Source: Bacteroidia bacterium (GTDB lineage: Bacteria > Bacteroidota > Bacteroidia > J057). From it: a DNA stretch of 64,000 nt. The DNA is taken from positions 3,968,001 through 4,032,000 of the forward strand of contig JAWPMV010000001.1 in the NCBI GenBank assembly GCA_033391075.1, written 5' to 3'. A model generated the notes under the pieces. That model worked only from the letters and a program-made list of their open reading frames with translations. It was not told the DNA's origin and made no database searches. This document shows positions 1 through 64,000 of the stretch, piece after piece (the first letter of the stretch is position 1; every line of letters starts with the position of its first letter). Position numbers and translations under genes: made by a program.

Positions 1-1748
1 TCACCCAAAGCGGTGGGGGGACCATTATTCTAAGTAACCAGCTGCTTTCTGATTCTCGCATACAAACCGGGGCTTTTGATCCGCAATATGGAAATGCCCT
101 TGCGGGAGTTTTTGATATGCGTTTGAGAAAGGGAAACAATAAAAAACATGAGTTTATCATCCAGCCCAGTTTGATTGGTTTAGATCTATCAGCAGAAGGC
201 CCTATAGGAAAAGGTGGGAGCTCTTATCTCGTCAATTATCGTTATTCGACCATCGGTTTGTTTGCCCTCATGGGACTCGAGGTTTCTCCGGAAGACATCA
301 CCTATCAAGATTTCGCTTTCAATGTGAGTGTGCCTACCGAGAAAGCCGGAACCTTTACTTTCTTCGGAATGGGTGGATTGAGTAGCAATAGATTTGATGC
401 TCCCAGAGAAGATAGTTTGATCGAAGAAAATCGCGATCGTTTTGATGTGGATTTTTCCTCCAACATGGGTGCTATGGGTATGACCCATCGCCTAAATATC
501 GGAGAAAAAACGCTCTGGAAAAGTGTACTTGCAGCCTCAGCAATTGATAGCAAGCGAGAAGAAAATTTTGTTCGCACATTCAGCCAGACAGATCCTTCCA
601 CTTTTGATGAAATCAAGCAGGAGAAACTTTCTTTCACCTCCAGCCTCTCTCACAGAATTAATTCCAGTTTTAATCTTGAAGAAGGATTTTTCCTGACACG
701 CCTGGGATACAACATGAATAGTGAACAGTATTCTTTGGAAAATCCAGGATCAGCCGCTCAATTATTGGCCCGAGCAGAAGGAACTTCCCTCCTGTTTCAG
801 CCCTATGTTGCCGCCATCTATTCGCCCAATAGCAAATTGCGTCTAAATGCTGGTCTTCATGCGGTGTATTTCGGCCTCAACGGAAGTACAGCTGTAGAAC
901 CCCGACTTAATATAGACTATCAATTCTCTCCCAAATCCAGAATTACAGCGGCCTATGGACTTCATAGCCAATTGCAATTATATGGGACATATTTCACAGA
1001 ATTTGAAGGTAGATCTCCCAATAGAGAACTGGACTTTACCAAAGCTCACCATGGAGTAATCCGTTTCCTTCAAAGCCTGACTGAGGGTCTTTCTTTGAGT
1101 GTGGAAACCTATTACCAATCCCTGTATAATGTCCCGATCTCACAGGATCCGACAAGTAATTTCTCTGCCCTCAATCTTTTCGAAGGTTATGTAACTGATT
1201 CTCTCGTAAATGAAGGAAGCGGCAGAAATTATGGGATTGAAGTAAGCCTGGATCAAGACTTGAAAAATGGTTTTTACTATCTGGTAAGTGGCTCGATATA
1301 TGAGTCTAAATATACCGGAGCAGATGGAATTGAAAGGGATAGTCGCTTCAATGGAAACTACCTTTTTAATGCAGCTGCCGGGAAAGAGTTTGAACGAAAT
1401 ACCTCCAAAGGAAAAAATAAAATATTCGGAATCAATCTCAGCCTGACCTATCAGGGAGGTTTCCGGGATTCTCCTATTGATCTGCTAGCCTCTCAAGCTG
1501 CGCAAAGAACAGTCTTTGATTTGAGCAATCCTTTTAGTGAAAGATTTCCCGATTTCTTTAGAACAGATTTGCGACTGGTATTTAAAAGGAATAAATCCGG
1601 CTTTACCCGGACGTTCGCCCTCGATATCCTCAATCTTACCAATCGGGCAAATGTGGCCTTTCGGAGATATGACTTGGTAAGTAATAGTGTAGTTAATAAA
1701 ACCAGTTTTGGTTTACTGCCTTTGCTTAGTTATCGGATGGAATTCTAA
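1..1748 (+). CDS. TonB-dependent receptor, 3' part (5' end outside window)
   Basis: Outer-membrane active transporter, substrate unknown. The reading frame is open from base 3 to the stop at 1746-1748, so the gene enters from outside the window. The ATG at 117 is internal: the residues before it (ending AFDPQYGNALAGVFD) are the end of a typical Bacteroidota plug domain. The rest has alternating aromatic-rich beta-strands with turn segments such as YRYSTIG and GRNYGIEVSLDQ, and it ends in a terminal Phe (SYRMEF), the usual outer-membrane barrel signature. The N-terminal signal peptide, any carboxypeptidase-like domain and the start of the plug are missing. The family assignment is secure; the ligand cannot be inferred. 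Confidence 0.9.
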   Translation, partial: TQSGGGTIILSNQLLSDSRIQTGAFDPQYGNALAGVFDMRLRKGNNKKHEFIIQPSLIGLDLSAEGPIGKGGSSYLVNYRYSTIGLFALMGLEVSPEDITYQDFAFNVSVPTEKAGTFTFFGMGGLSSNRFDAPREDSLIEENRDRFDVDFSSNMGAMGMTHRLNIGEKTLWKSVLAASAIDSKREENFVRTFSQTDPSTFDEIKQEKLSFTSSLSHRINSSFNLEEGFFLTRLGYNMNSEQYSLENPGSAAQLLARAEGTSLLFQPYVAAIYSPNSKLRLNAGLHAVYFGLNGSTAVEPRLNIDYQFSPKSRITAAYGLHSQLQLYGTYFTEFEGRSPNRELDFTKAHHGVIRFLQSLTEGLSLSVETYYQSLYNVPISQDPTSNFSALNLFEGYVTDSLVNEGSGRNYGIEVSLDQDLKNGFYYLVSGSIYESKYTGADGIERDSRFNGNYLFNAAAGKEFERNTSKGKNKIFGINLSLTYQGGFRDSPIDLLASQAAQRTVFDLSNPFSERFPDFFRTDLRLVFKRNKSGFTRTFALDILNLTNRANVAFRRYDLVSNSVVNKTSFGLLPLLSYRMEF

Positions 1749-1978
1749 TTGAGTTCAGACTTAGTTGGAAAGAGTGTTGGTGACTTGGAGTTTCAGCAGG
1801 AGAATATTCTTCAGTGGTTGGCTTTGGCCTCTGCGATTTTTGCTCCAGCTTTTTCTAAAAGAGCTGAAAAAATGCCGCACAAGATCGTCTTGAATTTTAA
1901 AAAATAAGCCTTTAGTTGAGTTAAATCATTTGATTTGATTTTTGAAGCCGACTAACTTAGTGCTTCAAAAATATTGCT

Positions 1979-2359
1979 ATGTGGAACCTCAATAAAATCA
2001 TCAAACTAACTCTCTCAGGACTTTTTATTCTCTTTGCATATTTCCAGTTGAATGATCCCGGGGATTCGACCCTTTGGATCGCCATTTACCTCATCTTATC
2101 TGCCCTCTATGGCTTCGCAGCTTTTGATAAATACAATCGAATTGTATTGGCTGCCTGTATGCTAGGCTTATTGGGAGGGGTTGTATACCTCTTTCCCAGC
2201 ATGATTGAGTTTTTCACCAATGATGATGGCATAGGACTGGCGCAAACTATGAACAATGATTTTCCTTATATCGAAGAAGCCCGGGAATGTGGGGGCTTGT
2301 TAATTGGGTTTTTGGCGATTGGCTATTTGTGGAGAGAATCCGGAAAAAGTATAGCATAA
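1979..2359 (+). CDS. TMEM220-like small membrane protein
   Basis: 126-residue integral membrane protein with four predicted hydrophobic segments (about 8-22, 30-48, 54-72 and 104-118). The motif YFQLNDPGDSTLW after the first helix matches the FQxNDPD-W pattern that I associate with the transmembrane protein 220 family, which is common in Bacteroidota and of unknown function. It stands alone; a GC-rich hairpin at 2366-2387 follows the stop. Family placement is by recognition only. Confidence 0.75.
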   Translation: MWNLNKIIKLTLSGLFILFAYFQLNDPGDSTLWIAIYLILSALYGFAAFDKYNRIVLAACMLGLLGGVVYLFPSMIEFFTNDDGIGLAQTMNNDFPYIEEARECGGLLIGFLAIGYLWRESGKSIA

Positions 2360-2365
2360 AAAAAA

Positions 2366-2387
2366 CAGTCCCGACTCCTCGGGACTG
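2366..2387 (-). terminator. GC-rich hairpin preceded by an A-tract
   Basis: CAGTCCCGA (2366-2374) pairs perfectly with TCGGGACTG (2379-2387) across a 4-base loop. On the + strand the hairpin follows eight A residues and has no U-tract after it. Read on the - strand it has the hairpin-plus-U-run form of an intrinsic terminator, although no - strand gene is visible upstream of it. It may still stop + strand transcripts weakly after the TMEM220-like gene. Confidence 0.45.
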
Positions 2388-2416
2388 CACGCTTAACGTT
2401 TCATTTCTCTTTAGCA

Positions 2417-2436
2417 ATCTTCTGAATACAGAAGAT
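2417..2436. repeat. Perfect inverted repeat, 8-bp stem
   Basis: ATCTTCTG and CAGAAGAT enclose an AATA loop in the 283-base gap between the TMEM220-like and zinc-finger genes. No U-tract follows and the role is unknown. The rest of the gap (2437-2642) shows nothing recognisable. Confidence 0.4.
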
Positions 2437-2642
2437 GTACTTCAGAGGTGGTACAATCTATTTGGTTTACCCCTACAAATAGATCTTGTGTACAAAACTA
2501 GAAACAACTTTCGTGCCAAAGTCCGAAATATTTTCCCAGCCGTACTGATTTTCTTCATAAAGGGGAAAATTCCCAATTTTCAATCCCCAAGAAGCTAAAT
2601 CTGTGGTGTTTTGAATACCTGCTGTATTAAATTTGATGCAAG

Positions 2643-3005
2643 ATGTCTAAAAAGTCCACACATTCATTCTCAGAGATTCTTATTGGAGGCCAAAGGGTAC
2701 AGGGCCTTGAACTCGATTCCCAAAGCAGATGTGTGCATTGGAATAGCGAACTTGATATCGTTGCCCTGAGGATGCCCGAGGATGAGGCATTTTATGCCTG
2801 CTATGAATGCTATGAAGCCATTCATCATACACTTCCTCCTCGATGGAAGAAAGAGGATTTTGAGGAAGCCAAATCCATCTTATGTGGTCAATGCGGAACT
2901 GTCATGAGTGTCCGCACCTACCTCGATTCAAAAAATCACTGTCCTTCTTGTAAGAGTTCCTTCAATCCCGGATGTGCGAAACATTACCATTTTTACTTCG
3001 AATAG
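2643..3005 (+). CDS. CHY zinc-finger protein
   Basis: 120-residue cytoplasmic protein of the CHY zinc-finger family. Visible ligand motifs in order are CVHW (about 30-33), the segment LDIVALRMPEDEAFYACYEC with a CxxC pair and a following H (AIHHTLPPRW), a CGQC pair near residue 79, and a CPSC pair near 99 with C/H residues at the end (GCAKHYHFYFE). This spacing fits the zf-CHY pattern. Bacterial members are stand-alone and of unknown function, possibly metal- or nucleic-acid-binding. No operon partner is evident; about 107 bases separate it from the next gene. Confidence 0.85.
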   Translation: MSKKSTHSFSEILIGGQRVQGLELDSQSRCVHWNSELDIVALRMPEDEAFYACYECYEAIHHTLPPRWKKEDFEEAKSILCGQCGTVMSVRTYLDSKNHCPSCKSSFNPGCAKHYHFYFE

Positions 3006-3112
3006 AAATAAGATACCAAGTACTCAGTCAGAGCTGCCAACAGCTTAAAAGCCCCATCTTTTAGCCTTCCTCCCTCCTATCTTAGCTTAACATCATTAAC
3101 AATAAGCTAAAC

Positions 3113-3625
3113 ATGGAAAAGAAATTAATTTCAGAAAGTAGAAAAAAGAGATTTGAAGTTCAGGGAATCACAGGCTTTAGTATAGAGACATTGAGTGAAT
3201 TGAAATACGGGATACGCTTTGCATTTCAACTCTGCGTTTCCCTCGTTTTGATCGGCTTGCTCACGAAAAGTTATATTCTGCTCATTGCCATGAATTTGGT
3301 TGCAATTGGAGGTTCTATTTTTTCAAGACATCCCTTCGACTATCTGTTCAATCACATCCTTAGCCCCCTTATTAAAAAGCCAGCCGTTCCCCAAAGATCC
3401 CCTCAACTTCGATTTGCCTGTATCATGGCCAGTTTCTCCTTAGCGGGAATCATAAGTCTGTTTTATCTGCAAATGGATACTGCTGCATATCTCCTGGGAG
3501 CAAGCCTTGTTTTGGTAGGAGGATTGGTAAGTACGACTGATATTTGTATTCCTTCCCATATTTATAATGCTTTATTTCTGAAAAGTAAAAGCCCCAAAGC
3601 TGTAAAATCAGGAAATCTGTTTTAG
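3113..3625 (+). CDS. DUF4395 membrane protein
   Basis: 170-residue membrane protein with about four hydrophobic helices (about 34-50, 52-70, 98-118 and 122-142). The loop with HPFDYLFNHIL, then PAVPQRSPQLRFAC, and a late conserved Cys (TTDICIPSH) match the DUF4395 family as I know it. In other genomes DUF4395 proteins are sometimes linked to sulfur or thioredoxin-like functions, but nothing here supports that. It ends 9 bases before the GTG of miaA, so the two are probably co-transcribed. Confidence 0.8.
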   Translation: MEKKLISESRKKRFEVQGITGFSIETLSELKYGIRFAFQLCVSLVLIGLLTKSYILLIAMNLVAIGGSIFSRHPFDYLFNHILSPLIKKPAVPQRSPQLRFACIMASFSLAGIISLFYLQMDTAAYLLGASLVLVGGLVSTTDICIPSHIYNALFLKSKSPKAVKSGNLF

Positions 3626-3634
3626 CTTTGGTAT

Positions 3635-4546
3635 GTGAAATATGTCATCTGTATTATCGGTCCTACAGCCGTAGGAAAGTCGGCCTTATCCCTGGAACTG
3701 GCTGATCGGCTGAAGGCGGAAATCATATCCTCTGATTCGAGGCAGATGTATCGCTACCTGGATATTGGTACGGCTAAGGCAAGTGAAGAAGAGCTTGGCA
3801 AAACCCCACATCATTTTATAAATAATCTTGATCCCGATCAGGCTTACAATGCTGCTGATTTCGAAAAAGAAGCAGAAAACCGGATAAAAGACCTCCACAA
3901 AAGTTCTGATGTAGCAATAGTCGTGGGAGGTTCTACCCTTTATATGGATGCTTTGTGGTATGGCTTTGATGAAATGCCGGAAATAGATCCGGAGGTTAGG
4001 AGAAGGCTTATGCAGGAGCACAAGGAGCAGGGTTTAGGGAAATTGCTCAAAGAATTGGAGGCAGTCGATCCTTTGAGCTATGAGAAAATTGACCAGCAGA
4101 ACCACGCGAGAGTCATACGGGCACTTGAGGTATATAGGAGTAGTGGAAAGCCCATTTCCTTTTATCGCAAAGGAAAGAAAGCCAAAAAGACTCCCTGGAC
4201 ATATATAAAGATCGGTTTGACGGATGAAAGGAAACCTCTGTACAAACGGATAGATAAGCGGGTCCTCGAAATGATTGAGGCAGGATTGGAAGACGAAGTC
4301 AAAAGTTTGCTCAAAACATATGGTTCAAAAGCTCCTGCTTTGCAATCGATTGGTTATTCAGAAATGATCTCCTATTTAGAAGGAGAAATAGATCTAGCTG
4401 AAGCCATACGCCTGATCCAGCGCAATTCCCGAAGATATGCAAAACGACAATTTACCTGGTTCAGAAGGTATGAGGATATTCAATGGTTTGAGGCCGGACA
4501 ATTTGAAGAAATTTGGAAGTGGCTGCAAATAGAAATGGAGAATTAA
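3635..4546 (+). CDS. miaA: tRNA dimethylallyltransferase MiaA
   Basis: Transfers a dimethylallyl group from DMAPP to N6 of adenosine 37 in tRNAs that read codons starting with U. The start is GTG at 3635. The P-loop GPTAVGKS lies at about residues 9-16, followed by the substrate motif SSDSRQMYRYLDIGTAKAS and the FINNLDPDQAYNAADF segment typical of MiaA. Later come the LQSIGYSEM and RRYAKRQFTWFRR motifs. The length (303 residues) is normal and no defect is seen. It lies 9 bases after the DUF4395 gene and 24 bases before a SnoaL-like gene, which suggests a short operon. Confidence 0.97.
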   Translation: MKYVICIIGPTAVGKSALSLELADRLKAEIISSDSRQMYRYLDIGTAKASEEELGKTPHHFINNLDPDQAYNAADFEKEAENRIKDLHKSSDVAIVVGGSTLYMDALWYGFDEMPEIDPEVRRRLMQEHKEQGLGKLLKELEAVDPLSYEKIDQQNHARVIRALEVYRSSGKPISFYRKGKKAKKTPWTYIKIGLTDERKPLYKRIDKRVLEMIEAGLEDEVKSLLKTYGSKAPALQSIGYSEMISYLEGEIDLAEAIRLIQRNSRRYAKRQFTWFRRYEDIQWFEAGQFEEIWKWLQIEMEN

Positions 4547-4570
4547 CGTAAATTCCGAAAACAATACCTC

Positions 4571-4966
4571 ATGATACAAACCATCGAAAAGTGGCACCAA
4601 TGCATGTCCAGTAGAGATATGAGCATCCTGGACGAATTATTGGACGAAGAAGTGGTCTTCCATTCTCCCGTTGTGTGGACTCCTCAGAAAGGAAAGAAGA
4701 TGACCACTTTCTATCTCATGGCAGCGGATCAGGTACTCGGCGGGGGACACTTTAGCTATCAAAAAGAAATAATTGGTGAAAGACAGGCTTGCCTCGAATT
4801 TGAGTCTAAAATAGGAGATACCGTTGTCAATGGGGTGGATATTATCAGCTGGAATGAGGAAGGTAAAATCACCGAATTCAAAGTCATGGTCAGACCTCTT
4901 CAGGCAGTGAATGCCATTTGGAAATCCATGCAGATGATGCTGGAGAATATGGGCTATAAAAAATAA
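4571..4966 (+). CDS. SnoaL/NTF2-like fold protein
   Basis: 131-residue cytoplasmic protein without a signal peptide. An initial helix (IEKWHQCMSSRDMSILDELL), then DEEVVFHSPVVW and a C-terminal half of alternating strands (DTVVNGVDIISWNEEGKITEFKVMVRP) fit the nuclear-transport-factor-2-like SnoaL fold. These are small ligand-binding or enzymatic cones, often annotated as polyketide-cyclase-like. The substrate is unknown. It starts 24 bases after miaA on the same strand. Confidence 0.75.
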   Translation: MIQTIEKWHQCMSSRDMSILDELLDEEVVFHSPVVWTPQKGKKMTTFYLMAADQVLGGGHFSYQKEIIGERQACLEFESKIGDTVVNGVDIISWNEEGKITEFKVMVRPLQAVNAIWKSMQMMLENMGYKK

Positions 4967-4995
4967 GCTTCAGGAAAACTTTATTATACAGCCAG

Positions 4996-5096
4996 GTCAT
5001 TGCGAGCCGGAAAGACCGGCGAAGCAATCCCCTTGGAACCTAATAACTTTTTGCAGTCAAGGAGATAGCTTCGCACCGAGTTAGGGCTCGCAATGC
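4996..5096 (+). repeat. Long palindromic interspersed repeat, copy 1
   Basis: About 100 bases begin GTCATTGCGAGCC and end with the inverted form GGGCTCGCAATG. Inner arms (GGCGAAGCAATC, then CCCCTTG against CAAGGAGAT and GCTTCGC) also pair, giving a long imperfect hairpin with a variable centre. A second copy at 34142-34244 aligns when it is reverse-complemented. It lies in a gap, outside coding sequence. Similar GTCATTGCGAG/GAAGCAATC elements are known as interspersed repeats in many genomes; any function here is unproven. Confidence 0.85.
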
Positions 5097-5285
5097 CATG
5101 GGTATATGGCAAAGAAAAGCTTATTCCTTTATTTGATTTCCCCCAAGAGACAAATTTTTCTCTCAAATAGGAGCTCCTCACTATCCGTCTGATTATCAAA
5201 GCACTACTATTCAGAAAATTCTTTAGCTCTTATACATCACCCCTACACATTCATAATTCCGGATATGACTTCCGAATTACTTTCC

Positions 5286-5293
5286 TATCTTTA
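5286..5293 (+). promoter_or_regulatory. Candidate -7 element before the B12 riboswitch
   Basis: TATCTTTA matches seven of eight positions of the Bacteroidota -7 consensus TAnnTTTG. It would start transcription near 5298-5300, exactly where the cobalamin riboswitch begins. No clear TTTG -33 element is visible. Confidence 0.4.
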
Positions 5294-5298
5294 CCTCA

Positions 5299-5462
5299 CT
5301 TTGGTGCTTTAATCACAAAGCTGAAAAGGGAATCCGGTGTAAATCCGGAACAGTCCCCGCTGCTGTGAGTTCCAATAGCACTTTTGGCCTTATGCCACTG
5401 TCTGACAAACGGATGGGAAGGCGCCAAAAGCGGAACAAGTCAGAAGACCTGCCAGGGTATTT
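5299..5462 (+). promoter_or_regulatory. Cobalamin (vitamin B12) riboswitch
   Basis: Leader RNA that binds adenosylcobalamin-type ligands and normally represses downstream expression when B12 is plentiful. Conserved cobalamin-riboswitch blocks are visible in order: GGTGC near 5303, AAAAGGGAATCCGGTG (5344 region), CCGGAACAGTCCCCGCTGC (5345-5363), the B12-box region GCCACTG (5394-5400), GGGAAGGCG (5415-5423) and GTCAGAAGACCTGCC (5439-5453). It lies about 140 bases upstream of a BtuB-like receptor gene, the expected target. A small hairpin (CAACTTT/AAAGTTG, about 5475-5495) in the spacer could be part of the expression platform. The exact ends are estimated. Confidence 0.95.
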
Positions 5463-5598
5463 TTCGCAATCACAACTTTCGGAGGAAAAGTTGGCGATAG
5501 ATACGCATAGATGTACCCTGAGCTTTTGGTCCATTCATCTATACCTGCCTTCTATCTCCACCCAAATTTTTCTTCCTGAGTTGTAGAGAATTTGGCTT

Positions 5599-7500
5599 AT
5601 GAGATACATCTCTACGAAACTCATAACATGTTTATTTTTTTCTGTGCTGCCCTGGCTTTTGCCTGCACAAACAGATACCCTGCAACTAAAAGTCGTAGAG
5701 ATAGAAGCTATCAATATCCGAACAGATACGGAGGCAAGAAATCAAAAAGTCTGGAATCATCAGGCTCTCAAAGAGCTAGGCTATACTAATCTCGCTGAAT
5801 TACTCTCTGCTGAAACAGGCAGTTTTATCAAAAGCTATGGACAAGGCAGTTTGGCTACCTCTTCTATCCGTGGGGGAAGCGCCGGACAAAGCCTGATCTT
5901 ATGGAATGGCCTGCCTATAAGCAGTCCTATGTTGGGGCAATTGGACCTTTCTCTTCTCCCCCTCAACAACAGTGAATCTATCCAATTCCAAAAAGGAGGG
6001 AACTCGGCTCTTTGGGGAAGTGGTGCAATTGGAGGCCTGGTTTCTCTTCAAAATCAAGCTGAATTCGAGAACAAATTGCTCATCGATGCATTCTCCAAAA
6101 TTGGAAGCTTTGGACGCTTTGAGCAGAACCTCCAATTGGGACTAGGCAACAGGCAATTTCAAAGCCGGAGCAAAGTCAGCTATCTGGAAGCGAAAAATGA
6201 CTTTTCGTATTTCCTTGCGGATGGTTTACCTGAGCGTGTTCAGACCAATGCCAGCATTCAGGTCCGAAGTTTACAACAGGATTTGTACTGGAAACCCTCT
6301 CCCAAGCATCAACTCAGCCTGAATTTCTGGACACAGGATGCTCATCGGGAGATTCCTCCAACCAACGTACAAAACCGAAGTGAGGCACATCAGGAAGACA
6401 ACTTCATACGTAGTCATTTGTCCTGGAAGTATGTAGGCAAAAAAAGCCTTTATGAAGCAAAAGCTGCCTATTTCGATGAAGAGCTCAATTACTTTAATGA
6501 CTTAATAGGGCTTGAATCCAGAAGTCATTTCAAGACCCTGAGCGGTGAGATAAGTGGCCAATGGAGCCTTAGTCCGACACATCGATTGCATGCAGGAAGC
6601 ACCCTTCGCCATACACGGGCCTGGTCCGGCGGTTACCAATTCATTCCTGACGAATTGAGAAATGCGGCTTTTGTATCCTGGTTGTGGCAAGTCAAGCGTT
6701 TGCGGATTCAAAGTAGCTTAAGGCAGGAAATCGTAGATGGCAAAGCAGTTCCCTTACTTCCGATCCTGGATCTCAGCTACCAGTTGTTGCCAGCCTGGTC
6801 CATTCGCGGAAAAGTAAGTAAGAATTATCGTCTACCAACCTTCAATGATCGCTATTGGGCGCCGGGAGGCAATCCTGATCTATTGCCAGAATCCGGATGG
6901 AGTGGAGAATTGGGAATCGGGACGGAAAAGAAAAATGCTTTTTGGCAACTGACTGTGGACCTGACGGCATTTAACAGAAGGATAGATAATTGGATCATGT
7001 GGGGAATTGCTGAAGGTCAAAGTTTTTGGTCGGCCAATAACATCACCCGGGTATGGAGCCGGGGATTGGAACCCAGGATAGGGATCAGTCATCAGAGAAA
7101 GGAAATCAGTATAAGTGCTCACTTGGCATATGATTATATCCTATCAACCAGCCAGGCAGCGATTGAGGCTCCAAGAATCCCTCTGGGATCTCAGCTGTTT
7201 TATACTCCGGTTCACCAGGCTCAGGCAAGAGTCAGTTTTGCCTGGAAAAGTTTCAGCTTACGATATACACATTTATACACAGGAAAAACTACGGGAATCA
7301 ATGAGAACCCTCCCTCCTTTCAATTGGGGAATGTACACCTCCAGTTTTTAAGAAAAAGGAAGTCGGGGAATTATCTCATTTTTTTCCAGATCAATAATAT
7401 CTGGGACCTGGATTATCAGGTAATAGAAAGGCGCCCTATGCCGGGTATCCATTACCAGATGGGAATCAATTTCACACTCAATAAGAATCAATCGAAATGA
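5599..7500 (+). CDS. btuB: BtuB-like TonB-dependent vitamin B12 receptor
   Basis: Outer-membrane importer, probably for cobalamin or cobinamide. 633 residues: signal peptide about 1-23 (ending LPWLLPAQ), a plug domain with the typical IRGGSAGQSLILWNGLPI segment and ALWGSGAIGGLVSLQ (about 60-155), then a beta-barrel. There is no N-terminal carboxypeptidase-like domain, which fits BtuB rather than SusC-type receptors. Control by the upstream cobalamin riboswitch is the main argument for the substrate. Its stop overlaps the start of the DUF4465 gene (ATGA), showing translational coupling. The ATG at 5599 is chosen because it gives a clean signal peptide. Confidence 0.92.
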   Translation: MRYISTKLITCLFFSVLPWLLPAQTDTLQLKVVEIEAINIRTDTEARNQKVWNHQALKELGYTNLAELLSAETGSFIKSYGQGSLATSSIRGGSAGQSLILWNGLPISSPMLGQLDLSLLPLNNSESIQFQKGGNSALWGSGAIGGLVSLQNQAEFENKLLIDAFSKIGSFGRFEQNLQLGLGNRQFQSRSKVSYLEAKNDFSYFLADGLPERVQTNASIQVRSLQQDLYWKPSPKHQLSLNFWTQDAHREIPPTNVQNRSEAHQEDNFIRSHLSWKYVGKKSLYEAKAAYFDEELNYFNDLIGLESRSHFKTLSGEISGQWSLSPTHRLHAGSTLRHTRAWSGGYQFIPDELRNAAFVSWLWQVKRLRIQSSLRQEIVDGKAVPLLPILDLSYQLLPAWSIRGKVSKNYRLPTFNDRYWAPGGNPDLLPESGWSGELGIGTEKKNAFWQLTVDLTAFNRRIDNWIMWGIAEGQSFWSANNITRVWSRGLEPRIGISHQRKEISISAHLAYDYILSTSQAAIEAPRIPLGSQLFYTPVHQAQARVSFAWKSFSLRYTHLYTGKTTGINENPPSFQLGNVHLQFLRKRKSGNYLIFFQINNIWDLDYQVIERRPMPGIHYQMGINFTLNKNQSK

Positions 7501-8468
7501 AACAGATTTTTACCATTTCTTTACTCCTAATTTCTAGTTTATTAGGAGCCCAAAACACTTCAGATTTTGAGAATTTCACGGTGGCAGCGGATTCCTTCCT
7601 TAATGGAAGTGATGGGATCACTACTTTTAGCGATGGCTTTATTTCTATGTCGGTAGACTATAATGAAGCCTGGATGTCCTGGGAAGGTTGGTCTATTTCC
7701 AATAGCACCGATACCTCGACTATGGGATTTATGAATCAGTATAGTGCTATTCCTGGAATGGGAGCTGATTCTTCCAGCAATTATGCCGTTTCATTCAGGT
7801 TCGGGCAAGCCAATATACTGAGACTAGAAAATGATGCAGCGGGAAAAGAAGTTGCAGGACTGATGGTTACCAATGGAACTTATCCTTATTTGAGTATGCT
7901 CAATGGAGATAGTTTCGCCAAAAAATTTGGCGGGGTAACTGGAGATGATCCGGATTTTTTCCTCCTCACCATCAAAGCTTATAAAGACGGAGTCCTGAGT
8001 ACAGATAGTGTAGATTTCTATTTGGCGGACTATAGATTTTCTGATAATAGCCAGGATTATATAGTTGATGAATGGACCTTTGTTGATTTGAGTTCATTAG
8101 GGCAAGTGGATAGCCTGTCCTTTGGCCTAAGCTCTAGTGATACAGGAGCAGCTGGAATGAATACTCCAGGATATTTCTGTATTGATAATGTACAGACGGA
8201 AGATGCCGCCACGGGAATTTTTGGAAATCGTGAAGAATTGGCTTTTAGTTTCTACCCTAACCCGAGTTCAGAACTCATCAAAATTCAGGGCATGGAAGGA
8301 AAAAGCGCTCATTATTCAATTTATGATCTGAGTGGCAGGGAAATAGTTTCAGAGGAAAGCTTGGCCTTTGACCAGCAATTCTCGGTAAATAATCTGCAGC
8401 CCGGATATTACCTCTTGAAAATGAGAGCAGGTAATAAACTTGGAACAGAAGTATTTATCAAAAAATAA
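7497..8468 (+). CDS. DUF4465 protein with T9SS sorting domain, B12 locus
   Basis: Secreted 323-residue protein: signal peptide about 1-18 (ending SSLLGAQ), a DUF4465 domain (about 20-235, with SDGFISMSVDYNEAWMSW, WSISNSTD and PGYFCIDNV) and a C-terminal T9SS sorting domain (FYPNPSSELIKIQG to the end). It overlaps btuB by four bases, so it belongs to the riboswitch-controlled operon. DUF4465 proteins recur in B12-uptake loci of Bacteroidota; surface B12-binding accessory proteins (the BtuG and BtuH types) are known from gut species. I infer a surface cobalamin-capture role, here exported by T9SS rather than as a lipoprotein, but no binding residues can be named. Confidence 0.85.
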   Translation: MKQIFTISLLLISSLLGAQNTSDFENFTVAADSFLNGSDGITTFSDGFISMSVDYNEAWMSWEGWSISNSTDTSTMGFMNQYSAIPGMGADSSSNYAVSFRFGQANILRLENDAAGKEVAGLMVTNGTYPYLSMLNGDSFAKKFGGVTGDDPDFFLLTIKAYKDGVLSTDSVDFYLADYRFSDNSQDYIVDEWTFVDLSSLGQVDSLSFGLSSSDTGAAGMNTPGYFCIDNVQTEDAATGIFGNREELAFSFYPNPSSELIKIQGMEGKSAHYSIYDLSGREIVSEESLAFDQQFSVNNLQPGYYLLKMRAGNKLGTEVFIKK

Positions 8469-8476
8469 ATCTTTAG

Positions 8477-8510
8477 GACTTCGGGTTGGAAAATATGCTA
8501 GCCCGAAGTC
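8477..8510. terminator. Bidirectional intrinsic terminator
   Basis: GACTTCGGG (8477-8485) pairs perfectly with CCCGAAGTC (8502-8510), followed by AATTTTC on the + strand. It lies between the convergent DUF4465 and copper ATPase genes and can serve both. Confidence 0.7.
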
Positions 8511-8516
8511 AATTTT

Positions 8517-10634
8517 CTATGTCAGAGATTTTATCCTTAGCCGGAGAGAGTTTCCAATTACGATTACATCAGAGAAAGCCATAGCTGCTGCTGCTATGAT
8601 TGGTTTCAGCATGCCGATTGCTGCTAAAGGAATTGCCAGCACATTGTAAAAGAATGCCCAGAAAAGATTCTGATGAATCGTTTTTACAGTATGCTTACTG
8701 ATTTTATGCAAATCGATCAAACTATCAATTTTATCGCTGGATAGAATGACATCAGACGCATGCATGGCTACTTCGGTAGCTTTCGCCAGAGAAATGCCTA
8801 CATGAGCTCTGGACAAAGCCGGCGCATCATTTACTCCATCCCCGACCATAGCTGTTGAAACTTCATCCGAGAATCCTTTGATCATTTCCAATTTCTGATC
8901 GGGTAGCTGTTCGTAATAAATACGGTCTATGCCCAGTTCTTTGCCAACTTCTATACACTTCTCTTCTTTATCTCCGCTCAACAGGATTGTTTCAACTCCC
9001 AGTTTCTGAAAATAGGCGACCATATCTTTTGCACCGGTTCTTAACTCATCTTTTAAGTCTATACCTGCCCAAAACTCTCCATTCCGAAGGAGATACAGGC
9101 TATGATCTTTGATACCTGTTTTATTTCCAAGGATACGAGCTGATCCCAAATGATACAGATTCCCTTCTTTGTCTTCAGCTTTCATTCCTATCCCTTTCTC
9201 TTCTTCTACTTGTTTTAGCATTTTCAAACCTGCATGTGCCAACTCCCTTTGAATAGACTTTGCGATTGGATGAGAGGAATATAGTTCGATACTTCTCAAT
9301 ACTTTTTCAACCTCTATCCTATCAGATTCAGCCGTTTCTATGGCTGCAATCTTAAACTCACCACTGCTTAGCGTACCGGTTTTATCAAAAACTATCCGTT
9401 TAATCTTAGAGAATTTTTCCAGGGTACTTCCTCCCCGGATCAAAACGCCCTTTTTACTCGCCCTTCCAATCCCCACAATCACTGCTGTAGGAGTAGCCAA
9501 TCCCATTGCACAGGGACAGGAAATCACCAGAACAGCTATACTGTGAATGATAGATGCCTGTATACTTATTTCAAATACGAAGTAGGAAAGCAGAAATGTC
9601 AGTGCAGAAATCCCCAAGACTATGGGCACAAATACAGCACTGATGCGGTCAGCCAACTTCTGAATTTCCGGTTTATCTTTTTGGGCTGACTTAACCAGCT
9701 TAATGATCTGGGAAAGGATTCCTTCCTGAGCTGTTTTATTTACTCTAAACTGTAAATTTCCCTGAATGAGTAAAGTTCCACCTATCAGTTCCTGTCCCTT
9801 TTCTTTGGCCAGGGGCAAACTTTCCCCACTGATCATAGACTCATCCACTTCTCCCTGTCCTGCCAATACCAATCCATCAGTAGGAATTCGATCTCCTGTA
9901 TTCACCTGGAGAATATCCCCGATCTGCAAAGCTTTAATTTCTACTTCCTCCAGAACTTCCTGCCCATCTATCAATTTCAATCTTCGGGCTTTCTGGGGTT
10001 GAAGTCTCGCCAACTCGCGAATAGAAGAAGTAGTCTTTTTTACAGACCTTTCTTCCATCAAATTTCCCAATAAAACCAGGGTAATGATACTGGCAGCCGT
10101 TTCATAAAAGAGGAAATCAGGCCCTAATTGCAGCAAAGTCCCATATAAACTATAGCCAAAAGCTGCAATGGCTCCCATCGCTATCAATACATCCATATTG
10201 GGAACGCCCGTTTTCAGGGATTTCCATCCAGAAACTCCAAAATGAATCATTCCGATAATAAATACCGGACTGGCTAATACTAATTGAACCCAGGTATTGT
10301 GAAGCCAATGCCATGAGACAAACATATGCAGGATAAGGGGCAAAGTAAAAATAGCAGAAAGGTAAAAACGCCTTTCCAGCTTTGATAAGCCTTTCGTTTC
10401 ATCTTCTCCTTCTTCCTCCGTACTTACCTCATAACCAAGGCTTTCTATTCCTTCTATGATCCGGGGAATCTCTCTTTCGTTTAGCAACTCAAATTCCACC
10501 TCTCCATTGGCAAAATCAACAGAGACCCCTTCCATTCCCTCTTTTTTCAGGTATTTTTCCACTCCGAGGGCACAATTGTTACAGGTCATGCCATTGACCT
10601 GGAGGGATATATGTGTAAGTTCTTTTACAGACAT
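8517..10634 (-). CDS. copA: Copper-translocating P-type (P1B) ATPase
   Basis: Inner-membrane ATP-driven exporter, probably of Cu(I). 705 residues: one N-terminal heavy-metal-associated domain with GMTCNNC (15-21), about eight membrane helices, the actuator motif SGES (269-272), the CPC metal-site motif (373-375), the phosphorylation site DKTGT (417-421), the SSHPIAKS histidine-proline motif (about 453-460) and GDGVNDAP in the ATP-binding region. The CPC motif and CxxC domain fit Cu(I) or Ag(I) specificity. The gene is single with its own candidate promoter (10686-10693). No copper regulator gene is adjacent. Confidence 0.95.
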   Translation of the reverse strand: MSVKELTHISLQVNGMTCNNCALGVEKYLKKEGMEGVSVDFANGEVEFELLNEREIPRIIEGIESLGYEVSTEEEGEDETKGLSKLERRFYLSAIFTLPLILHMFVSWHWLHNTWVQLVLASPVFIIGMIHFGVSGWKSLKTGVPNMDVLIAMGAIAAFGYSLYGTLLQLGPDFLFYETAASIITLVLLGNLMEERSVKKTTSSIRELARLQPQKARRLKLIDGQEVLEEVEIKALQIGDILQVNTGDRIPTDGLVLAGQGEVDESMISGESLPLAKEKGQELIGGTLLIQGNLQFRVNKTAQEGILSQIIKLVKSAQKDKPEIQKLADRISAVFVPIVLGISALTFLLSYFVFEISIQASIIHSIAVLVISCPCAMGLATPTAVIVGIGRASKKGVLIRGGSTLEKFSKIKRIVFDKTGTLSSGEFKIAAIETAESDRIEVEKVLRSIELYSSHPIAKSIQRELAHAGLKMLKQVEEEKGIGMKAEDKEGNLYHLGSARILGNKTGIKDHSLYLLRNGEFWAGIDLKDELRTGAKDMVAYFQKLGVETILLSGDKEEKCIEVGKELGIDRIYYEQLPDQKLEMIKGFSDEVSTAMVGDGVNDAPALSRAHVGISLAKATEVAMHASDVILSSDKIDSLIDLHKISKHTVKTIHQNLFWAFFYNVLAIPLAAIGMLKPIIAAAAMAFSDVIVIGNSLRLRIKSLT

Positions 10635-10685
10635 TCTATTCTTAATTCAGGATAATTCCTGTAATTTATACGTCCAAAGTTCAGT

Positions 10686-10693
10686 CAAAGATA
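10686..10693 (-). promoter_or_regulatory. Candidate -7 element of copA
   Basis: On the - strand this reads TATCTTTG, an exact match to TAnnTTTG. It would give a leader of about 45 bases to the copA start at 10634. No TTTG -33 box is visible at the expected distance. Confidence 0.45.
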
Positions 10694-10757
10694 CCAGAAT
10701 TAAACAACACTTTCGACTGATTAACGTTATAGCAGAAAGAACCAAAAATCATTGTAT

Positions 10758-11513
10758 ATGAAGATCAATCATATGACTCTTGCATTGTTAATCGCTGGCC
10801 TTGCCATGCTTTACCCAGCGAAATCCAATGCCCAAGACACAGAAAAGAAACCAAAAGTTAATAAAGAACTCAAACAGGTAATGAAGGAATTGCCTGCTGA
10901 TCTCCAATTGCAGGTACTCCGATATGCAGAACGGCAAAAAGCTGTGTATATGGCTGCCAAAATCAAAAGAGAGGAGTTGGCCAATAGCCCAAAAGCTGTT
11001 GATATCAACGATCCCAGAGTTATTCAGCTTGAAAGTAGTAGCCCTGAAAAGGAACTAAAAGTAAAACCTCATCCGGAAAAAGCTCAGGAATTGAAAGTGA
11101 AGCCTGCAAACAATTCAAATTTTGCAGTTAGTCCTCCAGCTGCAGCCCCGGCTGCTCCTGCCAAACCTTCTTATATGCAGATCGCAGAGGAGATGCCACA
11201 GACCAACATTGAGTGGGTAGAAGAAAGTTTTGACTTCGGAGAGGTAAAGGAAGGGACTCAACCCAGCCATATCTTCCGTTTCAAAAATACTGGAGATCAA
11301 CCCCTAAAGATCACGAGAGTAAAACCTTCTTGCGGATGTACAACTCCCAATTGGTCCAAAGATGAAATCGAACCGGGCGGGGAAGGATTTGTAGAAGTTT
11401 CCTACAATTCAAAAAATCGTCCCGGCATGGCTAATAAATCTATAACCGTAACCGGAAACTTTAATGAACGCAATAAAGTATTGCGCTTTAAGGTGAATGT
11501 AATCCGTGAATAG
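10758..11513 (+). CDS. Secreted DUF1573 protein
   Basis: 251-residue exported protein from the ATG at 10758; a TTG at 10752 is in frame but less likely. Signal peptide about 1-26 (ending YPAKSNAQ), a Lys/Ala/Pro-rich linker with a short internal duplication of ELKVKP, then a DUF1573 domain (about 155-250) with the hallmark VKPSCGCTTPNWS and the strand pattern FDFGEVKEGTQPSHIFRFKN. DUF1573 adopts an immunoglobulin-like fold, is widespread in Bacteroidota and has no firm function. It diverges from copA, and a strong terminator follows. Confidence 0.88.
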   Translation: MKINHMTLALLIAGLAMLYPAKSNAQDTEKKPKVNKELKQVMKELPADLQLQVLRYAERQKAVYMAAKIKREELANSPKAVDINDPRVIQLESSSPEKELKVKPHPEKAQELKVKPANNSNFAVSPPAAAPAAPAKPSYMQIAEEMPQTNIEWVEESFDFGEVKEGTQPSHIFRFKNTGDQPLKITRVKPSCGCTTPNWSKDEIEPGGEGFVEVSYNSKNRPGMANKSITVTGNFNERNKVLRFKVNVIRE

Positions 11514-11531
11514 ATACAAAGCTTATAAAAC

Positions 11532-11563
11532 AAAAAAGGCCGGAGATGATCCGGCCTTTTTTT
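11532..11563. terminator. Strong bidirectional intrinsic terminator
   Basis: GGCCGGA (11538-11544) pairs with TCCGGCC (11550-11556), with an A-run before and a T-run after. It lies between the convergent DUF1573 and beta-helix genes and overlaps the last codons of the latter. Confidence 0.9.
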
Positions 11564-13829
11564 ATTTATCAATTAAGATTTGTTGTCGCATTATTGAGAG
11601 GGGGGTTTTTAGCATCAAGGTATACAAACCATTCGGAAGGTTCGGGACCTTAAGGCTAAGGCTATCCTGTACTGGATTTAAGGTTTGTTTTAAGACAGAT
11701 TTGCCTTGCAAGTCGATTAACTCCACAACCACCTCTTTATGGCTGATCGGGCTCCTCAGAAAGATTCCCAAATCTTCTTTGATCGGATTGGGGAAAACCT
11801 GCATGAATTCCTGATTTTCGAAGGCAAAGATTTCCAGAATGCGTGAGTAGTTTACTTCGCCATTCAAGTCTTCTAAGCCCAATCTGTAAAAGACCTTTGT
11901 GGAAGGGGATCTATAATCATAGGTATGCCCTATTCTACTTTTAAGTTCAGGATTCAGGACAAACTCGAAATTTTCTCCATCCAGACTTCTTTCGAGGATC
12001 AATGATTCCGGCATTTCTTCCAGTCCCAGATCAAAACGGAGGAAGACCGTTCCATTCTTAAGTCTTTCTCCAAAGAATTTGATGTCTCTGGCAGAAAGCG
12101 TCGCCCCCGGAGTTTCATAAGCCCCAATATCGTGGGTTGTATTTACGGGTACTGTAGTCCCATAAAAATCACGAGCTCCCACATTGATCCCAAATAAGGT
12201 ATTGAGATCCAGACCTGCATCTTCTAAGGGTGAACCTGCTTGTAGGGTATAATCATTGAGGGTCGGAAGATTGTTTGGATTTCCAATGATTCCTCCATTT
12301 CCGGCATTTACCAGTTGAGGATCAATCTCCAGACCTACATTGGTGAGCCCGACCATTTCCTGTCCGCTAGCTCTCCAGGCAGCCAAATTTCCATATACAG
12401 TTCCGGCCTCATTGTATTCATAGACTCCTGTCAAACTGAAGTAGGCATTTCCTGCAAAATCCAGATCCGTTGCAAACTGTTTATCCACCATGCGAATACC
12501 ATCCGCAGTAATAAAGACATTGTTTGAGACCTTTGCATTGGTTATGGCTCCACTTATAGAACGAATAGCTGCGGGAGCTGCTCCTGCACCTGCGCCGATA
12601 TAAACTACATTATTATACACATAGGATTGGTCGAGTACACCCGTACCCGGAGTTACGGCATCACGCCAAAACTGTATGCCTGCATAATCATTGTCGCGGC
12701 CATCATTTTGGCTGATATTATAGCGAATGGTGTTATTGATCATGTCACGGGACTCTCCGAATTCTGCCAGCAGAAAACCGGCGCCGTCATTATCATGTGA
12801 ATAGCAGTACTGTATCACACAATTGACACATCCTCCATCCAAATCAAAACCTCCACCATCCTTGGTACTATTGGTTTTATTTTCATAGGATTCGCTGCTT
12901 TGGATGATCCCATCTTTGGTATCCCAAAGCCAGATTCCTACGGGTCCTCCATTATTGGCGACATTATCGGCTCCATTATTATAAGCCACACATAGGTCTA
13001 TCAGAACATCTTCTGCATTTCCTACCACAATCCCATTACCGGTATGCTCTGTAGTCAATCCGTTTTGACCGGGATTATTATAGGCGGTACAGTTTTGGAT
13101 TAAAATGTCTCTATTGGGATAGATCGTAGTTCCTGTCAACCAATCACCGATGATTTCGATGCCAAAATCCCCATTATCATGTACATCTGCATAAGTGATT
13201 GATACGCTCTCCCAACCACTGGACGCCTGAGTTCCTCCACTACCTCTATAAATCTCAGTACCCTGAAATTTGATACCTCCGAGGTTAAAGCCAGATACTT
13301 CAACTCTACTGATTAGCACGTGCTCATAGCGATTAGGGATGACAGGCGTACCTGTGTCTGAGTAAAATACGATGCCCGCAAAATTATTCACTAGCCTACC
13401 TGCACCCACAAAATTCAGGTCTGTTATTTCAAAACCCGCACATTCGTAGGCTACGAAAGCATGTGCACCTGTGACATTTAGAGTTGCTCTACCCGTTCCA
13501 TAACTGGAAATTATGATAGGGTTTGCTGCAGTACCACTTCGGGCACCGGTAAAGAAAAGTCCGTTTGCAGAAACAAAGGTTTGTCCACCTTCAAAGAGGA
13601 CTTCATCACCAGGGCCTATTGCTGCCAGATTGACCCGATCAATAGTTTGCCAGGGATCTGCCGCAGTAAGGCCTGTATTCAGATCATTACCTGTAGGAGA
13701 TACATAATAAGTAACCGCCATTGTGTCGAATACAAAGGAGGTGAAAATGAGGAAAAGTAAAAATTTAGAGCAACAAGGAAGAGAAAGGTTTTTAAATATA
13801 GTCAGCCAACTATACCTGTCTATCCACAT
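11562..13829 (-). CDS. Secreted right-handed beta-helix protein with T9SS sorting domain
   Basis: 755-residue secreted protein. After a hydrophobic signal region (about 23-38, FLLFLIFTSFVF) the mature part opens with YYVSPTGNDLNTGLTAADPWQTI, typical of parallel beta-helix (Pbl/polysaccharide-lyase-like) proteins. Repeated Asn/Gly-rich rungs follow (IRYNISQND, YNNVVYIGAG, VSNNVFITADG). The C-terminus carries a T9SS sorting domain (VFPNPIKEDLGIFLRS to the end). Probably a polysaccharide-binding or lyase-like surface protein; no catalytic set can be named. The start is uncertain because the N-region before the signal helix is long (about 22 residues). Confidence 0.85.
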   Translation of the reverse strand: MWIDRYSWLTIFKNLSLPCCSKFLLFLIFTSFVFDTMAVTYYVSPTGNDLNTGLTAADPWQTIDRVNLAAIGPGDEVLFEGGQTFVSANGLFFTGARSGTAANPIIISSYGTGRATLNVTGAHAFVAYECAGFEITDLNFVGAGRLVNNFAGIVFYSDTGTPVIPNRYEHVLISRVEVSGFNLGGIKFQGTEIYRGSGGTQASSGWESVSITYADVHDNGDFGIEIIGDWLTGTTIYPNRDILIQNCTAYNNPGQNGLTTEHTGNGIVVGNAEDVLIDLCVAYNNGADNVANNGGPVGIWLWDTKDGIIQSSESYENKTNSTKDGGGFDLDGGCVNCVIQYCYSHDNDGAGFLLAEFGESRDMINNTIRYNISQNDGRDNDYAGIQFWRDAVTPGTGVLDQSYVYNNVVYIGAGAGAAPAAIRSISGAITNAKVSNNVFITADGIRMVDKQFATDLDFAGNAYFSLTGVYEYNEAGTVYGNLAAWRASGQEMVGLTNVGLEIDPQLVNAGNGGIIGNPNNLPTLNDYTLQAGSPLEDAGLDLNTLFGINVGARDFYGTTVPVNTTHDIGAYETPGATLSARDIKFFGERLKNGTVFLRFDLGLEEMPESLILERSLDGENFEFVLNPELKSRIGHTYDYRSPSTKVFYRLGLEDLNGEVNYSRILEIFAFENQEFMQVFPNPIKEDLGIFLRSPISHKEVVVELIDLQGKSVLKQTLNPVQDSLSLKVPNLPNGLYTLMLKTPLSIMRQQILIDK

Positions 13830-13916
13830 ATAAGGAGTATTGAGAAGATTCGTTTGGTAATTTACGAGAAAATTTCGTCTTATTCTAACATTCGTAAAAT
13901 TCTGCCCGTAAAAATT

Positions 13917-15338
13917 CTAGCGTAAATTTCGCAAAATTTGTGCCGAGGCTTCGGGATTGCTGGGAGCAAATGCAGAAGCATTTGCAATGGTCCCATCCTT
14001 TGAAATAATCATGTATCCCGGCAAGGTCCTGATGCCATAAGACATAGGAACTTCTGACCACAATCCTTTTGCCCAAACATGAATTCCTGCCAATTGAGTC
14101 TCCTCTACTTTTTGTAGCCAGGTTTTTTGAAATTCATCCAAAGAAACATTTAGTATGACTATGTCTTCATCCGAAAACTCAAAGGCCAACTTATTGATAT
14201 AACTTAGTTCGTTTTTACAGGGATCACACCAACTGGCCCAGAAATGCAGGTATATGGTTTTCCCTTGATAATCACTCAAGCTAACCATTTTCCCTTCACG
14301 ATCTTCCAGGCTAAAATCCGGAGCAGGATTTCCCGGAGCCAAAGCCAGAATATCTTTAAAGGCATATTCCAGATATTCTTTCAATGCCAATCCTTCTTCA
14401 GAGTTTACAAACTGAAAATACCGAGGCAGTACATCACCTGGATTCAGGTATTGAATCGCATGCATAAGGCTACGGGCTCGGAATACACTTAAGGGCATTC
14501 CAGTCAAATAATCCGGTGCACGATCATAGAGATAGGCAAAACGGGAGGAAGGACTCATTTTGCTGATCACTTTGCTATATTCATAGGCAAAGAAAGCATC
14601 CAGAAAGTCCTGGTATTCTCTCAGTTCCCAGGCTTCTTTATCCTGTATATTGAGTTCATTTAAAAAGCCATAATAGGATGTCCCTACGGGTACCCGTTCA
14701 TAGGGCAATTCATTCAGATAGGCATGTTTGACTGGGTATTCGAGTAAATCTCTTCCCCACATATACTCTATCCTTTTCGCCATATAGTCTACAAAATCTT
14801 CCGGCAAATCCTTATTCTCATCGAGAAAATTGAGTTTGTATTCTTTCTGACGGCTGAGGTATTCCAGATAGGAAGCTGGAGATGCTTCTTTGATGCGGTT
14901 ATTTGCTTCTCTTCTAAATAGTTTGTCTTCAAACTTGAGGAAGAAAGCCGCCAAAAACTGGCTGGCATTTACTCCGGAGCCATAGCCGGTAAAGACCAGG
15001 GTTTCATCAAAAGACTCAGCATCTGCAATCAGGTCAATACGATCTCCTGGGAAAAGGTAGACAACACTTTGCTCCCTGCCATAGCGCAGATAACAGGGCC
15101 GCGCCTTTTCAATGTTCAATTTGAGTTGAAAATTACCCTGACGATCCAGTTTAGCTTTGATGGTTTCCATCTCAGCCAAAGGATGCTCTCTGAAACTCAG
15201 GGATATTTCCCGGGTCTCATCATTTAATATATTTCCAAAAATCCGCACGGGCTGGCTAGCCCTTGCTTCAGTCCCCTGCAGAAGCAAGATACCAAAGAGG
15301 GAAAAAAGGATCTTGATTATCTTGAGGTCAGCTTGCAT
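13917..15338 (-). CDS. TlpA-like thioredoxin-fold thiol-disulfide protein
   Basis: 473 residues from the ATG at 15338; an upstream in-frame ATG at 15371 adds 11 residues before the signal peptide and is less likely. A hydrophobic signal segment (KILFSLFGILLLQGTEARA) is followed by a large N-terminal domain (about 25-335) beginning with a beta-rich DUF4369-like part. A C-terminal AhpC/TSA-Redoxin domain carries WCDPC at about 370-374 and the cis-Pro motif TLPGY. Likely an exported thiol-disulfide oxidoreductase acting on envelope proteins. The N-terminal domain is not assigned with confidence. Confidence 0.88.
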   Translation of the reverse strand: MQADLKIIKILFSLFGILLLQGTEARASQPVRIFGNILNDETREISLSFREHPLAEMETIKAKLDRQGNFQLKLNIEKARPCYLRYGREQSVVYLFPGDRIDLIADAESFDETLVFTGYGSGVNASQFLAAFFLKFEDKLFRREANNRIKEASPASYLEYLSRQKEYKLNFLDENKDLPEDFVDYMAKRIEYMWGRDLLEYPVKHAYLNELPYERVPVGTSYYGFLNELNIQDKEAWELREYQDFLDAFFAYEYSKVISKMSPSSRFAYLYDRAPDYLTGMPLSVFRARSLMHAIQYLNPGDVLPRYFQFVNSEEGLALKEYLEYAFKDILALAPGNPAPDFSLEDREGKMVSLSDYQGKTIYLHFWASWCDPCKNELSYINKLAFEFSDEDIVILNVSLDEFQKTWLQKVEETQLAGIHVWAKGLWSEVPMSYGIRTLPGYMIISKDGTIANASAFAPSNPEASAQILRNLR

Positions 15339-15515
15339 GGATGCTCTTGTTGAGAAAGCAAAATACTCCATTTCATACTTAGAATTGTCCGGATATTTTT
15401 TCCTTGAGCATTGTCAATCAAGATGATAGATTCATTTATTTAATTGACTATGGACAATCGCCTATTAGTACCTATCTTGTCAATGATTATAAGTTCAAAT
15501 TAAAAAAAATAGTCG

Positions 15516-15797
15516 ATGAAAACCTATAATTCTGAAGAAGCCGGGCCAAAACTTTCTGTACTTTCTGGCTGGGAATTTAAGAATGAAGGAATTGAGAAGA
15601 CCTTTATGTTTTCAGATTTTGTATCGGCTTTTGGTTTTATGAGTCAGGCTGCTATTCTGGCGGAGAAAGCCAATCACCATCCAGAGTGGTTCAATGTGTA
15701 CAATAAAGTAGAGGTACGCCTCAGTACACATGACGCTGGCGGCCTTACAGACTATGATTTTGATTTGGCTGCAAAATTCGACGCACTTATTTCTTAA
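15516..15797 (+). CDS. phhB: 4a-hydroxytetrahydrobiopterin dehydratase (PCD/DCoH)
   Basis: Dehydrates 4a-hydroxytetrahydrobiopterin to quinonoid dihydrobiopterin, recycling the pterin cofactor of aromatic amino acid hydroxylases; some homologues act in molybdopterin metabolism. The 93 residues match the family length. The active-site pattern is visible: EKANHHPEW, then [15 protein letters not shown] with the catalytic His pair and late Asp. No hydroxylase gene is in the window, so the physiological pterin is unclear. It ends 13 bases before dut. Confidence 0.92.
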
Positions 15798-15810
15798 ATA
15801 TTTTACCCCA

Positions 15811-16245
15811 ATGCTCCAGGTTAAGATCATCAATACATCTTCCAATCCTTTGCCCAAATATGCCACTCCTGCCTCTGCCGGAGTAGATCTTTATGCCAAC
15901 AATGAAGAAGCTATTACCCTCGATAGCCTCGAAAGAACCCTTATCCCTACCGGTCTATTCATGGAACTCCCTATCGGATATGAGGCTCAGGTAAGGCCAC
16001 GCAGTGGTCTGGCTATAAAACATGGCATTAGCCTCGTAAATACGCCCGGTACCATAGACGCTGATTATAGAGGAGAAATCAAAGTCATCCTCGTAAATCT
16101 AAGCAAGGATCCTTTTACCATCGAAAAAGGAGAGCGTATCGCCCAAATGGTCATTGCCAAACACGAGCAAGTTGACTGGGTAGAAGTTCAGGAACTCAGC
16201 GCAACTGAAAGAGGCGCCGGAGGATTTGGGCATACGGGGAAGTAA
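15811..16245 (+). CDS. dut: dUTP diphosphatase
   Basis: Hydrolyses dUTP to dUMP and pyrophosphate, protecting DNA from uracil. The ATG at 15811 gives 144 residues, the usual trimeric dUTPase length; an upstream in-frame ATG would overlap the previous gene. The five dUTPase motifs are visible: [44 protein letters not shown] and the C-terminal [12 protein letters not shown] that closes over the site. Co-directional with the pterin dehydratase. A perfect hairpin overlaps the stop codon. Confidence 0.97.
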
Positions 16246-16262
16246 TCGTCAGAGACGATTAC
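16242..16262 (+). terminator. Hairpin overlapping the dut stop codon
   Basis: GTAATCGTC and GACGATTAC form a perfect 9-bp stem with an AGA loop. The TAA stop of dut lies inside the 5' arm. There is no U-tract, so it may be a processing or stabilising structure rather than a classical terminator. Confidence 0.5.
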
Positions 16263-16279
16263 AGTTCGCAGGTATTCAT

Positions 16280-16337
16280 GTGTTCTCGTGTTCTCGAAAA
16301 ATCACCCGAACACAAGAAAACGAGAACACCAGAACAC
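16280..16337. repeat. GTGTTCT-type inverted repeat, copy A
   Basis: GTGTTCTCGTGTTCTCG (16280-16296) and CGAGAACACCAGAACAC (16321-16337) form a 17-bp stem with one mismatch, itself built of tandem GTGTTCT units. A second copy lies at 31474-31522. Both sit directly after the stop codon of a + strand gene (dut here). Confidence 0.8.
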
Positions 16338-16391
16338 TGCATTTCGCAATCGATCAATATTTCCCCTCCCTTCTTCGTTATACCTACACAT

Positions 16392-16437
16392 GCAGATAGT
16401 ATCTGCCCATATAGCGAATTTCTGGAATGAAATTCGC
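16392..16437. repeat. Two further perfect inverted repeats before the TPR gene
   Basis: GCAGAT-AGT-ATCTGC (16392-16406) is followed by GCGAATTTC-TGGAAT-GAAATTCGC (16414-16437). With the hairpins at 16242 and 16280 the 280-base dut-TPR gap holds four consecutive stem-loops. Confidence 0.55.
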
Positions 16438-16525
16438 CCTATGATGTAACCTCAACATACTTTACTGGTATTTAAAGAAAGATTTTAGGAACTTATACGT
16501 TCCCTAAGTAAAGAAATTAAGCCCA

Positions 16526-18133
16526 ATGCGAATTCCATCCCTCATATTCCTCTTGCTCGCTGCTACCGTAGTGTTTACATCCTGTAAAGGAGCAAAGGAC
16601 ATTAGGGACATGCAAGCAAAGAGTTTACAGGCTTCCGCGGAAGAAGAAGCATATGTCGAGCCTGATCTTACTGAATTTTTCAAACTCTTTGAAGATGAGT
16701 TGACAGAAAATGAAGAGGTAGAGCGTGATTTCGTGGAAGGCTGCACCCAAATGATGCGAGGCAATTTTGATGAAGCTCTCCGTCTTTTTGAAAAAGTACT
16801 CGAAGCAGATCCTGATAATCATCCCGCTCAATATAATAGTGCCCGCATTTATCTGGATCAGAAAAACTATGAAAAAGCAATTGAGCTTTCTCAACAAGCG
16901 GTAAAAGGACAATCCGATAATTATTGGTACCACAAATTTCTCGTCCGTGCCCTAAGAGCTGGTGGCGATATAGACAGAGCCATCAATGCCCAAAGCGATC
17001 TGGTCCTAAGTTTCCCGGAGAAATCTACGGAAAAAATGGACCTGGCAGAGCTGTATTTCAAAAGCGGCAATGCGAGTGGTGGCCTGAAAGTTCTAGACCA
17101 ATTGGAAAAAGAGAAAGGTATAAGCCGTTTGATAAGCTTGAGAAAGTTTGAGGTGGAAAAGGAAAGAGAGAATTATGAGGAAGCCCTGGAAAGCTTGGAT
17201 GAACTGCTGGAGATCGGAGATACCGATACAGGCATTTACCAAAGAAAATATGAAATGCTCTATAGACTGGGCAGATTTGAGGAAGGAGTTTCAACCTTGA
17301 ATGCCATTCTTGAGCAAGACCCGGACAATGGTTTCGCTCTCCTTTACCTGGCTGACTATTATAAAAAACAAAATCAGATTGAGAAGTCTGATGAGTACCT
17401 TTTCAGAGCCTTTGCAAACCCCCTGATTGAGTGGCAAGGCAAAATGAATATTATTCAGCAACTCCTCCCCTATGCAGACAGTGATGCTACAGTTCGGGGA
17501 AGGCTGAGCAGACTTCTTGAAATATTCAATGAAGCACATCCGAATAATCCTGAAGCGATTATGTTGCAAGGAAGACTGGGGAACAATGTTGCAGGAGGGG
17601 CTGCTCCAGATTTGGATGCTGTAAGAAGCGCTTTGGAAAAACAACCTATGCAAATTGAGCTTTGGTTGGAATTGCTCAATGCATCCAATTCTGCCAGAGA
17701 TTATGATCAATTATATAAAGACGCAGAGTTTGCCTTAGAGTATTATCCCAATCAAGGTCAATTCCTTTACTATTATGGAAAAGCTTCCAGCAGAACGCAG
17801 GATTATTCCGCGGCTGAGTATGCCTATAATAAATTGAAGAAAATTGCGGCTCAGGATGATTTCAGCCTGATAAGGACTCATTTGGGTCTAGGGGAAATGC
17901 ACAAACTTAAAGGAGAATCTGATAAAAGCGGTCAAGCGCTTAAGGAGGCTAAAACAATCCTCGATAGATTATCCGGAGCAAATGATCCGATATTCTTTGT
18001 ACTCCTGGGAGATTATTATGCAGTCTCTGGTGTTCCCGAACTGGCAGAAGAAGAGTGGAAGAAAGCAGCCAGAGAAGGAATAAAACTTGACATCAAAGCT
18101 CGCCTGAAAGAGTATGGATACGAGAAGGAATAA
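16526..18133 (+). CDS. TPR-repeat lipoprotein
   Basis: 535 residues. The signal peptide ends in a lipobox (FLLLAATVVFTSC, Cys at about 20), so it is probably a periplasm-facing lipoprotein. About ten tetratricopeptide-like helix pairs follow; clear ones include MMRGNFDEALRLFEKVLEAD, YNSARIYLDQKNYEKAIELS and FALLYLADYYKKQNQIEKS. TPR lipoproteins usually scaffold envelope complexes. No enzymatic domain is visible. It is convergent with the mla-type operon, whose mlaD ends 23 bases downstream; a functional link is possible but not shown. Confidence 0.88.
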   Translation: MRIPSLIFLLLAATVVFTSCKGAKDIRDMQAKSLQASAEEEAYVEPDLTEFFKLFEDELTENEEVERDFVEGCTQMMRGNFDEALRLFEKVLEADPDNHPAQYNSARIYLDQKNYEKAIELSQQAVKGQSDNYWYHKFLVRALRAGGDIDRAINAQSDLVLSFPEKSTEKMDLAELYFKSGNASGGLKVLDQLEKEKGISRLISLRKFEVEKERENYEEALESLDELLEIGDTDTGIYQRKYEMLYRLGRFEEGVSTLNAILEQDPDNGFALLYLADYYKKQNQIEKSDEYLFRAFANPLIEWQGKMNIIQQLLPYADSDATVRGRLSRLLEIFNEAHPNNPEAIMLQGRLGNNVAGGAAPDLDAVRSALEKQPMQIELWLELLNASNSARDYDQLYKDAEFALEYYPNQGQFLYYYGKASSRTQDYSAAEYAYNKLKKIAAQDDFSLIRTHLGLGEMHKLKGESDKSGQALKEAKTILDRLSGANDPIFFVLLGDYYAVSGVPELAEEEWKKAAREGIKLDIKARLKEYGYEKE

Positions 18134-18156
18134 ATTCCTTCCCGTACCGAAATATC

Positions 18157-19200
18157 TTAGTTGCCTCTGGGGCTTTCCCCATTCGCTTCAGCAGCTTCTT
18201 TTTTCTGATTGGATTTGCGGTATTCTTTATTCTTGCGGAAAATTCTTTCACGCATCAGGAAACTCTTTTGAACATCTTTCAAGGTTTCATCCAACTCATC
18301 TGTACTTCCTTCCAGATTACGCATAGTCTCCTGAAGGTTACGGGCAAATACAGAGTCCTGCATTAATACACCTAAAGGAGAATCAGGATTATTCAAATCT
18401 TTCACCAGCACATTCAGGTCCTGCGTAATTTGATCAACCCTTTTCATCGTACCAGCTGCATTCTGGATAGTAGCCTGCGCAGATTGAACACTTTCATTCA
18501 GACGCTTCTCATATTCCGGACTATTTAGTAAAGCACCAGCCATACCCTTACCTGCATTAATGTTGGCCATCATGTCAGATAATTCTTTGGTAGCGTTTTT
18601 CGTATTAAAACTGGCTAGACGAGCTTCGCGAATACTTGCCTGAATCTGGGCATACATAGTGGAATCATTAAAAAGTCCCCCTACAGTTCCTTTACCACTG
18701 ACAATCCCATTGGTAATCCCTTTGAAATCCGTTGTGATGGCTTGAAGATTATCATTGGTTACCTGAAAAGTTGCCATCAGCTCATCCAATCCCGTACCGC
18801 TCTCACTTTTAAGCAAGCCCATATTATCGATTACTTCTGCCGAAGAACTTCCTCCGGATATAATCACCAATTTATTCCCAATAAACCCATCAGAACCAAT
18901 GCTTGCTGTAGCATCCTTTTTGATAAATTTCTTATTGTCAGCAGTGATATTCATCGTAAGTTTTACCGCTGTGCTACTTTCAATATCAATGCTTTTAACG
19001 GTTCCGATTTTCACTCCTGCAAACCATACACTACTTCCTTTCTGTAAACCATCTACATTCTCGAAAACGGTTTGAACACGGAAAGTTTTATCGAATAGAT
19101 TTTGCTGCCTGCCAATGAGGTAAAGAATGAAAATGAAAAAAATCACACCCACCACTACAAAGGAGCCGAGTTTGATGAGTTTTGTACGTTCGTTGTCCAT
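18157..19200 (-). CDS. mlaD: MlaD-family (MCE) substrate-binding protein
   Basis: 347 residues. One N-terminal membrane anchor (about 11-29, FVVVGVIFFIFILYLIG) is followed by an MCE domain (about 35-115: FRVQTVFENVDGLQKGSSVWFAGVKIGTVKSIDI) that binds phospholipid in the periplasm. A long helical, partly coiled-coil region follows, with a charged Lys/Arg-rich tail. It is the last gene of mlaE-mlaF-mlaD and starts 24 bases after mlaF. In proteobacteria this complex moves phospholipids between the two membranes; the direction in Bacteroidota is not settled. Confidence 0.93.
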   Translation of the reverse strand: MDNERTKLIKLGSFVVVGVIFFIFILYLIGRQQNLFDKTFRVQTVFENVDGLQKGSSVWFAGVKIGTVKSIDIESSTAVKLTMNITADNKKFIKKDATASIGSDGFIGNKLVIISGGSSSAEVIDNMGLLKSESGTGLDELMATFQVTNDNLQAITTDFKGITNGIVSGKGTVGGLFNDSTMYAQIQASIREARLASFNTKNATKELSDMMANINAGKGMAGALLNSPEYEKRLNESVQSAQATIQNAAGTMKRVDQITQDLNVLVKDLNNPDSPLGVLMQDSVFARNLQETMRNLEGSTDELDETLKDVQKSFLMRERIFRKNKEYRKSNQKKEAAEANGESPRGN

Positions 19201-19224
19201 TATTCTGAATTAATAATAATCTAA

Positions 19225-19989
19225 TTAAGAGGAAGAGTATTCGAAGAAAGGTGCCAGTCGTGGATCACTGATCTTCTGCAAATCTTCATAGGTTCCCTTG
19301 ATCGGGAATTCGCCATCTGCCATGAGGTTGATCCGATTCCCAGTCATACGGGCACAGGTCAAATCATGGGTAATAATGATGGAAGAAGTTTTATAAGTCT
19401 CCTGTACACTCAGGATCAATTCGTTGATTTCTTTTGCCGTAATGGGATCCAATCCTGCCGTAGGTTCATCATAGAGTATGATCTTGGGATTCAGGATCAA
19501 CGTTCGCGCAATACCGACACGTTTTTGCATACCCCCTGAAAGCTCAACCGGCATCATATCAATCGCATATAAAAGACCCACATTATGTAGGGCTTCCTCC
19601 ACGCGATCATTCATTTCTCCCCGGCCGACATCAGGCTCATTACGCTTTAGCGGAAACTCGAGATTTTCTCTTACGGTCATGGAGTCATAAAGGGCAGACA
19701 TTTGAAAAGAGAAACCTATTTGCTTTCTCAATTCATCCATCTCATAGGTATTGGCAGTCATGATATCCTTGTTCAATACATTGAGCTTACCAGCATCTGC
19801 TTTGATCAAGCCTACCATACATTTTATCAGAACAGATTTACCTGTTCCGGATTTCCCCAATACCACCAGGTTTTCCTCTTCATAGAGGACCATATTTATA
19901 TCAGTAAGTACCACATTGTCACCAAAGCGTTTTTGCAAATGCTCGACTTCAATGATGATCTTATCTGGTGAATAATCTATACTAGGCAT
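19225..19989 (-). CDS. mlaF: MlaF-like ABC transporter ATPase
   Basis: 254-residue cytoplasmic ATPase that drives the Mla-type lipid transporter. Walker A GKSGTGKS (about 40-47), Q-loop region QIGFSFQMSALYDSMTV, signature LSGGMQKRVGIAR, Walker B IILYDEPTAGLDP and switch His (IITHD) are all present. The MSALYDSMTVREN segment is typical of MlaF/Ttg2A proteins. One base separates its start from the mlaE stop, so the genes are tightly coupled. Confidence 0.95.
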   Translation of the reverse strand: MPSIDYSPDKIIIEVEHLQKRFGDNVVLTDINMVLYEEENLVVLGKSGTGKSVLIKCMVGLIKADAGKLNVLNKDIMTANTYEMDELRKQIGFSFQMSALYDSMTVRENLEFPLKRNEPDVGRGEMNDRVEEALHNVGLLYAIDMMPVELSGGMQKRVGIARTLILNPKIILYDEPTAGLDPITAKEINELILSVQETYKTSSIIITHDLTCARMTGNRINLMADGEFPIKGTYEDLQKISDPRLAPFFEYSSS

Positions 19990-19990
19990 C

Positions 19991-20836
19991 CTAGACGGTG
20001 TAAATTAGGGTTCTAACAAAAGTCATGATCTGTAGGGTGATGAGGTCAATCACGAAGATCATAAACATGGACAATACCACAGCAGAGTTTGCAGCTTTAC
20101 CTACTCCAACAGTCCCTTTCTTGGAAGTAAAGCCCTTATAACAACCGATAATCCCGATTGCAAAGCCAAAAAGCAGGGATTTGAGGGTTGAGGCAAAAAT
20201 GTCTTCCATTTTCAATACACTAAAAGCCTCTGCCCAATACAGGGTGAAACTCGTTCCCTCATTAAAATAAATAGAAGTAAAGCCTCCCAGCATGGCCAGG
20301 GTATCTGTAAAGATTACCAATAAGGGGATCATAAACATACAGGCCAGAACCCGGGTGATCACCAAATAGGTAAAAGGATTGGTTCCGGACACCTCCATCG
20401 CATCAATTTGCTCGGTTACCTTCATCGATCCCAATTCTGCCCCAATATTAGAAGCGATCTTACCTGCTCCGATCAATCCTGCAATCAATGGCCCCAAAGA
20501 GCGTATGATCCCGACTCCTACCAGGGATGGCAACCAGGAGACGGCTCCAAATGATTCAAGACTTGGCCGGGATTGACGGGTAAATACAATTCCTCCGATA
20601 TAACCGGTAAAAATGATTAGCGGTAATGTTTTATATCCAATGATATAGCATTGGTTGAGCACCTCCTTAAATTCATAAGGCGGGCGAAATACGTCTTTAA
20701 AGAATCGGGCGATGAATTTATAGACACCTGCCATCTCGAGTAGAAAGTCCTGAACTCCGTTGGGCAAAGTGAATTTTCCAGAAGTGGATTCAGCCTGATT
20801 ATCCAGCTGTTCCTCTTGGGCAAACGTTTCTTGCAT
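19991..20836 (-). CDS. mlaE: MlaE-like ABC transporter permease
   Basis: 281 residues from the ATG at 20836. An in-frame upstream start at 20986 would add 50 poorly conserved residues running to within 7 bases of the divergent nadE start, so it is rejected. About five or six membrane helices; MlaE hallmarks are GIVFTRQSRPSLESFG, GPLIAGLIGAGKIASNIGAELGSMKVTEQIDAMEV and GFAIGIIGCYKGFTSKKGTVGVGKAANSAVV. It is the first gene of the operon. No MlaB or MlaC gene is present here. Confidence 0.93.
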   Translation of the reverse strand: MQETFAQEEQLDNQAESTSGKFTLPNGVQDFLLEMAGVYKFIARFFKDVFRPPYEFKEVLNQCYIIGYKTLPLIIFTGYIGGIVFTRQSRPSLESFGAVSWLPSLVGVGIIRSLGPLIAGLIGAGKIASNIGAELGSMKVTEQIDAMEVSGTNPFTYLVITRVLACMFMIPLLVIFTDTLAMLGGFTSIYFNEGTSFTLYWAEAFSVLKMEDIFASTLKSLLFGFAIGIIGCYKGFTSKKGTVGVGKAANSAVVLSMFMIFVIDLITLQIMTFVRTLIYTV

Positions 20837-20992
20837 AGAAAGGCTTTGGGTTAATGGGGCGAAAGATACAGATTTGTACGCAAAAAACGAGAATAAGATG
20901 TTGAAAGTACCAACACTAGCATCCTGAGCGACATCTCCCAATAATTTTCTAATTTGCCAACAAATCCAGCTGTTAATCAGTATCATATATTA

Positions 20993-22915
20993 ATGAAACA
21001 CCTCAAGATCGCAGGATCCTGTCTCAACCAGACGCCACTGGCTTTCTCCAGTAATCTCAAACACATCCTTCACGCAATTGAAGCTGCAAAAGCGGATTCC
21101 GTCCAGGTACTCTGCCTGCCGGAAATGGCCATTAGTGGCTATGGCTGTGAGGATACTTTCTTTAATGATTATGTACTAAAGAGCTCACTTGAGAGCCTGG
21201 AAAAAATCGTAGAAGCCTGTGTGGGAATCACTGTTTCTGTCGGTCTTCCGATGGAATATGAAAATTGCCTGTACAATGTTGTAGCCCTCATCCATGATCA
21301 GGAGATCATGGGCTTTGTCGCCAAACAGGAATTGGCCGGGGATGGTATTTATTATGAGCCTCGATGGTTCAAACCCTGGGAAGAAAATGTGATTGTCGCC
21401 TATGAGTGGAAAGACAATCATTATGATTTCGGAGACCTGATCTTCGAAATCGGAGGAGTGAGAATAGGTTTTGAAATTTGTGAGGATGCCTGGAACGGGA
21501 TCAGACCTGCCCAAAGGCACTACCTAAATAATGTAGACCTCATTCTCAATCCAAGTGCCTCCAATTTCGCTTTTGGAAAAACACATGTCCGCAAAGGCCT
21601 GGTAGCAGAAGCTTCCCGCTCTTATAATTGCACCTATGTATATAGCAACCTGCTGGGAAATGAAGCAGGGAGAATCATTTTTGATGGCGAAATCCTGATT
21701 GCACAGGCAGGTGATCTTTTGGTCAGAAATAAGCGTTTCTCCTATGATGATTTTCAAATAGCCTCAGCTATTGTGGATATAGAACGGGTACATATACACC
21801 GGAAAAAGTCTTTCAACTTTAAACCCGAGTTCCCCGAAAACCTCATCATTTCAGAGGATCCCTATAAAGAACTATCCGATAGGGCATCAGAACCCAATAT
21901 TGCTCCCATCGAAAGCAAGGAAGAGGAATTTTATCTGGCAGAAAGTCTGGCCCTTTTCGACTACATGAGAAAAAGTCGAAGTAGAGGCTTTATGCTTTCT
22001 TTATCCGGAGGAGCAGATTCTTCCTCCAGCGCGGTCCTTTGTGCACATGCACTAAGGCGTGCGGAATCAGAAATGGGAGCAGAAAAATTCAGGGAACGGA
22101 TTGCCTACGCAGCTTTGGATGACAGCAAACCCTATATGGAGCAATTGCTCACCTGTGTGTATCAGGCAACAGAAAATAGCGGAGAAGATACCCTGGAAAG
22201 TGCACGAGAATTAGCATTGGGCCTTGGAGCCAATTTCCACAACTGGAATGTTGAACCTTTACACAAAGCCTATAAAGACCTGGCAGCTGAAGCAATCGGT
22301 CGTGAACTGAGCTGGGAAAAAGATGATATCGCTTTGCAGAATATCCAGGCTCGCCTTCGATCTCCGGGAATCTGGATGCTGGCCAATATCAGAAATGCCC
22401 TTTTGATTACTACCTCTAATAGAAGTGAGGCAGCAGTGGGCTATGCAACCATGGATGGAGACACCTCAGGGGGTTTGGCTCCGCTGGGAGGTATGGATAA
22501 AGACAGTTTATTGGAATGGTTGGTGTGGGCAGAGAAAGAACTTGACATCCCGGCCCTCCGTTTTGTAAATGCCTTAAAGCCTACCGCAGAGCTGAGACCT
22601 GCTGAGCAAACCCAGACGGATGAATCGGACCTTATGCCTTATGGTGTACTGGATGATATAGAAAAAGCTGCCATCAGGGATTATAAATCTCCAGTAGAAG
22701 TTTTCAAGACCTTGAGAGGTACTTATCCAGATTCGGTTTTGAAAGGCTACATCCGAAAGTTTTTCCTGCTTTGGTCCAGAAATCAATGGAAGCGCGAAAG
22801 ATATGCGCCTTCCTTCCACCTGGATGACGAAAATCTTGACCCAAAAACCTGGTGTAGATTCCCAATACTCAATGGTGGATTTTACGAAGCTTTGCGGGAG
22901 ATGGATGAGCTATAA
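20993..22915 (+). CDS. nadE: Glutamine-dependent NAD+ synthetase
   Basis: Converts deamido-NAD+ to NAD+ using ATP and glutamine nitrogen. 640 residues from the ATG at 20993; an in-frame TTG at 20954 is not used. The N-terminal nitrilase-type glutaminase domain has its Glu in LCLPEMAISGYG (about 44), a Lys in FVAKQELAGDG and the Cys in FEICEDAWNG. The C-terminal synthetase domain (about 300-640) holds the P-loop SGGADSSSSA and TSNRSEAAVGYATMDGDTSGG. Two-domain architecture complete. Divergent from mlaE. Confidence 0.96.
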   Translation: MKHLKIAGSCLNQTPLAFSSNLKHILHAIEAAKADSVQVLCLPEMAISGYGCEDTFFNDYVLKSSLESLEKIVEACVGITVSVGLPMEYENCLYNVVALIHDQEIMGFVAKQELAGDGIYYEPRWFKPWEENVIVAYEWKDNHYDFGDLIFEIGGVRIGFEICEDAWNGIRPAQRHYLNNVDLILNPSASNFAFGKTHVRKGLVAEASRSYNCTYVYSNLLGNEAGRIIFDGEILIAQAGDLLVRNKRFSYDDFQIASAIVDIERVHIHRKKSFNFKPEFPENLIISEDPYKELSDRASEPNIAPIESKEEEFYLAESLALFDYMRKSRSRGFMLSLSGGADSSSSAVLCAHALRRAESEMGAEKFRERIAYAALDDSKPYMEQLLTCVYQATENSGEDTLESARELALGLGANFHNWNVEPLHKAYKDLAAEAIGRELSWEKDDIALQNIQARLRSPGIWMLANIRNALLITTSNRSEAAVGYATMDGDTSGGLAPLGGMDKDSLLEWLVWAEKELDIPALRFVNALKPTAELRPAEQTQTDESDLMPYGVLDDIEKAAIRDYKSPVEVFKTLRGTYPDSVLKGYIRKFFLLWSRNQWKRERYAPSFHLDDENLDPKTWCRFPILNGGFYEALREMDEL

Positions 22916-23045
22916 ATACTGCAGATGTGTATTATACAGGACAATAGGTATTAATAATTTTATAAAATTGCATATACTGAATAAAAAGCCGATAATACTC
23001 GCGTGTAAAGGGGGATGCTAATTTTTAATTTCCTCCCCGAATGTA

Positions 23046-23053
23046 TATTTTTG
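23046..23053 (+). promoter_or_regulatory. Candidate -7 element of gltA
   Basis: TATTTTTG is an exact TAnnTTTG match, 43 bases before the citrate synthase start. About 19 bases upstream lies only a T-rich TTTT and not a perfect TTTG. Confidence 0.45.
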
Positions 23054-23096
23054 AGGCTAAATTCTAGCTACGAACAACGATAATTTATCCAAACCC

Positions 23097-24383
23097 ATGT
23101 CTGAAATATCCGATAAAACCGAGAGCGTTTCATTTAATATTGATGGAGAAGCCTATGAGTTTCCCGTTCTAACCGGTACTTACAACGAAAAAGGTATTCA
23201 TATAGGAAAGCTGAGAGGACAAAGTAAATATGTTACCCTCGACACAGGCTTTAAAAACACAGGTTCTACAGCCAGCAAAATCACATTTATTGATGGAGAA
23301 AAAGGGGTTTTACAACACAGAGGTTACCCCATTGAACAACTGGCAGAAGATGCTTCTTTCCTCGAAGTAGTTTATCTCCTTTTACACGAAGAATTGCCGA
23401 CCCAGTCCCAACTGGATGAATTTGTAGCAGAAATGTCGGCATGCAGGGATCTGCCTGATGGAGTAAAAGGAATTCTAAACTCTTTACCAGATGGCACCCA
23501 CCCTATGGGTATGCTTTCAATTGTATTCAACTCCCTTTCCGGATTTTATCCCGGGACCCTTGATACCTGGAGCGACGAAGGAGTTCGCAGAAAGGCTATC
23601 TATAGAATGATTGCAAACATGCCTACGATGGCGGCTTATGTATATCGCCGTTCGCAAGGGCTGGACTATATAGATCCTGATCCTTCTTTAGGATACATCG
23701 CCAACTTCCTGCATATGATGTTTGGGAAAGTTGATCCGGTGATCGAAGAAGCCCTGGATACCCTCCTCATCCTTCATGCAGATCATGAGCAAAACTGTTC
23801 GGCTTCTACTGTAAGATTTGTGGGTTCTTCTCATGTAAATCTTTTTGCAGCTATTGCTGCCGGAAATAATGCCCTTTGGGGACCGCTTCATGGAGGTGCT
23901 AACCAAAAGGTACTGGAGATGCTGGAAGACATCAAAAATGATGGCGGAGATACGGCCAAGTATATCAACAAAGCCAAAGACAAAGAAGACTCTTTCCGTC
24001 TGATGGGCTTTGGGCATAGAGTTTATAAGAATTTTGACCCCAGAGCGAGGGTTATTAAGAAATATGCAGATAAAGTCCTCGATCAATTAGATACGGATGA
24101 TCCTGTACTGGATATCGCCAAAGGACTGGAAATTGCAGCACTTGATGACGAATACTTTGCAACACGCAAAATCTTCCCTAATGTAGACTTCTACTCAGGT
24201 ATTATCTACAGAGCTTTAGGAATCCCTGTGAATATGTTCACTGTGATGTTTGCCTTTGGAAGACTTCCCGGTTGGATTTCTCAGTGGCAGGAAATGCGTC
24301 AGAATAAAGAGCCAATTGGTCGTCCAAGACAAATCTATGTTGGGGAAAGCAGCAGAGATTATGTTTCCATCGACAAACGCTAA
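23097..24383 (+). CDS. gltA: Citrate synthase
   Basis: Condenses acetyl-CoA and oxaloacetate to citrate at the entry of the TCA cycle. 428 residues, the length of the hexameric, E. coli-like type II enzymes. It starts with the beta-rich N-terminal extension typical of that class (YEFPVLTGTYNEKGIHIGKL). Catalytic motifs are ILHADHEQNCSAST, WGPLHGGANQ (His) and MGFGHRVYKNFDPRA, with the late Asp in NVDFYSGIIY. A terminator follows at 24490. Confidence 0.97.
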   Translation: MSEISDKTESVSFNIDGEAYEFPVLTGTYNEKGIHIGKLRGQSKYVTLDTGFKNTGSTASKITFIDGEKGVLQHRGYPIEQLAEDASFLEVVYLLLHEELPTQSQLDEFVAEMSACRDLPDGVKGILNSLPDGTHPMGMLSIVFNSLSGFYPGTLDTWSDEGVRRKAIYRMIANMPTMAAYVYRRSQGLDYIDPDPSLGYIANFLHMMFGKVDPVIEEALDTLLILHADHEQNCSASTVRFVGSSHVNLFAAIAAGNNALWGPLHGGANQKVLEMLEDIKNDGGDTAKYINKAKDKEDSFRLMGFGHRVYKNFDPRARVIKKYADKVLDQLDTDDPVLDIAKGLEIAALDDEYFATRKIFPNVDFYSGIIYRALGIPVNMFTVMFAFGRLPGWISQWQEMRQNKEPIGRPRQIYVGESSRDYVSIDKR

Positions 24384-24489
24384 TGCAACGCTCAAGGCAA
24401 TTTCAAGCTCTTTCTAATACCTCAGAGAGAGATTGAATGTAAATTTGAGTAATACTGAATGACTGTTTACGAAATTTATTACCTTTGAG

Positions 24490-24518
24490 GCCTGCCAGAA
24501 AATGGCAGGCTTTGTTTT
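24490..24518 (+). terminator. Intrinsic terminator after gltA
   Basis: GCCTGCCA (24490-24497) pairs with TGGCAGGC (24503-24510) across a GAAAA loop, followed by TTTGTTTT. Confidence 0.85.
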
Positions 24519-24557
24519 AAGGGGAAGGACCTGTAGAAGAGGGACAGGATTTGGGAA

Positions 24558-24565
24558 TATTTTTG
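24558..24565 (+). promoter_or_regulatory. Candidate -7 element of accA
   Basis: TATTTTTG is an exact TAnnTTTG match, 29 bases before the accA start. No -33 TTTG is seen. Confidence 0.4.
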
Positions 24566-24594
24566 TAAATTGATTTGTGTAACGTTTTTACCCT

Positions 24595-25593
24595 ATGAAT
24601 GCAAAAAACATCTTTGACTTTGAAAAGCCTATTGTGGAGCTCGAAAGTAAGCTGGAAGAAATGAGGCAAATTGCGGGAGAAAGCGGTGTGGAGATGGATG
24701 CAGCCACTGGAGAGCTGGAAAAAAAGATAGAAGAACTCAAAGTCAACATATATAGCAACCTTAGTCGTTGGCAAAGGGTCCAGATTTCCAGACACCCGGA
24801 AAGGCCCTATTCACTGGATTATATACATGCCATTACCGACGAATTTGTTGAGCTCTTCGGAGACAGAAATTATCGGGACGACAAAGCTATGATCGGAGGG
24901 ATAGGAAGGATTGGAGACCAAAGCATCGTCTTCATCGGTCAGCAAAAAGGAAGGACGACCAAAGAGCGCCAATACCGCAATTTTGGTATGCCCAATCCTG
25001 AAGGCTATAGAAAAGCCTTGAGGTTGATGAAACTAGCTGAAAAATTCGGATTGCCTGTCGTATCTCTAATAGATACACCTGGCGCATATCCTGGACTGGA
25101 AGCAGAAGAAAGAGGACAAGGAGAAGCCATTGCCAGAAATCTTTTGGAAATGTCTGCCCTAAAGACACCTATTCTTTGTATCGTAATTGGAGAAGGAGCA
25201 TCTGGTGGAGCCCTCGGCATTGGGATTGGAGATAGAGTGTATATGCTGGAAAATACCTGGTACTCTGTTATCTCTCCCGAGTCTTGTTCCAGTATTTTGT
25301 GGAGAAGCTGGGAAAATAAAGAGCAAGCGGCTGAAGCACTTAGACTCTCCGCCAGCGACAACCTTGAGCTGAGTATCATCGACGGGATCATTTCAGAACC
25401 TGTAGGAGGCGCTCATAAAAGTCCGGAAGAAGTCTTTGAGGGTGTTAAGGCCAAAATTCTGGAGGATTTAACTGAACTAAAACAACTGGAAACTCAAGAT
25501 CTTTTGATCAATAGGGTTGCCAAGTTTACAAATATGGGAGTCGTAAAGAATCCTAATAAGAAAATAACAGAAAGTGTACTCGCTGGACGATAA
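24595..25593 (+). CDS. accA: Acetyl-CoA carboxylase carboxyltransferase, alpha subunit
   Basis: With AccD it transfers carboxyl from carboxybiotin to acetyl-CoA, giving malonyl-CoA for fatty acid synthesis. 332 residues, normal length. An N-terminal helical region ([17 protein letters not shown]) is followed by [19 protein letters not shown] and the crotonase-like core ([53 protein letters not shown]). No accB, accC or accD lies nearby, as is common when accA is separate. A terminator follows. Confidence 0.97.
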
Positions 25594-25617
25594 TTCACAC
25601 TTTCTTTACATGCTAAT

Positions 25618-25650
25618 AAACCCCCGTTCTTAGTTTTAAGACGGGGGTTT
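25618..25650 (+). terminator. Intrinsic terminator after accA
   Basis: AAACCCCCGT (25618-25627) pairs with ACGGGGGTTT (25641-25650). Inner TCTTA/TAAGA pairs extend the stem. Confidence 0.85.
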
Positions 25651-25778
25651 AATTTCTTTAGATTTATTCAATTATCCTGATTTTAATATATTCCCCCTTT
25701 TCAAATGAACAAATCTCGAAAACTTTTTTTTCTCAAAAACCTTAACTAATTTTGGTTAAGGGAAATGAAACCAGAACA

Positions 25779-26285
25779 ATGGTCTATCAAACCCAGAAGG
25801 CATTCATCATCATAGCAACTATCACACTCATCTTATTTGGATGCAGTGATATCGCGCCTATTTGGAAAGGAGACTATAAACTCCAGAATTTTACGCTATA
25901 TACCAATGAGCCCTGCCAGTACAATGTAAAGGTAGGCCCTGAGTTTGGCGAATTGGATGCAAAGCTGGAACTCACCATTACCTATTACAATAAAATTTCC
26001 CGAAACGACCTCCCACTTTCTATTTTCCTGGAGCAAGACAGCACCCACGAAATTCAGGAATTCACGGCTATCGTTCCACTTAAAGAAGAAGGAGACTGGC
26101 TAGGTACGCCAATCGAAGGGAAAGAATATGACCTCATCCTGAGTCATGATGCAGTAGAAAGAATAAATCTCGCTCCCGGCAATTATACCCTTCGGATTTT
26201 TGCCAATGATATAGAAGTCAGCAGCGGGGAAATAGAAGGAGTCATGCAAATCGATGCACGATTATATGGCTTGTCTGAGGAATAA
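25779..26285 (+). CDS. Small lipoprotein, distantly GldH-like
   Basis: 168 residues from the ATG at 25779; an in-frame TTG at 25752 is rejected because it lengthens the signal peptide. The signal peptide ends in a lipobox (ITLILFGC). The remainder is beta-rich. The order of features (WKGDYKLQNFTLYTNEPCQY early, DLPLSIFLEQDS in the middle, EGDWLGTPIEGKEYDLIL, then APGNYTLRIF near the end) resembles gliding-motility lipoprotein GldH of the T9SS/gliding machinery. The similarity is weak and by eye only. It stands alone. Confidence 0.6.
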   Translation: MVYQTQKAFIIIATITLILFGCSDIAPIWKGDYKLQNFTLYTNEPCQYNVKVGPEFGELDAKLELTITYYNKISRNDLPLSIFLEQDSTHEIQEFTAIVPLKEEGDWLGTPIEGKEYDLILSHDAVERINLAPGNYTLRIFANDIEVSSGEIEGVMQIDARLYGLSEE

Positions 26286-26449
26286 AGTTCATCCACAATC
26301 CCAATTGCCTCGAAATTCTTTTTGATTTCCTATCAGGATTCTTTCACCCAAAAAGGATGTAAACCAAAGTACGAATATTCACTTGATATAGAAATTTCCG
26401 GCTGAAGCAGGCCTTAATTCGGGCATTTTCCCTTCAAATGATTCTACTA

Positions 26450-26485
26450 AAAAAGGGAGACATAATTGCTTATGCCTCCCTTTTT
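26450..26485. terminator. Intrinsic terminator, mainly of the cyclophilin gene
   Basis: AAAAAGGGAG and CTCCCTTTTT, extended inward by CATAA/TTATG with one A-C mismatch, form a long hairpin ending 16 bases from the 3' end of the - strand cyclophilin gene. It can also serve the + strand lipoprotein gene. Confidence 0.8.
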
Positions 26486-26501
26486 CATCAGAATGTATGT
26501 T

Positions 26502-26939
26502 TTACTCTTCGGTAACTACAATCTTTTCAATTTTATCACCCGCTCTTATGGCATCAATCACCTCTTGTCCCTCAACAACTTTCCCAAAGCAAGTATGGTT
26601 TCTGTCAAGGTGAGCTACGTTTTGACGGTTGTGACAAACAAAGAATTGAGAACCACCGGTATTTCTTCCAGCGTGAGCCATAGAAAGAACTCCACGGTCA
26701 TGGAACTGATTATCACCCTCCAATTCACAATCAATTTTGTAACCAGGGCCACCTGTACCTGTACCATTAGGGCAACCTCCCTGAATCACAAAGTCTGGAA
26801 TAACGCGATGGAAGGTTAGGCCATCATAAAAGCCTTCTTTAGAAAGCTTGAGAAAGTTAGCCACCGTGTTGGGAGCATCCTTGTCATAAAACTCAACCTT
26901 CATCGTCCCTTTTGCCGTTACTATATCTGCTTTTGACAT
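26502..26939 (-). CDS. Cyclophilin-type peptidyl-prolyl cis-trans isomerase
   Basis: 145-residue cytoplasmic PPIase that speeds proline isomerisation in protein folding. It has no signal peptide. Cyclophilin motifs are [19 protein letters not shown] (with the catalytic Arg), then [19 protein letters not shown] and the active-site segment [11 protein letters not shown]; the usual Trp near the end of the site is a His-Thr-Cys variant, as in many small bacterial forms. Single-gene unit with its own promoter and terminator. Confidence 0.95.
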
Positions 26940-26973
26940 ATTATATTGGTTTAAAAATATTCTGGAATGGGGG

Positions 26974-26981
26974 CAAAGGTA
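26974..26981 (-). promoter_or_regulatory. Candidate -7 element of the cyclophilin gene
   Basis: TACCTTTG on the - strand is an exact TAnnTTTG match, placing transcription start about 27 bases before the ATG at 26939. Confidence 0.45.
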
Positions 26982-27174
26982 GGAAGCATTCTCTATTTGA
27001 GAAAATTATTCTTCGTAGGGGAAAAGTCTTTAGGCTTTGTCTATATAGGGTAAGTTATTATTCACGCATTTTGAGCAATTCTGCACGTTTTCATGAATTT
27101 CCTATTTATGGGGAAACAAAATGGCATGGATTTCGGTATAAAAGTGTATATTGACACTCGAATATAAGCGCAGT

Positions 27175-27525
27175 ATGAGAATAAAATTTTTACTCTTCGC
27201 CTTGCTGGCAACTTTTTCACTTCAGGTAATGGCTAATACTCCCTGGCCTGTAAATGAAAACTTCGATGCCGACCTTGGTATTGAATTAGTTGTTTACCCT
27301 AATCCTACCAATGGAATATTCTTCTTGAATATCAAGAATGAAAATCTATTGCAGGAAAAACTTGAAGTTAAAGTGGTAAACCTGATTGGCCAGACAGTTG
27401 CTTCTCAGGAAGTAGAAAGCAATCTCGAAACAAAATTTGATCTTAGCACACTGCCTAAAGGATTCTACTTTATTCGTGTACAAGTAGGAAAACAAGAAAT
27501 GGTAAAACGCGTCGTAATACGATAG
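27175..27525 (+). CDS. Minimal secreted protein consisting mostly of a T9SS sorting domain
   Basis: 116 residues from the ATG at 27175; an in-frame TTG at 27151 only lengthens the N-region. Signal peptide about 1-21 (LLFALLATFSLQVMA), about 18 linker residues, then a complete T9SS type A sorting domain (VVYPNPTNGIFFLNI, VVNLIGQTVASQEV, LPKGFYFIRVQVG, VKRVVIR). There is no separate passenger domain. It could be a small surface protein, a decoy or competitor for the secretion machinery, or a remnant of a larger gene. Promoter and 3' terminator look intact, which argues against decay. Confidence 0.8.
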   Translation: MRIKFLLFALLATFSLQVMANTPWPVNENFDADLGIELVVYPNPTNGIFFLNIKNENLLQEKLEVKVVNLIGQTVASQEVESNLETKFDLSTLPKGFYFIRVQVGKQEMVKRVVIR

Positions 27526-27561
27526 TACCACAGACGCTGCGAATATATTTGTAAAGAAATT

Positions 27562-27592
27562 GAAAAAGCCATCCAAATTGGATGGCTTTTTC
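27562..27592. terminator. Strong bidirectional intrinsic terminator
   Basis: GAAAAAGCCATCC (27562-27574) pairs perfectly with GGATGGCTTTTTC (27580-27592) between convergent genes. Confidence 0.9.
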
Positions 27593-27607
27593 GTTTATAT
27601 CTATTGC

Positions 27608-28720
27608 TTATAAGGCGTAAAGTCTATCCCGGGCTACTACTTCCCATCTTTCTTTCGTCTGCTCATTCTTCACCACATAAGCCTCCTGATGAAGTGCCAC
27701 CGTAGGACATACATGCCAGGGAACTCCATATAGGATATCCCCAACTTCTACTTTTGAAGGGTCTTTAGGTTTTAGGGTTAAATGCTCCTCACTATGGCCG
27801 ACAAACTCTTCGACTTCAACATTCAGAAATCTGACCCTTTTATCTATGGGATTTTCTGAACCGATACTTTTATGCCCCAAATCCACGCATACCAAATCTT
27901 TCGATGGTTTACTTATTACTCTGCTTAGCACAAGTGCAGCTGGCTCAAAAGGGAGTTCCCTCATTTTCTCTCCATAACCCGCATCCCAGAATACATAGGT
28001 TCCTGGACTCAGCACTACCCTATCTCTTTGTGCATGGACGGGGAAAGTCGGACTCCCTCCGGCAATGATCTCCGGAACTTCCTGCCCAGCTTCCAATAAG
28101 CTCTTTTCAAAACTCCATACCGATTCAAAGGCCTCATCCGAATCAGATTTTCGCTTATCAAAATCCGGATCTCTGAAATGCCCATCATAGGCATGCAATC
28201 CTGCCTGATAAACCTGCGGCAATGCAGAGATAAATTGGTAAAGAGCCCGTGCATCATTACCGATTGGAATTCCTGTTCTATTCATCCCCGGATTGAGGTC
28301 GATGAAGATTCCAATTTCTACTTTGTGGGTTCTTGCAGCAGTCGAAAGTGCTCGAAGTATAGTGTGGGTGTCAACTAATGCCGAAAACCTTACTTCGGGA
28401 AATGCTGCGGCAAGCTTGCAATACATATGGATATTGGGTCCAACAGGTTGATAGGCCAATAAGATATCTTCTGCTCCCGCTACTGCCAACATCCGGGCTT
28501 CTGCAAGGGTTGCACACTTAAATTTCTTTATACCCAGCTCCAGGTGCATCTCTGCTACCTGAGCCATTTTATGCGTTTTTACATGCGGACGCAGTCTTTT
28601 TACATCTCCCGCAATTTCAATCATCCGATCAATATTCGCTTTGATTCGATCCGGATAAACAAGTAATGCTGGAGAAAAGATTTCGTAAGTATTTGATGCG
28701 AGGTACCAGGCTTGATTCAT
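27608..28720 (-). CDS. D-threonine aldolase / D-serine dehydratase-like PLP enzyme
   Basis: 370-residue cytoplasmic enzyme with an alanine-racemase-type N-terminal barrel. The PLP lysine lies in RPHVKTHK (probably Lys48), with phosphate-binding and structural motifs FIDLNPGMNRTGI and IIAGGSPTFPVH. The C-terminal beta domain has the metal-ligand-like HVCPTVALH segment of the D-threonine aldolase family. Members cleave D-beta-hydroxy amino acids or dehydrate D-serine; specificity cannot be read. It stands alone between two terminators or gaps. Length is normal. Confidence 0.9.
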   Translation of the reverse strand: MNQAWYLASNTYEIFSPALLVYPDRIKANIDRMIEIAGDVKRLRPHVKTHKMAQVAEMHLELGIKKFKCATLAEARMLAVAGAEDILLAYQPVGPNIHMYCKLAAAFPEVRFSALVDTHTILRALSTAARTHKVEIGIFIDLNPGMNRTGIPIGNDARALYQFISALPQVYQAGLHAYDGHFRDPDFDKRKSDSDEAFESVWSFEKSLLEAGQEVPEIIAGGSPTFPVHAQRDRVVLSPGTYVFWDAGYGEKMRELPFEPAALVLSRVISKPSKDLVCVDLGHKSIGSENPIDKRVRFLNVEVEEFVGHSEEHLTLKPKDPSKVEVGDILYGVPWHVCPTVALHQEAYVVKNEQTKERWEVVARDRLYAL

Positions 28721-28914
28721 GTGAAATTGACGTTAAACGAAGCTAAATTTCCAATAATTTATAAATTTCTTACAAGTAGCCTTCTATTTAGCTGAAAATA
28801 TAGCTTAGGCATAATCTTTGGGGTAAATACTCTCCAGATTGTGAAATAAATTAGGTATCCTTATCTGGCCACAAACAAGAGCAGCCCCATTTCATTTAAG
28901 GTCTGCATCCACAT

Positions 28915-29856
28915 ATGTTCAAGGATTATTATCACATATTAGAAGTTGACAGGGAAGCCGGTCAGCCGGAAATTAAGAAAAGCTACCGAAAACTCGCCAA
29001 AGAGCACCATCCGGATAGCAATCCTAATCCGGACGGAAGTGAGTACTTTCTGTTGATCAATGAAGCTTATCAGGTTCTCAGCGATGCAGAGAGTCGGAAA
29101 AGCTATAATAATCGCTATGACCAGATTTATCGGGTAAAGAGGGCGCGAAAAAAGAAGGAAAATTCCAATATTTTTACGGAAGCCTTTTCCAAAGAACCTG
29201 TAGTAGAAACCTACGAACAACAGGCTTATACTCCTCCCAAGGCAGAACCCCAGAATCGTGCCTACCAGGAATCTTACCAGGAAGCCTTCGACTTCTCTGA
29301 AGCTTTCCGCTCCTATCCTCCACCAGAGGATAAAAGCAAACAGACGACAAACAAAAGAAAAGAAAATAGAAGCCGACCTACTAGGGTTCATCCGATTTCC
29401 AGAATCTCATGGGTAGGAAAACTCGCTTCTGTAATTTGTTTGTTGTTTACTTTCACGATTATCACCGACTATTTCCTATCTGAAGCATCTGAAGTCCAGG
29501 TAATGCTGGAAGCCCGATTGACCACAGGTCCAGACGATAAACTCAATTGTGTAATTAAGACAGACAAGTCTGAATTTCCTATTGACTATGATAAGTATGG
29601 TTTTCTGGGGAAAGGAGATCGCTTGATCACCTATACCACTCCCATTTACAAAGTGATGAACAGCGTTGAACTAGTGGAAGGACAGAGCATCTGGCCCCAC
29701 TATGGTATTTACAATGCCTTCTCCATTTTCATTTTCGCTTTATTGGCTTGTACAAGTCTCGGGATTCTATCTAAAGATCCCCTCATTATCTTCCGTCTTG
29801 GTATAGCCAATGTTATTCTGGCGCTTATCACCGCACTCATCCTTTTTCAATCCTGA
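28915..29856 (+). CDS. Membrane-anchored J-domain protein 1
   Basis: 313 residues. N-terminal J domain (about 4-68) with the HPD motif at 32-34 (KEHHPDSNP), the module that stimulates Hsp70/DnaK. A low-complexity Gln/Pro/Lys-rich linker (about 70-165) follows, then three hydrophobic segments (about 170-190, 260-278 and 287-311) around an apparently folded loop (VQVMLEARLTTGPDDK). It lacks the G/F region and zinc fingers of DnaJ, so it is a class C J-protein. It is a clear paralogue in layout of 52439-53365. Substrate and location of the central loop are unknown. Confidence 0.85.
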   Translation: MFKDYYHILEVDREAGQPEIKKSYRKLAKEHHPDSNPNPDGSEYFLLINEAYQVLSDAESRKSYNNRYDQIYRVKRARKKKENSNIFTEAFSKEPVVETYEQQAYTPPKAEPQNRAYQESYQEAFDFSEAFRSYPPPEDKSKQTTNKRKENRSRPTRVHPISRISWVGKLASVICLLFTFTIITDYFLSEASEVQVMLEARLTTGPDDKLNCVIKTDKSEFPIDYDKYGFLGKGDRLITYTTPIYKVMNSVELVEGQSIWPHYGIYNAFSIFIFALLACTSLGILSKDPLIIFRLGIANVILALITALILFQS

Positions 29857-29885
29857 TCGATGGGGTTGAATTTATAGGCACTCTT

Positions 29886-29909
29886 GAGTAATTTCTGCAA
29901 AAATTACTC
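29886..29909. repeat. Inverted repeat between J-protein and FMN enzyme genes
   Basis: GAGTAATTT and AAATTACTC enclose a 6-base loop, 6 bases before the next start codon. No U-tract follows; it could affect translation start of the downstream gene. Confidence 0.4.
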
Positions 29910-29914
29910 GAAAC

Positions 29915-31474
29915 ATGGCATCCATCTCATCCTTCTTTGCAGCTATTCCCTGGTGGGCATATCCCCTTTTCCTGATTGCACTCATCGCAATCCGGGATAT
30001 ATTTTTCAATAAACATCACACCATCCAGCACAACTTTCCAGTAATTGGACATATACGATATATGCTGGAAAGTATAGGCCCGGAACTGCGGCAATACATC
30101 GTTGCAAACAATCGGGAAGAGCTACCCTTTAATCGAAGAGAAAGAAGTTGGATTTATGCTTCAGCCAAAGAGCAAAACAACTACCAGGGATTTGGTACAG
30201 ATCAGGATATCCATAGTCCTGGCTATATATTCATCAATCCCAGTATGCTTCCTTTCCAGACTAAAAAAGGACATCCCAATGAGACAGATAAAAGTTTCCT
30301 TCCCTGCGCAAAAGTAATGGGCGCTTACAATAAACGGAAGCGGCCTTTTCGTCCTATGTCTGTTGTTAATATCTCTGCCATGAGTTTTGGTTCTCTCTCT
30401 GCAGCAGCGGTGAGTTCTTTAAATAAAGGGGCACATAAAGCCGGTTGCTATCATAATACAGGAGAAGGAGGTCTTTCCCCCTATCATTCACATGGAGCTG
30501 ATGTTATGTTTCATTTTGGTACGGGATATTTCGGAGTAAGAAATCCGGAGGGGAATTTTTCCATGGAGAAAATGAAAGAACTGGTTGAAAAAAATCCTTT
30601 TGTCAGAGCCATCGAGGTCAAACTTTCACAGGGAGCCAAACCAGGAAAAGGAGGAGTACTCCCAGGTAAAAAAATCACCGCAGAGATTGCCGGTATCAGA
30701 GGGGTAGAAAAAGGAAAGGATGTCCTTTCCCCTGCACGCCATACTGCCTTTAGCAATGTAGTTGAGTTGCTGGATTTTGTAGAGGAAATTGCAGAGCAAA
30801 CCGGACTGCCTGTAGGCATAAAATCTGCGGTAGGAAGTCTGAAATTGTGGGAAGAATTAGCAGATTTAATGCTTTCAAGTGGAAAAGGGCCGGACTTTAT
30901 AACTGTTGATGGAGGAGAAGGAGGAACAGGTGCAGCCCCCCCTTCCTTTGCCGATCATGTTGCCTTGCCGTTTGTATATGCCTTTAGCAAGATTTATAAG
31001 CTTTTTCAGGATAAAGGTCTGGCTGAAAGAATCGTTTTCATAGCATCGGGTAGATTGGGATTGCCTGCTCCCGCTATGATGGCCTTTGCAATGGGTGCAG
31101 ACCTCATCCATGTTGCTCGGGAAGCCATGATGTCTATCGGATGCATACAGGCTCAGATTTGCCATACCAATCGTTGCCCTACCGGCATAGCAACTCAATC
31201 AAAATGGCTGCAAAGAGGCATCAATACCCAGCTCAAATCCGAGCGATTCTATCAGTACAACAAAACCATCCGCAAAGAAATGTTGGAGATTACCCATGCT
31301 GCCGGATACGAACATCCCTGCCAGTTGACTATGGAAGATATCGTCATGGGCATGGGAGATAATCATTATACCAAAAGCCTCAGAGAGACCTTTGGTTATG
31401 AAAAAGCAGAAGTCGCATTTAGTGATATGCAGGCTTTGAAAGATTGCCCGCATTTAGGGCAGAAGGATGAATAG
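29915..31474 (+). CDS. FMN-binding glutamate synthase-like protein
   Basis: 519 residues. An N-terminal membrane helix (about 10-27, WWAYPLFLIALIAIRDIFF) precedes a GltB central/FMN domain. Motifs are ISAMSFGSLSAAAVSSL, NTGEGGLSPYH, EVKLSQGAKPGKGG, FITVDGGEGGTGAAPPSF and the 3Fe-4S cysteine cluster CIQAQICHTNRCPTG. The N-terminal glutaminase domain of true glutamate synthase is missing. Such short proteins are common, are annotated as FMN-binding glutamate synthase family, and their reaction is not established. No gltD partner is nearby. A repeat follows its stop directly. Confidence 0.9.
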   Translation: MASISSFFAAIPWWAYPLFLIALIAIRDIFFNKHHTIQHNFPVIGHIRYMLESIGPELRQYIVANNREELPFNRRERSWIYASAKEQNNYQGFGTDQDIHSPGYIFINPSMLPFQTKKGHPNETDKSFLPCAKVMGAYNKRKRPFRPMSVVNISAMSFGSLSAAAVSSLNKGAHKAGCYHNTGEGGLSPYHSHGADVMFHFGTGYFGVRNPEGNFSMEKMKELVEKNPFVRAIEVKLSQGAKPGKGGVLPGKKITAEIAGIRGVEKGKDVLSPARHTAFSNVVELLDFVEEIAEQTGLPVGIKSAVGSLKLWEELADLMLSSGKGPDFITVDGGEGGTGAAPPSFADHVALPFVYAFSKIYKLFQDKGLAERIVFIASGRLGLPAPAMMAFAMGADLIHVAREAMMSIGCIQAQICHTNRCPTGIATQSKWLQRGINTQLKSERFYQYNKTIRKEMLEITHAAGYEHPCQLTMEDIVMGMGDNHYTKSLRETFGYEKAEVAFSDMQALKDCPHLGQKDE

Positions 31475-31522
31475 TGTTCTGGTGTTCTTGTGATTTTACA
31501 GAACACGAGAACACCAGAACAC
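31474..31522. repeat. GTGTTCT-type inverted repeat, copy B
   Basis: GTGTTCTGGTGTTCTTGTG (31474-31492) and CACGAGAACACCAGAACAC (31504-31522) form a 19-bp stem with one G-T wobble. It starts at the last base of the stop codon of the FMN enzyme gene. Further degenerate CCAGAATAC/GAACACC units extend to about 31538. It matches copy A at 16280. Confidence 0.8.
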
Positions 31523-31541
31523 CAGAATACATGAACACCTC

Positions 31542-32279
31542 CTAAAAAATCTTTTTAGGAATTTCCCCTACTTCCCAATCGATTACCAGGCCTCGTGCGA
31601 TCCCATCTGCGACCTTTTTACCATAAAGTAATTCGCAGAGATACAGGGCGGGTTCAAAAGATTTGGCGCCACCAGCTCCAGTGATTGCATTTTGGTCATG
31701 GACAAAGATGACATCTCGATGCACACTGAGTTGGGGAAACATTTTCTTGTATTTGTCGATATCACTGGGGAAGGTTGTTGATTCCAATCCATCCAGCAGT
31801 CCAGCCTTGGCAAGAACAAATGCTCCATCACAGAGCGACATATTGTATTGAGTTTTTGCTCCGGTTTCGCTTACGAATTTGATCATTTCTTCATCTTCCA
31901 AATCCGTGTCCAGATGATGCTCAGCACTTGGTACGACCAGAATGTCAATATTCGGATATTCTCCGGAACTATAGCTATAATCGGGCGTGATGACCAATCC
32001 TTCAAAACTCCTGACCGGATCCAGACTTTTAGCAATAGTAAAAACTTTCATGCCGGGATCAGTATGAAAGATGGTATGCTGAAAGATGTCCATGGGAGCG
32101 GTGAGTTCGGTATTGTAAACGCCATCCATGATGAGAAATCCTACATTCCAAACACCTTCGGGTTTAGGAACATTCGGGAGAGCTTCCTTTTTTTCCTCTG
32201 TAGCAATAGCAAGTTCTGTCTGCTTTTCACTACAGGAAAAAGTAAATAAAAGGATAAGAGAAAGAAGAAAGTATTTCAT
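31542..32279 (-). CDS. DJ-1/PfpI-family lipoprotein
   Basis: 245 residues from the ATG at 32279; an in-frame ATG at 32300 adds seven residues. A lipobox signal peptide (LILLFTFSC) is followed by a class I glutamine-amidotransferase-like DJ-1/PfpI domain with the nucleophile elbow MSLCDGAFVLAKAGLLDG and the early acidic motif LVVPSAEHH. It resembles the N-terminal domain of GATase1-like AraC regulators, but here it is exported as a lipoprotein without a DNA-binding domain. Function is unknown. Single gene. Confidence 0.85.
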   Translation of the reverse strand: MKYFLLSLILLFTFSCSEKQTELAIATEEKKEALPNVPKPEGVWNVGFLIMDGVYNTELTAPMDIFQHTIFHTDPGMKVFTIAKSLDPVRSFEGLVITPDYSYSSGEYPNIDILVVPSAEHHLDTDLEDEEMIKFVSETGAKTQYNMSLCDGAFVLAKAGLLDGLESTTFPSDIDKYKKMFPQLSVHRDVIFVHDQNAITGAGGAKSFEPALYLCELLYGKKVADGIARGLVIDWEVGEIPKKIF

Positions 32280-32433
32280 TGTGTATAATTTTCTATTCAA
32301 TCGATTCTTACTATTCGCGAAAATATTTATTTCACCGAATCTTGAATCTCAATAATTCGTTAATTAGCATTACAAACGAACGAATACTACGCTTCATCCA
32401 GTAATCTGTCGTACTTTCACACCCCCAGACAAC

Positions 32434-32883
32434 ATGAACAGCGAACGTATTATTCTTGCTAATTTCGAAAATATTCATGAAGCAAACCACTTCGCCAATC
32501 TGCTGCTCACAGAAGGAATCAATTGCGAAGTAATAAAAGAAGAAAGTCTACCAGGCTTTCTTAAACATGCTTCCCTTCTACAAGCCTTTCAAATTAGAAT
32601 TTCGCCCGAAGATGAATTCATGGCAAGGGTTATCCTGCAAACTCAGGATCCCTGGTTTATGCCACAGGTCCAAACCCCTATTGGCCAGCAATATCGCCTG
32701 ATTGGTGCGATCATCACCTTTGTAGGATTCCTTTGTGCTTTCTTAAGCCTGGGAGGCCCCAATATACAATGGGTATGGATTCCTCTTTGTCTCGCGATCG
32801 GAGGACTCTTTCTTTTTATCACAGGAATAAAAAAAACTGCAGCGGAGGAAAAAGAAGAATTATCCAGGCATCAGGACAGTTGA
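32434..32883 (+). CDS. DUF2007-like protein with two membrane helices
   Basis: 149 residues. The N-terminal 65 residues (LANFENIHEANHFANLLLTEGINCEVIKEE) follow the DUF2007 putative signal-transducing pattern of a ferredoxin-like fold. Two membrane helices follow (about 88-106 and 113-131). The tail is short and acidic. Function is unknown. It lies 90 bases before the GH3 gene on the same strand. Confidence 0.7.
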   Translation: MNSERIILANFENIHEANHFANLLLTEGINCEVIKEESLPGFLKHASLLQAFQIRISPEDEFMARVILQTQDPWFMPQVQTPIGQQYRLIGAIITFVGFLCAFLSLGGPNIQWVWIPLCLAIGGLFLFITGIKKTAAEEKEELSRHQDS

Positions 32884-32973
32884 TTCAAAGAATCCAAAAG
32901 AAATCCTATTGATTTTTCAAATCTTGTCTAACTTAGTTCCGTATAAGTAAGCTAGAATTGATAAATCCCTGTT

Positions 32974-34089
32974 ATGCGCTATTTGAGCATTATTGTCCTA
33001 ATCCCCCTATTGTTTTCCTGTTCAGAACCTAAGAAAGAAGTCGTCGATGAGGTGGTCCTCGAACAAAAGATCGCCCAATTGCTGATGGTTGGTTTTAGAG
33101 GAACGGAACTCTCAGATACCAATCGTATCATCGCTGATATCAAAGAAAGGAACCTGGGAGGGGTTGTCCTCTTCGATTATGATGTAGAGCATAAAGGCCT
33201 TCGAAATATAGTGTCGCCAGCCCAGGTGAAAAAACTGGCCCATGACTTACAGGCGCTCACAGAAAGTAAACTTCTGATCGCCATTGACCAGGAAAATGGC
33301 CTGGTAAATCGACTCAAATCCAAATATGGTTTCCCCGATTTCAGCGCTTCTGCCCAATACCTGGGAAGTATGGACAACCTGGATTCCACACGCAACTGGG
33401 CCGATAGTACAGCAGCACTCCTGGCTGAGCTGGGGATCAACCTGAATTTTGCCCCTGTGGCTGATGTGAATGTGAATCCCGCATCTCCGGCTATTGGAAA
33501 TAAGGAAAGGAGTTATTCAGCAAATGCGGCCACCGTTGCTAAACATGCAGGAGCTGTGATTGATGCGCATACTGCCTATGATGTAATGACCTGCCTTAAA
33601 CATTTCCCCGGACATGGCAGCGCAAAATCGGATTCTCATGCAGGATTCACGGATCTCACCGATACCTGGTCAGAAAATGAATTGAGTCCTTTCGCAGAAC
33701 TCATAAAGTCCGATAAGGCTACTATGGTAATGACGGCTCATGTATTCAATAAAAATCTGGATGCAGAATATCCGGCCACGCTTTCCGAAAAGGTGATCAA
33801 TGGCGTTTTAAGAGGAGACCTGGGATGGAAAGGAGTCGTAATCTCTGATGATATGCACATGGGAGCCATTACCGAAAATTACGGCCTCGAAGATGCCATC
33901 GAAAAGAGCCTGAATGCCGGAGTAGATATCCTGGTTTTCGCAAACAATAATGGGCGCTTTTATGATGGTGATGCAACAAGCAAAGCCATAGCGATCATCA
34001 AGAAATTGATCGATGAAGAAAAAGTGAGCATGGAAAGGATTGAAGAATCTCTTGCCAGAATAGATGCATTGAAAGGAAAGATCATGTAA
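32974..34089 (+). CDS. Glycoside hydrolase family 3 lipoprotein (NagZ-like)
   Basis: 371-residue exported lipoprotein (lipobox LLFSC, Cys16). It holds a single GH3 N-terminal TIM barrel. The NagZ-type substrate loop KHFPGHG (209-215) with the following DSHAG and the catalytic Asp segment VVISDDMHMG (about 288-297) are present. These features fit beta-N-acetylhexosaminidase, which trims GlcNAc from peptidoglycan fragments. There is no C-terminal GH3 or beta-lactamase domain. Bacteroidota often fuse GH3 to serine hydrolases; here it is the stand-alone form. Confidence 0.9.
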   Translation: MRYLSIIVLIPLLFSCSEPKKEVVDEVVLEQKIAQLLMVGFRGTELSDTNRIIADIKERNLGGVVLFDYDVEHKGLRNIVSPAQVKKLAHDLQALTESKLLIAIDQENGLVNRLKSKYGFPDFSASAQYLGSMDNLDSTRNWADSTAALLAELGINLNFAPVADVNVNPASPAIGNKERSYSANAATVAKHAGAVIDAHTAYDVMTCLKHFPGHGSAKSDSHAGFTDLTDTWSENELSPFAELIKSDKATMVMTAHVFNKNLDAEYPATLSEKVINGVLRGDLGWKGVVISDDMHMGAITENYGLEDAIEKSLNAGVDILVFANNNGRFYDGDATSKAIAIIKKLIDEEKVSMERIEESLARIDALKGKIM

Positions 34090-34141
34090 GTCCCTTGGGC
34101 ATGACTGATCCATATTTCCTCTAAAAAATATCAGCAAAGCT

Positions 34142-34244
34142 GTCATTGCGAGCCCTTATGTAGGGCGAAGCAATCTCCTTGAATCAAATCCTATTATCTG
34201 TTGACAAGGGGATTGCTTCGCCGGAGTTTCCGGCTCGCAATGAC
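34142..34244 (-). repeat. Long palindromic interspersed repeat, copy 2 (inverted)
   Basis: Begins GTCATTGCGAGCCC and ends GGCTCGCAATGAC. Its reverse complement aligns with copy 1 at 4996-5096: outer arms, GCCGGAAA, CCGGCGAAGCAATCCCCTTG and TCAAGGAGAT-GCTTCGC are shared, while the centre of about 30 bases differs. It lies between the convergent GH3 and PDZ-hydrolase genes, where it may also act as a terminator-like structure. Confidence 0.88.
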
Positions 34245-34271
34245 ATGTTGCTTAATTTTTTTTAGAGGCGA

Positions 34272-35639
34272 CTAGACTCCTCTAATCTTATTGATCCAGT
34301 CACTAAAAGTATTGAAGATCTCTGTATTCAGAGGAACTTGTTTTTGGAGTCTGCGGTTTTCAAAGGCTTCTGCTTCGGAACTGGCTTTTTCAAACCAGTG
34401 ATTACCATCTACCATAGCCAGACTACCTTTTCCCGGATGATAAGCATTGACGATATCCCGAATCAATTCATGATCCTCTTTATTGGATACGTAGTCTCCT
34501 TTTCCCCAAACCGCCAATACGTGCGCATCCAGATTTTTCCAGGCCTGCGAAATATTTGTATTGTGCAATTGAACCTGAAACTGATAGAGTCTTCCAGCAT
34601 GCAAATGTCTTATTTTTGCTTCAGGATCTCTTTCACTGGATATCTCTCTCATACGAGCCTCCAGGAAAGGATGATTTTCTATAATTTCCTCAGGGCTTAA
34701 TTTCTCATTGTATAGGTAGTGATAAAGCTGAGCATCATTTTTCAGACTTTGCTCCAGCCTTTCTACATCCACTTCTCCCAAAAGAGCCTGGCGACGAGAA
34801 TTCTCAAGCATATATTCAGCCATAGGTCTGGCAATCGTTCCATAAGCCATGACTCCCTTCACTTTTACTTCATTGGCAATCAAAGGTGCCCAAACGCCGC
34901 CCATACTCAAACCTAATAGATAAACTTCCTCGGGATTTACTTCATCCGAATTTTTCAGCTCTTTCAAAGCTTCCAGAAAAATGTTTTTATCTTCTTCGAA
35001 ATCACATTCTGTGCAGGCTTTTCCTTTACCGTCCCCTACTCCACTTTTCTCCACCCGATAAGTAGCAAAACCTTTATTGTTGAAATGTCGAACTAATTGA
35101 GCAATACCACTTTGAGGCGCGAATGCAGCATCTACAGAGCCGCAATCTATTCCCTGAATGATATACACCACTGCCGGGATTTTTACATTCTCTGGCAAAC
35201 TCATGATGCTACGGTGTAAACCTGTCGCGGTCTCCACACTCCGGTAAATCATGGTCGCGCCTTCATACCGTTCTTCGGGAAAGCCCATCAACTCCAACTC
35301 AAGCTCTTCTTTCTTTCCATTTCTAAAATAAGCGAGATTGACTTTATCTCCTGTTTGAAAGGCTTTGATTTTTTGGATAAAGTCCTGTCCATTGGTGATA
35401 GAATTTTCTCCGAGTTTCACAAGCACATCACCGGCCTGCAAGCCTGCAGCTTTTGCAGTTGAAGCATCATAGACTTGCTGCACATGAGCACCATTCAAGT
35501 CAACTAACTTCAATTCATTTTTCAATTCTTCAGTTACGGCTCCCAATCTGACGCCAAGGAAGGCACGACGAGCCAGGTCCTGCGCCTGAATAGTACTTAA
35601 GAGAGCACAGAGAATAAGGTATAGCAATGTCCTTTTCAT
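34272..35639 (-). CDS. Secreted PDZ-domain alpha/beta-hydrolase fusion
   Basis: 455 residues: signal peptide 1-20 (ending STIQAQ), a PDZ domain (about 24-118, with AAGLQAGDVLVKLGENSI), then an alpha/beta-hydrolase domain (about 130-455). The nucleophile elbow GLSMGG lies at 243-248 (Ser245) and a late DGNHWF supplies the probable His. A Cys-rich loop (GKACTECDF) lies between strand and elbow. Likely a periplasmic esterase or peptidase in which the PDZ domain positions a substrate or partner. The fusion is unusual but plausible; the domains are read by eye. Confidence 0.85.
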   Translation of the reverse strand: MKRTLLYLILCALLSTIQAQDLARRAFLGVRLGAVTEELKNELKLVDLNGAHVQQVYDASTAKAAGLQAGDVLVKLGENSITNGQDFIQKIKAFQTGDKVNLAYFRNGKKEELELELMGFPEERYEGATMIYRSVETATGLHRSIMSLPENVKIPAVVYIIQGIDCGSVDAAFAPQSGIAQLVRHFNNKGFATYRVEKSGVGDGKGKACTECDFEEDKNIFLEALKELKNSDEVNPEEVYLLGLSMGGVWAPLIANEVKVKGVMAYGTIARPMAEYMLENSRRQALLGEVDVERLEQSLKNDAQLYHYLYNEKLSPEEIIENHPFLEARMREISSERDPEAKIRHLHAGRLYQFQVQLHNTNISQAWKNLDAHVLAVWGKGDYVSNKEDHELIRDIVNAYHPGKGSLAMVDGNHWFEKASSEAEAFENRRLQKQVPLNTEIFNTFSDWINKIRGV

Positions 35640-35695
35640 AAGATTAAATGAAGTGTGAAAATTGCGTGTGTATTTCGATCGGGAACTTAGAAAGC

Positions 35696-36103
35696 CTAGA
35701 GAAAGCTGTCTCCTCTCTCATGCGGATCAAGCCCTAATTCGGAGATGCGCAGATTTATTTTTGAGATAAGGGTCTCAGCAGTACTTCTTTCTTTCCTTCT
35801 AATTTTTAAAACGGCTTCCCCTTTTTCTGTTCCGGGTACTTCATTGAGCATATCCAGACGAAGGACGCGAACGATAACTTTGGTACTGAACCAGCTTTTC
35901 TTTAAGGTAACGGATTCTACTTCCATCAAAGGAATATCTATTTTTTTGGGGCGAGATTTCAAGACTCCTCCAAAAAGATTTTCCTTGGTTTCAAACTCCA
36001 GGATCAGGATATCATTAATTACTCGAAATATTCCGGTAACCTTCGCAAAGCCTGCATAGACATTCTCTATGCTAAAGGCCAATCGCATTCGATCAGTAAG
36101 CAT
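35696..36103 (-). CDS. Conserved hypothetical small protein
   Basis: 135-residue soluble protein without signal peptide or membrane segment. Mostly beta-strands (AKVTGIFRVINDILILEFETKE, then VESVTLKKSWFSTKVIVRVLRL), ending in a charged helix (TAETLISKINLRISELGL). The strand-helix layout resembles a PH-like barrel, but this is a guess. I do not recognise the family. It lies 56 bases upstream of the PDZ-hydrolase gene on the same strand and may share its transcript. Confidence 0.65.
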   Translation of the reverse strand: MLTDRMRLAFSIENVYAGFAKVTGIFRVINDILILEFETKENLFGGVLKSRPKKIDIPLMEVESVTLKKSWFSTKVIVRVLRLDMLNEVPGTEKGEAVLKIRRKERSTAETLISKINLRISELGLDPHERGDSFL

Positions 36104-36248
36104 GTTCTAAATATTAGGAGCTCACAAGATACCACAAAATCTGCATTTAGCTAGTATTGAGGGATTTTTGAAGCTTCGCCAAAGAGTGCCCGGCCAGGAT
36201 TGCATATATCCCTTGTCAGTAAGCTAAAATCAGATGAGAAAGGAAAGA

Positions 36249-36665
36249 TTATGAGGCGCGCAAATTGAAAAGCTGATCAATTCGGCTTACCAACTCAGGC
36301 ATAAGAATGGGTTTTTTGATATAGTCGCTTACTCCTTCTGCCATGGCTTTCTGGACAGCACTCTTTTCTGAGCGACAGGTAACCATGACAAAGGGTATAT
36401 CAGATAACACTAGGTTACCTTTTACCATTCGACAAAAGTCTATACCTGACATTTCTGGCATCATCCAGTCGCAAAGGATCATATCGGGCCTAACTTCCCC
36501 CATGAATTCCCATGCTTTGTTAGCGCTTTCGAATGCAAAGACCTCATAGCCCTTTTTCTTGAAATGGTACTCCATGAGATCGAGCAAATCCTCTTCATCG
36601 TCTATAATGACAAGCTTTTGGCTATCTTCTATGTTGCTATATGGATTCACCTTGCAAAAAAACAA
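36249..36665 (-). CDS. Single-domain response regulator
   Basis: 138 residues, receiver domain only: the acidic pair IIDDEED, phospho-acceptor Asp66 in LCDWMMPEMSG, the conserved Thr in MVTCRSE and Lys in IKKPI. There is no output domain, so it acts by protein-protein interaction, as CheY-like or phosphorelay proteins do. No cognate kinase is adjacent; the nearest is 51352-52362. The start could be a few codons later. Confidence 0.9.
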   Translation of the reverse strand: MFFCKVNPYSNIEDSQKLVIIDDEEDLLDLMEYHFKKKGYEVFAFESANKAWEFMGEVRPDMILCDWMMPEMSGIDFCRMVKGNLVLSDIPFVMVTCRSEKSAVQKAMAEGVSDYIKKPILMPELVSRIDQLFNLRAS

Positions 36666-36763
36666 TGTGTATGTATACTCACTATTAAGATTAAATTATC
36701 TAGAGATGATTTTTTCTCTTGCCCTCATTTCCTATCTTCCTAATCTAATTTGATCTAGCCCCT

Positions 36764-38152
36764 ATGTTTTCAGCTACTACCTATACAGAAAGAAGACAAA
36801 AACTGATCCAGTCTATGGATTCCGGCCTCTTGCTCCTGCTCGGGAACAATGATAGTCCGATGAATTATACCGATAATATTTATCCTTATCGTCAGGACAG
36901 CAACTTCTTGTATTTTGCCGGGATAGATATTCCTCAATTCGCCGTTATCATTGATATTGAAGCTGGCACAAGCACTTTATATGGCAATGATGTTTCGGTC
37001 GAAATGGTGGTTTGGACAGGTCCTCAGGCAAGTGTTCGGGAACTAGCGGATAAGGCAGGGATCAAATTCACTGCCCCTTTAGCCCAATTAGCTGGAGATC
37101 TGGCTCAAGCAAAAACAGCAAGCAGAAATGTTCACTTTCTTCCTCCTTATCGCTTCGAAAACAAGATCCGACTATCACAGATATTAGGACTAAATCTGGC
37201 AACGATAAATGAGCAGTCCTCCCGGGCTTTTATAAAAGCGGTTATAGACCTACGTTCAAAGAAAAGCGAAGAAGAAATTGTAGAATTGGACCGTGCTTGT
37301 TCTATCACAACTGATATGCATGTGGCTGCTATGAAAGTATGTCGGCCTGGTATCAAAGAATCAGAAGTAGTAGCTGCTGTCAGGTATGAGGCGCTCAAGC
37401 ATGACGGGGATGTATCCTATCCGGTAATTGGAACCATCCACGGAGAAACCCTCCACAACCATCATTACCATCATATACTTGAAGCCGGCCAGCTATTTCT
37501 ACTGGATGCAGGAGCGGAAACTGATACCCGGTATGCCGGGGATATGACCCGAACTTTTCCGGTTTCACCGACTTTTAGTTCTCAGCAAAAAGAGATTTAT
37601 CAGATTGTCCTGGATGCCGAAAATCGCTCGATAGAGATGTTGAGACCCGGTATTACTTATAAAGAAGTTCACTTGGAAGCCGCCCGGACTATTACGAAAG
37701 GGATGCAGGCCCTCGGATTGATGAAAGGGGATGTAGAATCCTCCATTGCTGCAGGCGCTCATGCCCTCTTTTTCCCACATGGATTGGGACATATGATGGG
37801 ATTGGATGTACATGATATGGAAGATCTGGGAGAAGATCATGTAGGGTATACCGATCAATTGAAAAGAAGCACGCAATTTGGGTTAAAGTCCCTCCGACTC
37901 GGTCGAGAACTGGAAGAAGGATTTGTGTTGACCGTCGAACCCGGAATTTATTTTATTCCTCTCCTGATTGATACCTGGAAAAAAGAAGGGACTTGCGAAG
38001 AATACCTCAATTTTGATAAGCTTGATGCATATAGAAGTTTTGGAGGTATCAGGATAGAAGAAGATTACCTCATTACTTCGGGTGGCAGTCGTTTGCTCGG
38101 TAAGCCACTGGCCAAAACTATTGAAGACGTAGAAGCCATAAGAAATAGCTAA
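36764..38152 (+). CDS. pepP: Xaa-Pro aminopeptidase (aminopeptidase P, M24B)
   Basis: Removes N-terminal residues that precede proline. 462 cytoplasmic residues: the N-terminal creatinase-like domain starts with SGLLLLLGNNDSPMNYTDN and YPYRQDSNFLYFAGI, typical of PepP. The pita-bread domain supplies the metal ligands: Asp pair in LLDAGAETDTRYAGDMTRTF, His in FPHGLGHMMGLDVHD, Glu in LTVEPGIYF and Glu in RIEEDYLIT. The next gene, a second M24B peptidase, starts 3 bases after its stop. Confidence 0.94.
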   Translation: MFSATTYTERRQKLIQSMDSGLLLLLGNNDSPMNYTDNIYPYRQDSNFLYFAGIDIPQFAVIIDIEAGTSTLYGNDVSVEMVVWTGPQASVRELADKAGIKFTAPLAQLAGDLAQAKTASRNVHFLPPYRFENKIRLSQILGLNLATINEQSSRAFIKAVIDLRSKKSEEEIVELDRACSITTDMHVAAMKVCRPGIKESEVVAAVRYEALKHDGDVSYPVIGTIHGETLHNHHYHHILEAGQLFLLDAGAETDTRYAGDMTRTFPVSPTFSSQQKEIYQIVLDAENRSIEMLRPGITYKEVHLEAARTITKGMQALGLMKGDVESSIAAGAHALFFPHGLGHMMGLDVHDMEDLGEDHVGYTDQLKRSTQFGLKSLRLGRELEEGFVLTVEPGIYFIPLLIDTWKKEGTCEEYLNFDKLDAYRSFGGIRIEEDYLITSGGSRLLGKPLAKTIEDVEAIRNS

Positions 38153-38155
38153 ATC

Positions 38156-39937
38156 ATGCAGCAAAGCCTAGAAGCACTCAAAAGACAACTATCCGATAGA
38201 GGCCTTTTTGCCTTAATTATTCCTAATACAGATCCCCACCAAAGTGAGTACATAGCTGACTACTGGAGGGTCATGAAATTTTTGACCGGCTTTAGCGGCT
38301 CTACAGGCAATGTTGTGATTAGTTCTGACTTTGCCGGCGTATGGACTGATTCCCGATACTTTCTCCAAGCAGAATCTCAATTGAAGGGATCTGGCTATGA
38401 GTTGGTAAAGCTCAAAATTCCCCATACACCTGAATACATAGATTGGATAACAGAAAAGGCTCCTGAGCATGCGAAAGTTGGGATAGATGCCCGTTTGTTT
38501 TCATTGGCTTTGTATCGCAGGATGGAAAAACGATTTGCGAAAAAGGGTATTGAAATTGTCGATGTAGGTGATCTTATTTCAGATTTATGGCCAGCTCGTC
38601 CAGAAATACCTCTAACTCCTATATTCATCCATGATCAATCATTTGCCGGAAAAAGTCGGGCGAGTAAATTGAGAGAATTGCGGGAGGAAATGAAAGCAAA
38701 AGCTGCGGATTATACCTTTATAAGTAGCCTGGATGATATTGCGTGGTTATATAATATCCGGGGAAATGATGTGGATTACAATCCCACGCCTCTCTGCTTT
38801 AGTCTAATTGGACTGACTGAGGCAACTCTGTATATCAATCCCAGCAAAGTTTCAGATGATATCACCGAGATACTTGAACAGGATGTAAAGCTGAGGCCTT
38901 ATGAGGAAATCTCAGATAGCCTGGCAAAGATTGAAGGAGGACAAAGTCTTTTCCTTGATCCAGGCAAAAGCAATAAAGCTGCTTTGAGTAGTATTTCCAA
39001 TGAGGTCAAGCTCCTTGAGGGGATGAATTTAACGACCCTTCCCAAAGCTTTAAAAAACGAAACCGAGATCTCCCATATTCGGGAAGTTATGATCAAGGAC
39101 GGAATTGCCATGTGTAAATTCCTGATGTGGTTAGAATCTCATATTGGTAAGGAGAAAATCACGGAAGTGAGTGCTGCCGAAAAGTTGGAGGCCTTCAGAG
39201 CAGAACAGCCTAATTTCAAAGGGCCCAGTTTTGGCACCATAGCCGGTTATAAAGGCAATGGTGCCATCGTTCATTATTCGGCAGAGGAAAGTAGTTGTGC
39301 AGAACTCCATGCGGATGGGATATTTCTCCTGGATTCAGGAGGGCAATACCTGGATGGTACGACTGACATTACCCGTACCCTTGCACTCTCTGAACCCAAA
39401 GAGAATGAGAGAAGAGACTTTACATTGGTTTTAAAGGGTCATATCGGTATTGCGACTGCTGTATTCCCTGCAGGAACCCGAGGACAACAAATCGAAGCCT
39501 CCGCGCGAAGAGCCTTATGGAAATATGGCTTAAACTATGGTCATGGTACCGGACATGGGGTGGGATTTTTTCTCAATGTCCATGAAGGCCCTCAAACTAT
39601 GGGGAGTGGCGCAAGTGGTGCACAGGGAACTCCTATGATGCCAGGTATGCTGACTTCCAATGAACCGGGGATTTACCATAGCGGAAAGTATGGGATACGA
39701 ATAGAAAACCTCATCCTTTGTGTGGAAGATCAGGAAACGGAATTTGGTCAGTTTCTAAAGTTTGAAACCGTTACGCTCTGTCCGATTGATTTAGGTTTGG
39801 TGGATGCAGATCTCCTGAACCGGGAAGAAAAGGATTGGCTTAATTCATACCACGCAGAAGTTTATGAAAAACTCGCTCCTCGTATGAATGAATCCGAAAA
39901 AGCCTGGCTAAAAGAAAGAACTCAAGCATTGAGTTGA
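38156..39937 (+). CDS. Aminopeptidase P, large (XPNPEP1-like) form
   Basis: 593 residues with three domains, as in eukaryote-like cytosolic aminopeptidase P: two creatinase N-terminal domains (about 1-300; note SEYIADYWRVMKFLTGFSGS and WTDSRYFLQAE) and a C-terminal M24 catalytic domain. The metal-ligand set is complete (LLDSGGQYLDGTTDITRT, HGTGHGVGFFLNVHEGP, TSNEPGIYHSGKYGIRIEN). Same reaction class as the adjacent pepP but a different subfamily, probably with different peptide-length preference. It overlaps the convergent FAAL gene by 16 bases. Confidence 0.94.
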   Translation: MQQSLEALKRQLSDRGLFALIIPNTDPHQSEYIADYWRVMKFLTGFSGSTGNVVISSDFAGVWTDSRYFLQAESQLKGSGYELVKLKIPHTPEYIDWITEKAPEHAKVGIDARLFSLALYRRMEKRFAKKGIEIVDVGDLISDLWPARPEIPLTPIFIHDQSFAGKSRASKLRELREEMKAKAADYTFISSLDDIAWLYNIRGNDVDYNPTPLCFSLIGLTEATLYINPSKVSDDITEILEQDVKLRPYEEISDSLAKIEGGQSLFLDPGKSNKAALSSISNEVKLLEGMNLTTLPKALKNETEISHIREVMIKDGIAMCKFLMWLESHIGKEKITEVSAAEKLEAFRAEQPNFKGPSFGTIAGYKGNGAIVHYSAEESSCAELHADGIFLLDSGGQYLDGTTDITRTLALSEPKENERRDFTLVLKGHIGIATAVFPAGTRGQQIEASARRALWKYGLNYGHGTGHGVGFFLNVHEGPQTMGSGASGAQGTPMMPGMLTSNEPGIYHSGKYGIRIENLILCVEDQETEFGQFLKFETVTLCPIDLGLVDADLLNREEKDWLNSYHAEVYEKLAPRMNESEKAWLKERTQALS

Positions 39938-41973
39938 TCTTTCGCCCACTCTTCTCCTCTTTCTGCTACTTCCAGAATTGAAGGTTCGGTGATCAGGTAA
40001 TCCATAACCGGCCACTCGACACCAATGAATTTGGAGACTTCTTCCTCAAATTCTGCTGTCATCATGGAATCCGTTCCATAGGCATTCATAGAGTCTGCCG
40101 TATCGATATCACTCACCGGAATGCTCAACTTCTGACTCATCCAGTTCATGATCCATTCCAGAATTTCAGCAGTACTTTTGATCTGCTTTGCATTTTCATC
40201 AGTCACGGCCTCCTGCTCAGTTTCTTCCAGAGGCAATTGCCAACTGGCTTCTTCATAAAGCTCTCCAGCTAAATATGCCTTTTTACAAGCTCTGCGCATG
40301 ATCTTTCCACTGGAAGTTTTCAGGATACTTCTTCTTTTCACCAACTTTATCGCATATACCTGCAATTCATGTTCGGCTGAGATGGACTCACGGATTGCCT
40401 TGAAGACTTCTTCATTATCCACTTTGCGGAACAGGCCTCTATCTACCTCATAGATTACTACCAATCTTTCATCTCCAGCAGCCTCCACCGAAAATGCAGC
40501 ACCACCATTAGGTCTCAGCACTTTGTGGCTATTTTCTACGGTCAACTCTATATCTTGTGGATAATGATTTTTTCCACGAATGATAATCAAATCTTTAAAG
40601 CGACCTGTAATGTATAATTTATCTCCACGCAGGAATCCTAAATCTCCTGTGCGTAAGAAGGGACCTTCATTATTTGGAAGATAAGCTTCAAAAGTTTCTT
40701 TGGTTTGCTCAGGGTTCTCCCAGTATCCTTTCGCTGAGCTTGGCCCTTTAAACCAAATCTCCCCAACCTCATCTGCTCCGCAAGGCTTCAAGGTTTCTGG
40801 ATTTACAATTCTGACTTCATGTTCTGTATCTGTAAATCCACAATTGGCCAATTGGTGGGCATTCGGATGATCTGGAGATACTACTTCTACTTTGTTTTGC
40901 TCCAGCAATTCTCCATTGAAATGCTCGTGATTAGCTACATGCCCTTTTCCCCAGGCAGTGATTACGAGGGTTGATTCTGCCATTCCATAAACGGGAAAGA
41001 GAGATTCTTTGCGAAAACCTACAGGGCCAAATTTATCTGCAAATCTTTCTAAGGTATCAATTCTTACAGGTTCCGCTCCATTACAGGCGTGATCCCAGGA
41101 ACTTAAATCCAGTTTTGCCAGCTCTTCATCATTCACCCTTTGCACACAAAGATCATATCCGAAATTTGGACTAACAGAGAAAGTAGCCTTATAATCAGAA
41201 ATGGCTTTCAACCAACGATGAGGACGCTGAACAAATGAGAAAGGCGCCATCAAATAGCTGGTAATCCCATAAAATACCGGCTGCAAAGCAGTACCAATAA
41301 GTCCCATATCGTGAAAAAGAGGTAGCCAGCTTACATAAACGGATTCATCATGGCTGCCGGTAAGATATGCCAGTGAACGCTGATTAGCCATGAGGTTGCC
41401 ATGACTTACCATCACTCCTTTGGGACTTCCGGTAGAACCAGAAGTATATTGAAGAAATGAAATGCTGTCCTCTGTCAAATTAGGTCGTGTCCAGATACCC
41501 GCATGAGAGTCATCGATGGAATCGGTCAATAACCATTTCCCTCTCAAACGCTCTGCAAATTCCGGCATATTGGTTTCGATACCGTCATAAATATCCTGCG
41601 TCCCCATAAAAATGCGGGGAGTGGCATCTTTGATGATAGATTCAATTCTGGAAACCTGTTTCCCCATTTGCGGAGGATAGACAGGTACAGCAATTACTCC
41701 GGCGTATAGGCAAGCAAAGAAAGCGGCCATATACTCGAGACTTGAAGGATACATCAGCACCGCCCTTTCGCCCTCTAATCCTTTTTCCTGAAGATGTGCT
41801 GCAATAGATCTCGCTCTTGTATCCAGTTCATCAAAGGTATAGGTCTGACCTAAGTCTTCTCCATTTTTCAGAAAGCCAAAAAGGCGTTTGCCCCTATTGA
41901 TTTCTGACCTCTCTCTCAAGACGTCTACAAGATTGTTTACTTTGAGCACAGCTTGTGGAATTCCCTGCGACAT
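39922..41973 (-). CDS. Fatty acyl-AMP ligase fused to an acyl carrier domain
   Basis: 683 residues. An AMP-forming ligase domain (about 1-580) has QYTSGSTGSPKGVMVSHGN (A3 motif, 177-186 core) and the FAAL-type segments WLPLFHDMGLIGTALQPVFYG, FSFVQRPHRWLKAIS and FSVSPNFGYDLC. Then come GRFKDLIIIRGKNHYPQDIE and a C-terminal acyl carrier domain (about 600-683) whose phosphopantetheine Ser is Ser636 in YGTDSMM. FAALs activate fatty acids as acyl-AMP and load a carrier, here in cis. Usually they feed polyketide or peptide synthases or a desaturase; none is adjacent. Product unknown. Confidence 0.92.
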   Translation of the reverse strand: MSQGIPQAVLKVNNLVDVLRERSEINRGKRLFGFLKNGEDLGQTYTFDELDTRARSIAAHLQEKGLEGERAVLMYPSSLEYMAAFFACLYAGVIAVPVYPPQMGKQVSRIESIIKDATPRIFMGTQDIYDGIETNMPEFAERLRGKWLLTDSIDDSHAGIWTRPNLTEDSISFLQYTSGSTGSPKGVMVSHGNLMANQRSLAYLTGSHDESVYVSWLPLFHDMGLIGTALQPVFYGITSYLMAPFSFVQRPHRWLKAISDYKATFSVSPNFGYDLCVQRVNDEELAKLDLSSWDHACNGAEPVRIDTLERFADKFGPVGFRKESLFPVYGMAESTLVITAWGKGHVANHEHFNGELLEQNKVEVVSPDHPNAHQLANCGFTDTEHEVRIVNPETLKPCGADEVGEIWFKGPSSAKGYWENPEQTKETFEAYLPNNEGPFLRTGDLGFLRGDKLYITGRFKDLIIIRGKNHYPQDIELTVENSHKVLRPNGGAAFSVEAAGDERLVVIYEVDRGLFRKVDNEEVFKAIRESISAEHELQVYAIKLVKRRSILKTSSGKIMRRACKKAYLAGELYEEASWQLPLEETEQEAVTDENAKQIKSTAEILEWIMNWMSQKLSIPVSDIDTADSMNAYGTDSMMTAEFEEEVSKFIGVEWPVMDYLITEPSILEVAERGEEWAKDQLNA

Positions 41974-42270
41974 GTTTTATTTTCTTTTATTAATTATCCT
42001 GAAGCGAAAATAAAGAAGGGTAGCTGTAAATTTCTTGCCTTTAGCTTCATCCGCATAACAAGCCGTTTTAACGGACATTTTATCAAAATCAGAGGAAAAC
42101 AAACTTCCTATTGCTGAAAGAAATCATTCCTTTAAATGATTAAAATCTCTGCTTATTTCCTGAATTAAAGCCAATTTTGTAGCAGAGGCCCGAACAATGG
42201 TCAGCTACATGACGTTGAGTAGCTAAGCACCAGCCTAATTTGGACTCATTCATCTTTATTCTCTATCGAA

Positions 42271-43227
42271 ATGAAAAAAATCGCTTTCCCGCTAATCTTT
42301 CTCCTAGCCACTTTGATGGCTTGTCAGGAAGATAGGAGTAAACCTCAAGTTGATCAGCAGGATATCCCGGCTCAATTCGCCTCATTAGAGGATGATGCTG
42401 AATCCTTTAGTGAGAATTTTAATGAGTATTGGTATAAAGGAGAAGCAGAAATTAGCAGCTATAAATTGGAACAGGCACGCTACGGAGAAATTCATGAGGG
42501 GCATGCGGTTCTGGTTTATGTAACCGAGGATTTTTCCAAAAAGAAGCAGGTAAAACTGGACAATGCAGGGAGTGCCGGAACAGACAGAGTTCCGATTCTA
42601 AAATTGAACCTTACAAAGAAGTTCAATACGGGTATTTACCCTTACTCCATCATGCAATCGATCTTTACGCCCGTTGAATTGGATAAGCATCCTCATAGTT
42701 TGAAAACGACTATGAGTTCACAGGAATGGTGTGGACATGTATTTGCTCAGCTGAATAATCGTAAGAATCATTTTGAATTATCCAGCTATTCCTATTTTGA
42801 ATCAGAAGGAGATGTAAATAAGGAAATAGAGAAAGTAATGCTGGAAGATGAATTATGGACCCGCATTCGTATCAATCCTGCTGAATTGCCTACGGGAAAA
42901 GTAAAGTTGATCCCTTCTGTGATTCATAGCAGACTAAGACATCGTGAACTTAAGGCGGAAGAAGCCATAATCAATTTGGAAGAGAAAGAAGGGAAGATGC
43001 ACTACAAAATATCTTATGCTTCAGCAGGAAGAAGTCTGGAGATTGTTTTTGGTAAAGCCTTTCCTCACAAAATTCTTTCCTGGGAAGAAAGTAGTAAGAG
43101 TGGATTTGGTCCCAATGCGAGAAATCTTGTTACCAAGGCCAGCCTGATGGAAAGTTTAAACACAGATTACTGGTCTAAACATAATACGGATGATCTGCAT
43201 TTGCGAGACAAACTGAGACTTCCTTAA
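42271..43227 (+). CDS. Conserved Bacteroidota lipoprotein
   Basis: 318 residues. A lipobox signal peptide (FLLATLMAC, Cys18) precedes a beta-rich body with YWYKGEAEISSYKLEQARYGE, AVLVYVTEDFSKKKQVKLD and LKLNLTKKFNTGIYPYSIMQS. I know close relatives of this sequence type from Bacteroidota, often carrying the name septum formation inhibitor Maf, which looks mis-assigned because no Maf nucleotide-binding motif is present. Function is unknown. It stands alone, convergent with the AraC gene. Confidence 0.75.
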   Translation: MKKIAFPLIFLLATLMACQEDRSKPQVDQQDIPAQFASLEDDAESFSENFNEYWYKGEAEISSYKLEQARYGEIHEGHAVLVYVTEDFSKKKQVKLDNAGSAGTDRVPILKLNLTKKFNTGIYPYSIMQSIFTPVELDKHPHSLKTTMSSQEWCGHVFAQLNNRKNHFELSSYSYFESEGDVNKEIEKVMLEDELWTRIRINPAELPTGKVKLIPSVIHSRLRHRELKAEEAIINLEEKEGKMHYKISYASAGRSLEIVFGKAFPHKILSWEESSKSGFGPNARNLVTKASLMESLNTDYWSKHNTDDLHLRDKLRLP

Positions 43228-43257
43228 GAATTTCAATTTACTCATCGTATGAAATCC

Positions 43258-43285
43258 AAAAAGGCGGCTCAAGGGCCGCCTTTTT
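43258..43285. terminator. Bidirectional intrinsic terminator
   Basis: AAAAAGGCGGC (43258-43268) and GCCGCCTTTTT (43275-43285) form a perfect hairpin between convergent genes. Confidence 0.9.
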
Positions 43286-43290
43286 CTTTC

Positions 43291-44202
43291 TTAATTCAGG
43301 TTTCTGTATTCATTGGGAGTCATTCCTACCTGCTTCTTGAACAATCTCGTAAAATGTTGTGGATACTTGAAGCCTAATTCGTAAGCAATCTCGCTAATGG
43401 TTTTTCTTGTGTCGAATGTCTTACTTTTGGCTAAATCAATGATTTTGTCGTGGATAAAGGTCTTGGCAGATTTACCCGTTTCTTTTTTGATTAAATCTCC
43501 AAAGTAGTTTGCCGAAAGATTTAATTCATCCGCAAAATATGCCACGCTTGGTAAGCCGAGTTTTTGGGCATTGTTCCCGGAAAAATAGTCCTGAAGTAAG
43601 CTTTCAAACTTTTCTAATATTCCTTTATTTATATGATCTCGGGTAATGAATTGACGATCGTAAAAACGAACACAATAGTTTAGAAAAAGCTCAATATTAG
43701 AGACAATTAACTTTTTGCTGTGTTTATCAACTCCCTGCTGCAGTTCATAGGCTATTTTTGAAAAACAGTCAAGAATGATTTGACGTTCCTGTTCCGAAAG
43801 ATGCAAGGCTTCGTGGGCCTCGTAAGAGAAAAAATTATACTCCTGAATCCCATTTGCCAGAGCTGTGCCTTTGATTAAATCCGGATGAAAGACAAGCGCA
43901 TATCCTTTGGGTTGATAAACCTTGCCATCGGTTTCTAAATTCAGCACCTGACCGGGAGATACAAAAACCAGGGTGCCCTCCTCATAATCATAGTAATTAC
44001 ATCCATATTTTAAATTCCCACAATTAATCTCTTTCAAAAAGATACAGTAGATACCAAAAGCCAGTTTTAACTTTTTATTCCCATCCCAAGATCTGGGATG
44101 AGCTTTTGAAAAATCGATGATGTTTACGAGTGGATGCAATGTCTCATGTTGGTTAAGCGCATTGTATTCACCTATCGTATCAAATTGATATATCTTCTCC
44201 AT
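43291..44202 (-). CDS. AraC-family transcriptional regulator
   Basis: 303 residues. An N-terminal cupin-like sensor (about 25-150; YYDYEEGTLVFVSPGQVLNLE) and a C-terminal AraC double helix-turn-helix (about 205-303), with LPSVAYFADELNLSANYFGDLIKKETGKSA split over helices and TISEIAYELGFKYPQHFTRLFKKQVGMTPNEYR as its second half (cited by position 265-300). Divergent from the molybdenum hydroxylase operon with a shared 179-base gap, so it is the natural candidate regulator. Its effector is unknown. Confidence 0.92.
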   Translation of the reverse strand: MEKIYQFDTIGEYNALNQHETLHPLVNIIDFSKAHPRSWDGNKKLKLAFGIYCIFLKEINCGNLKYGCNYYDYEEGTLVFVSPGQVLNLETDGKVYQPKGYALVFHPDLIKGTALANGIQEYNFFSYEAHEALHLSEQERQIILDCFSKIAYELQQGVDKHSKKLIVSNIELFLNYCVRFYDRQFITRDHINKGILEKFESLLQDYFSGNNAQKLGLPSVAYFADELNLSANYFGDLIKKETGKSAKTFIHDKIIDLAKSKTFDTRKTISEIAYELGFKYPQHFTRLFKKQVGMTPNEYRNLN

Positions 44203-44321
44203 AAGAAGTTCATTCGGTTCACCTAATATATATATTCTATCTGGAGTCCTCTTGTCTAGCTGTAAAAATGGTAGATAAAGCAGTAATCGGTATACAAATA
44301 CTAGGTTTTTTATTGCCTTCT

Positions 44322-44354
44322 TTTGTTACTTAAAGGAAAAGACCGATAATTTAT
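44322..44354 (+). promoter_or_regulatory. Weak candidate promoter of the molybdenum hydroxylase operon
   Basis: TTTG (44322-44325) and TAATTTAT (44347-44354) are 21 bases apart and 28 bases before the iron-sulfur subunit start. The -7 half fits TAnnTTTG in only six of eight positions, which would suit an activator-dependent promoter. Confidence 0.3.
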
Positions 44355-44381
44355 TTTCCCATCATTCTCAATACTAATTCT

Positions 44382-44837
44382 ATGGCAGCCTTTACCTTAA
44401 ACATAAATGGAAAAGATCATCAGCTGGAGGTAGATCCTTCAACTCCCATGCTATGGGTACTTAGAGATCACATCAATTTGGTTGGAACCAAATACGGCTG
44501 CGGGATCGCTCAATGCGGTGCCTGTACGATTCACCTGGATGGCGTAGCCGTCCGTTCCTGCCAAATGCCGGTTTCAGCAATTGGAGATAAAGCCATAACA
44601 ACCATTGAAGGCTTATCTGAAAAGGGAGACCATCCCTTACAAAAAGCATGGATAGAGCATGATGTTCCTCAATGCGGCTATTGCCAGGCGGGGCAGATCA
44701 TGAATGCAGCCGCTTTTTTGAAAGACAATCCCAATCCTTCAGATGAGGAAATTGAATCAGCTATGAATGGAAATATCTGTCGCTGTGGGACTTATACTCG
44801 TATCAAAGCGGCCATTAAAACAGCGGCGAATTCCTGA
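44382..44837 (+). CDS. Molybdenum hydroxylase 2Fe-2S subunit (IorA-like)
   Basis: 151-residue electron-transfer subunit of the xanthine dehydrogenase/isoquinoline 1-oxidoreductase family. The plant-type ferredoxin domain has Cys40, Cys45, Cys48 and Cys60; the C-terminal helical domain binds the second cluster with Cys98, Cys101, Cys133 and Cys135. All eight ligands are present. First gene of a three-gene operon, 45 bases before large subunit 1. No FAD subunit is encoded, as in isoquinoline oxidoreductases and related periplasmic aldehyde oxidases. Confidence 0.95.
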
Positions 44838-44882
44838 TCCTTTTTTAGAGATTATTTCTGAATTACCATTTACTCATTTCCA

Positions 44883-47156
44883 ATGTCAAATATTAAAACT
44901 TCCTATAACAGACGGTCTTTTTTAAAAGCTAGTGCCCTTGCAGGTGGTGGATTGGTGATTAGTTTCAACTTCCTGGCATCCTGTACTCCAGAAGAAGTAG
45001 AGGAGAAACTGGTTCTACCTAAAGAATGGTACGATTTCAATAGCTATCTCAAAATTGGAGACAATGGGGTCGTGAGCATTTATTCTCCCAATCCAGAATT
45101 TGGGCAAAATGTAAAGACTTCCATGCCTATGATTGTTGCGGAAGAATTGGAGGTAGACTGGAAAAATGTAATCGTAGAGCAGGCAGCTTACAGTCCGGAG
45201 CAATTTCCGGGATCTCCCTTCGGTCAATTTACCGGAGGAAGTCGGGGGATCATGATGAAATGGAAACCCCTGCGTATTGCCGGAGCTACAGCTAAACAAA
45301 TGCTGAAAGAAGCTGCCGCAAAGGCCTGGCAAGTACCTGTAGGAGAAATCACGGCGCAGGCCGGACTATTGGAACATAAAGCCAGTCAAAAATCTGCGGG
45401 CTATGGAGAAATGGCATCCGCTGCAGCTCAAATCCCCGTTCCAGAGGAAGTGGATTTAAAAGAACCTAAAGACTACAGCATCATTGGACACTCAAAGAAA
45501 AATGTAGATGGCAAGAAAATAGTTACAGGAAAACCCCTGTTTGGGGTAGATTATCAAAAAGAGGGGATGCTCATCGCTATGATTGAGCAGCCCCCTGCTT
45601 TTGGTATGACCTTGAGTTCCATTGAAAATGCAGATAAATTAAAATCCATGCCGGGCATTGTGGATGTATTTCCTCTAAAAACTTATAAAGATGGCTTTAA
45701 ACGAGGATTTTTTGATACCAATGCTTTTGCAGAACTTGTTGCTATCGTAGGCAATTCTACCTGGGAAGTCATGCAGGCAAAGAAAAAGCTGGAGGTAAGT
45801 TGGAAGCCGCTACCCGACAAGACCTTGACCATGAGCAGGTTTGGACGGGATTTCAAGGTAAATGTACCCGGAGGGCTTGAAAATACGGTTGAGCACAATG
45901 CCCGGATGAGCGAGTTAATGGATAAACCGGGCAAGATTGTTCGGGAAGATGGAGATCCTGATGCTATGTTCAAAAAAGCTGCCCGGATTATAGAACGGAC
46001 CTATACGGCTCCTTACCTTGCCCATAACTGCATGGAGCCCATGAACTTTTTTGCTGATGTAAAAGAAAATCAGGTACATGTGGCTGGCCCACTTCAAGGC
46101 CCGGGACTAATTGAATCCGCAATAGCAGATCGTCTCGGCATAGCAGAAGAAAATATCGAAATAGAAATGACACGAATGGGAGGAGGATTCGGTCGCCGTG
46201 CCTATTCTCACCATGTCGTTGAAGCAGCTGTGATTTCCCAGCGAGTAAATGCTCCCGTTAAATTGATTTATAGTCGTGAAGACGATATGACCAATGGTGT
46301 TTATCGTCCCACCTACCAAGCAAGGTATCGTGCTGCCCTGGACGAGAACAATCAACTATTGGCTATGCATGTGAAAGCTGGAGGAGTTCCCGAGAGTCCC
46401 CTCTTTGCAAATCGTTTCCCTGCAGGTTCCCTGGATCATTATAAAGCAGAGGAGTTTTCCATCGACTCCAATATTACCACAGGTGCATTTAGAGCTCCCC
46501 GGTCAAACTTTATGGCAGGAGCAGAACAATCTTTCCTGGATGAAATAGCGGAGGAAATGGGTAAAGACCCAATAGAATTTCGCCTTGAGTTATTGAATCG
46601 AGCGGCAGAAAATCCTGTCGGAGAGCGAAATGACTATGATGCAGAACGATATGCAGGCGTCTTGAAACTGGTAAGAGATAAATCAGCCTGGGGAAATAAA
46701 GATGAAAACCTTCACCGGGGAGTATCTGCTTACTTCTGTCACAATTCTTATGCTGCTCATGTACTGGATTTGAAACTGGTAGATGGAGAGCCAAGTGTCC
46801 AGAAAGTAACCTGTGCAATAGATTGTGGGATTGTTATTAATCCAGATGCAGCTGCGAACATGGCCGAGGGAGGAATTACAGATGGAATAGGAAATGCATT
46901 TTTCGGAGAAATGAGCTTTATAAATGGAATTCCTCAAAAAAATAATTTCCATCAGTACCGAATGATTAGAATGGAAGAAGCTCCTAAAGAGATAGAAGTT
47001 CACTTTGTAGATAGCGATGTCGATCCTACCGGATTGGGAGAGCCCCCTTTCCCACCCATCTTTGGAGCTGTTGCCAATGCTATGTACAAGGCTACAGGAG
47101 AACGTCAATACAATCAACCCTTTCTGGGAGAAAAATTAGATTTGACGAAAGAATAA
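44883..47156 (+). CDS. Molybdenum hydroxylase large subunit 1 (IorB-like)
   Basis: 757 residues. N-terminal twin-arginine signal (NRRSFLK, Arg10-Arg11) followed by a hydrophobic stretch and Cys34, suggesting Tat export, perhaps with lipid anchoring. The molybdopterin domains carry GGGFGRR (433-439), the EQSFLDEIAEEMGKDP region and the conserved catalytic-type Glu720 in GLGEPPFPP. Probably oxidises an aldehyde or N-heteroaromatic substrate outside the cytoplasm, passing electrons through the 2Fe-2S subunit. Eight bases separate it from its tandem paralogue. Substrate unknown. Confidence 0.93.
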   Translation: MSNIKTSYNRRSFLKASALAGGGLVISFNFLASCTPEEVEEKLVLPKEWYDFNSYLKIGDNGVVSIYSPNPEFGQNVKTSMPMIVAEELEVDWKNVIVEQAAYSPEQFPGSPFGQFTGGSRGIMMKWKPLRIAGATAKQMLKEAAAKAWQVPVGEITAQAGLLEHKASQKSAGYGEMASAAAQIPVPEEVDLKEPKDYSIIGHSKKNVDGKKIVTGKPLFGVDYQKEGMLIAMIEQPPAFGMTLSSIENADKLKSMPGIVDVFPLKTYKDGFKRGFFDTNAFAELVAIVGNSTWEVMQAKKKLEVSWKPLPDKTLTMSRFGRDFKVNVPGGLENTVEHNARMSELMDKPGKIVREDGDPDAMFKKAARIIERTYTAPYLAHNCMEPMNFFADVKENQVHVAGPLQGPGLIESAIADRLGIAEENIEIEMTRMGGGFGRRAYSHHVVEAAVISQRVNAPVKLIYSREDDMTNGVYRPTYQARYRAALDENNQLLAMHVKAGGVPESPLFANRFPAGSLDHYKAEEFSIDSNITTGAFRAPRSNFMAGAEQSFLDEIAEEMGKDPIEFRLELLNRAAENPVGERNDYDAERYAGVLKLVRDKSAWGNKDENLHRGVSAYFCHNSYAAHVLDLKLVDGEPSVQKVTCAIDCGIVINPDAAANMAEGGITDGIGNAFFGEMSFINGIPQKNNFHQYRMIRMEEAPKEIEVHFVDSDVDPTGLGEPPFPPIFGAVANAMYKATGERQYNQPFLGEKLDLTKE

Positions 47157-47164
47157 AGTAAGAT

Positions 47165-49417
47165 ATGACACCCATTAAAACCTCTCACAATAGACGGTCT
47201 TTCCTTAAAGCCTCTGCTTTAATGGGAGGAGGAATGATGCTTAGCTTTAGTTGGTTGGCGTCTTGTGCTTCCGAACAGGAAGAAAGTCTGAGTTTGCCAG
47301 ATGAGTGGTTTGAACTGAACGGATATTTGAAAATTGGGGATAATGGAGTGATTACGATTATTTCTCCCAATCCGGAAGGAGGACAGAATATAAAAACGTC
47401 TATGCCTATGATTGTCGCAGAGGAGCTGGATGTAGACTGGAAGGATGTAATCGTTGAACAGGCTCCTTTGAACACAGAGCTTTATCAACGTCAGTTTATA
47501 GGAGGGAGCAATGCCATTCGATTTGCATGGAATAGCCTTCGTATGGCAGGTGCGACAGCTCGTCAAATGCTATGTAATGCAGCTGCCAGCGCTTGGGATG
47601 CATCGCCAGCAGAAATTACTACGGAGGCAGGGGTTCTGTATCATACAGCCAGTGGTAAATCTGCAGGATATGGAGAAATGGCTGCTGCAGCGACACAGAC
47701 TCCAGTACCCGAAGAGGTACAATTAAAAAACGTACAGGATTTTACCCTCATTGGCACTTCTCGCAAAAATGTAGATAGCAGGAAAATCGTAACTGGTGAA
47801 CCCTTATTTGGGATAGATACCCAAAAGGAAGGGATGCTAATTGCTATGATTATCCACCCTCCAGCTTTTGGGATGAAGTTATCATCTGTTGATGATGCTA
47901 AAGCCCGATCCATGCCTGGCATTCAGGATATCTTTCCTATCAAAGTGCTTGAAGATGATTTCAACAGGCAACATTTTGATACCTGTGCGTTTCTCGACGT
48001 ACTGGCAATAGTAGGAAATTCAACCTGGGAGGTAATGCAGGCTAAAAAAACTCTTGAGGTGAAATGGGAGCCTTTTGAAAGCTATACAGAGGAAAGGCAG
48101 CCATTTAGAGGTCCTAAGTTAAACCTGCTTATCCCAGCTGGATTGGAGAATACAGCTGATCATCAGGCAAAAATGAGAGAACTGGATGCAAAAGCCGGTC
48201 AGCTAGTTCGTAAAGATGGAGACCCTGAATCGGCTTTTAAAAATGCAGCCAAAGTCATAGAACGCACGTATACTGCACCCTTCCTGGCTCATAATTGTAT
48301 GGAGCCTATGAATTTTTTCGCAGAGGTTAAGGAGGGCAAAGCAAAATTGGCAGGGCCTCTTCAAAAAGCAGAACTTACTGAAAAAACCCTATCGGCCCGC
48401 CTGGGGATTCCTCTTGAAGATATTGACATTCAGTTGACCCGATTAGGCGGGGGATATGGACGCCGTTCCTATGCAAACTGGGCAATAGAAGCTGCCTTGA
48501 TCTCCGAAAAGGTGAAGGCCCCGATTAAGCTCATTTATACGCGTGAGGACGATATGACAGGGGGCATTTATCGCCCCGCTTATCAGGCAAGCTATCGGGC
48601 AGCATTTGACATAGACAATAAGCTGACAGCCTTTCATGTAAAGGCAGGAGGCATTCCTGAAAGCCCCTTATATGCAAACCGATTTCCTGCTGGTGCCATT
48701 GATAATTATCTCGCGGAGAGTTGGACACTCAATACCAATATCACCATTGGCTCCTTTCGAGCACCCCGATCAAATTTCATTGCAGCTGCCGAGCAGTCTT
48801 TTTTGGATGAATTAGCTGAAGCGGTAGAAAAAGACCCGATTGAGTTCCGCCTGGAGCTTCTTGAACGTGCTGCAAAGCACCCTGTTGGAGAAAGAAATGA
48901 CTATGATGCAGAGCGATATGCAGGAGTGTTGAAGCTACTCAAAGAGAAATCAGGCTGGGGAAAAGATCAGGACTCGCAGATCCGAAGAGGGGTATCTGCC
49001 TATTTTTGCCATAATTCCTACGCTGCTCAGGTCGTTGATCTTTATGTAAAAGATGGAAAGCCTGTGATCGAAAGGGTTTGCTGTGCGATTGATTGCGGCA
49101 TTGTAATAAACCCTGATGCTGCGACCAATTTGTGTGAAGGTGCCATAGTAGATGGAATTGGTAATGCACTTTTTGGAGAATTAAGATTTCGTAAAGGAGT
49201 GCCTGAAAAAAACAATTTTCACCAGTATCGCATGATCCGCATGGGAGAAGCCCCTAAAGCAATTGATGTTCATTTTGTAGAAAATGAAATTGACCCTACA
49301 GGCTTAGGAGAACCTGCCTTCCCTCCTGTTTTTGGAGCCCTGGCAAATGCGTTGTATAAAGCTACCGGAGAGCGCCAGTACCATCAACCTTTTATCCTGG
49401 ATAAAAAACAGATCTGA
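47165..49417 (+). CDS. Molybdenum hydroxylase large subunit 2, tandem paralogue
   Basis: 750 residues, homologous along its whole length to large subunit 1. Same Tat motif (Arg10-Arg11), Cys34 and C-terminal GLGEPAFPP with Glu716. Visible differences: the cofactor motif is GGGYGRR rather than GGGFGRR, and the segment after VIVEQA is about five residues shorter. These suggest an ancient tandem duplication with changed substrate range, both copies served by the one 2Fe-2S subunit. No disruption is seen. A hairpin terminator follows the stop. Confidence 0.92.
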   Translation: MTPIKTSHNRRSFLKASALMGGGMMLSFSWLASCASEQEESLSLPDEWFELNGYLKIGDNGVITIISPNPEGGQNIKTSMPMIVAEELDVDWKDVIVEQAPLNTELYQRQFIGGSNAIRFAWNSLRMAGATARQMLCNAAASAWDASPAEITTEAGVLYHTASGKSAGYGEMAAAATQTPVPEEVQLKNVQDFTLIGTSRKNVDSRKIVTGEPLFGIDTQKEGMLIAMIIHPPAFGMKLSSVDDAKARSMPGIQDIFPIKVLEDDFNRQHFDTCAFLDVLAIVGNSTWEVMQAKKTLEVKWEPFESYTEERQPFRGPKLNLLIPAGLENTADHQAKMRELDAKAGQLVRKDGDPESAFKNAAKVIERTYTAPFLAHNCMEPMNFFAEVKEGKAKLAGPLQKAELTEKTLSARLGIPLEDIDIQLTRLGGGYGRRSYANWAIEAALISEKVKAPIKLIYTREDDMTGGIYRPAYQASYRAAFDIDNKLTAFHVKAGGIPESPLYANRFPAGAIDNYLAESWTLNTNITIGSFRAPRSNFIAAAEQSFLDELAEAVEKDPIEFRLELLERAAKHPVGERNDYDAERYAGVLKLLKEKSGWGKDQDSQIRRGVSAYFCHNSYAAQVVDLYVKDGKPVIERVCCAIDCGIVINPDAATNLCEGAIVDGIGNALFGELRFRKGVPEKNNFHQYRMIRMGEAPKAIDVHFVENEIDPTGLGEPAFPPVFGALANALYKATGERQYHQPFILDKKQI

Positions 49418-49464
49418 AGACAAAGGTCTATCCTTTCGAAAACCTTAACTATCACTTACCCAAA

Positions 49465-49489
49465 AAGGCCACTTTATGAAAGTGGCCTT
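49465..49489. terminator. Intrinsic terminator after the hydroxylase operon
   Basis: AAGGCCACTTT (49465-49475) pairs perfectly with AAAGTGGCCTT (49479-49489), followed by ATTC; it also lies downstream of the convergent small secreted-protein gene. Confidence 0.75.
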
Positions 49490-49528
49490 ATTCAATGGCA
49501 AAACATATACAACACTACTGAGGTTTCT

Positions 49529-49897
49529 TTATCTTCGAACTACTATGATCCTTCTTGGGTATCGGTAGAAAAATGGGCTGTAATATCCATAACGACCGTA
49601 ATAAGGATTATAATTGTTGAATCTGTCTCTGTTTCTTCTGTAGGTATAGAACTCATCTTTATCCTTCTCCTCGCTGATGATCCTTTGCAGATATTTTTTC
49701 TGCTTTTTCCAGATCTGCTTTTCCTCTTTGGTGAGTGATCTTTTGTCTACCTGTATCAGTTCGTACAATTCCTGTTCTGCGTCGATCAGTCTTTGAGATG
49801 CTTGTCTCTCTTCCTGCGCAAAACTTATCTGAGCCATCCCCAGCATCAGGGTTAAAGCTGCGATGTATTTGATAGATGATTTTAAGAGTACTTTCAT
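49529..49897 (-). CDS. Small secreted Tyr/Arg-rich protein
   Basis: 122 residues: signal peptide about 1-27 (LTLMLGMAQISFAQ), a charged helical middle (about 35-80, rich in Glu, Lys and Gln), then a C-terminal stretch rich in Tyr, Arg, Asn and Pro (YYGRYGYYSPFFYRYPRR) ending in a basic tail. I do not recognise a family. Composition suggests an envelope or surface protein of low complexity. Single gene. Confidence 0.65.
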   Translation of the reverse strand: MKVLLKSSIKYIAALTLMLGMAQISFAQEERQASQRLIDAEQELYELIQVDKRSLTKEEKQIWKKQKKYLQRIISEEKDKDEFYTYRRNRDRFNNYNPYYGRYGYYSPFFYRYPRRIIVVRR

Positions 49898-50029
49898 AAC
49901 ATTAATTATTAGAGCAATTACTTAATACACGTTAGGAATGCAAGGGAGGTTAGGGACTATTGGACCGGAGTGTATGAGGGAGGAATATCCGTGCCCTGGA
50001 ACTTAATTTTAGTGTAGGGCCATATACAC

Positions 50030-50066
50030 AAAAAACAGCCCGAATCACTGATTCGGGCTGTTTTTT
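50030..50066 (-). terminator. Intrinsic terminator of the 50088 gene
   Basis: CAGCCCGAATC (50036-50046) pairs perfectly with GATTCGGGCTG (50050-50060), flanked by A6 and T6 runs, so it is symmetric. It lies 22 bases beyond the stop of the - strand T9SS protein. Confidence 0.88.
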
Positions 50067-50087
50067 GTAAACGTTCTTGTATGAGTG

Positions 50088-50792
50088 TTAGTTCTTAATG
50101 ATCTTATGTTCCCAGCTTTGATGGCCGGATTGAACACGGACCCAGAGCATTCCTGCACTGAATCTGCTCATATCGAAGGTTTGTAATTTAGTTCCAAAGG
50201 AGTTGGCTTTGATCTCAACTTTATCCAGCAGAGTGCCAGATACATTGAAGAAAGAAACTGTATAACTTCTGTTTTCAGTTTCGGGTAGATTGAGGCTCAA
50301 CTGATTATTAACCGGACTTGGAAAGGCTTCTAAACTTAGAGCGGGTACGCTAAGTATGGTAATGGGATCGTGATAAATGAAAGTCCCGTCTTCAAATTTT
50401 TGCTTGAGACGATATTGTCTTCTAACATTGGTTTCAAGTTCCCACTCATCTTTGAAAGTATATCTGCGAAAATTCGCTCTTTCTCCAAATTCTTTTACTC
50501 CGCCTATTGCTAAGAACTCTGAATCTGGAGTTTTTCTCTCTACTATAAAGCTACTGGTATTGATATCCCCCTCTATTTCCCAATCGAGGTAAACATTGTC
50601 TCCTTCCAGGCGAGCATCAAAATGCAGCAATCGACCTGCAGTCGCTGGTAAAACAATAATATCACTATACGTAGAGTTAATAATTTCCGTGGTAGGCTCA
50701 TATCCTTCAGGAACCGTAGGAAAAGCAGCTGCTTCAACCTGCAGGTTAATCAAGAATACGAGAATTAAGAACAGACATCCCTGTCTTTTCAT
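50088..50792 (-). CDS. Secreted T9SS sorting-domain protein, fibronectin-like
   Basis: 234 residues: signal peptide about 1-22 (LFLILVFLINLQVEAA), a beta-sandwich-like domain (about 55-140; RLEGDNVYLDWEIEGDINTS and FIVERKTPDSEFLAIG, the pattern of fibronectin-type segments in many T9SS proteins), then a sorting domain (SPVNNQLSLNLP to the end, KIIKN). There is no catalytic motif. Probably a small surface adhesin-like or binding protein. Single gene with its own terminator. Confidence 0.8.
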   Translation of the reverse strand: MKRQGCLFLILVFLINLQVEAAAFPTVPEGYEPTTEIINSTYSDIIVLPATAGRLLHFDARLEGDNVYLDWEIEGDINTSSFIVERKTPDSEFLAIGGVKEFGERANFRRYTFKDEWELETNVRRQYRLKQKFEDGTFIYHDPITILSVPALSLEAFPSPVNNQLSLNLPETENRSYTVSFFNVSGTLLDKVEIKANSFGTKLQTFDMSRFSAGMLWVRVQSGHQSWEHKIIKN

Positions 50793-51351
50793 AACTGAGC
50801 GAATAAGATTGTACCTGAATTATCCTGTAAGATGATAGTTATGAAGAAAAAATAAACAAGGGAAAAACTAGTTTACTATAGATCCTCATAAAAACCCCTT
50901 ACAATCCCCTCAAACCCAATTGGATTACGACGCTAATTTACGATTAAAATGTAATGACTTATTCTTTATGTAATATTTAAGTCAAAAATGAACATTTTTT
51001 GGGTTATGACCATTCTACACAAGAGCTATTTTCTAATTACGCTGGAAATATACGAAAAATAACATAGAAAGAAAGAAATGACCTGAGTAAGAATATTGAA
51101 GACTTATTCAGAATTTGTACAGAAAAATGATTTTTTTTCCAAAATCCTACGTCCCTCTAAGGAATTCTGGCTCAGGCATTTGTATTCTCAATACAAAGAA
51201 AATTCGGTTTTTCCTCTTATCCTCTCAGCTTAAATTGCCGAGAGAAAAATATTTAGATTCAGAAGTATCTTCCCCTATTCTTGGGGCTTAGGAAACCCTT
51301 TATTCTGTACAGTCCACTGTGCAGAATTTTATTTACCTAAATAACAGGGAC
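50793..51351. other. 559-base gap without a gene
   Basis: AT-rich DNA with no convincing reading frame on either strand. It holds a perfect 8-bp hairpin TTTGTATT-CTC-AATACAAA (51179-51197) and an 11-bp hairpin ATTCTGTACAG-TCCA-CTGTGCAGAAT (51302-51327, one wobble pair) followed by T-rich sequence just beyond the 3' end of the kinase gene. The first 150 bases presumably contain the promoter of the 50088 gene. A small RNA is possible but unsupported. Confidence 0.5.
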
Positions 51352-52362
51352 TTATAACAAAGGAATTCTGGCGAGATAGGCATTACCCTCTTCTCCAAAT
51401 TCAGGCATTCGATCGGAAATCAGTTGGTATCGGGAATACAGGTTCTTGAGTCCCAGGCCTGTGGACTCTACTTTGCGAAGTCTTTTTTGTAAATTATTCT
51501 TGACCAGCAGGGTATTTCCTTCCTCTACTCTGAGTTCAATTGTGAGGGCATTTTCTGCAGAAATCTCATTGTGTTTGATGGCGTTTTCTACCAACAATTG
51601 TAAGCTCAAAGGGGGAACTTTTTTTCGAAGTGCTTCCCGATCCACCTGCCTGTAGAGCCTTAAGTTATTCCCAAAACGAATTTGTTGGAGAAAGAGGTAA
51701 TTGTCAATAAATCCAAGTTCATCTTCCAGCGGAATGAGGGTGCGATCATTTAGGTCCAGCACATATCTATAAATACGGGTGAGTTTCAGGATGAAACTTT
51801 CCGCCAAATCCGCATCTTCATGAACCAGGGTACTTAGTGCATTTAGGGAATTGAATAAGAAATGGGGATTGACTTGGTTTTTCAGGGCTTCAAAACGAGA
51901 AAGAATGTTCTCACGTTCTTGTCTGGCATTTCTCAATTCCAGCAAAGCCTTCTCAGCATGTAGCACCTGGTTTTCTTGCTGCAAACGAAAAGAATCCAGG
52001 GCTTTGTCAATGATCATTTTCAATTCATCCAGATTCCAGGGCTTGGTGATGTAATAATAGATTTTGCCTTTGTTGATAGCCTGGATCACAGCTTCGATGT
52101 CACTATAGCCCGTCATGATCATGCGCACAGCCTCCGGATGTTGTTCCTGCACTTTCTCCAGAAACTCTACCCCACTCATTTGCGGCATCCTTTGATCACT
52201 GATAATGAGCGAGATTCCCTCAGCTTCATCAAGGATTTGAAGAGCTTCACTTCCCCCTTGTGCAATAGATACCTGATAATGATGTCGGAAACTGGCTTTG
52301 AATGAAACCAGGTTTTGTCGTTCATCATCCACATACAGGATATGTGCTTTATTATCTTCCAT
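51352..52362 (-). CDS. Receiver domain fused to a LytS-type histidine kinase
   Basis: 336-residue soluble signalling protein. N-terminal receiver domain (about 7-120) with Asp56 in ISDQRMPQMSG and Lys in ITKPW. A coiled-coil linker (about 122-158) leads to a His_kinase (LytS/YehU family) domain whose phospho-His is His167 in NPHFLFNSLNAL. A HATPase domain follows (LLVENAIKHN, then TGLGLKNLYSRY). There is no membrane segment, so the kinase is itself switched by phosphorylation of its receiver. No LytR-type regulator is adjacent. Confidence 0.93.
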   Translation of the reverse strand: MEDNKAHILYVDDERQNLVSFKASFRHHYQVSIAQGGSEALQILDEAEGISLIISDQRMPQMSGVEFLEKVQEQHPEAVRMIMTGYSDIEAVIQAINKGKIYYYITKPWNLDELKMIIDKALDSFRLQQENQVLHAEKALLELRNARQERENILSRFEALKNQVNPHFLFNSLNALSTLVHEDADLAESFILKLTRIYRYVLDLNDRTLIPLEDELGFIDNYLFLQQIRFGNNLRLYRQVDREALRKKVPPLSLQLLVENAIKHNEISAENALTIELRVEEGNTLLVKNNLQKRLRKVESTGLGLKNLYSRYQLISDRMPEFGEEGNAYLARIPLL

Positions 52363-52438
52363 ACATCATTATTCAGGAACCAAATTCGCTAAATTTCTTT
52401 GAAAATAGTAACTTCGATAGCCTTCTTGAAGACCTCTT

Positions 52439-53365
52439 ATGCCTCCTCCGAAGAAAAAACCCTTTCAGGATTATTATAAATTGTTTGGCTTGCCTCCCAC
52501 AGCGAGCCATTCGGAGATAAAAACTGCCTATAGAGAACTTGCCCTAAAGCTCCATCCGGACCAAAATCCATCCCCTAAGGCACATGAGCAATTTTTAAAC
52601 CTAAACGAGGCCTATCATGTGCTTAATAATCCAAAAGAACGTGCCAAGTACGACATTCGTTACAAAGCATTCTACAATCCGCATAAAAAATCCGTCGGTC
52701 TCAACGAGCGTATAGAACTCACACGTGCCAAAAGGGCCAGCAGATACGGGCGAACCATGTATTCGCAACGCATGAGGTACCGGGGAAGTAGTGGACCCTC
52801 TAGCGGTACAAGGGAACGAAAAAGAAAATATCCTCCTCCCCCACCGAGAGAATCTACTTACAATTGGGAGGAAAAAGAACTCAGTGAAGAGGAACTTAGC
52901 TATCGGAAGTATGCGGGCATCATCAAGATGATGACGTTTGTCCTACTTCTTTTTGCTTCCTATAATCTCTCAGACTATTTCGTGAAAGTTGTTTCAGATA
53001 AATTGAAGGTAGTCGAGACGGTAACTTCTGAAAGTGGGGACGTACAGGTCTTTGCCCGAAAGTATTATTACCAGAGCTATAAGTTTTTTGTAGAGCCCAA
53101 AGACCGAGAAGTTTTCACTTATGATACAGAAGTTCAGCTGGAGCGTTCCTATTTCAAAGGGCGGCTTGCATCCATCAGGGTTTATAAGGATAATCGGATC
53201 TTTGTGATTGATCCTATCCGGCCCTTTTTCGATTATAAATTCTATTTATTGATCTTTCTTTGTCTGGCTGCGCTTGCTACCCTTGTCTTAGGAGGGAAGT
53301 CTCAGAGAACCATCATCCTGGGAGCCGCAAGTTTTACGCTAGGGATCATTTTATTTCTGATCTAG
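52439..53365 (+). CDS. Membrane-anchored J-domain protein 2
   Basis: 308 residues. J domain about 9-72 with HPD at 39-41 (LKLHPDQNP), followed by a basic linker rich in Arg, Lys, Ser and Pro (about 75-150). A first membrane helix (about 165-182, [18 protein letters not shown]), a soluble loop of about 75 residues, then two closing helices (about 263-280 and 286-308). Same layout as 28915-29856. The HPD motif predicts activation of DnaK at the membrane; the client is unknown. Its end overlaps the convergent FG-GAP gene by four bases. Confidence 0.85.
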
Positions 53366-54837
53366 TAAATTCCTTTTCCCTCTGGCCCCATATACTGACC
53401 CCAATTGTTTTTTGCTGAAACCGGAATCCGGGTTTTGCTCCGAACAATCATGAAGCCAAAATACTGATGGATAACAGAGGTATTAGCCTGCATACAATAG
53501 AGAATATCTAAAAAGCCATCTCCATCCAAATCTCCAAGCCAGGGGGTACTTCCTATATTTTTACCCGCTATTTTAGGACTCATGATTTCTTCTCGGGCGT
53601 GATTGAGGTCTTTGTAAAAAAGGTAATGTTGGCCATCTGCCGCGTACAATCCATCACAATTATATTCATTGACAGTCCAGACCGCCTCCTGATAGCCATC
53701 ACCGTCAACATCATAACTCAAGGGACTGCTATACCCACAACAGCCTAAATTCTTTTCCCACAATATCTTTCCATCCTTTCCACTAATGATAAACTGCTTC
53801 TGACCGGTATTCTGAGGCCAAACTCCTTCACTCATGGATAAGAATATATCCAGGTATTCATCTTCATTGAAGTAGCCCGGACAAGGACTGGTATTAGCTT
53901 CTAAATCCTGAAAAACATGGAAACTCAGCAGGCGCCCCGTTCTGCTATCATGTACCCCATACCTTCCATTGTGAGAAATAGAGATTATTTCTTTTATGCC
54001 GTCATTATTAATATCAGCCAGAACCGGAGGAGCTATGTATCCATGTTCCGCCTCCTTATATAAGGCCATAGCCCCGGAAATATCTGATTTCATCAAATCG
54101 TCGAGACTGAGGATGTAAAGAGAGCCTCCTATCGTTTCTCCCCCGGTACCAAATATGACTTTCAGATCGCCTTCTTCCTCAAACTGATAAAGTAGGGGAG
54201 ACATATAGCTTTCTTTCCCGTCTGGCATCGTATCGGCAGCAAGGACTTCTCCCGTAGCAGAACTCATCACAGCCAGCACAGCAGGATATCGATCCTTCTC
54301 AGAATTTGGGGCAGCATTTACATTCCCTCCATTAGCCAGCAAGAGATCTTGCAGACCATCGCCATCCTGATCGGGGATAAATTGGCTATTGTAAAAATTA
54401 AAACGCAAAAATTTTGCAGCAGGCCCCTGATAAGAATCTTTCTTAAACCTCCAGATTTCCTTTCCTCTTTTTCCATCTATGGCCAGGAGTTGAGCACTTC
54501 GCCCTCCAATGATCACATCCTCTGTACCATCCTCATTTATATCGAGAAAACTGGCTGAGCCTACTATTTGATCTACACCGCCTATCGTCCACAAGATTTT
54601 TCCAGTCTTCCCGTCGAGAGCAATTACTGCAGAATCAGAATCCTGAAATTCATTCTTTCCTGCCCCTATCACCACATCCAGAATACCATCTCCTGTTAAG
54701 TCTGCACATTTTATAGAAGAACTAGTCCCTAAAGTGGGAAAGCTGGTATTCCAAACCAGGCTGTATTTATCTCCCTTGGGGCTACAGGAAGTTGCCAGAA
54801 AAAGGGAAGCTATAAGCAGACGAAAGGCTAATTTCAT
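53362..54837 (-). CDS. FG-GAP/VCBS-repeat lipoprotein (beta-propeller)
   Basis: 491-residue exported lipoprotein (lipobox ASLFLATSC, Cys18). The body is a beta-propeller with at least seven calcium-loop-like repeats, for example [52 protein letters not shown] and [12 protein letters not shown], interleaved with PQQ-like strands ([22 protein letters not shown]). Likely a surface or periplasmic binding protein. No enzymatic motif. Divergent from the TonB receptor gene, with a candidate promoter at 54894-54901. Confidence 0.88.
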
Positions 54838-54893
54838 GAGAGATTATCCGGGATTGATAAGCAAGTTAGAATTTCAATATTTAATATTATGGT

Positions 54894-54901
54894 CAAATTT
54901 A
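54894..54901 (-). promoter_or_regulatory. Candidate -7 element of the FG-GAP lipoprotein gene
   Basis: TAAATTTG on the - strand matches TAnnTTTG exactly, about 57 bases before the ATG at 54837. Confidence 0.35.
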
Positions 54902-54921
54902 CAATAAGCTAAAATATAATG

Positions 54922-54929
54922 TATCTTTA
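54922..54929 (+). promoter_or_regulatory. Candidate -7 element of the TonB receptor operon
   Basis: TATCTTTA matches seven of eight positions of TAnnTTTG. Transcription would begin near 54936, only about 10 bases before the TTG at 54946, which favours the in-frame TTG at 55009 as start. Confidence 0.35.
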
Positions 54930-55008
54930 GCAAGATTTTTTCCTCTTGTGGGGCAGGAAATTCTGGACGAACTTGCATCGACCATCGTTCCATTCGAAAA
55001 TAAATACA

Positions 55009-57453
55009 TTGCTAACTACCTCTACCTATCATTTATCCATCAGGAAATATCTCTTCCTGATAGGTATTATCCTCTACTCTCCTCTTTTGCTGTCCCAAAC
55101 GCAGGATAGTGTACAATACCAAACATTTGGTCAACAGGAATCTGCCACCGCCGAGGAATACAAGCTTAGTGGTACGGTAATCAATGCCAATACCGGTCAG
55201 GGTTTGACGGGTGTGGCAATTGCCGTTGAGGCCCTTTCTAAAGGGACTTTTTCCAAATCCACAGGCAGGTATAATCTAAAATTGCCAGCGGGGAAACACT
55301 TTATCAAAGTATCTCTCTTTGGTTATCAAAAAAGATATTTCGAGATCGAACTATATGCTGATGGGATTTTGCCTATCGTTATGGTTCCGGCTGAATTTGA
55401 AGTAGACGAAGTAGTCATAGAAGATGAAGCTGCTACTAGCCAGGTCAAAAGAGAAATTGCGGGTTTGGAAAGAATGTCCGTGTTACAAATGGAAAGAAAG
55501 GCTCGCTTATTGGGAGAAACCGATGTCCTCCGCAGCCTACAATCCGTTTCCGGGGTTAGTAGTGTAGGAGAAGGCGCTTCAGGTTTCAATGTTAGAGGAG
55601 GAAATGCTGACGAAAATTTGATCCTTCAGGATGGCGCCTTGATATATAATCCTACCCATGCTCTGGGATTTTATTCACTTTTTCATCCCGACTTACTCTC
55701 AGAGTTTCAGTTATACAAAGGAGGAGTTCCGGCAAAATTTGGCGGAAGGCTCTCTTCGGTTTTGGATGTAAAATTGAGAGAAGGAGATAAAGAAAAATTC
55801 AATGCAAAAGGTGGACTTGGAATTGCTTCTTCTCGGCTAAGTCTGGAAGGGCCTATAAGTAAAGGCAAAAGCTCTTTTCTCATAGGAGCCAGGGCCAGTT
55901 ATCTCGATTGGATTCTTCAATCTTCTGGTAATATCGATCTCAAAAAAAGCGAGGCCTTCTTTTATGATATAACTGCCAAAGTTGATGCTCAGCTGACTCC
56001 TTCCACTTCTGCAGGATTCAGTGTATTCACCAGCCATGATGACTTTCAGTTTGCCGAAGAGGTAAAACTCGATTATGAAACCTATACAGGAAGGGTTTAT
56101 CTCCGGCAACTAATCGGCAAAAAGAACAGCCTGAATCTGGATGCGAGTGTAGGCCGATATGTGAGTTCGCTTTTTGATGTACAGGGAAACACCCAGTCGG
56201 TATTTGATACAAAGATCGATTATCTCCGTTTTCGCCTCAATGACCTCATTTCCTTTAGTGAAAATCACGCTTTCACCTTTGGAATTGAAGGAGATTACAG
56301 TCAGGTCTCTCCGGGTAGCCTGAGTCCCCTGAATAATGAGTCACAGATCATCGCCAAAGAACTCCCCATCGAAAAAGGCTTAACACTGAGTGCATATGCA
56401 GAAGAGAAATTTACAGTCGGAGATTGGTTGAACGTTTCTTTGGGTATTCGATATTCTCAGTTCAGCAATTTCGGACCAGGCAATGTTTACCTTTACCAGG
56501 AAGGAGTTCCCAAATCTCCTTTTTCTGTAATTGATTCACTTTCTTTCGGGGAAGGAGAAGACATCGCTACCTATAATGCATTGGAACCCAGGATTTCTCT
56601 TAAAATTAACCCGGGAGAAGATAAAGCCATCAAGATTGGCTATCATCGCTCTTATCAGTTTATCAGTCAAATCTCCAATACAGCATCAGCTGCTCCAATT
56701 GCCATCTGGCAGTTGAGCAATTATCATATCGAACCCAATTTCGCCGACAATTATTCAATCGGGTATTTTCAGGAGTTTTTGGAAGGGAAAATAGAGAGTT
56801 CTGTTGACATCTTTTATCGGGATATACATCGCCTGATTGAGTATAAAGATTTTGCAAATTTGCTGCTCAACGAAAGTGTTGAGACCGAATTACTCGTCGG
56901 GAAAGGCAGGTCTTATGGGGTGGAATTTTACTTCAACAAAAAGCAGGGGAAACACCAATTTGAAGGAAATTACACCTATTCCAGGACACAAAGACAGGTA
57001 GAAGCAAATGCAGAGCAGGAAGGCATCAACAGCGGAAGTTGGTATCCTTCCAATTTCGACAAACCTCATATCCTGAACGCCAATTATTTCTATCAGATAA
57101 ATCCACGCAACAATATTTCTGTCAATTTCACTTACAGCACAGGAAGGCCCACAACAGCTCCCGTTAGTTCCTATCGTAATTCCAATATTTTGAATATCCC
57201 GGTTTACTCTGACAGAAATGTATTTCGCATTCCAGACTACCATAGACTGGATTTTGCCTATACCACCATTTTCAGAAGTAAACGCATAAAAAGATGGAAG
57301 AGTAGCTGGACATTTACCGTTTACAATTTGTATGGGAGAAAGAATGCCTATTCGGTATTCTTCCAACAAAGACCCTCTCAGCCTGTTACTGCTTTTAGAA
57401 TAGCCGTACTTGGAACCGTTTTCCCTGCCATCACCTATAATTTTAGTTTCTAA
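55009..57453 (+). CDS. TonB-dependent receptor with carboxypeptidase-like N-terminal domain
   Basis: Outer-membrane importer, about 814 residues. No ATG precedes the signal peptide; TTG at 55009 gives a normal signal sequence (KYLFLIGIILYSPLLLSQ), while TTG at 54946 gives a 35-residue N-region and is less likely. Then a CarboxypepD_reg-like domain (YKLSGTVINANTGQGLTGVA), a plug domain (SVSGVSSVGEGASGFNVRGG, LILQDGALIYNPTHALGFYS) and a barrel ending in NFSF. Followed after 2 bases by a DUF4249 lipoprotein, the common partner pair. Substrate unknown. Confidence 0.92.
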   Translation: MLTTSTYHLSIRKYLFLIGIILYSPLLLSQTQDSVQYQTFGQQESATAEEYKLSGTVINANTGQGLTGVAIAVEALSKGTFSKSTGRYNLKLPAGKHFIKVSLFGYQKRYFEIELYADGILPIVMVPAEFEVDEVVIEDEAATSQVKREIAGLERMSVLQMERKARLLGETDVLRSLQSVSGVSSVGEGASGFNVRGGNADENLILQDGALIYNPTHALGFYSLFHPDLLSEFQLYKGGVPAKFGGRLSSVLDVKLREGDKEKFNAKGGLGIASSRLSLEGPISKGKSSFLIGARASYLDWILQSSGNIDLKKSEAFFYDITAKVDAQLTPSTSAGFSVFTSHDDFQFAEEVKLDYETYTGRVYLRQLIGKKNSLNLDASVGRYVSSLFDVQGNTQSVFDTKIDYLRFRLNDLISFSENHAFTFGIEGDYSQVSPGSLSPLNNESQIIAKELPIEKGLTLSAYAEEKFTVGDWLNVSLGIRYSQFSNFGPGNVYLYQEGVPKSPFSVIDSLSFGEGEDIATYNALEPRISLKINPGEDKAIKIGYHRSYQFISQISNTASAAPIAIWQLSNYHIEPNFADNYSIGYFQEFLEGKIESSVDIFYRDIHRLIEYKDFANLLLNESVETELLVGKGRSYGVEFYFNKKQGKHQFEGNYTYSRTQRQVEANAEQEGINSGSWYPSNFDKPHILNANYFYQINPRNNISVNFTYSTGRPTTAPVSSYRNSNILNIPVYSDRNVFRIPDYHRLDFAYTTIFRSKRIKRWKSSWTFTVYNLYGRKNAYSVFFQQRPSQPVTAFRIAVLGTVFPAITYNFSF

Positions 57454-57455
57454 GC

Positions 57456-58523
57456 ATGAACCTCCTTTTCACTCATATAAAGAAGTTCCTTTATCTAAGT
57501 CTGGGTCTCTTAGTCTTCTCGGCATGTATAGATGAAATCCGCCTCGACATAGATGCTGATCAGGCCAAAATATCAGTAGATGGTTTTATAAGTGATAGCC
57601 TAAGGGTACATAGCATCGGGCTTTCGTACAGCTCGGTATTTGGCGTGGGAAATGATAACATTCAGGCTCCCATTTCCGGGGCGAGTGTCGGAATAAGAGA
57701 TGGGGCTGGCAATTTTTTCGCTTTTGAAGAGTCTAGCGATGAAGCAGGATTCTATGAACGCTTGATGGCAGGTGAAATTGGCCAAAGTTATCAACTGGAG
57801 ATATTGCTGGCTGATGGGAAAGAGATTCGATCTAAAGCCATCACAATGCCGGAGAAAAATGAGCTATTGGGAGTCCATTATGAGCAAATCGAAAACAGTT
57901 TCGTCAATCCTGCGGGGAACGTGAGTACAAGCCTTGATTTGGTGGTCAAAATTGATAGCAGACTGGACATAGAAAACAGGCCTTTCCTCCGCTGGCGTGT
58001 AGGGGGACAATATGAATTTCGGGAAGAATACCCTATGGTAATCAATGCACGCTGGTGTTATATCCCGGACAATCTGGATTTCAATTCTATTCAGACCCTG
58101 GATGCCCGAAACATCGAAGGCCCTTTACTTCAAAAGCAGACAGTGATTAAAACTCCCCTGGATCACCGCTTTGCCTGGCAATACTGTTTCCATATCCAAC
58201 AATTTAACCTGAGCGAAGAAGAATATACTTATTGGACAAATATTGAAGAAATTATCAATACGGGTGGCAGTCTATTTGATCCGCCTCCGGGGACGGTAAA
58301 AGGTAATTTATTCAATCCTTCAGATCCCAGTGATCAGATTTTAGGATTCTTCTCGGTAGCCTCTGTTTCCTACAAACGCTACTTCAGTAATCCTGACATC
58401 CTTAATCGATATATTGATTCCAAATGTTCATTCAGTCCCTTCCGGCCACAATTTCCAGAGTGCAGAGATTGCAGAATAATTTTTGGCAGTACACTTGAAA
58501 AACCAGAATACTGGATTCCTTAA
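57456..58523 (+). CDS. DUF4249 lipoprotein, receptor partner
   Basis: 355 residues. Lipobox signal peptide (LGLLVFSAC, Cys24), then ISVDGFISDSLRVHSIGLSYS, IQAPISGASVGIRDG and AGFYERLMAGEIGQSYQLEI, the beta-sandwich opening of DUF4249. The late Cys-containing segment (FPECRDCRIIFGS) is also typical. DUF4249 proteins accompany TonB receptors in Bacteroidota and probably sit on the cell surface as accessory binders. It starts 2 bases after the receptor stop, so it is co-translated. It overlaps the convergent membrane protein gene by four bases. Confidence 0.9.
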   Translation: MNLLFTHIKKFLYLSLGLLVFSACIDEIRLDIDADQAKISVDGFISDSLRVHSIGLSYSSVFGVGNDNIQAPISGASVGIRDGAGNFFAFEESSDEAGFYERLMAGEIGQSYQLEILLADGKEIRSKAITMPEKNELLGVHYEQIENSFVNPAGNVSTSLDLVVKIDSRLDIENRPFLRWRVGGQYEFREEYPMVINARWCYIPDNLDFNSIQTLDARNIEGPLLQKQTVIKTPLDHRFAWQYCFHIQQFNLSEEEYTYWTNIEEIINTGGSLFDPPPGTVKGNLFNPSDPSDQILGFFSVASVSYKRYFSNPDILNRYIDSKCSFSPFRPQFPECRDCRIIFGSTLEKPEYWIP

Positions 58524-60067
58524 AACTCGGCTTTACTTGACTGCCCACTTTCATACCAATAATAGGAAGAGATCCGAATTTTATCTTTAAGGCTGGCAGC
58601 ATCCGGAATTTGGGGATTTATGTAATAATAATGAGCATGGTCCCCATTGCTCGATGAAAATTTTGCAATCAATTCAAACGCTTCTTCTTCTATATACTGA
58701 TCGAGGGTATCGATCATATCTCCATAACTCTCCCATATGGGATTCCCTCCCGAAATAGCTGAACTTTCATACTTATCATACATAATGATATCCGGGCCAA
58801 AGTCTCTTAAGTAATCGCCCTGAATCACCCCATCCAACGCAATTTGATGATCATTGAGTCCCCAGCTATCCAGGCATCTCCAGCCAGAATAAAAGGGAAG
58901 CAAGCCAGCTTCAGAAAGTGCGATCGAATAGCCTTTTTCTTTATAGTCATGTAATATCCTCCCCACCTCATATCTACCATCCTGCTGTATTCCTTCTGAA
59001 GGAAAAGCAGATAAATAGTGTATTAGGGAAAAGGCAATAATCGGAACCGCAATAAGCCTGGATTTCAAAGGAAGCCATATACGAGGAGAATTTTTACCTA
59101 ATACATATGCCAGTAATAGAAGGGCCATGGGAAGCAAAGCATACTGAAAACGCATGAGATAATTCATCTCATTGGAAAGGAGGATCCAGATTCCACTAAA
59201 CGCTAGAATTGGGAAGAGGAAAAGCCAGGCCGATTTGTATTCTTTTTTATATATAAAGTTCAGGAGGAAAGCTATAATTAGTGGAAACAATAGCTTGAAA
59301 GCATTCGAAAGGGATTCAAAAAAGCTTAAAAGATAAATGCCCCCTCCTTTCTTGTAAAAGGGATTGGGAAAGAGATGACCAAAGTATACATAGTGCCAGA
59401 GAAAGTAAATGCTTCCGAATCCCAATACCCAGATAGCATAGGACTTCAATAAATGCTGACTCTTTCCTTTCCCCAAATATCCTCTAACTCCTAGCCATAA
59501 AAAGGCAGATAAAAAGACTCCCTCTGGACGGCATAGGCCTAACAAAAGGGAAGCTATTCCAAATGCATAGCTCCATGCTTTTTCCTCTGGGTTTCTAAGA
59601 TAAAGAAGGGCAGATAATGAAACCAAAGCTGTCAAAAACCCAAAAAAAGGACTAGCAAAAGCTGCTTCAATATAGGCATAGGCAGGGCCAGACAATATAA
59701 GACTCGCAGCTAAAAATGACAGCCATCTTGCGTTCCCCATCCGTCCCCATCCGATGTATATCAGAAATGAGGTAGCGAAATAGGCAAAAAGATTTAAAGA
59801 CAAGACAGCATTTTCTGTGCTTAAACCCATTTTCTGTAAGAGAGCAGCGAAGACCAGAAAAAGGAAATCAGTTCCTCCATCGATGGGAGTTTCGCCCGGA
59901 TTCCAGACAATACCGAAACCATTTGCCAGATTATCTATATACCTCATCAGGATGGCTGCATCCTCATAAGGCAAGGAATTAAAAACCCCTCGATAAGCTA
60001 AATAGTAGCCTCCCAATACCAGGAGCAGCAGCATAGCTATAAAATCTCTTATGTGAGAGGACTTCAT
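58520..60067 (-). CDS. Polytopic glycosyltransferase-like membrane protein
   Basis: 515 residues with about eleven hydrophobic helices over the first 365 residues and a soluble C-terminal domain. The first outer loop has an acidic motif (LPYEDAAILMRYIDNLANG, then WNPGETPIDGGTDF), typical of GT-C-fold transferases that use polyprenyl-phosphate sugars. The tail (ALSEAGLLPFYSGWRCLDSWGLND) resembles arabinosyl/mannosyltransferase-like proteins of Bacteroidota. Donor and acceptor are unknown. Monocistronic. Confidence 0.75.
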   Translation of the reverse strand: MKSSHIRDFIAMLLLLVLGGYYLAYRGVFNSLPYEDAAILMRYIDNLANGFGIVWNPGETPIDGGTDFLFLVFAALLQKMGLSTENAVLSLNLFAYFATSFLIYIGWGRMGNARWLSFLAASLILSGPAYAYIEAAFASPFFGFLTALVSLSALLYLRNPEEKAWSYAFGIASLLLGLCRPEGVFLSAFLWLGVRGYLGKGKSQHLLKSYAIWVLGFGSIYFLWHYVYFGHLFPNPFYKKGGGIYLLSFFESLSNAFKLLFPLIIAFLLNFIYKKEYKSAWLFLFPILAFSGIWILLSNEMNYLMRFQYALLPMALLLLAYVLGKNSPRIWLPLKSRLIAVPIIAFSLIHYLSAFPSEGIQQDGRYEVGRILHDYKEKGYSIALSEAGLLPFYSGWRCLDSWGLNDHQIALDGVIQGDYLRDFGPDIIMYDKYESSAISGGNPIWESYGDMIDTLDQYIEEEAFELIAKFSSSNGDHAHYYYINPQIPDAASLKDKIRISSYYWYESGQSSKAEF

Positions 60068-60201
60068 AGATGCAAAAAAACCAATTCTTTAGACTTTCAA
60101 CTGATTTTCATGCAGCAAAATTTAACATAAAGCTGTTTTTGATTTCCTATTTCCACTAGTTCTGCCTTTTTTTACCGATTCCCCGCGCCTTTATCTATAT
60201 T

Positions 60202-60783
60202 TTGAAGCAAGACCAAGCACTCATAGAAGCAATTATAGCCAAAGACCCACAGGCCTTTGAGTCCTTTTATGAAGTGTATAAGAGTCGTGTGTATAATACC
60301 TGCCTGAGTTATACCCATAATGAAGAAGATGCAGAGGAAATTACGCAGGATGTTTTCATAGAGGTATATAATTCAGCCTATAAGTTTCAGGGGAAATCGA
60401 GTTTGAGCACCTGGGTTTACAGAATCAGTATTAACAAAAGTCTGGATTTTCTCAGGTATAAAAAGCGAAAGAAGCGCTTTGCTCAGATTCAGCGTTTGTG
60501 GGGAGGGGAAAAAGACGAAGCTTTGGATTTGCCTGATTTTAAACATCCGGGCGTATTGACTGAGAATCAGGAAAAAGCTGCTATCTTGTTCCGGGCAATC
60601 GAGACTTTAGCGGAAAACCAGAAAACAGCATTTATTCTGAGTTTTGTAGAAGAGCTTCCCAGAAAGGAAGTCGCGGATATTATGAAGATTAAACTTAAGG
60701 CTTGTGAATCTTTGTTGCAGCGGGCCAAAGGAAATCTTCGCAAAAAACTGGAAAAATTCTATGAGGAAGAAAGGAATTCCTGA
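60202..60783 (+). CDS. ECF-type RNA polymerase sigma factor
   Basis: 193 residues from a TTG start at 60202; there is no in-frame ATG before the conserved core. Region 2 (about 20-90: YEVYKSRVYNTC, EEDAEEITQDVFIEVY and STWVYRISINKSLDFLR) and region 4 (about 135-190: AIETLAENQKTAFILSFVEELPRKEVADIM) are complete. Extracytoplasmic-function sigma factor, group not assigned. The next gene, 13 bases on, encodes a one-helix membrane protein that is the likely anti-sigma factor. Confidence 0.92.
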   Translation: MKQDQALIEAIIAKDPQAFESFYEVYKSRVYNTCLSYTHNEEDAEEITQDVFIEVYNSAYKFQGKSSLSTWVYRISINKSLDFLRYKKRKKRFAQIQRLWGGEKDEALDLPDFKHPGVLTENQEKAAILFRAIETLAENQKTAFILSFVEELPRKEVADIMKIKLKACESLLQRAKGNLRKKLEKFYEEERNS

Positions 60784-60796
60784 TGGAAAACGTCAA

Positions 60797-61141
60797 ATGG
60801 ATATGGACCCCAAAAAAGAGCAATGGTTGAATGAGGTTATGAATAGTCTCGAAGGCAAATCTGCTGCCGAGCCTAATCCTTTCTTATTCGCCAAAATCAA
60901 ACGTAAAATCGAAAGCCCCGATGCATCAGCCGATCATGTTTTTATCGGTAAAAGAGCATTGGTGATGGCTTTTGCTGCCCTGGCCTTGCTACTTTCTCTG
61001 AATATCCTGGCCATTTCTGAATTGAGTCAGCAAGAGAGCACGTCTATTGCTGAAACTACGTCTCAGGATGACTATTCCTATTCTGTTGTTTTTCAAGACA
61101 ATCTCAATATCTACGAGGATGAAACAGGATCTACTTTTTAA
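60797..61141 (+). CDS. Putative membrane anti-sigma factor
   Basis: 114 residues from the ATG at 60797. The cytoplasmic N-terminal part (about 1-50: KKEQWLNEVMNSLEGKSAAEPNP) precedes one membrane helix (about 53-75, RALVMAFAALALLLSLNILAI) and a short acidic periplasmic tail. Size and position after an ECF sigma gene indicate an anti-sigma role; no ZAS zinc motif is present, so this is inferred from context. The downstream gene starts inside its last codons. Confidence 0.7.
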   Translation: MDMDPKKEQWLNEVMNSLEGKSAAEPNPFLFAKIKRKIESPDASADHVFIGKRALVMAFAALALLLSLNILAISELSQQESTSIAETTSQDDYSYSVVFQDNLNIYEDETGSTF

Positions 61142-61634
61142 AATTCTGGTAGGGACAATGGCAGTCCTGAACCTCGTATTGTTAGGATTCATCTTTTGGC
61201 CCAATACTTCCAGGCCGGGAAAGCATAGACCTCCGGGTAAACCGGTTCCCGAGCTTGTGGCTGAAATCCTTGATTTCAGCAAAGAGCAAAAAGATCAGTA
61301 TAAAAAGATGGGACGGAAACACCATCAAGCGATTACAAAATTACGGAGACAAAAAGATGATGCCGTAGTTAATTTTCTGGAAGCAAGTACACGAGATAGC
61401 GTCGATAAAAGTCTGGACACAAAAATGGAGAAGATCCTGGAGATTGAAGAGGCGAGAATTTTGCTCACCTACCAACATCTTGAGGATATCAAAAACCTTT
61501 GCAATGACGAGCAACTAAAAAAATTCTCTAAGGTCATTAATGCAATGTTTAAAACTCCAGCCGGTGGAAGAAGACCGGGAGGCCCCAATGGACCAGGAGG
61601 CCCACCAGGACACAGAAGACCACCGGGAGATTAG
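61119..61634 (+). CDS. Spy/CpxP-like periplasmic protein with membrane anchor
   Basis: 171 residues from the ATG at 61119, overlapping the anti-sigma gene by 23 bases. An N-terminal membrane helix (about 7-27, LVGTMAVLNLVLLGFIF) is followed by a helical LTXXQ-type body (SKEQKDQYKKMGRKHHQAITKLRRQK and ILLTYQHLEDIKNLCNDEQLKKF, by position about 50-145). The C-terminal tail is Pro/Gly/Arg-rich and His-bearing. It resembles the heavy-metal sensor/chaperone family (CpxP, Spy, ZraP, CnrX). Probable stress or metal sensor for the sigma/anti-sigma pair. Confidence 0.75.
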   Translation: MKQDLLFKILVGTMAVLNLVLLGFIFWPNTSRPGKHRPPGKPVPELVAEILDFSKEQKDQYKKMGRKHHQAITKLRRQKDDAVVNFLEASTRDSVDKSLDTKMEKILEIEEARILLTYQHLEDIKNLCNDEQLKKFSKVINAMFKTPAGGRRPGGPNGPGGPPGHRRPPGD

Positions 61635-61670
61635 TAGACTTTACTCCCAGTTTTATTCAACAAACAACAT

Positions 61671-62885
61671 ATGTTAATCACTCACTTATCACGCAATTTA
61701 ATTTCGAGTTCTCTACTTCTTGCATTGGTCCTCTTCTCCTGCGAAGGAGTAGAATTGCCGGGTCCAGATCCAGAAGACCCGACCGATGATCCAAAAACCT
61801 CTGAAGAAATCATTGCCGATTATCTTTCGATTGAGCTGAATTCTCCAGAGAATTATAGTGATCCCGTCTTTCCTGCTCATTATAATGCACAGGTAAGAGG
61901 AAATGACAATACACCATTAGCCAATCCCATAACCAATGATGGAGCAACCTTAGGAAGAGTTTTGTTTTATGACAAAAGTCTCAGCCTCAATAATACCATT
62001 TCCTGTGCATCCTGCCATACACAGGAAACTGGCTTTACCGATCCAGCCCGCTTTAGTGAAGGATTTGAAGGGGGACTAACGGGTGCTCACTCCATGCGAC
62101 TCGGCAATGCAAATTACTTTACAGGAGCTCGGATGTTTTGGGACAAAAGAGCTGATGATCTGGAAGATCAGAGTACTCAGCCCATTCAAGACGGAATTGA
62201 AATGGGATTTACGGCACTCTTTGGAGGCATGGACTCCCTTTCAGAAAAAATGGCTGCCCTCCCCTATTATCCTATTTTGTTTGAAAAAGCTTTTGGTAGC
62301 GAGGAAATCAGTGAAGAGCGTATGCAAATGGCTCTTGCACAGTTTATCAGGAGCATGAAATCAGTCAATTCTAAATTTGACGAAGGATATGCAGCGGTTT
62401 ATTCGCCCACTCAGATGGGTGATAATGTGGGAGCTGATTTTCCCAATTTTACAGCAGAGGAGAATCTGGGGAAACGCCTCTTTTTTGCAGCAGGTGGACG
62501 AGGAGGAATGGGAGGAGGCAATTCTTGCAATACCTGTCATCAGGCTCCTACTTTTGCTTTAGGAAATAATTCGAGGAGCAATGGATTGGATGCAGGAGAA
62601 ACTGTGATATTCAAATCTCCTTCGCTGAAAAATATAGCAGTTGTCGGAGGATATATGCATGATGGAAGGTTTGCTAGCCTCAGAGAGGTTGTGGATCATT
62701 ATGCAGATGGAATTCAGGCAGGCCCAGCTTTGGATAATCGTTTGAGAATGCCTGGCCGAAATGGAACACCTGTTCGCCTGGATTTGACGAATAATGAGCG
62801 AGAAGCTTTGGTAGCATTTTTGGAAACCCTGACAGATCAGGTATTGTTGGAAGACGATAAATTTTCAAATCCATTTTTGAACTAA
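61671..62885 (+). CDS. Di-heme cytochrome c peroxidase (CcpA/MauG family) lipoprotein
   Basis: 404 residues. Lipobox signal peptide (ALVLFSC, Cys24), an acidic Pro-rich linker, then a two-heme domain with CASCH (112-116) and CNTCH (286-290). Family motifs are GRVLFYDKSLSLNNTISC, NANYFTGARMFWDKRADDLEDQ, SLKNIAVVGGYMHDGRFASL and VVDHYADGI. Reduces hydrogen peroxide or oxidises a protein substrate in the periplasm. It lies 36 bases after the Spy-like gene and is probably part of the same ECF-controlled unit. Confidence 0.92.
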   Translation: MLITHLSRNLISSSLLLALVLFSCEGVELPGPDPEDPTDDPKTSEEIIADYLSIELNSPENYSDPVFPAHYNAQVRGNDNTPLANPITNDGATLGRVLFYDKSLSLNNTISCASCHTQETGFTDPARFSEGFEGGLTGAHSMRLGNANYFTGARMFWDKRADDLEDQSTQPIQDGIEMGFTALFGGMDSLSEKMAALPYYPILFEKAFGSEEISEERMQMALAQFIRSMKSVNSKFDEGYAAVYSPTQMGDNVGADFPNFTAEENLGKRLFFAAGGRGGMGGGNSCNTCHQAPTFALGNNSRSNGLDAGETVIFKSPSLKNIAVVGGYMHDGRFASLREVVDHYADGIQAGPALDNRLRMPGRNGTPVRLDLTNNEREALVAFLETLTDQVLLEDDKFSNPFLN

Positions 62886-62919
62886 GATACTTCGAAAGGG
62901 CAGCATCCTTGTTGCCCTT

Positions 62920-63243
62920 TTATCTTTTATAACCCTTCCAGTAGGAGAGAATATCCTGCCATTTTTGGGACAAATCTTTCACCCCTTCTTCAGAAGGACT
63001 ACTTAGTCCATGAACGGAAAACCAAACCTCACAGATCGCGAGGTCATCCGCATATTTTTCGGAATCAGTACTGAGGAGGTTATACATGCGGTACCAATTG
63101 TTAATCTGCGTTTCCGTAACCATACGGCTGTTTGCGTAATAAATCCAATTGGGGCCTTCCTGGTAAACCAGTAGCATGATCGAGGCCAAAGTAAGAGCTC
63201 TCCACAAATAAAGTGGGGGAAATCGTAGTTTATCGAAGTACAT
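62920..63243 (-). CDS. Hypothetical short protein, N-terminus uncertain
   Basis: From the ATG at 63243 it has 107 residues: MYFDKLRFPPLYLWRALTL followed by a hydrophobic stretch and a mixed-charge C-terminus ending YWKGYKR. The reading frame stays open upstream to an ATG at 63582, but the added 113 residues are Cys-, Ser- and Gln-rich without secondary-structure pattern and cover repeat-like DNA. I do not recognise the family. It could be a real small gene, or a remnant fused to repeat sequence. Confidence 0.4.
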   Translation of the reverse strand: MYFDKLRFPPLYLWRALTLASIMLLVYQEGPNWIYYANSRMVTETQINNWYRMYNLLSTDSEKYADDLAICEVWFSVHGLSSPSEEGVKDLSQKWQDILSYWKGYKR

Positions 63244-63659
63244 AAAGTTCTGGATTGTGTATTCAAAAATACCTTTGTATACAGCATTAGCCAAAGCAGT
63301 GCAGGGACATTCATTACATGTGGAAAACTTTTTTGAATTACCGGAATCCTGATAGTTCGACAGCTGGGAAAGCTGGAAACAGGGAAAGGCCCGAAGGCCA
63401 TATTCCCCTTTCATGATTGTGCTTTGGAACCCTTCTGGAACCCTCATGCTGCAAGCCCCGTTTCCCTTCAGTAGAAAGGAAACAACGCTCGGATGACAGC
63501 TTGATTTTCCTGGGCGTTGGTCATCTCGAAGTTTGGTTGTGTGTAGGTCTGTGCGCTGAGAGATCATGTATTTTTCAGACAAATTAAATACAAGGTCCCT
63601 CGGCGCGCTGGAGCCCTAGCCCATCCAATCCTCGGGATGACAAGCTTGCTCAGGGCTTT

Positions 63660-63715
63660 GCGCGCACTCCTTTGTTTGCAAAACAAGGGAGTGTGGGCTT
63701 GAGGTGGTGGGTTTT
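63660..63715. repeat. 56-bp direct repeat, copy 1, with hairpin
   Basis: Identical to 63839-63894 in 54 of 56 bases by eye. It includes CACTCCTTTGTTT (63665-63677) and AAACAAGGGAGTG (63681-63693), a 13-bp stem with one wobble pair and a GCA loop. Confidence 0.85.
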
Positions 63716-63786
63716 GGACGCTTACGCCCTAGGCCCCTTTTCCTTGATGAAGAAAAGACTTCATATGACATTTTGTGCTCTTCTTT

Positions 63787-63806
63787 GGGCAGATTATAAT
63801 CTGCCC
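63787..63806. repeat. Perfect 20-bp palindrome
   Basis: GGGCAGATTATAATCTGCCC is its own reverse complement. It lies midway between the two 56-bp repeats; it could be a dimeric regulator site or part of a folded RNA. Confidence 0.6.
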
Positions 63807-63838
63807 CTACCATGCATGAATTATCTCTCTGTGGCCCG

Positions 63839-63894
63839 GCGCGCACTCCTTTGTTTGCAAAACAAGGGAGTGTGGGCCTGAGGCGGTGGGTTTT
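63839..63894. repeat. 56-bp direct repeat, copy 2, with hairpin
   Basis: Second copy of the 63660-63715 repeat, with start-to-start spacing of 179 bases. It retains the 13-bp hairpin and touches the stop codon of the SH3 protein gene. Confidence 0.85.
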
Positions 63895-64000
63895 CAGAGG
63901 CCAAAAACATATCCCTTCACTCCCTTATACTCCACCTTCACCCACATTCCCGATTGACATTCGATTTGCTGAATGCCTCCTTTACTTCCTTTTGCAATTA
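63894..64000 (-). CDS. C-terminal end of a bacterial SH3-domain protein (partial)
   Basis: Reading the - strand from the window edge, 35 codons stay open to a TGA at 63896-63894. The peptide includes KGGIQQIECQSGMWVKVEY and ends GYVFGL, the pattern of the last strands of a bacterial SH3 (SH3_3-like) domain, where a Trp-Val-Lys-Val strand precedes a final GYVxG turn. Such domains bind cell-wall peptides or act as targeting modules. The start of the gene lies outside the window, so size and other domains are unknown. Confidence 0.65.
   Translation of the reverse strand, partial: IAKGSKGGIQQIECQSGMWVKVEYKGVKGYVFGL

Follow-up and report, generated by a model that had tools for sequence, protein, structure and literature searches.

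We describe a locus in which a cobalamin riboswitch heads a gene for a Bacteroidota-type BtuB-like receptor and, overlapping it, a gene for a DUF4465 protein that ends in a T9SS sorting domain. This arrangement is quite probably a B12-repressed two-gene uptake operon, whose second product is a BtuJ-type capture protein delivered by the T9SS and perhaps standing in for BtuG. Two observations are new here: the T9SS form of DUF4465 is the usual form among Saprospirales-type relatives, and a BtuG orthologue was not found in 48 of the 58 genomes with btuB directly upstream of DUF4465 (the direct pair), that of the window included, when at most 31 candidates per genome were scored.

Operon layout and riboswitch

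The window is the whole 64 kb stretch of DNA that was analysed. The following features, all on the + strand, are used below:

5285-5470, +, cobalamin riboswitch aptamer (RF00174; Rfam match), with the B12 box close to its 3' end
5471-5598, +, leader between the aptamer and the btuB start codon, probable expression platform
5599-7500, +, btuB-like TonB-dependent outer-membrane receptor, 633 aa (Pfam domains, phmmer)
7497-8468, +, T9SS-tailed DUF4465 protein of the BtuJ type, 323 aa (ORF, Pfam, TIGR04183, AlphaFold model)
7497-7550, +, putative Sec-type signal peptide at the N-terminus (residues 1-18), lacking a lipobox cysteine, recognised by eye in the translated sequence
7554-8201, +, DUF4465 jellyroll spanning model residues 20-235, predicted cobalamin-binding domain (fold match, Pfam)
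7881-7883, +, codon of Tyr129, equivalent to BtuJ1 Tyr146 in the DE loop (alignment, numbering counted by hand)
8160-8174, +, codons of Asn222-Tyr226, HI-loop motif MNTPGYF (sequence alignment)
8253-8465, +, C-terminal T9SS sorting domain of type A, covering residues 253-323 (TIGR04183, fold match)
8477-8510, +, terminator-like hairpin ending the operon, 13 pairs followed by AATTTTCTAT

A well-formed cobalamin riboswitch had been proposed in a sequence-only reading of the window, and the Rfam search bears this out. RF00174 matches 5285-5470 on the + strand with 120.5 bits (gathering score 31.5, E 1.1e-29) and covers the full aptamer, positions 1-189 of the 189 in the model. No second Rfam match in the 64 kb exceeds its gathering score, and the aptamer is one of two RF00174 matches found in the 9.49 Mb genome, where 150 of 349 candidates were scored. 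The window aptamer was aligned with 14 relatives. The region 5285-5640 gave a folding z of -2.1; a single fold of the leader region did not make an on/off pairing clear, and the scan placed no terminator-like site on the + strand within the leader (5471-5598). Altogether nine terminator-like sites were found in the scan, compared to 4.0 +/- 2.2 in shuffles, and the hairpin at 8477-8510 is by far the longest. Since it follows the DUF4465 gene, btuB and DUF4465 look like a two-gene operon. The two reading frames overlap by the four bases ATGA (7497-7500), as the sequence-only reading had stated.

The receptor behind the riboswitch, likewise called BtuB-like in that reading, carries the Pfam domains Plug (61.3 bits) and TonB_dep_Rec barrel (85.7 bits), both exceeding the cut-off. 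Its closest solved relatives in phmmer are of the BtuB kind, namely 8p97 (named TonB-dependent receptor, 1.2e-51) and 8p98 (Vitamin B12 transporter BtuB, 1.4e-51), followed by 8bmx (putative TonB-linked receptor, 8.2e-50) and 8blw (BtuB1, 8.2e-21). The receptor stays below both NCBI equivalog cut-offs for BtuB (TIGR01779, 79.1 vs 599.7 bits; NF007926, 46.1 vs 836 bits); hence, we name it a Bacteroidota-type BtuB-like receptor. It is a putative cobalamin transporter.

The DUF4465 domain and its predicted binding site

The DUF4465 domain (PF14717) spans residues 58-232 of the window protein with 193.8 bits against a cut-off of 25. The AlphaFold model has a pLDDT of 93.1, and its jellyroll superimposes on 9hmu, a DUF4465 structure with B12, with Z 27.8 and rmsd 1.8 over 202 residues. 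Six DUF4465 entries match at Z 22.6-27.8, among them the B12 complexes 9hmu, 9qpm, 9fct (Z 26.5) and 9i2l (Z 22.6), and the augmented jellyroll of these complexes recurs in the model. The nearest fold is also the nearest solved sequence, D5EK51 (9HMU, 3.1e-33). BtuG and BtuH had been suggested earlier as comparators, but the structure comparison favours the DUF4465 entries and the proper relative is BtuJ. Kinship of the window protein with BtuG or BtuH was rejected, because PF16819 gives no match and the best whole-domain structures are the six DUF4465 entries.

All four conserved hydrogen-bonding residues of BtuJ1 and BtuJ2 are kept in the window protein: besides Tyr129, these are Asn222, Thr223 and Tyr226, corresponding to Asn241, Thr242 and Tyr245 of BtuJ1. 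The position of Tyr129 is occupied by Tyr in 73 of the 81 T9SS-type rows of the alignment; all four residues are identical in 62 rows and at least one differs in the other 19. Cobalamin binding by DUF4465, originally proposed from the letters of the window, is established for the family, since eight divergent DUF4465 proteins have been shown to bind B12 and a structure with B12 has been solved (PMC13398666, partial text; see also 9hmu, 9fct, 9qpm and 9i2l). D5EK51 from Coraliomargarita akajimensis (9HMU) and Fluta from Fluviicola taffensis bind B12 (PMC13398666, partial text) and, like the window protein, come from bacteria outside gut Bacteroides. For the window protein itself, the retained contact residues and the modelled fold suggest that it would bind cobalamin as well.

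Export signals and the T9SS of the host

By eye, the putative signal peptide reads MKQIFTISLLLISSLLGA-QN, and the model places a helix at residues 2-13. The first cysteine is residue 228, so that no lipobox is present. At the very C-terminus, TIGR04183 matches residues 253-323 of 323 with 46.8 bits (cut-off 23) and Por_Secre_tail (PF18962) residues 253-314 with 44.3 bits (cut-off 27). The modelled tail resembles T9SS C-terminal domains at Z 8.9-12.4, the top match (Z 12.4, rmsd 1.5, 74 residues) being 8glk, where the C-terminal domain of NucA sits in the T9SS translocon. The T9SS sorting domain of the sequence-only reading is thereby supported by two profiles and by fold, and it is common to the window protein and type A cargo (TIGR04183). 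Known T9SS type A cargo consists mostly of enzymes and adhesins.

Each of the two tail profiles matches 80 of 86 aligned members, and five of the 86 rows are tail-less lipoproteins. A component of the T9SS is encoded in the window's genome, where SprA_N scores 470.6 bits in a frame of 2471 aa. Of 57 genomes that carry a T9SS-tailed DUF4465 protein and were searched for SprA, 54 have it and three gave no match. Of the four genomes whose DUF4465 protein is a lipoprotein, two have SprA as well; hence, T9SS presence alone does not decide the tag. On the tag tree the lipoproteins need one label change, but direction and number of the tag switches are not settled because of weak support (55/22) and very long lipoprotein branches.

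Recurrence among relatives

The pair was followed through 76 non-redundant related loci, selected for likeness to the window. A riboswitch is present in 71 of them, always on the DUF4465 strand (weakest at L094, E 0.003), and btuB lies directly upstream of DUF4465 in 61, with a median gap of 7 bases and, in ten of these, the identical 4-base overlap. The DUF4465 protein carries a T9SS tail in 73 of the 76 loci, compared to 27 of 1119 other frames of at least 150 aa there. A sample that was not chosen for likeness gave a riboswitch in 16 and btuB in 13 of 17 stretches examined. The sequence-only reading would have been contradicted by a DUF4465 family not enriched beside btuB or cobalamin riboswitches, and the counts point the other way. 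Chance or misassembly as the origin of the btuB-DUF4465 pair was rejected, given its recurrence in 61 of the 76 loci.

Presence and absence of BtuG

PF16819 alone proved too insensitive as a test for BtuG, as it missed BtuG-like frames that a profile of our own picked up in the genomes of L097 and L126, and therefore a 28-row BtuG profile was built. Its scores separate orthologues, with E 3.2e-66 or better, by a gap from the next at 3.3e-16. In the window's genome this profile gave no BtuG orthologue among the best candidates of a first look (at most 31 scored). Given also the result in the other direct-pair genomes, the T9SS-tailed DUF4465 protein perhaps stands in for BtuG in the window's genome. 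Such a substitution is not strict, as 10 of the 58 direct-pair genomes do have BtuG, and the absences weigh less in many genomes because these are MAGs of unstated completeness with at most 31 candidates scored each. Culturable relatives that have the direct pair and in which this search found no BtuG include Neolewinella antarctica, Flavilitoribacter nigricans, Phaeodactylibacter xiamenensis and Portibacter lacus.

Among the 13 genomes of the window family, DUF4465 occurs in that of the window (G000) and in G001, G004 and G006, and a BtuG orthologue in G002, G003 and G007 to G012 (eight genomes); neither was found in G005, which is 90% complete and split into about 1050 contigs. The lack of any co-occurrence would arise by chance with a probability of about 5/715 = 0.007, calculated by hand and with kinship ignored. 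Only the BtuG loci of G003 and G007 adjoin btuB and a riboswitch in the examined stretches. Those of G008, G010 and G011 showed neither in the examined stretch, the G009 locus lies at the edge of its contig, and the neighbourhoods in G002 and G012 did not enter this comparison. The eight BtuG genes of the family may therefore not all be B12 genes.

A strict exclusion of BtuG and DUF4465 was considered and dropped, as it holds in the 13-genome family but is broken outside of it: of the 54 direct-pair genomes there, 10 contain BtuG alongside DUF4465. BtuG and DUF4465 hence avoid each other as a tendency. Within the stretch itself, a BtuG-like frame was seen in one of the 61 direct loci (L126); in L046 and L047, direct loci of another sample, BtuG follows downstream in the same gene run.

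Proposed mechanism and alternative explanations

According to our preferred reading, scarce cobalamin would make the riboswitch permit joint expression of btuB and the overlapping DUF4465 gene. The signal peptide would take the DUF4465 protein across the inner membrane, and the T9SS would then carry it through the outer membrane via the C-terminal sorting domain, such that it ends up held at the cell surface or released. Outside, the jellyroll loops with the four retained residues would bind cobalamin and hand it over to BtuB for TonB-driven import. As the outer-surface partner, the DUF4465 protein would replace a BtuG that was not found, both here and in the majority of relatives sharing the pair. 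Against this explanation stands the lack of a lipid anchor that could keep the T9SS form close to BtuB.

Type A sorting domains commonly end up attached to the surface, and the tight coupling to btuB fits a membrane partner equally well. Both facts speak against the alternative of a released 'cobalophore' that the T9SS sortase cleaves and sheds, and which would catch B12 afar and return it to any cell with BtuB rather than work as a partner docked on BtuB. We regard it as rather unlikely; in its favour, the window protein combines a T9SS tail with a missing lipobox, and BtuJ1 and BtuJ2 of B. theta work on extracellular vesicles and feed cells (PMC12751083, partial text).

It is also conceivable, but unlikely, that BtuB alone suffices in these lineages, so that BtuG is not replaced at all and DUF4465 serves as an optional concentrator. 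BtuB of E. coli functions without a surface partner, and G005, incomplete and fragmented as it is, yielded neither protein. Against this, btuB and DUF4465 keep almost the same relative position in 61 loci, and efficient uptake in B. theta needs BtuG (PMC6143338, partial text).

A ligand other than cobalamin, such as incomplete corrinoids or cobamides with different lower ligands, appears improbable. The N-terminal WX and YA loops are the most variable ones and may bear on lower-ligand recognition (PMC13398666, partial text), but the conserved ring-A contacts are kept in the window protein and it is a cobalamin riboswitch that heads the operon. That the tail is a plain Ig-like domain on a periplasmic protein, in line with the 'periplasmic targeting signals' that the DUF4465 survey gives to non-lipoproteins (PMC13398666, partial text), is hardly credible in view of two profiles above curated cut-offs, each matching nearly all aligned members, and a best fold match to a domain of T9SS cargo caught inside the translocon.

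Relation to known systems and significance

The closest known system is that of BtuJ1 and BtuJ2 (BT_1491 and BT_1957; IPR027828/DUF4465) from Bacteroides thetaiotaomicron, which have the domain, the fold and the four B12-contact residues in common with the window protein and likewise belong to a riboswitch-controlled locus with btuB (PMC12751083, partial text). BtuJ proteins, however, are lipoproteins found in vesicles (PMC12751083, partial text), whereas the window protein has a T9SS sorting domain and no lipoprotein signal; hence, we call it BtuJ-type and not BtuJ in the narrow sense. B. theta moreover possesses BtuG, BtuH and BtuK, in contrast to the window's genome with no BtuG orthologue found. 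The BtuBG lid complex of Bacteroides also places a surface capture partner beside btuB under a cobalamin riboswitch, but BtuG (PF16819) is a beta-propeller lipoprotein, whereas the window operon is without BtuG and its DUF4465 protein without PF16819 or lipobox.

Surface capture of B12 in Bacteroidota is understood mainly from lipoproteins of gut Bacteroides, with BtuG as a lid on BtuB. Literature searches, judged largely by titles and abstract openings and with subscription papers and preprints outside their scope, did not turn up a T9SS-exported B12 binder. The DUF4465 survey divides these proteins into lipoproteins and those with 'periplasmic targeting signals'; T9SS, type IX, sorting and PEP-CTERM are absent from its main text, where the tags of D5EK51 and Fluta are not discussed either (PMC13398666, partial text). 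If our reading is true, the periplasmic assignment of the non-lipoproteins would need correcting, and the lid mechanism of BtuG would not be the only solution. Furthermore, the T9SS would then serve micronutrient uptake in addition to exporting adhesins and enzymes. B12-binding proteins may in that case be shed into water or biofilm by free-living Bacteroidota, which would affect who gets B12.

A bolder generalisation can be put forward only tentatively. In Saprospirales-type bacteria, the T9SS-exported BtuJ-type protein might be an obligate partner of BtuB that replaces the BtuG lid in a lipid-free form, surface-held or shed. The domain might swap its tag by lineage, with a lipobox in Bacteroides-type bacteria, a T9SS tail in most environmental Bacteroidota and PEP-CTERM in one Planctomycetota MAG, and a second, undescribed partner protein might add to it.

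For the companion protein APG, neither DUF4465 nor another B12-binding protein appeared among the fold matches listed, though it may still be related to such proteins. Its model reaches a moderate pLDDT of 73 only. The N-terminal part gave middling fold matches, the highest to PAPP-A (Z 10.3) and another to a pectin-binding module (Z 8.9), and the C-terminus matched a T9SS domain (Z 12.6).

A T9SS-tailed partner in a riboswitch-led operon

The DUF4465 domain and its ligand have been described before, as has the association with B12 loci, and the type IX secretion system (T9SS) is well known. The union of the two was not found in the published work covered by our literature searches, and it is new as far as these show. 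In the main text of PMC13398666 (FEBS Open Bio 2026), which assigns periplasmic targeting signals to DUF4465 non-lipoproteins, the terms T9SS, type IX, sorting, secretion and PEP-CTERM do not occur.

The operon in the window looks limited to riboswitch, receptor and partner, because a hairpin stands downstream and the unit is flanked by a SnoaL-like gene upstream and a heavy-metal ATPase gene downstream on the opposite strand (domain scan):

5285-5470, + strand: cobalamin riboswitch (RF00174, 120.5 bits); nothing else in the window exceeds a gathering score
5599-7500, + strand: open reading frame of a TonB-dependent receptor, 633 aa
7497-8468, + strand: DUF4465 protein, 323 aa, whose start codon overlaps the receptor stop by ATGA
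8477-8510, + strand: terminator-like hairpin of 13 pairs behind the DUF4465 gene

The receptor has plug and barrel domains (domain scan), and the solved structures closest to it are 8p97 and 8p98 (both with E about 1e-51), the second of which bears the name BtuB, followed by 8bmx and 8blw. Since it fell below the cut-offs of the BtuB equivalog models (TIGR01779, 79.1 vs 599.7 bits), we call it a Bacteroidota-type BtuB, i.e. a putative B12 transporter.

Its partner carries the DUF4465 domain at residues 58-232 (193.8 bits) and a T9SS type A sorting domain at residues 253-323 (TIGR04183, 46.8 vs 23 bits; Pfam, 44.3 vs a cut-off of 27). The N-terminus reads by eye as a Sec signal peptide, and the protein has no lipobox, its first cysteine being residue 228. 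An AlphaFold model built from 86 sequences reached a mean pLDDT of 93.1, and in a second-look comparison with solved structures six DUF4465 entries stood apart (Z 22.6-27.8), led by D5EK51 with bound B12 (Z 27.8, rmsd 1.8 over 202 residues). The next matches fall on the C-terminal domain and are cargo domains of T9SS, the best of them that of NucA bound in the translocon (8glk; Z 12.4 and rmsd 1.5 for 74 residues).

According to excerpts of PMC12751083, Tyr146, Asn241, Thr242 and Tyr245 of BtuJ1 are hydrogen-bonders to cobalamin conserved between BtuJ1 and BtuJ2, the DUF4465 lipoproteins of Bacteroides thetaiotaomicron (the pair "Asn291 and Asn241" is printed there in reverse order compared to the other pairs). 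In a hand-counted alignment the window protein has Tyr129, Asn222, Thr223 and Tyr226 at these positions, with no exchange; the four residues are identical in 62 of 81 T9SS-type rows, window included, and 71 of 81 keep the contacts if Tyr or Phe is allowed at the two Tyr positions. Binding of B12 by the window protein, as the sequence-only reading had proposed, is very likely, because these contacts are kept and eight DUF4465 proteins with identities as low as 16% bind B12 (PMC13398666, in part).

Proposed mechanism and export

As the most likely working model, low B12 would release the riboswitch, so that BtuB and the catcher would be made together; the catcher would leave through T9SS, bind B12 outside and hand it over to BtuB. 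The catcher may be held at the surface or shed, and shedding gains some weight because the lipoprotein BtuJ of B. thetaiotaomicron works on vesicles (PMC12751083, in part). Concerning the export of the catcher in our working model, the channel SprA is encoded in the window genome and in 54/57 searched genomes with T9SS-tailed DUF4465 (11/11 of our numbered genome set, 43/46 reached through loci), compared to 2/4 genomes with lipoprotein DUF4465. Hence, the sorting tag follows the T9SS machinery mostly, not wholly. A profile search did not find SprA in a Planctomycetota MAG.

Recurrence of the arrangement

A profile of the window protein and seven relatives was run against the genomes of 84,980 species, one per species, which resulted in 215 encoding stretches; the best 80, chosen by likeness to the window, minus four copies of loci already in hand gave 76 loci. 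With a model built from 15 Rfam-confirmed members, a riboswitch was detected in 71/76, always on the DUF4465 strand (weakest L094, E 0.003; that of L158 is cut by the contig end), and missed in L090, L098, L133 (contig ends inside btuB), L147 and L157. The btuB gene lies directly upstream of DUF4465 in 61/76 loci (median gap 7 bases; ten with the same 4-base overlap as the window), begins 0.02-2.1 kb behind a leading DUF4465 gene in nine, and is not in the stretch read in six. Our own profile found the T9SS tail in 73/76 loci (L083 and L146 weak), compared to a background of 27 among 1119 other frames of at least 150 aa in the loci read; the exceptions are L126 (shortened frame), L150 (contig end) and L153 (PEP-CTERM protein). 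TIGR04183 and Por_Secre_tail each match 80/86 aligned proteins, and the 86 include five proteins whose sequences mark them as lipoproteins and in which our profile found no tail.

A sample free of likeness selection was obtained with PF14717 from 40 relatives (8 genomes match) and 395 phylum genomes (9 over the cut-off, the window's included), giving 17 distinct proteins: 11 T9SS-tailed, five lipoproteins and an 1866-aa frame of genome G114. Within the stretches read, a riboswitch accompanies all except the G114 frame (16/17) and a same-strand btuB is present for 13/17, directly upstream in 10. Three T9SS-tailed chains (L047:7716-9323, L134:5194-6834 and L161:5854-7503) contain two DUF4465 domains and possibly carry two putative B12 sites.

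Relation to BtuG

In Bacteroides, the lipoprotein BtuG is the lid of BtuB and essential for efficient uptake (PMC6143338; PMC10404256, both in part). With our 28-row profile, orthologues score at E 3.2e-66 or better, whereas other propellers reach 3.3e-16 at best. DUF4465 directly follows btuB in 58 genomes (G000, i.e. the window's, G001, G004, G006, G101, G195, G019, G031 and 50 reached through loci, mostly MAGs listed without completeness); no orthologue was found in 48 of these, with at most the best 31 candidates scored per genome. The 48 include the window genome (99% complete), G006, G101 and G195 (about 100%) and the isolates Flavilitoribacter nigricans, Phaeodactylibacter xiamenensis and Neolewinella antarctica. 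BtuG occurs in the other ten: G019, G031 and the genomes of L082, L084, L094, L097, L110, L122, L126 (DUF4465 frame shortened, tail missing) and L136. It stands in the same stretch in 9/9 DUF4465-first loci vs 1/61 direct loci, and also in the direct loci L046 and L047 outside the 61. In the 13 genomes of the window's family the two were never found together, with the caveat that several of the BtuG genes there lie away from btuB or outside the stretches read. That genomes with the direct pair tend to do without BtuG appears to be new, as far as our searches show.

In L064:5307-6566 (G003, window's family), a T9SS-tailed protein weakly like BtuG (6e-06, own profile) stands directly behind a BtuG lipoprotein in a riboswitch-btuB operon and is possibly another B12 partner using T9SS. 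BtuG-like lipoproteins of L065, L066 and L067 (G010, G011, G008), with neither btuB nor riboswitch in the stretch read, may represent a paralogue with another role; those of L066 and L067 adjoin a gene reading by eye like hslU.

Further proteins of the B12 loci

A second conserved protein, labelled APG from its FAPxxGQxGTTAxxKDSS start, follows DUF4465 in 10/76 loci (L134, L143, L152, L153, L155, L156, L158-L161) and in L046 (11353-12345) and L048 (7472-8470); in L070:2180-3250 it lies between a contig-cut btuB and BtuG, and this stretch contains no DUF4465 gene. BtuG is often near, and 10/11 aligned APG proteins have a T9SS tail. A Pfam scan of four found no domain in the N-terminal part; 7/11 weakly match the LIC_13355 lipoprotein family. 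APG is an undescribed conserved protein and a candidate for further B12 handling.

In a Phycisphaerae MAG (L153:5304-8025), riboswitch, DUF4465 and APG are arranged consecutively, and about 2 kb upstream of them lie an ABC ATPase gene and a BtuF/C-like gene (for a FecCD/BtuC-type permease with a fused periplasmic binding domain). The DUF4465 protein and APG of this locus each terminate in PEP-CTERM, compared to mostly T9SS tails elsewhere, and the module therefore appears to retain its binding parts while its sorting tag is exchanged; a dockerin-like repeat is present in this APG as well.

Long proteins that combine Ig-like repeats with a T9SS tail are encoded next to btuB (L070:602-2155) and behind btuB-DUF4465 (L044:454-2205). 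In an operon of the type btuB-DUF4465-APG-BtuG, BtuG is immediately followed by a Diphthami_syn_2 (PF01902) gene (L046:9612-10322).

Other observations on the riboswitches

The Rfam match carries at its 5' edge a TA-n-n-TTTG-like block (window 5286-5293, TATCTTTA) that recurs at the same place in 14 riboswitches aligned with the window's; it resembles the -7 promoter element of Bacteroidota rather than a part of the RNA structure.

The window genome (9.49 Mb, 5 contigs) is called Saprospirales-type, because its kin, judged by the DUF4465 protein, are mostly Saprospiraceae. Among 150 of 349 candidates scored, it has one further, weaker cobalamin riboswitch (44.5 bits, L059:5968-6108) ahead of genes for the small and large subunits of ribonucleotide reductase (6228-9256), an arrangement that would make sense if a B12-dependent reductase took over their role in the presence of B12.
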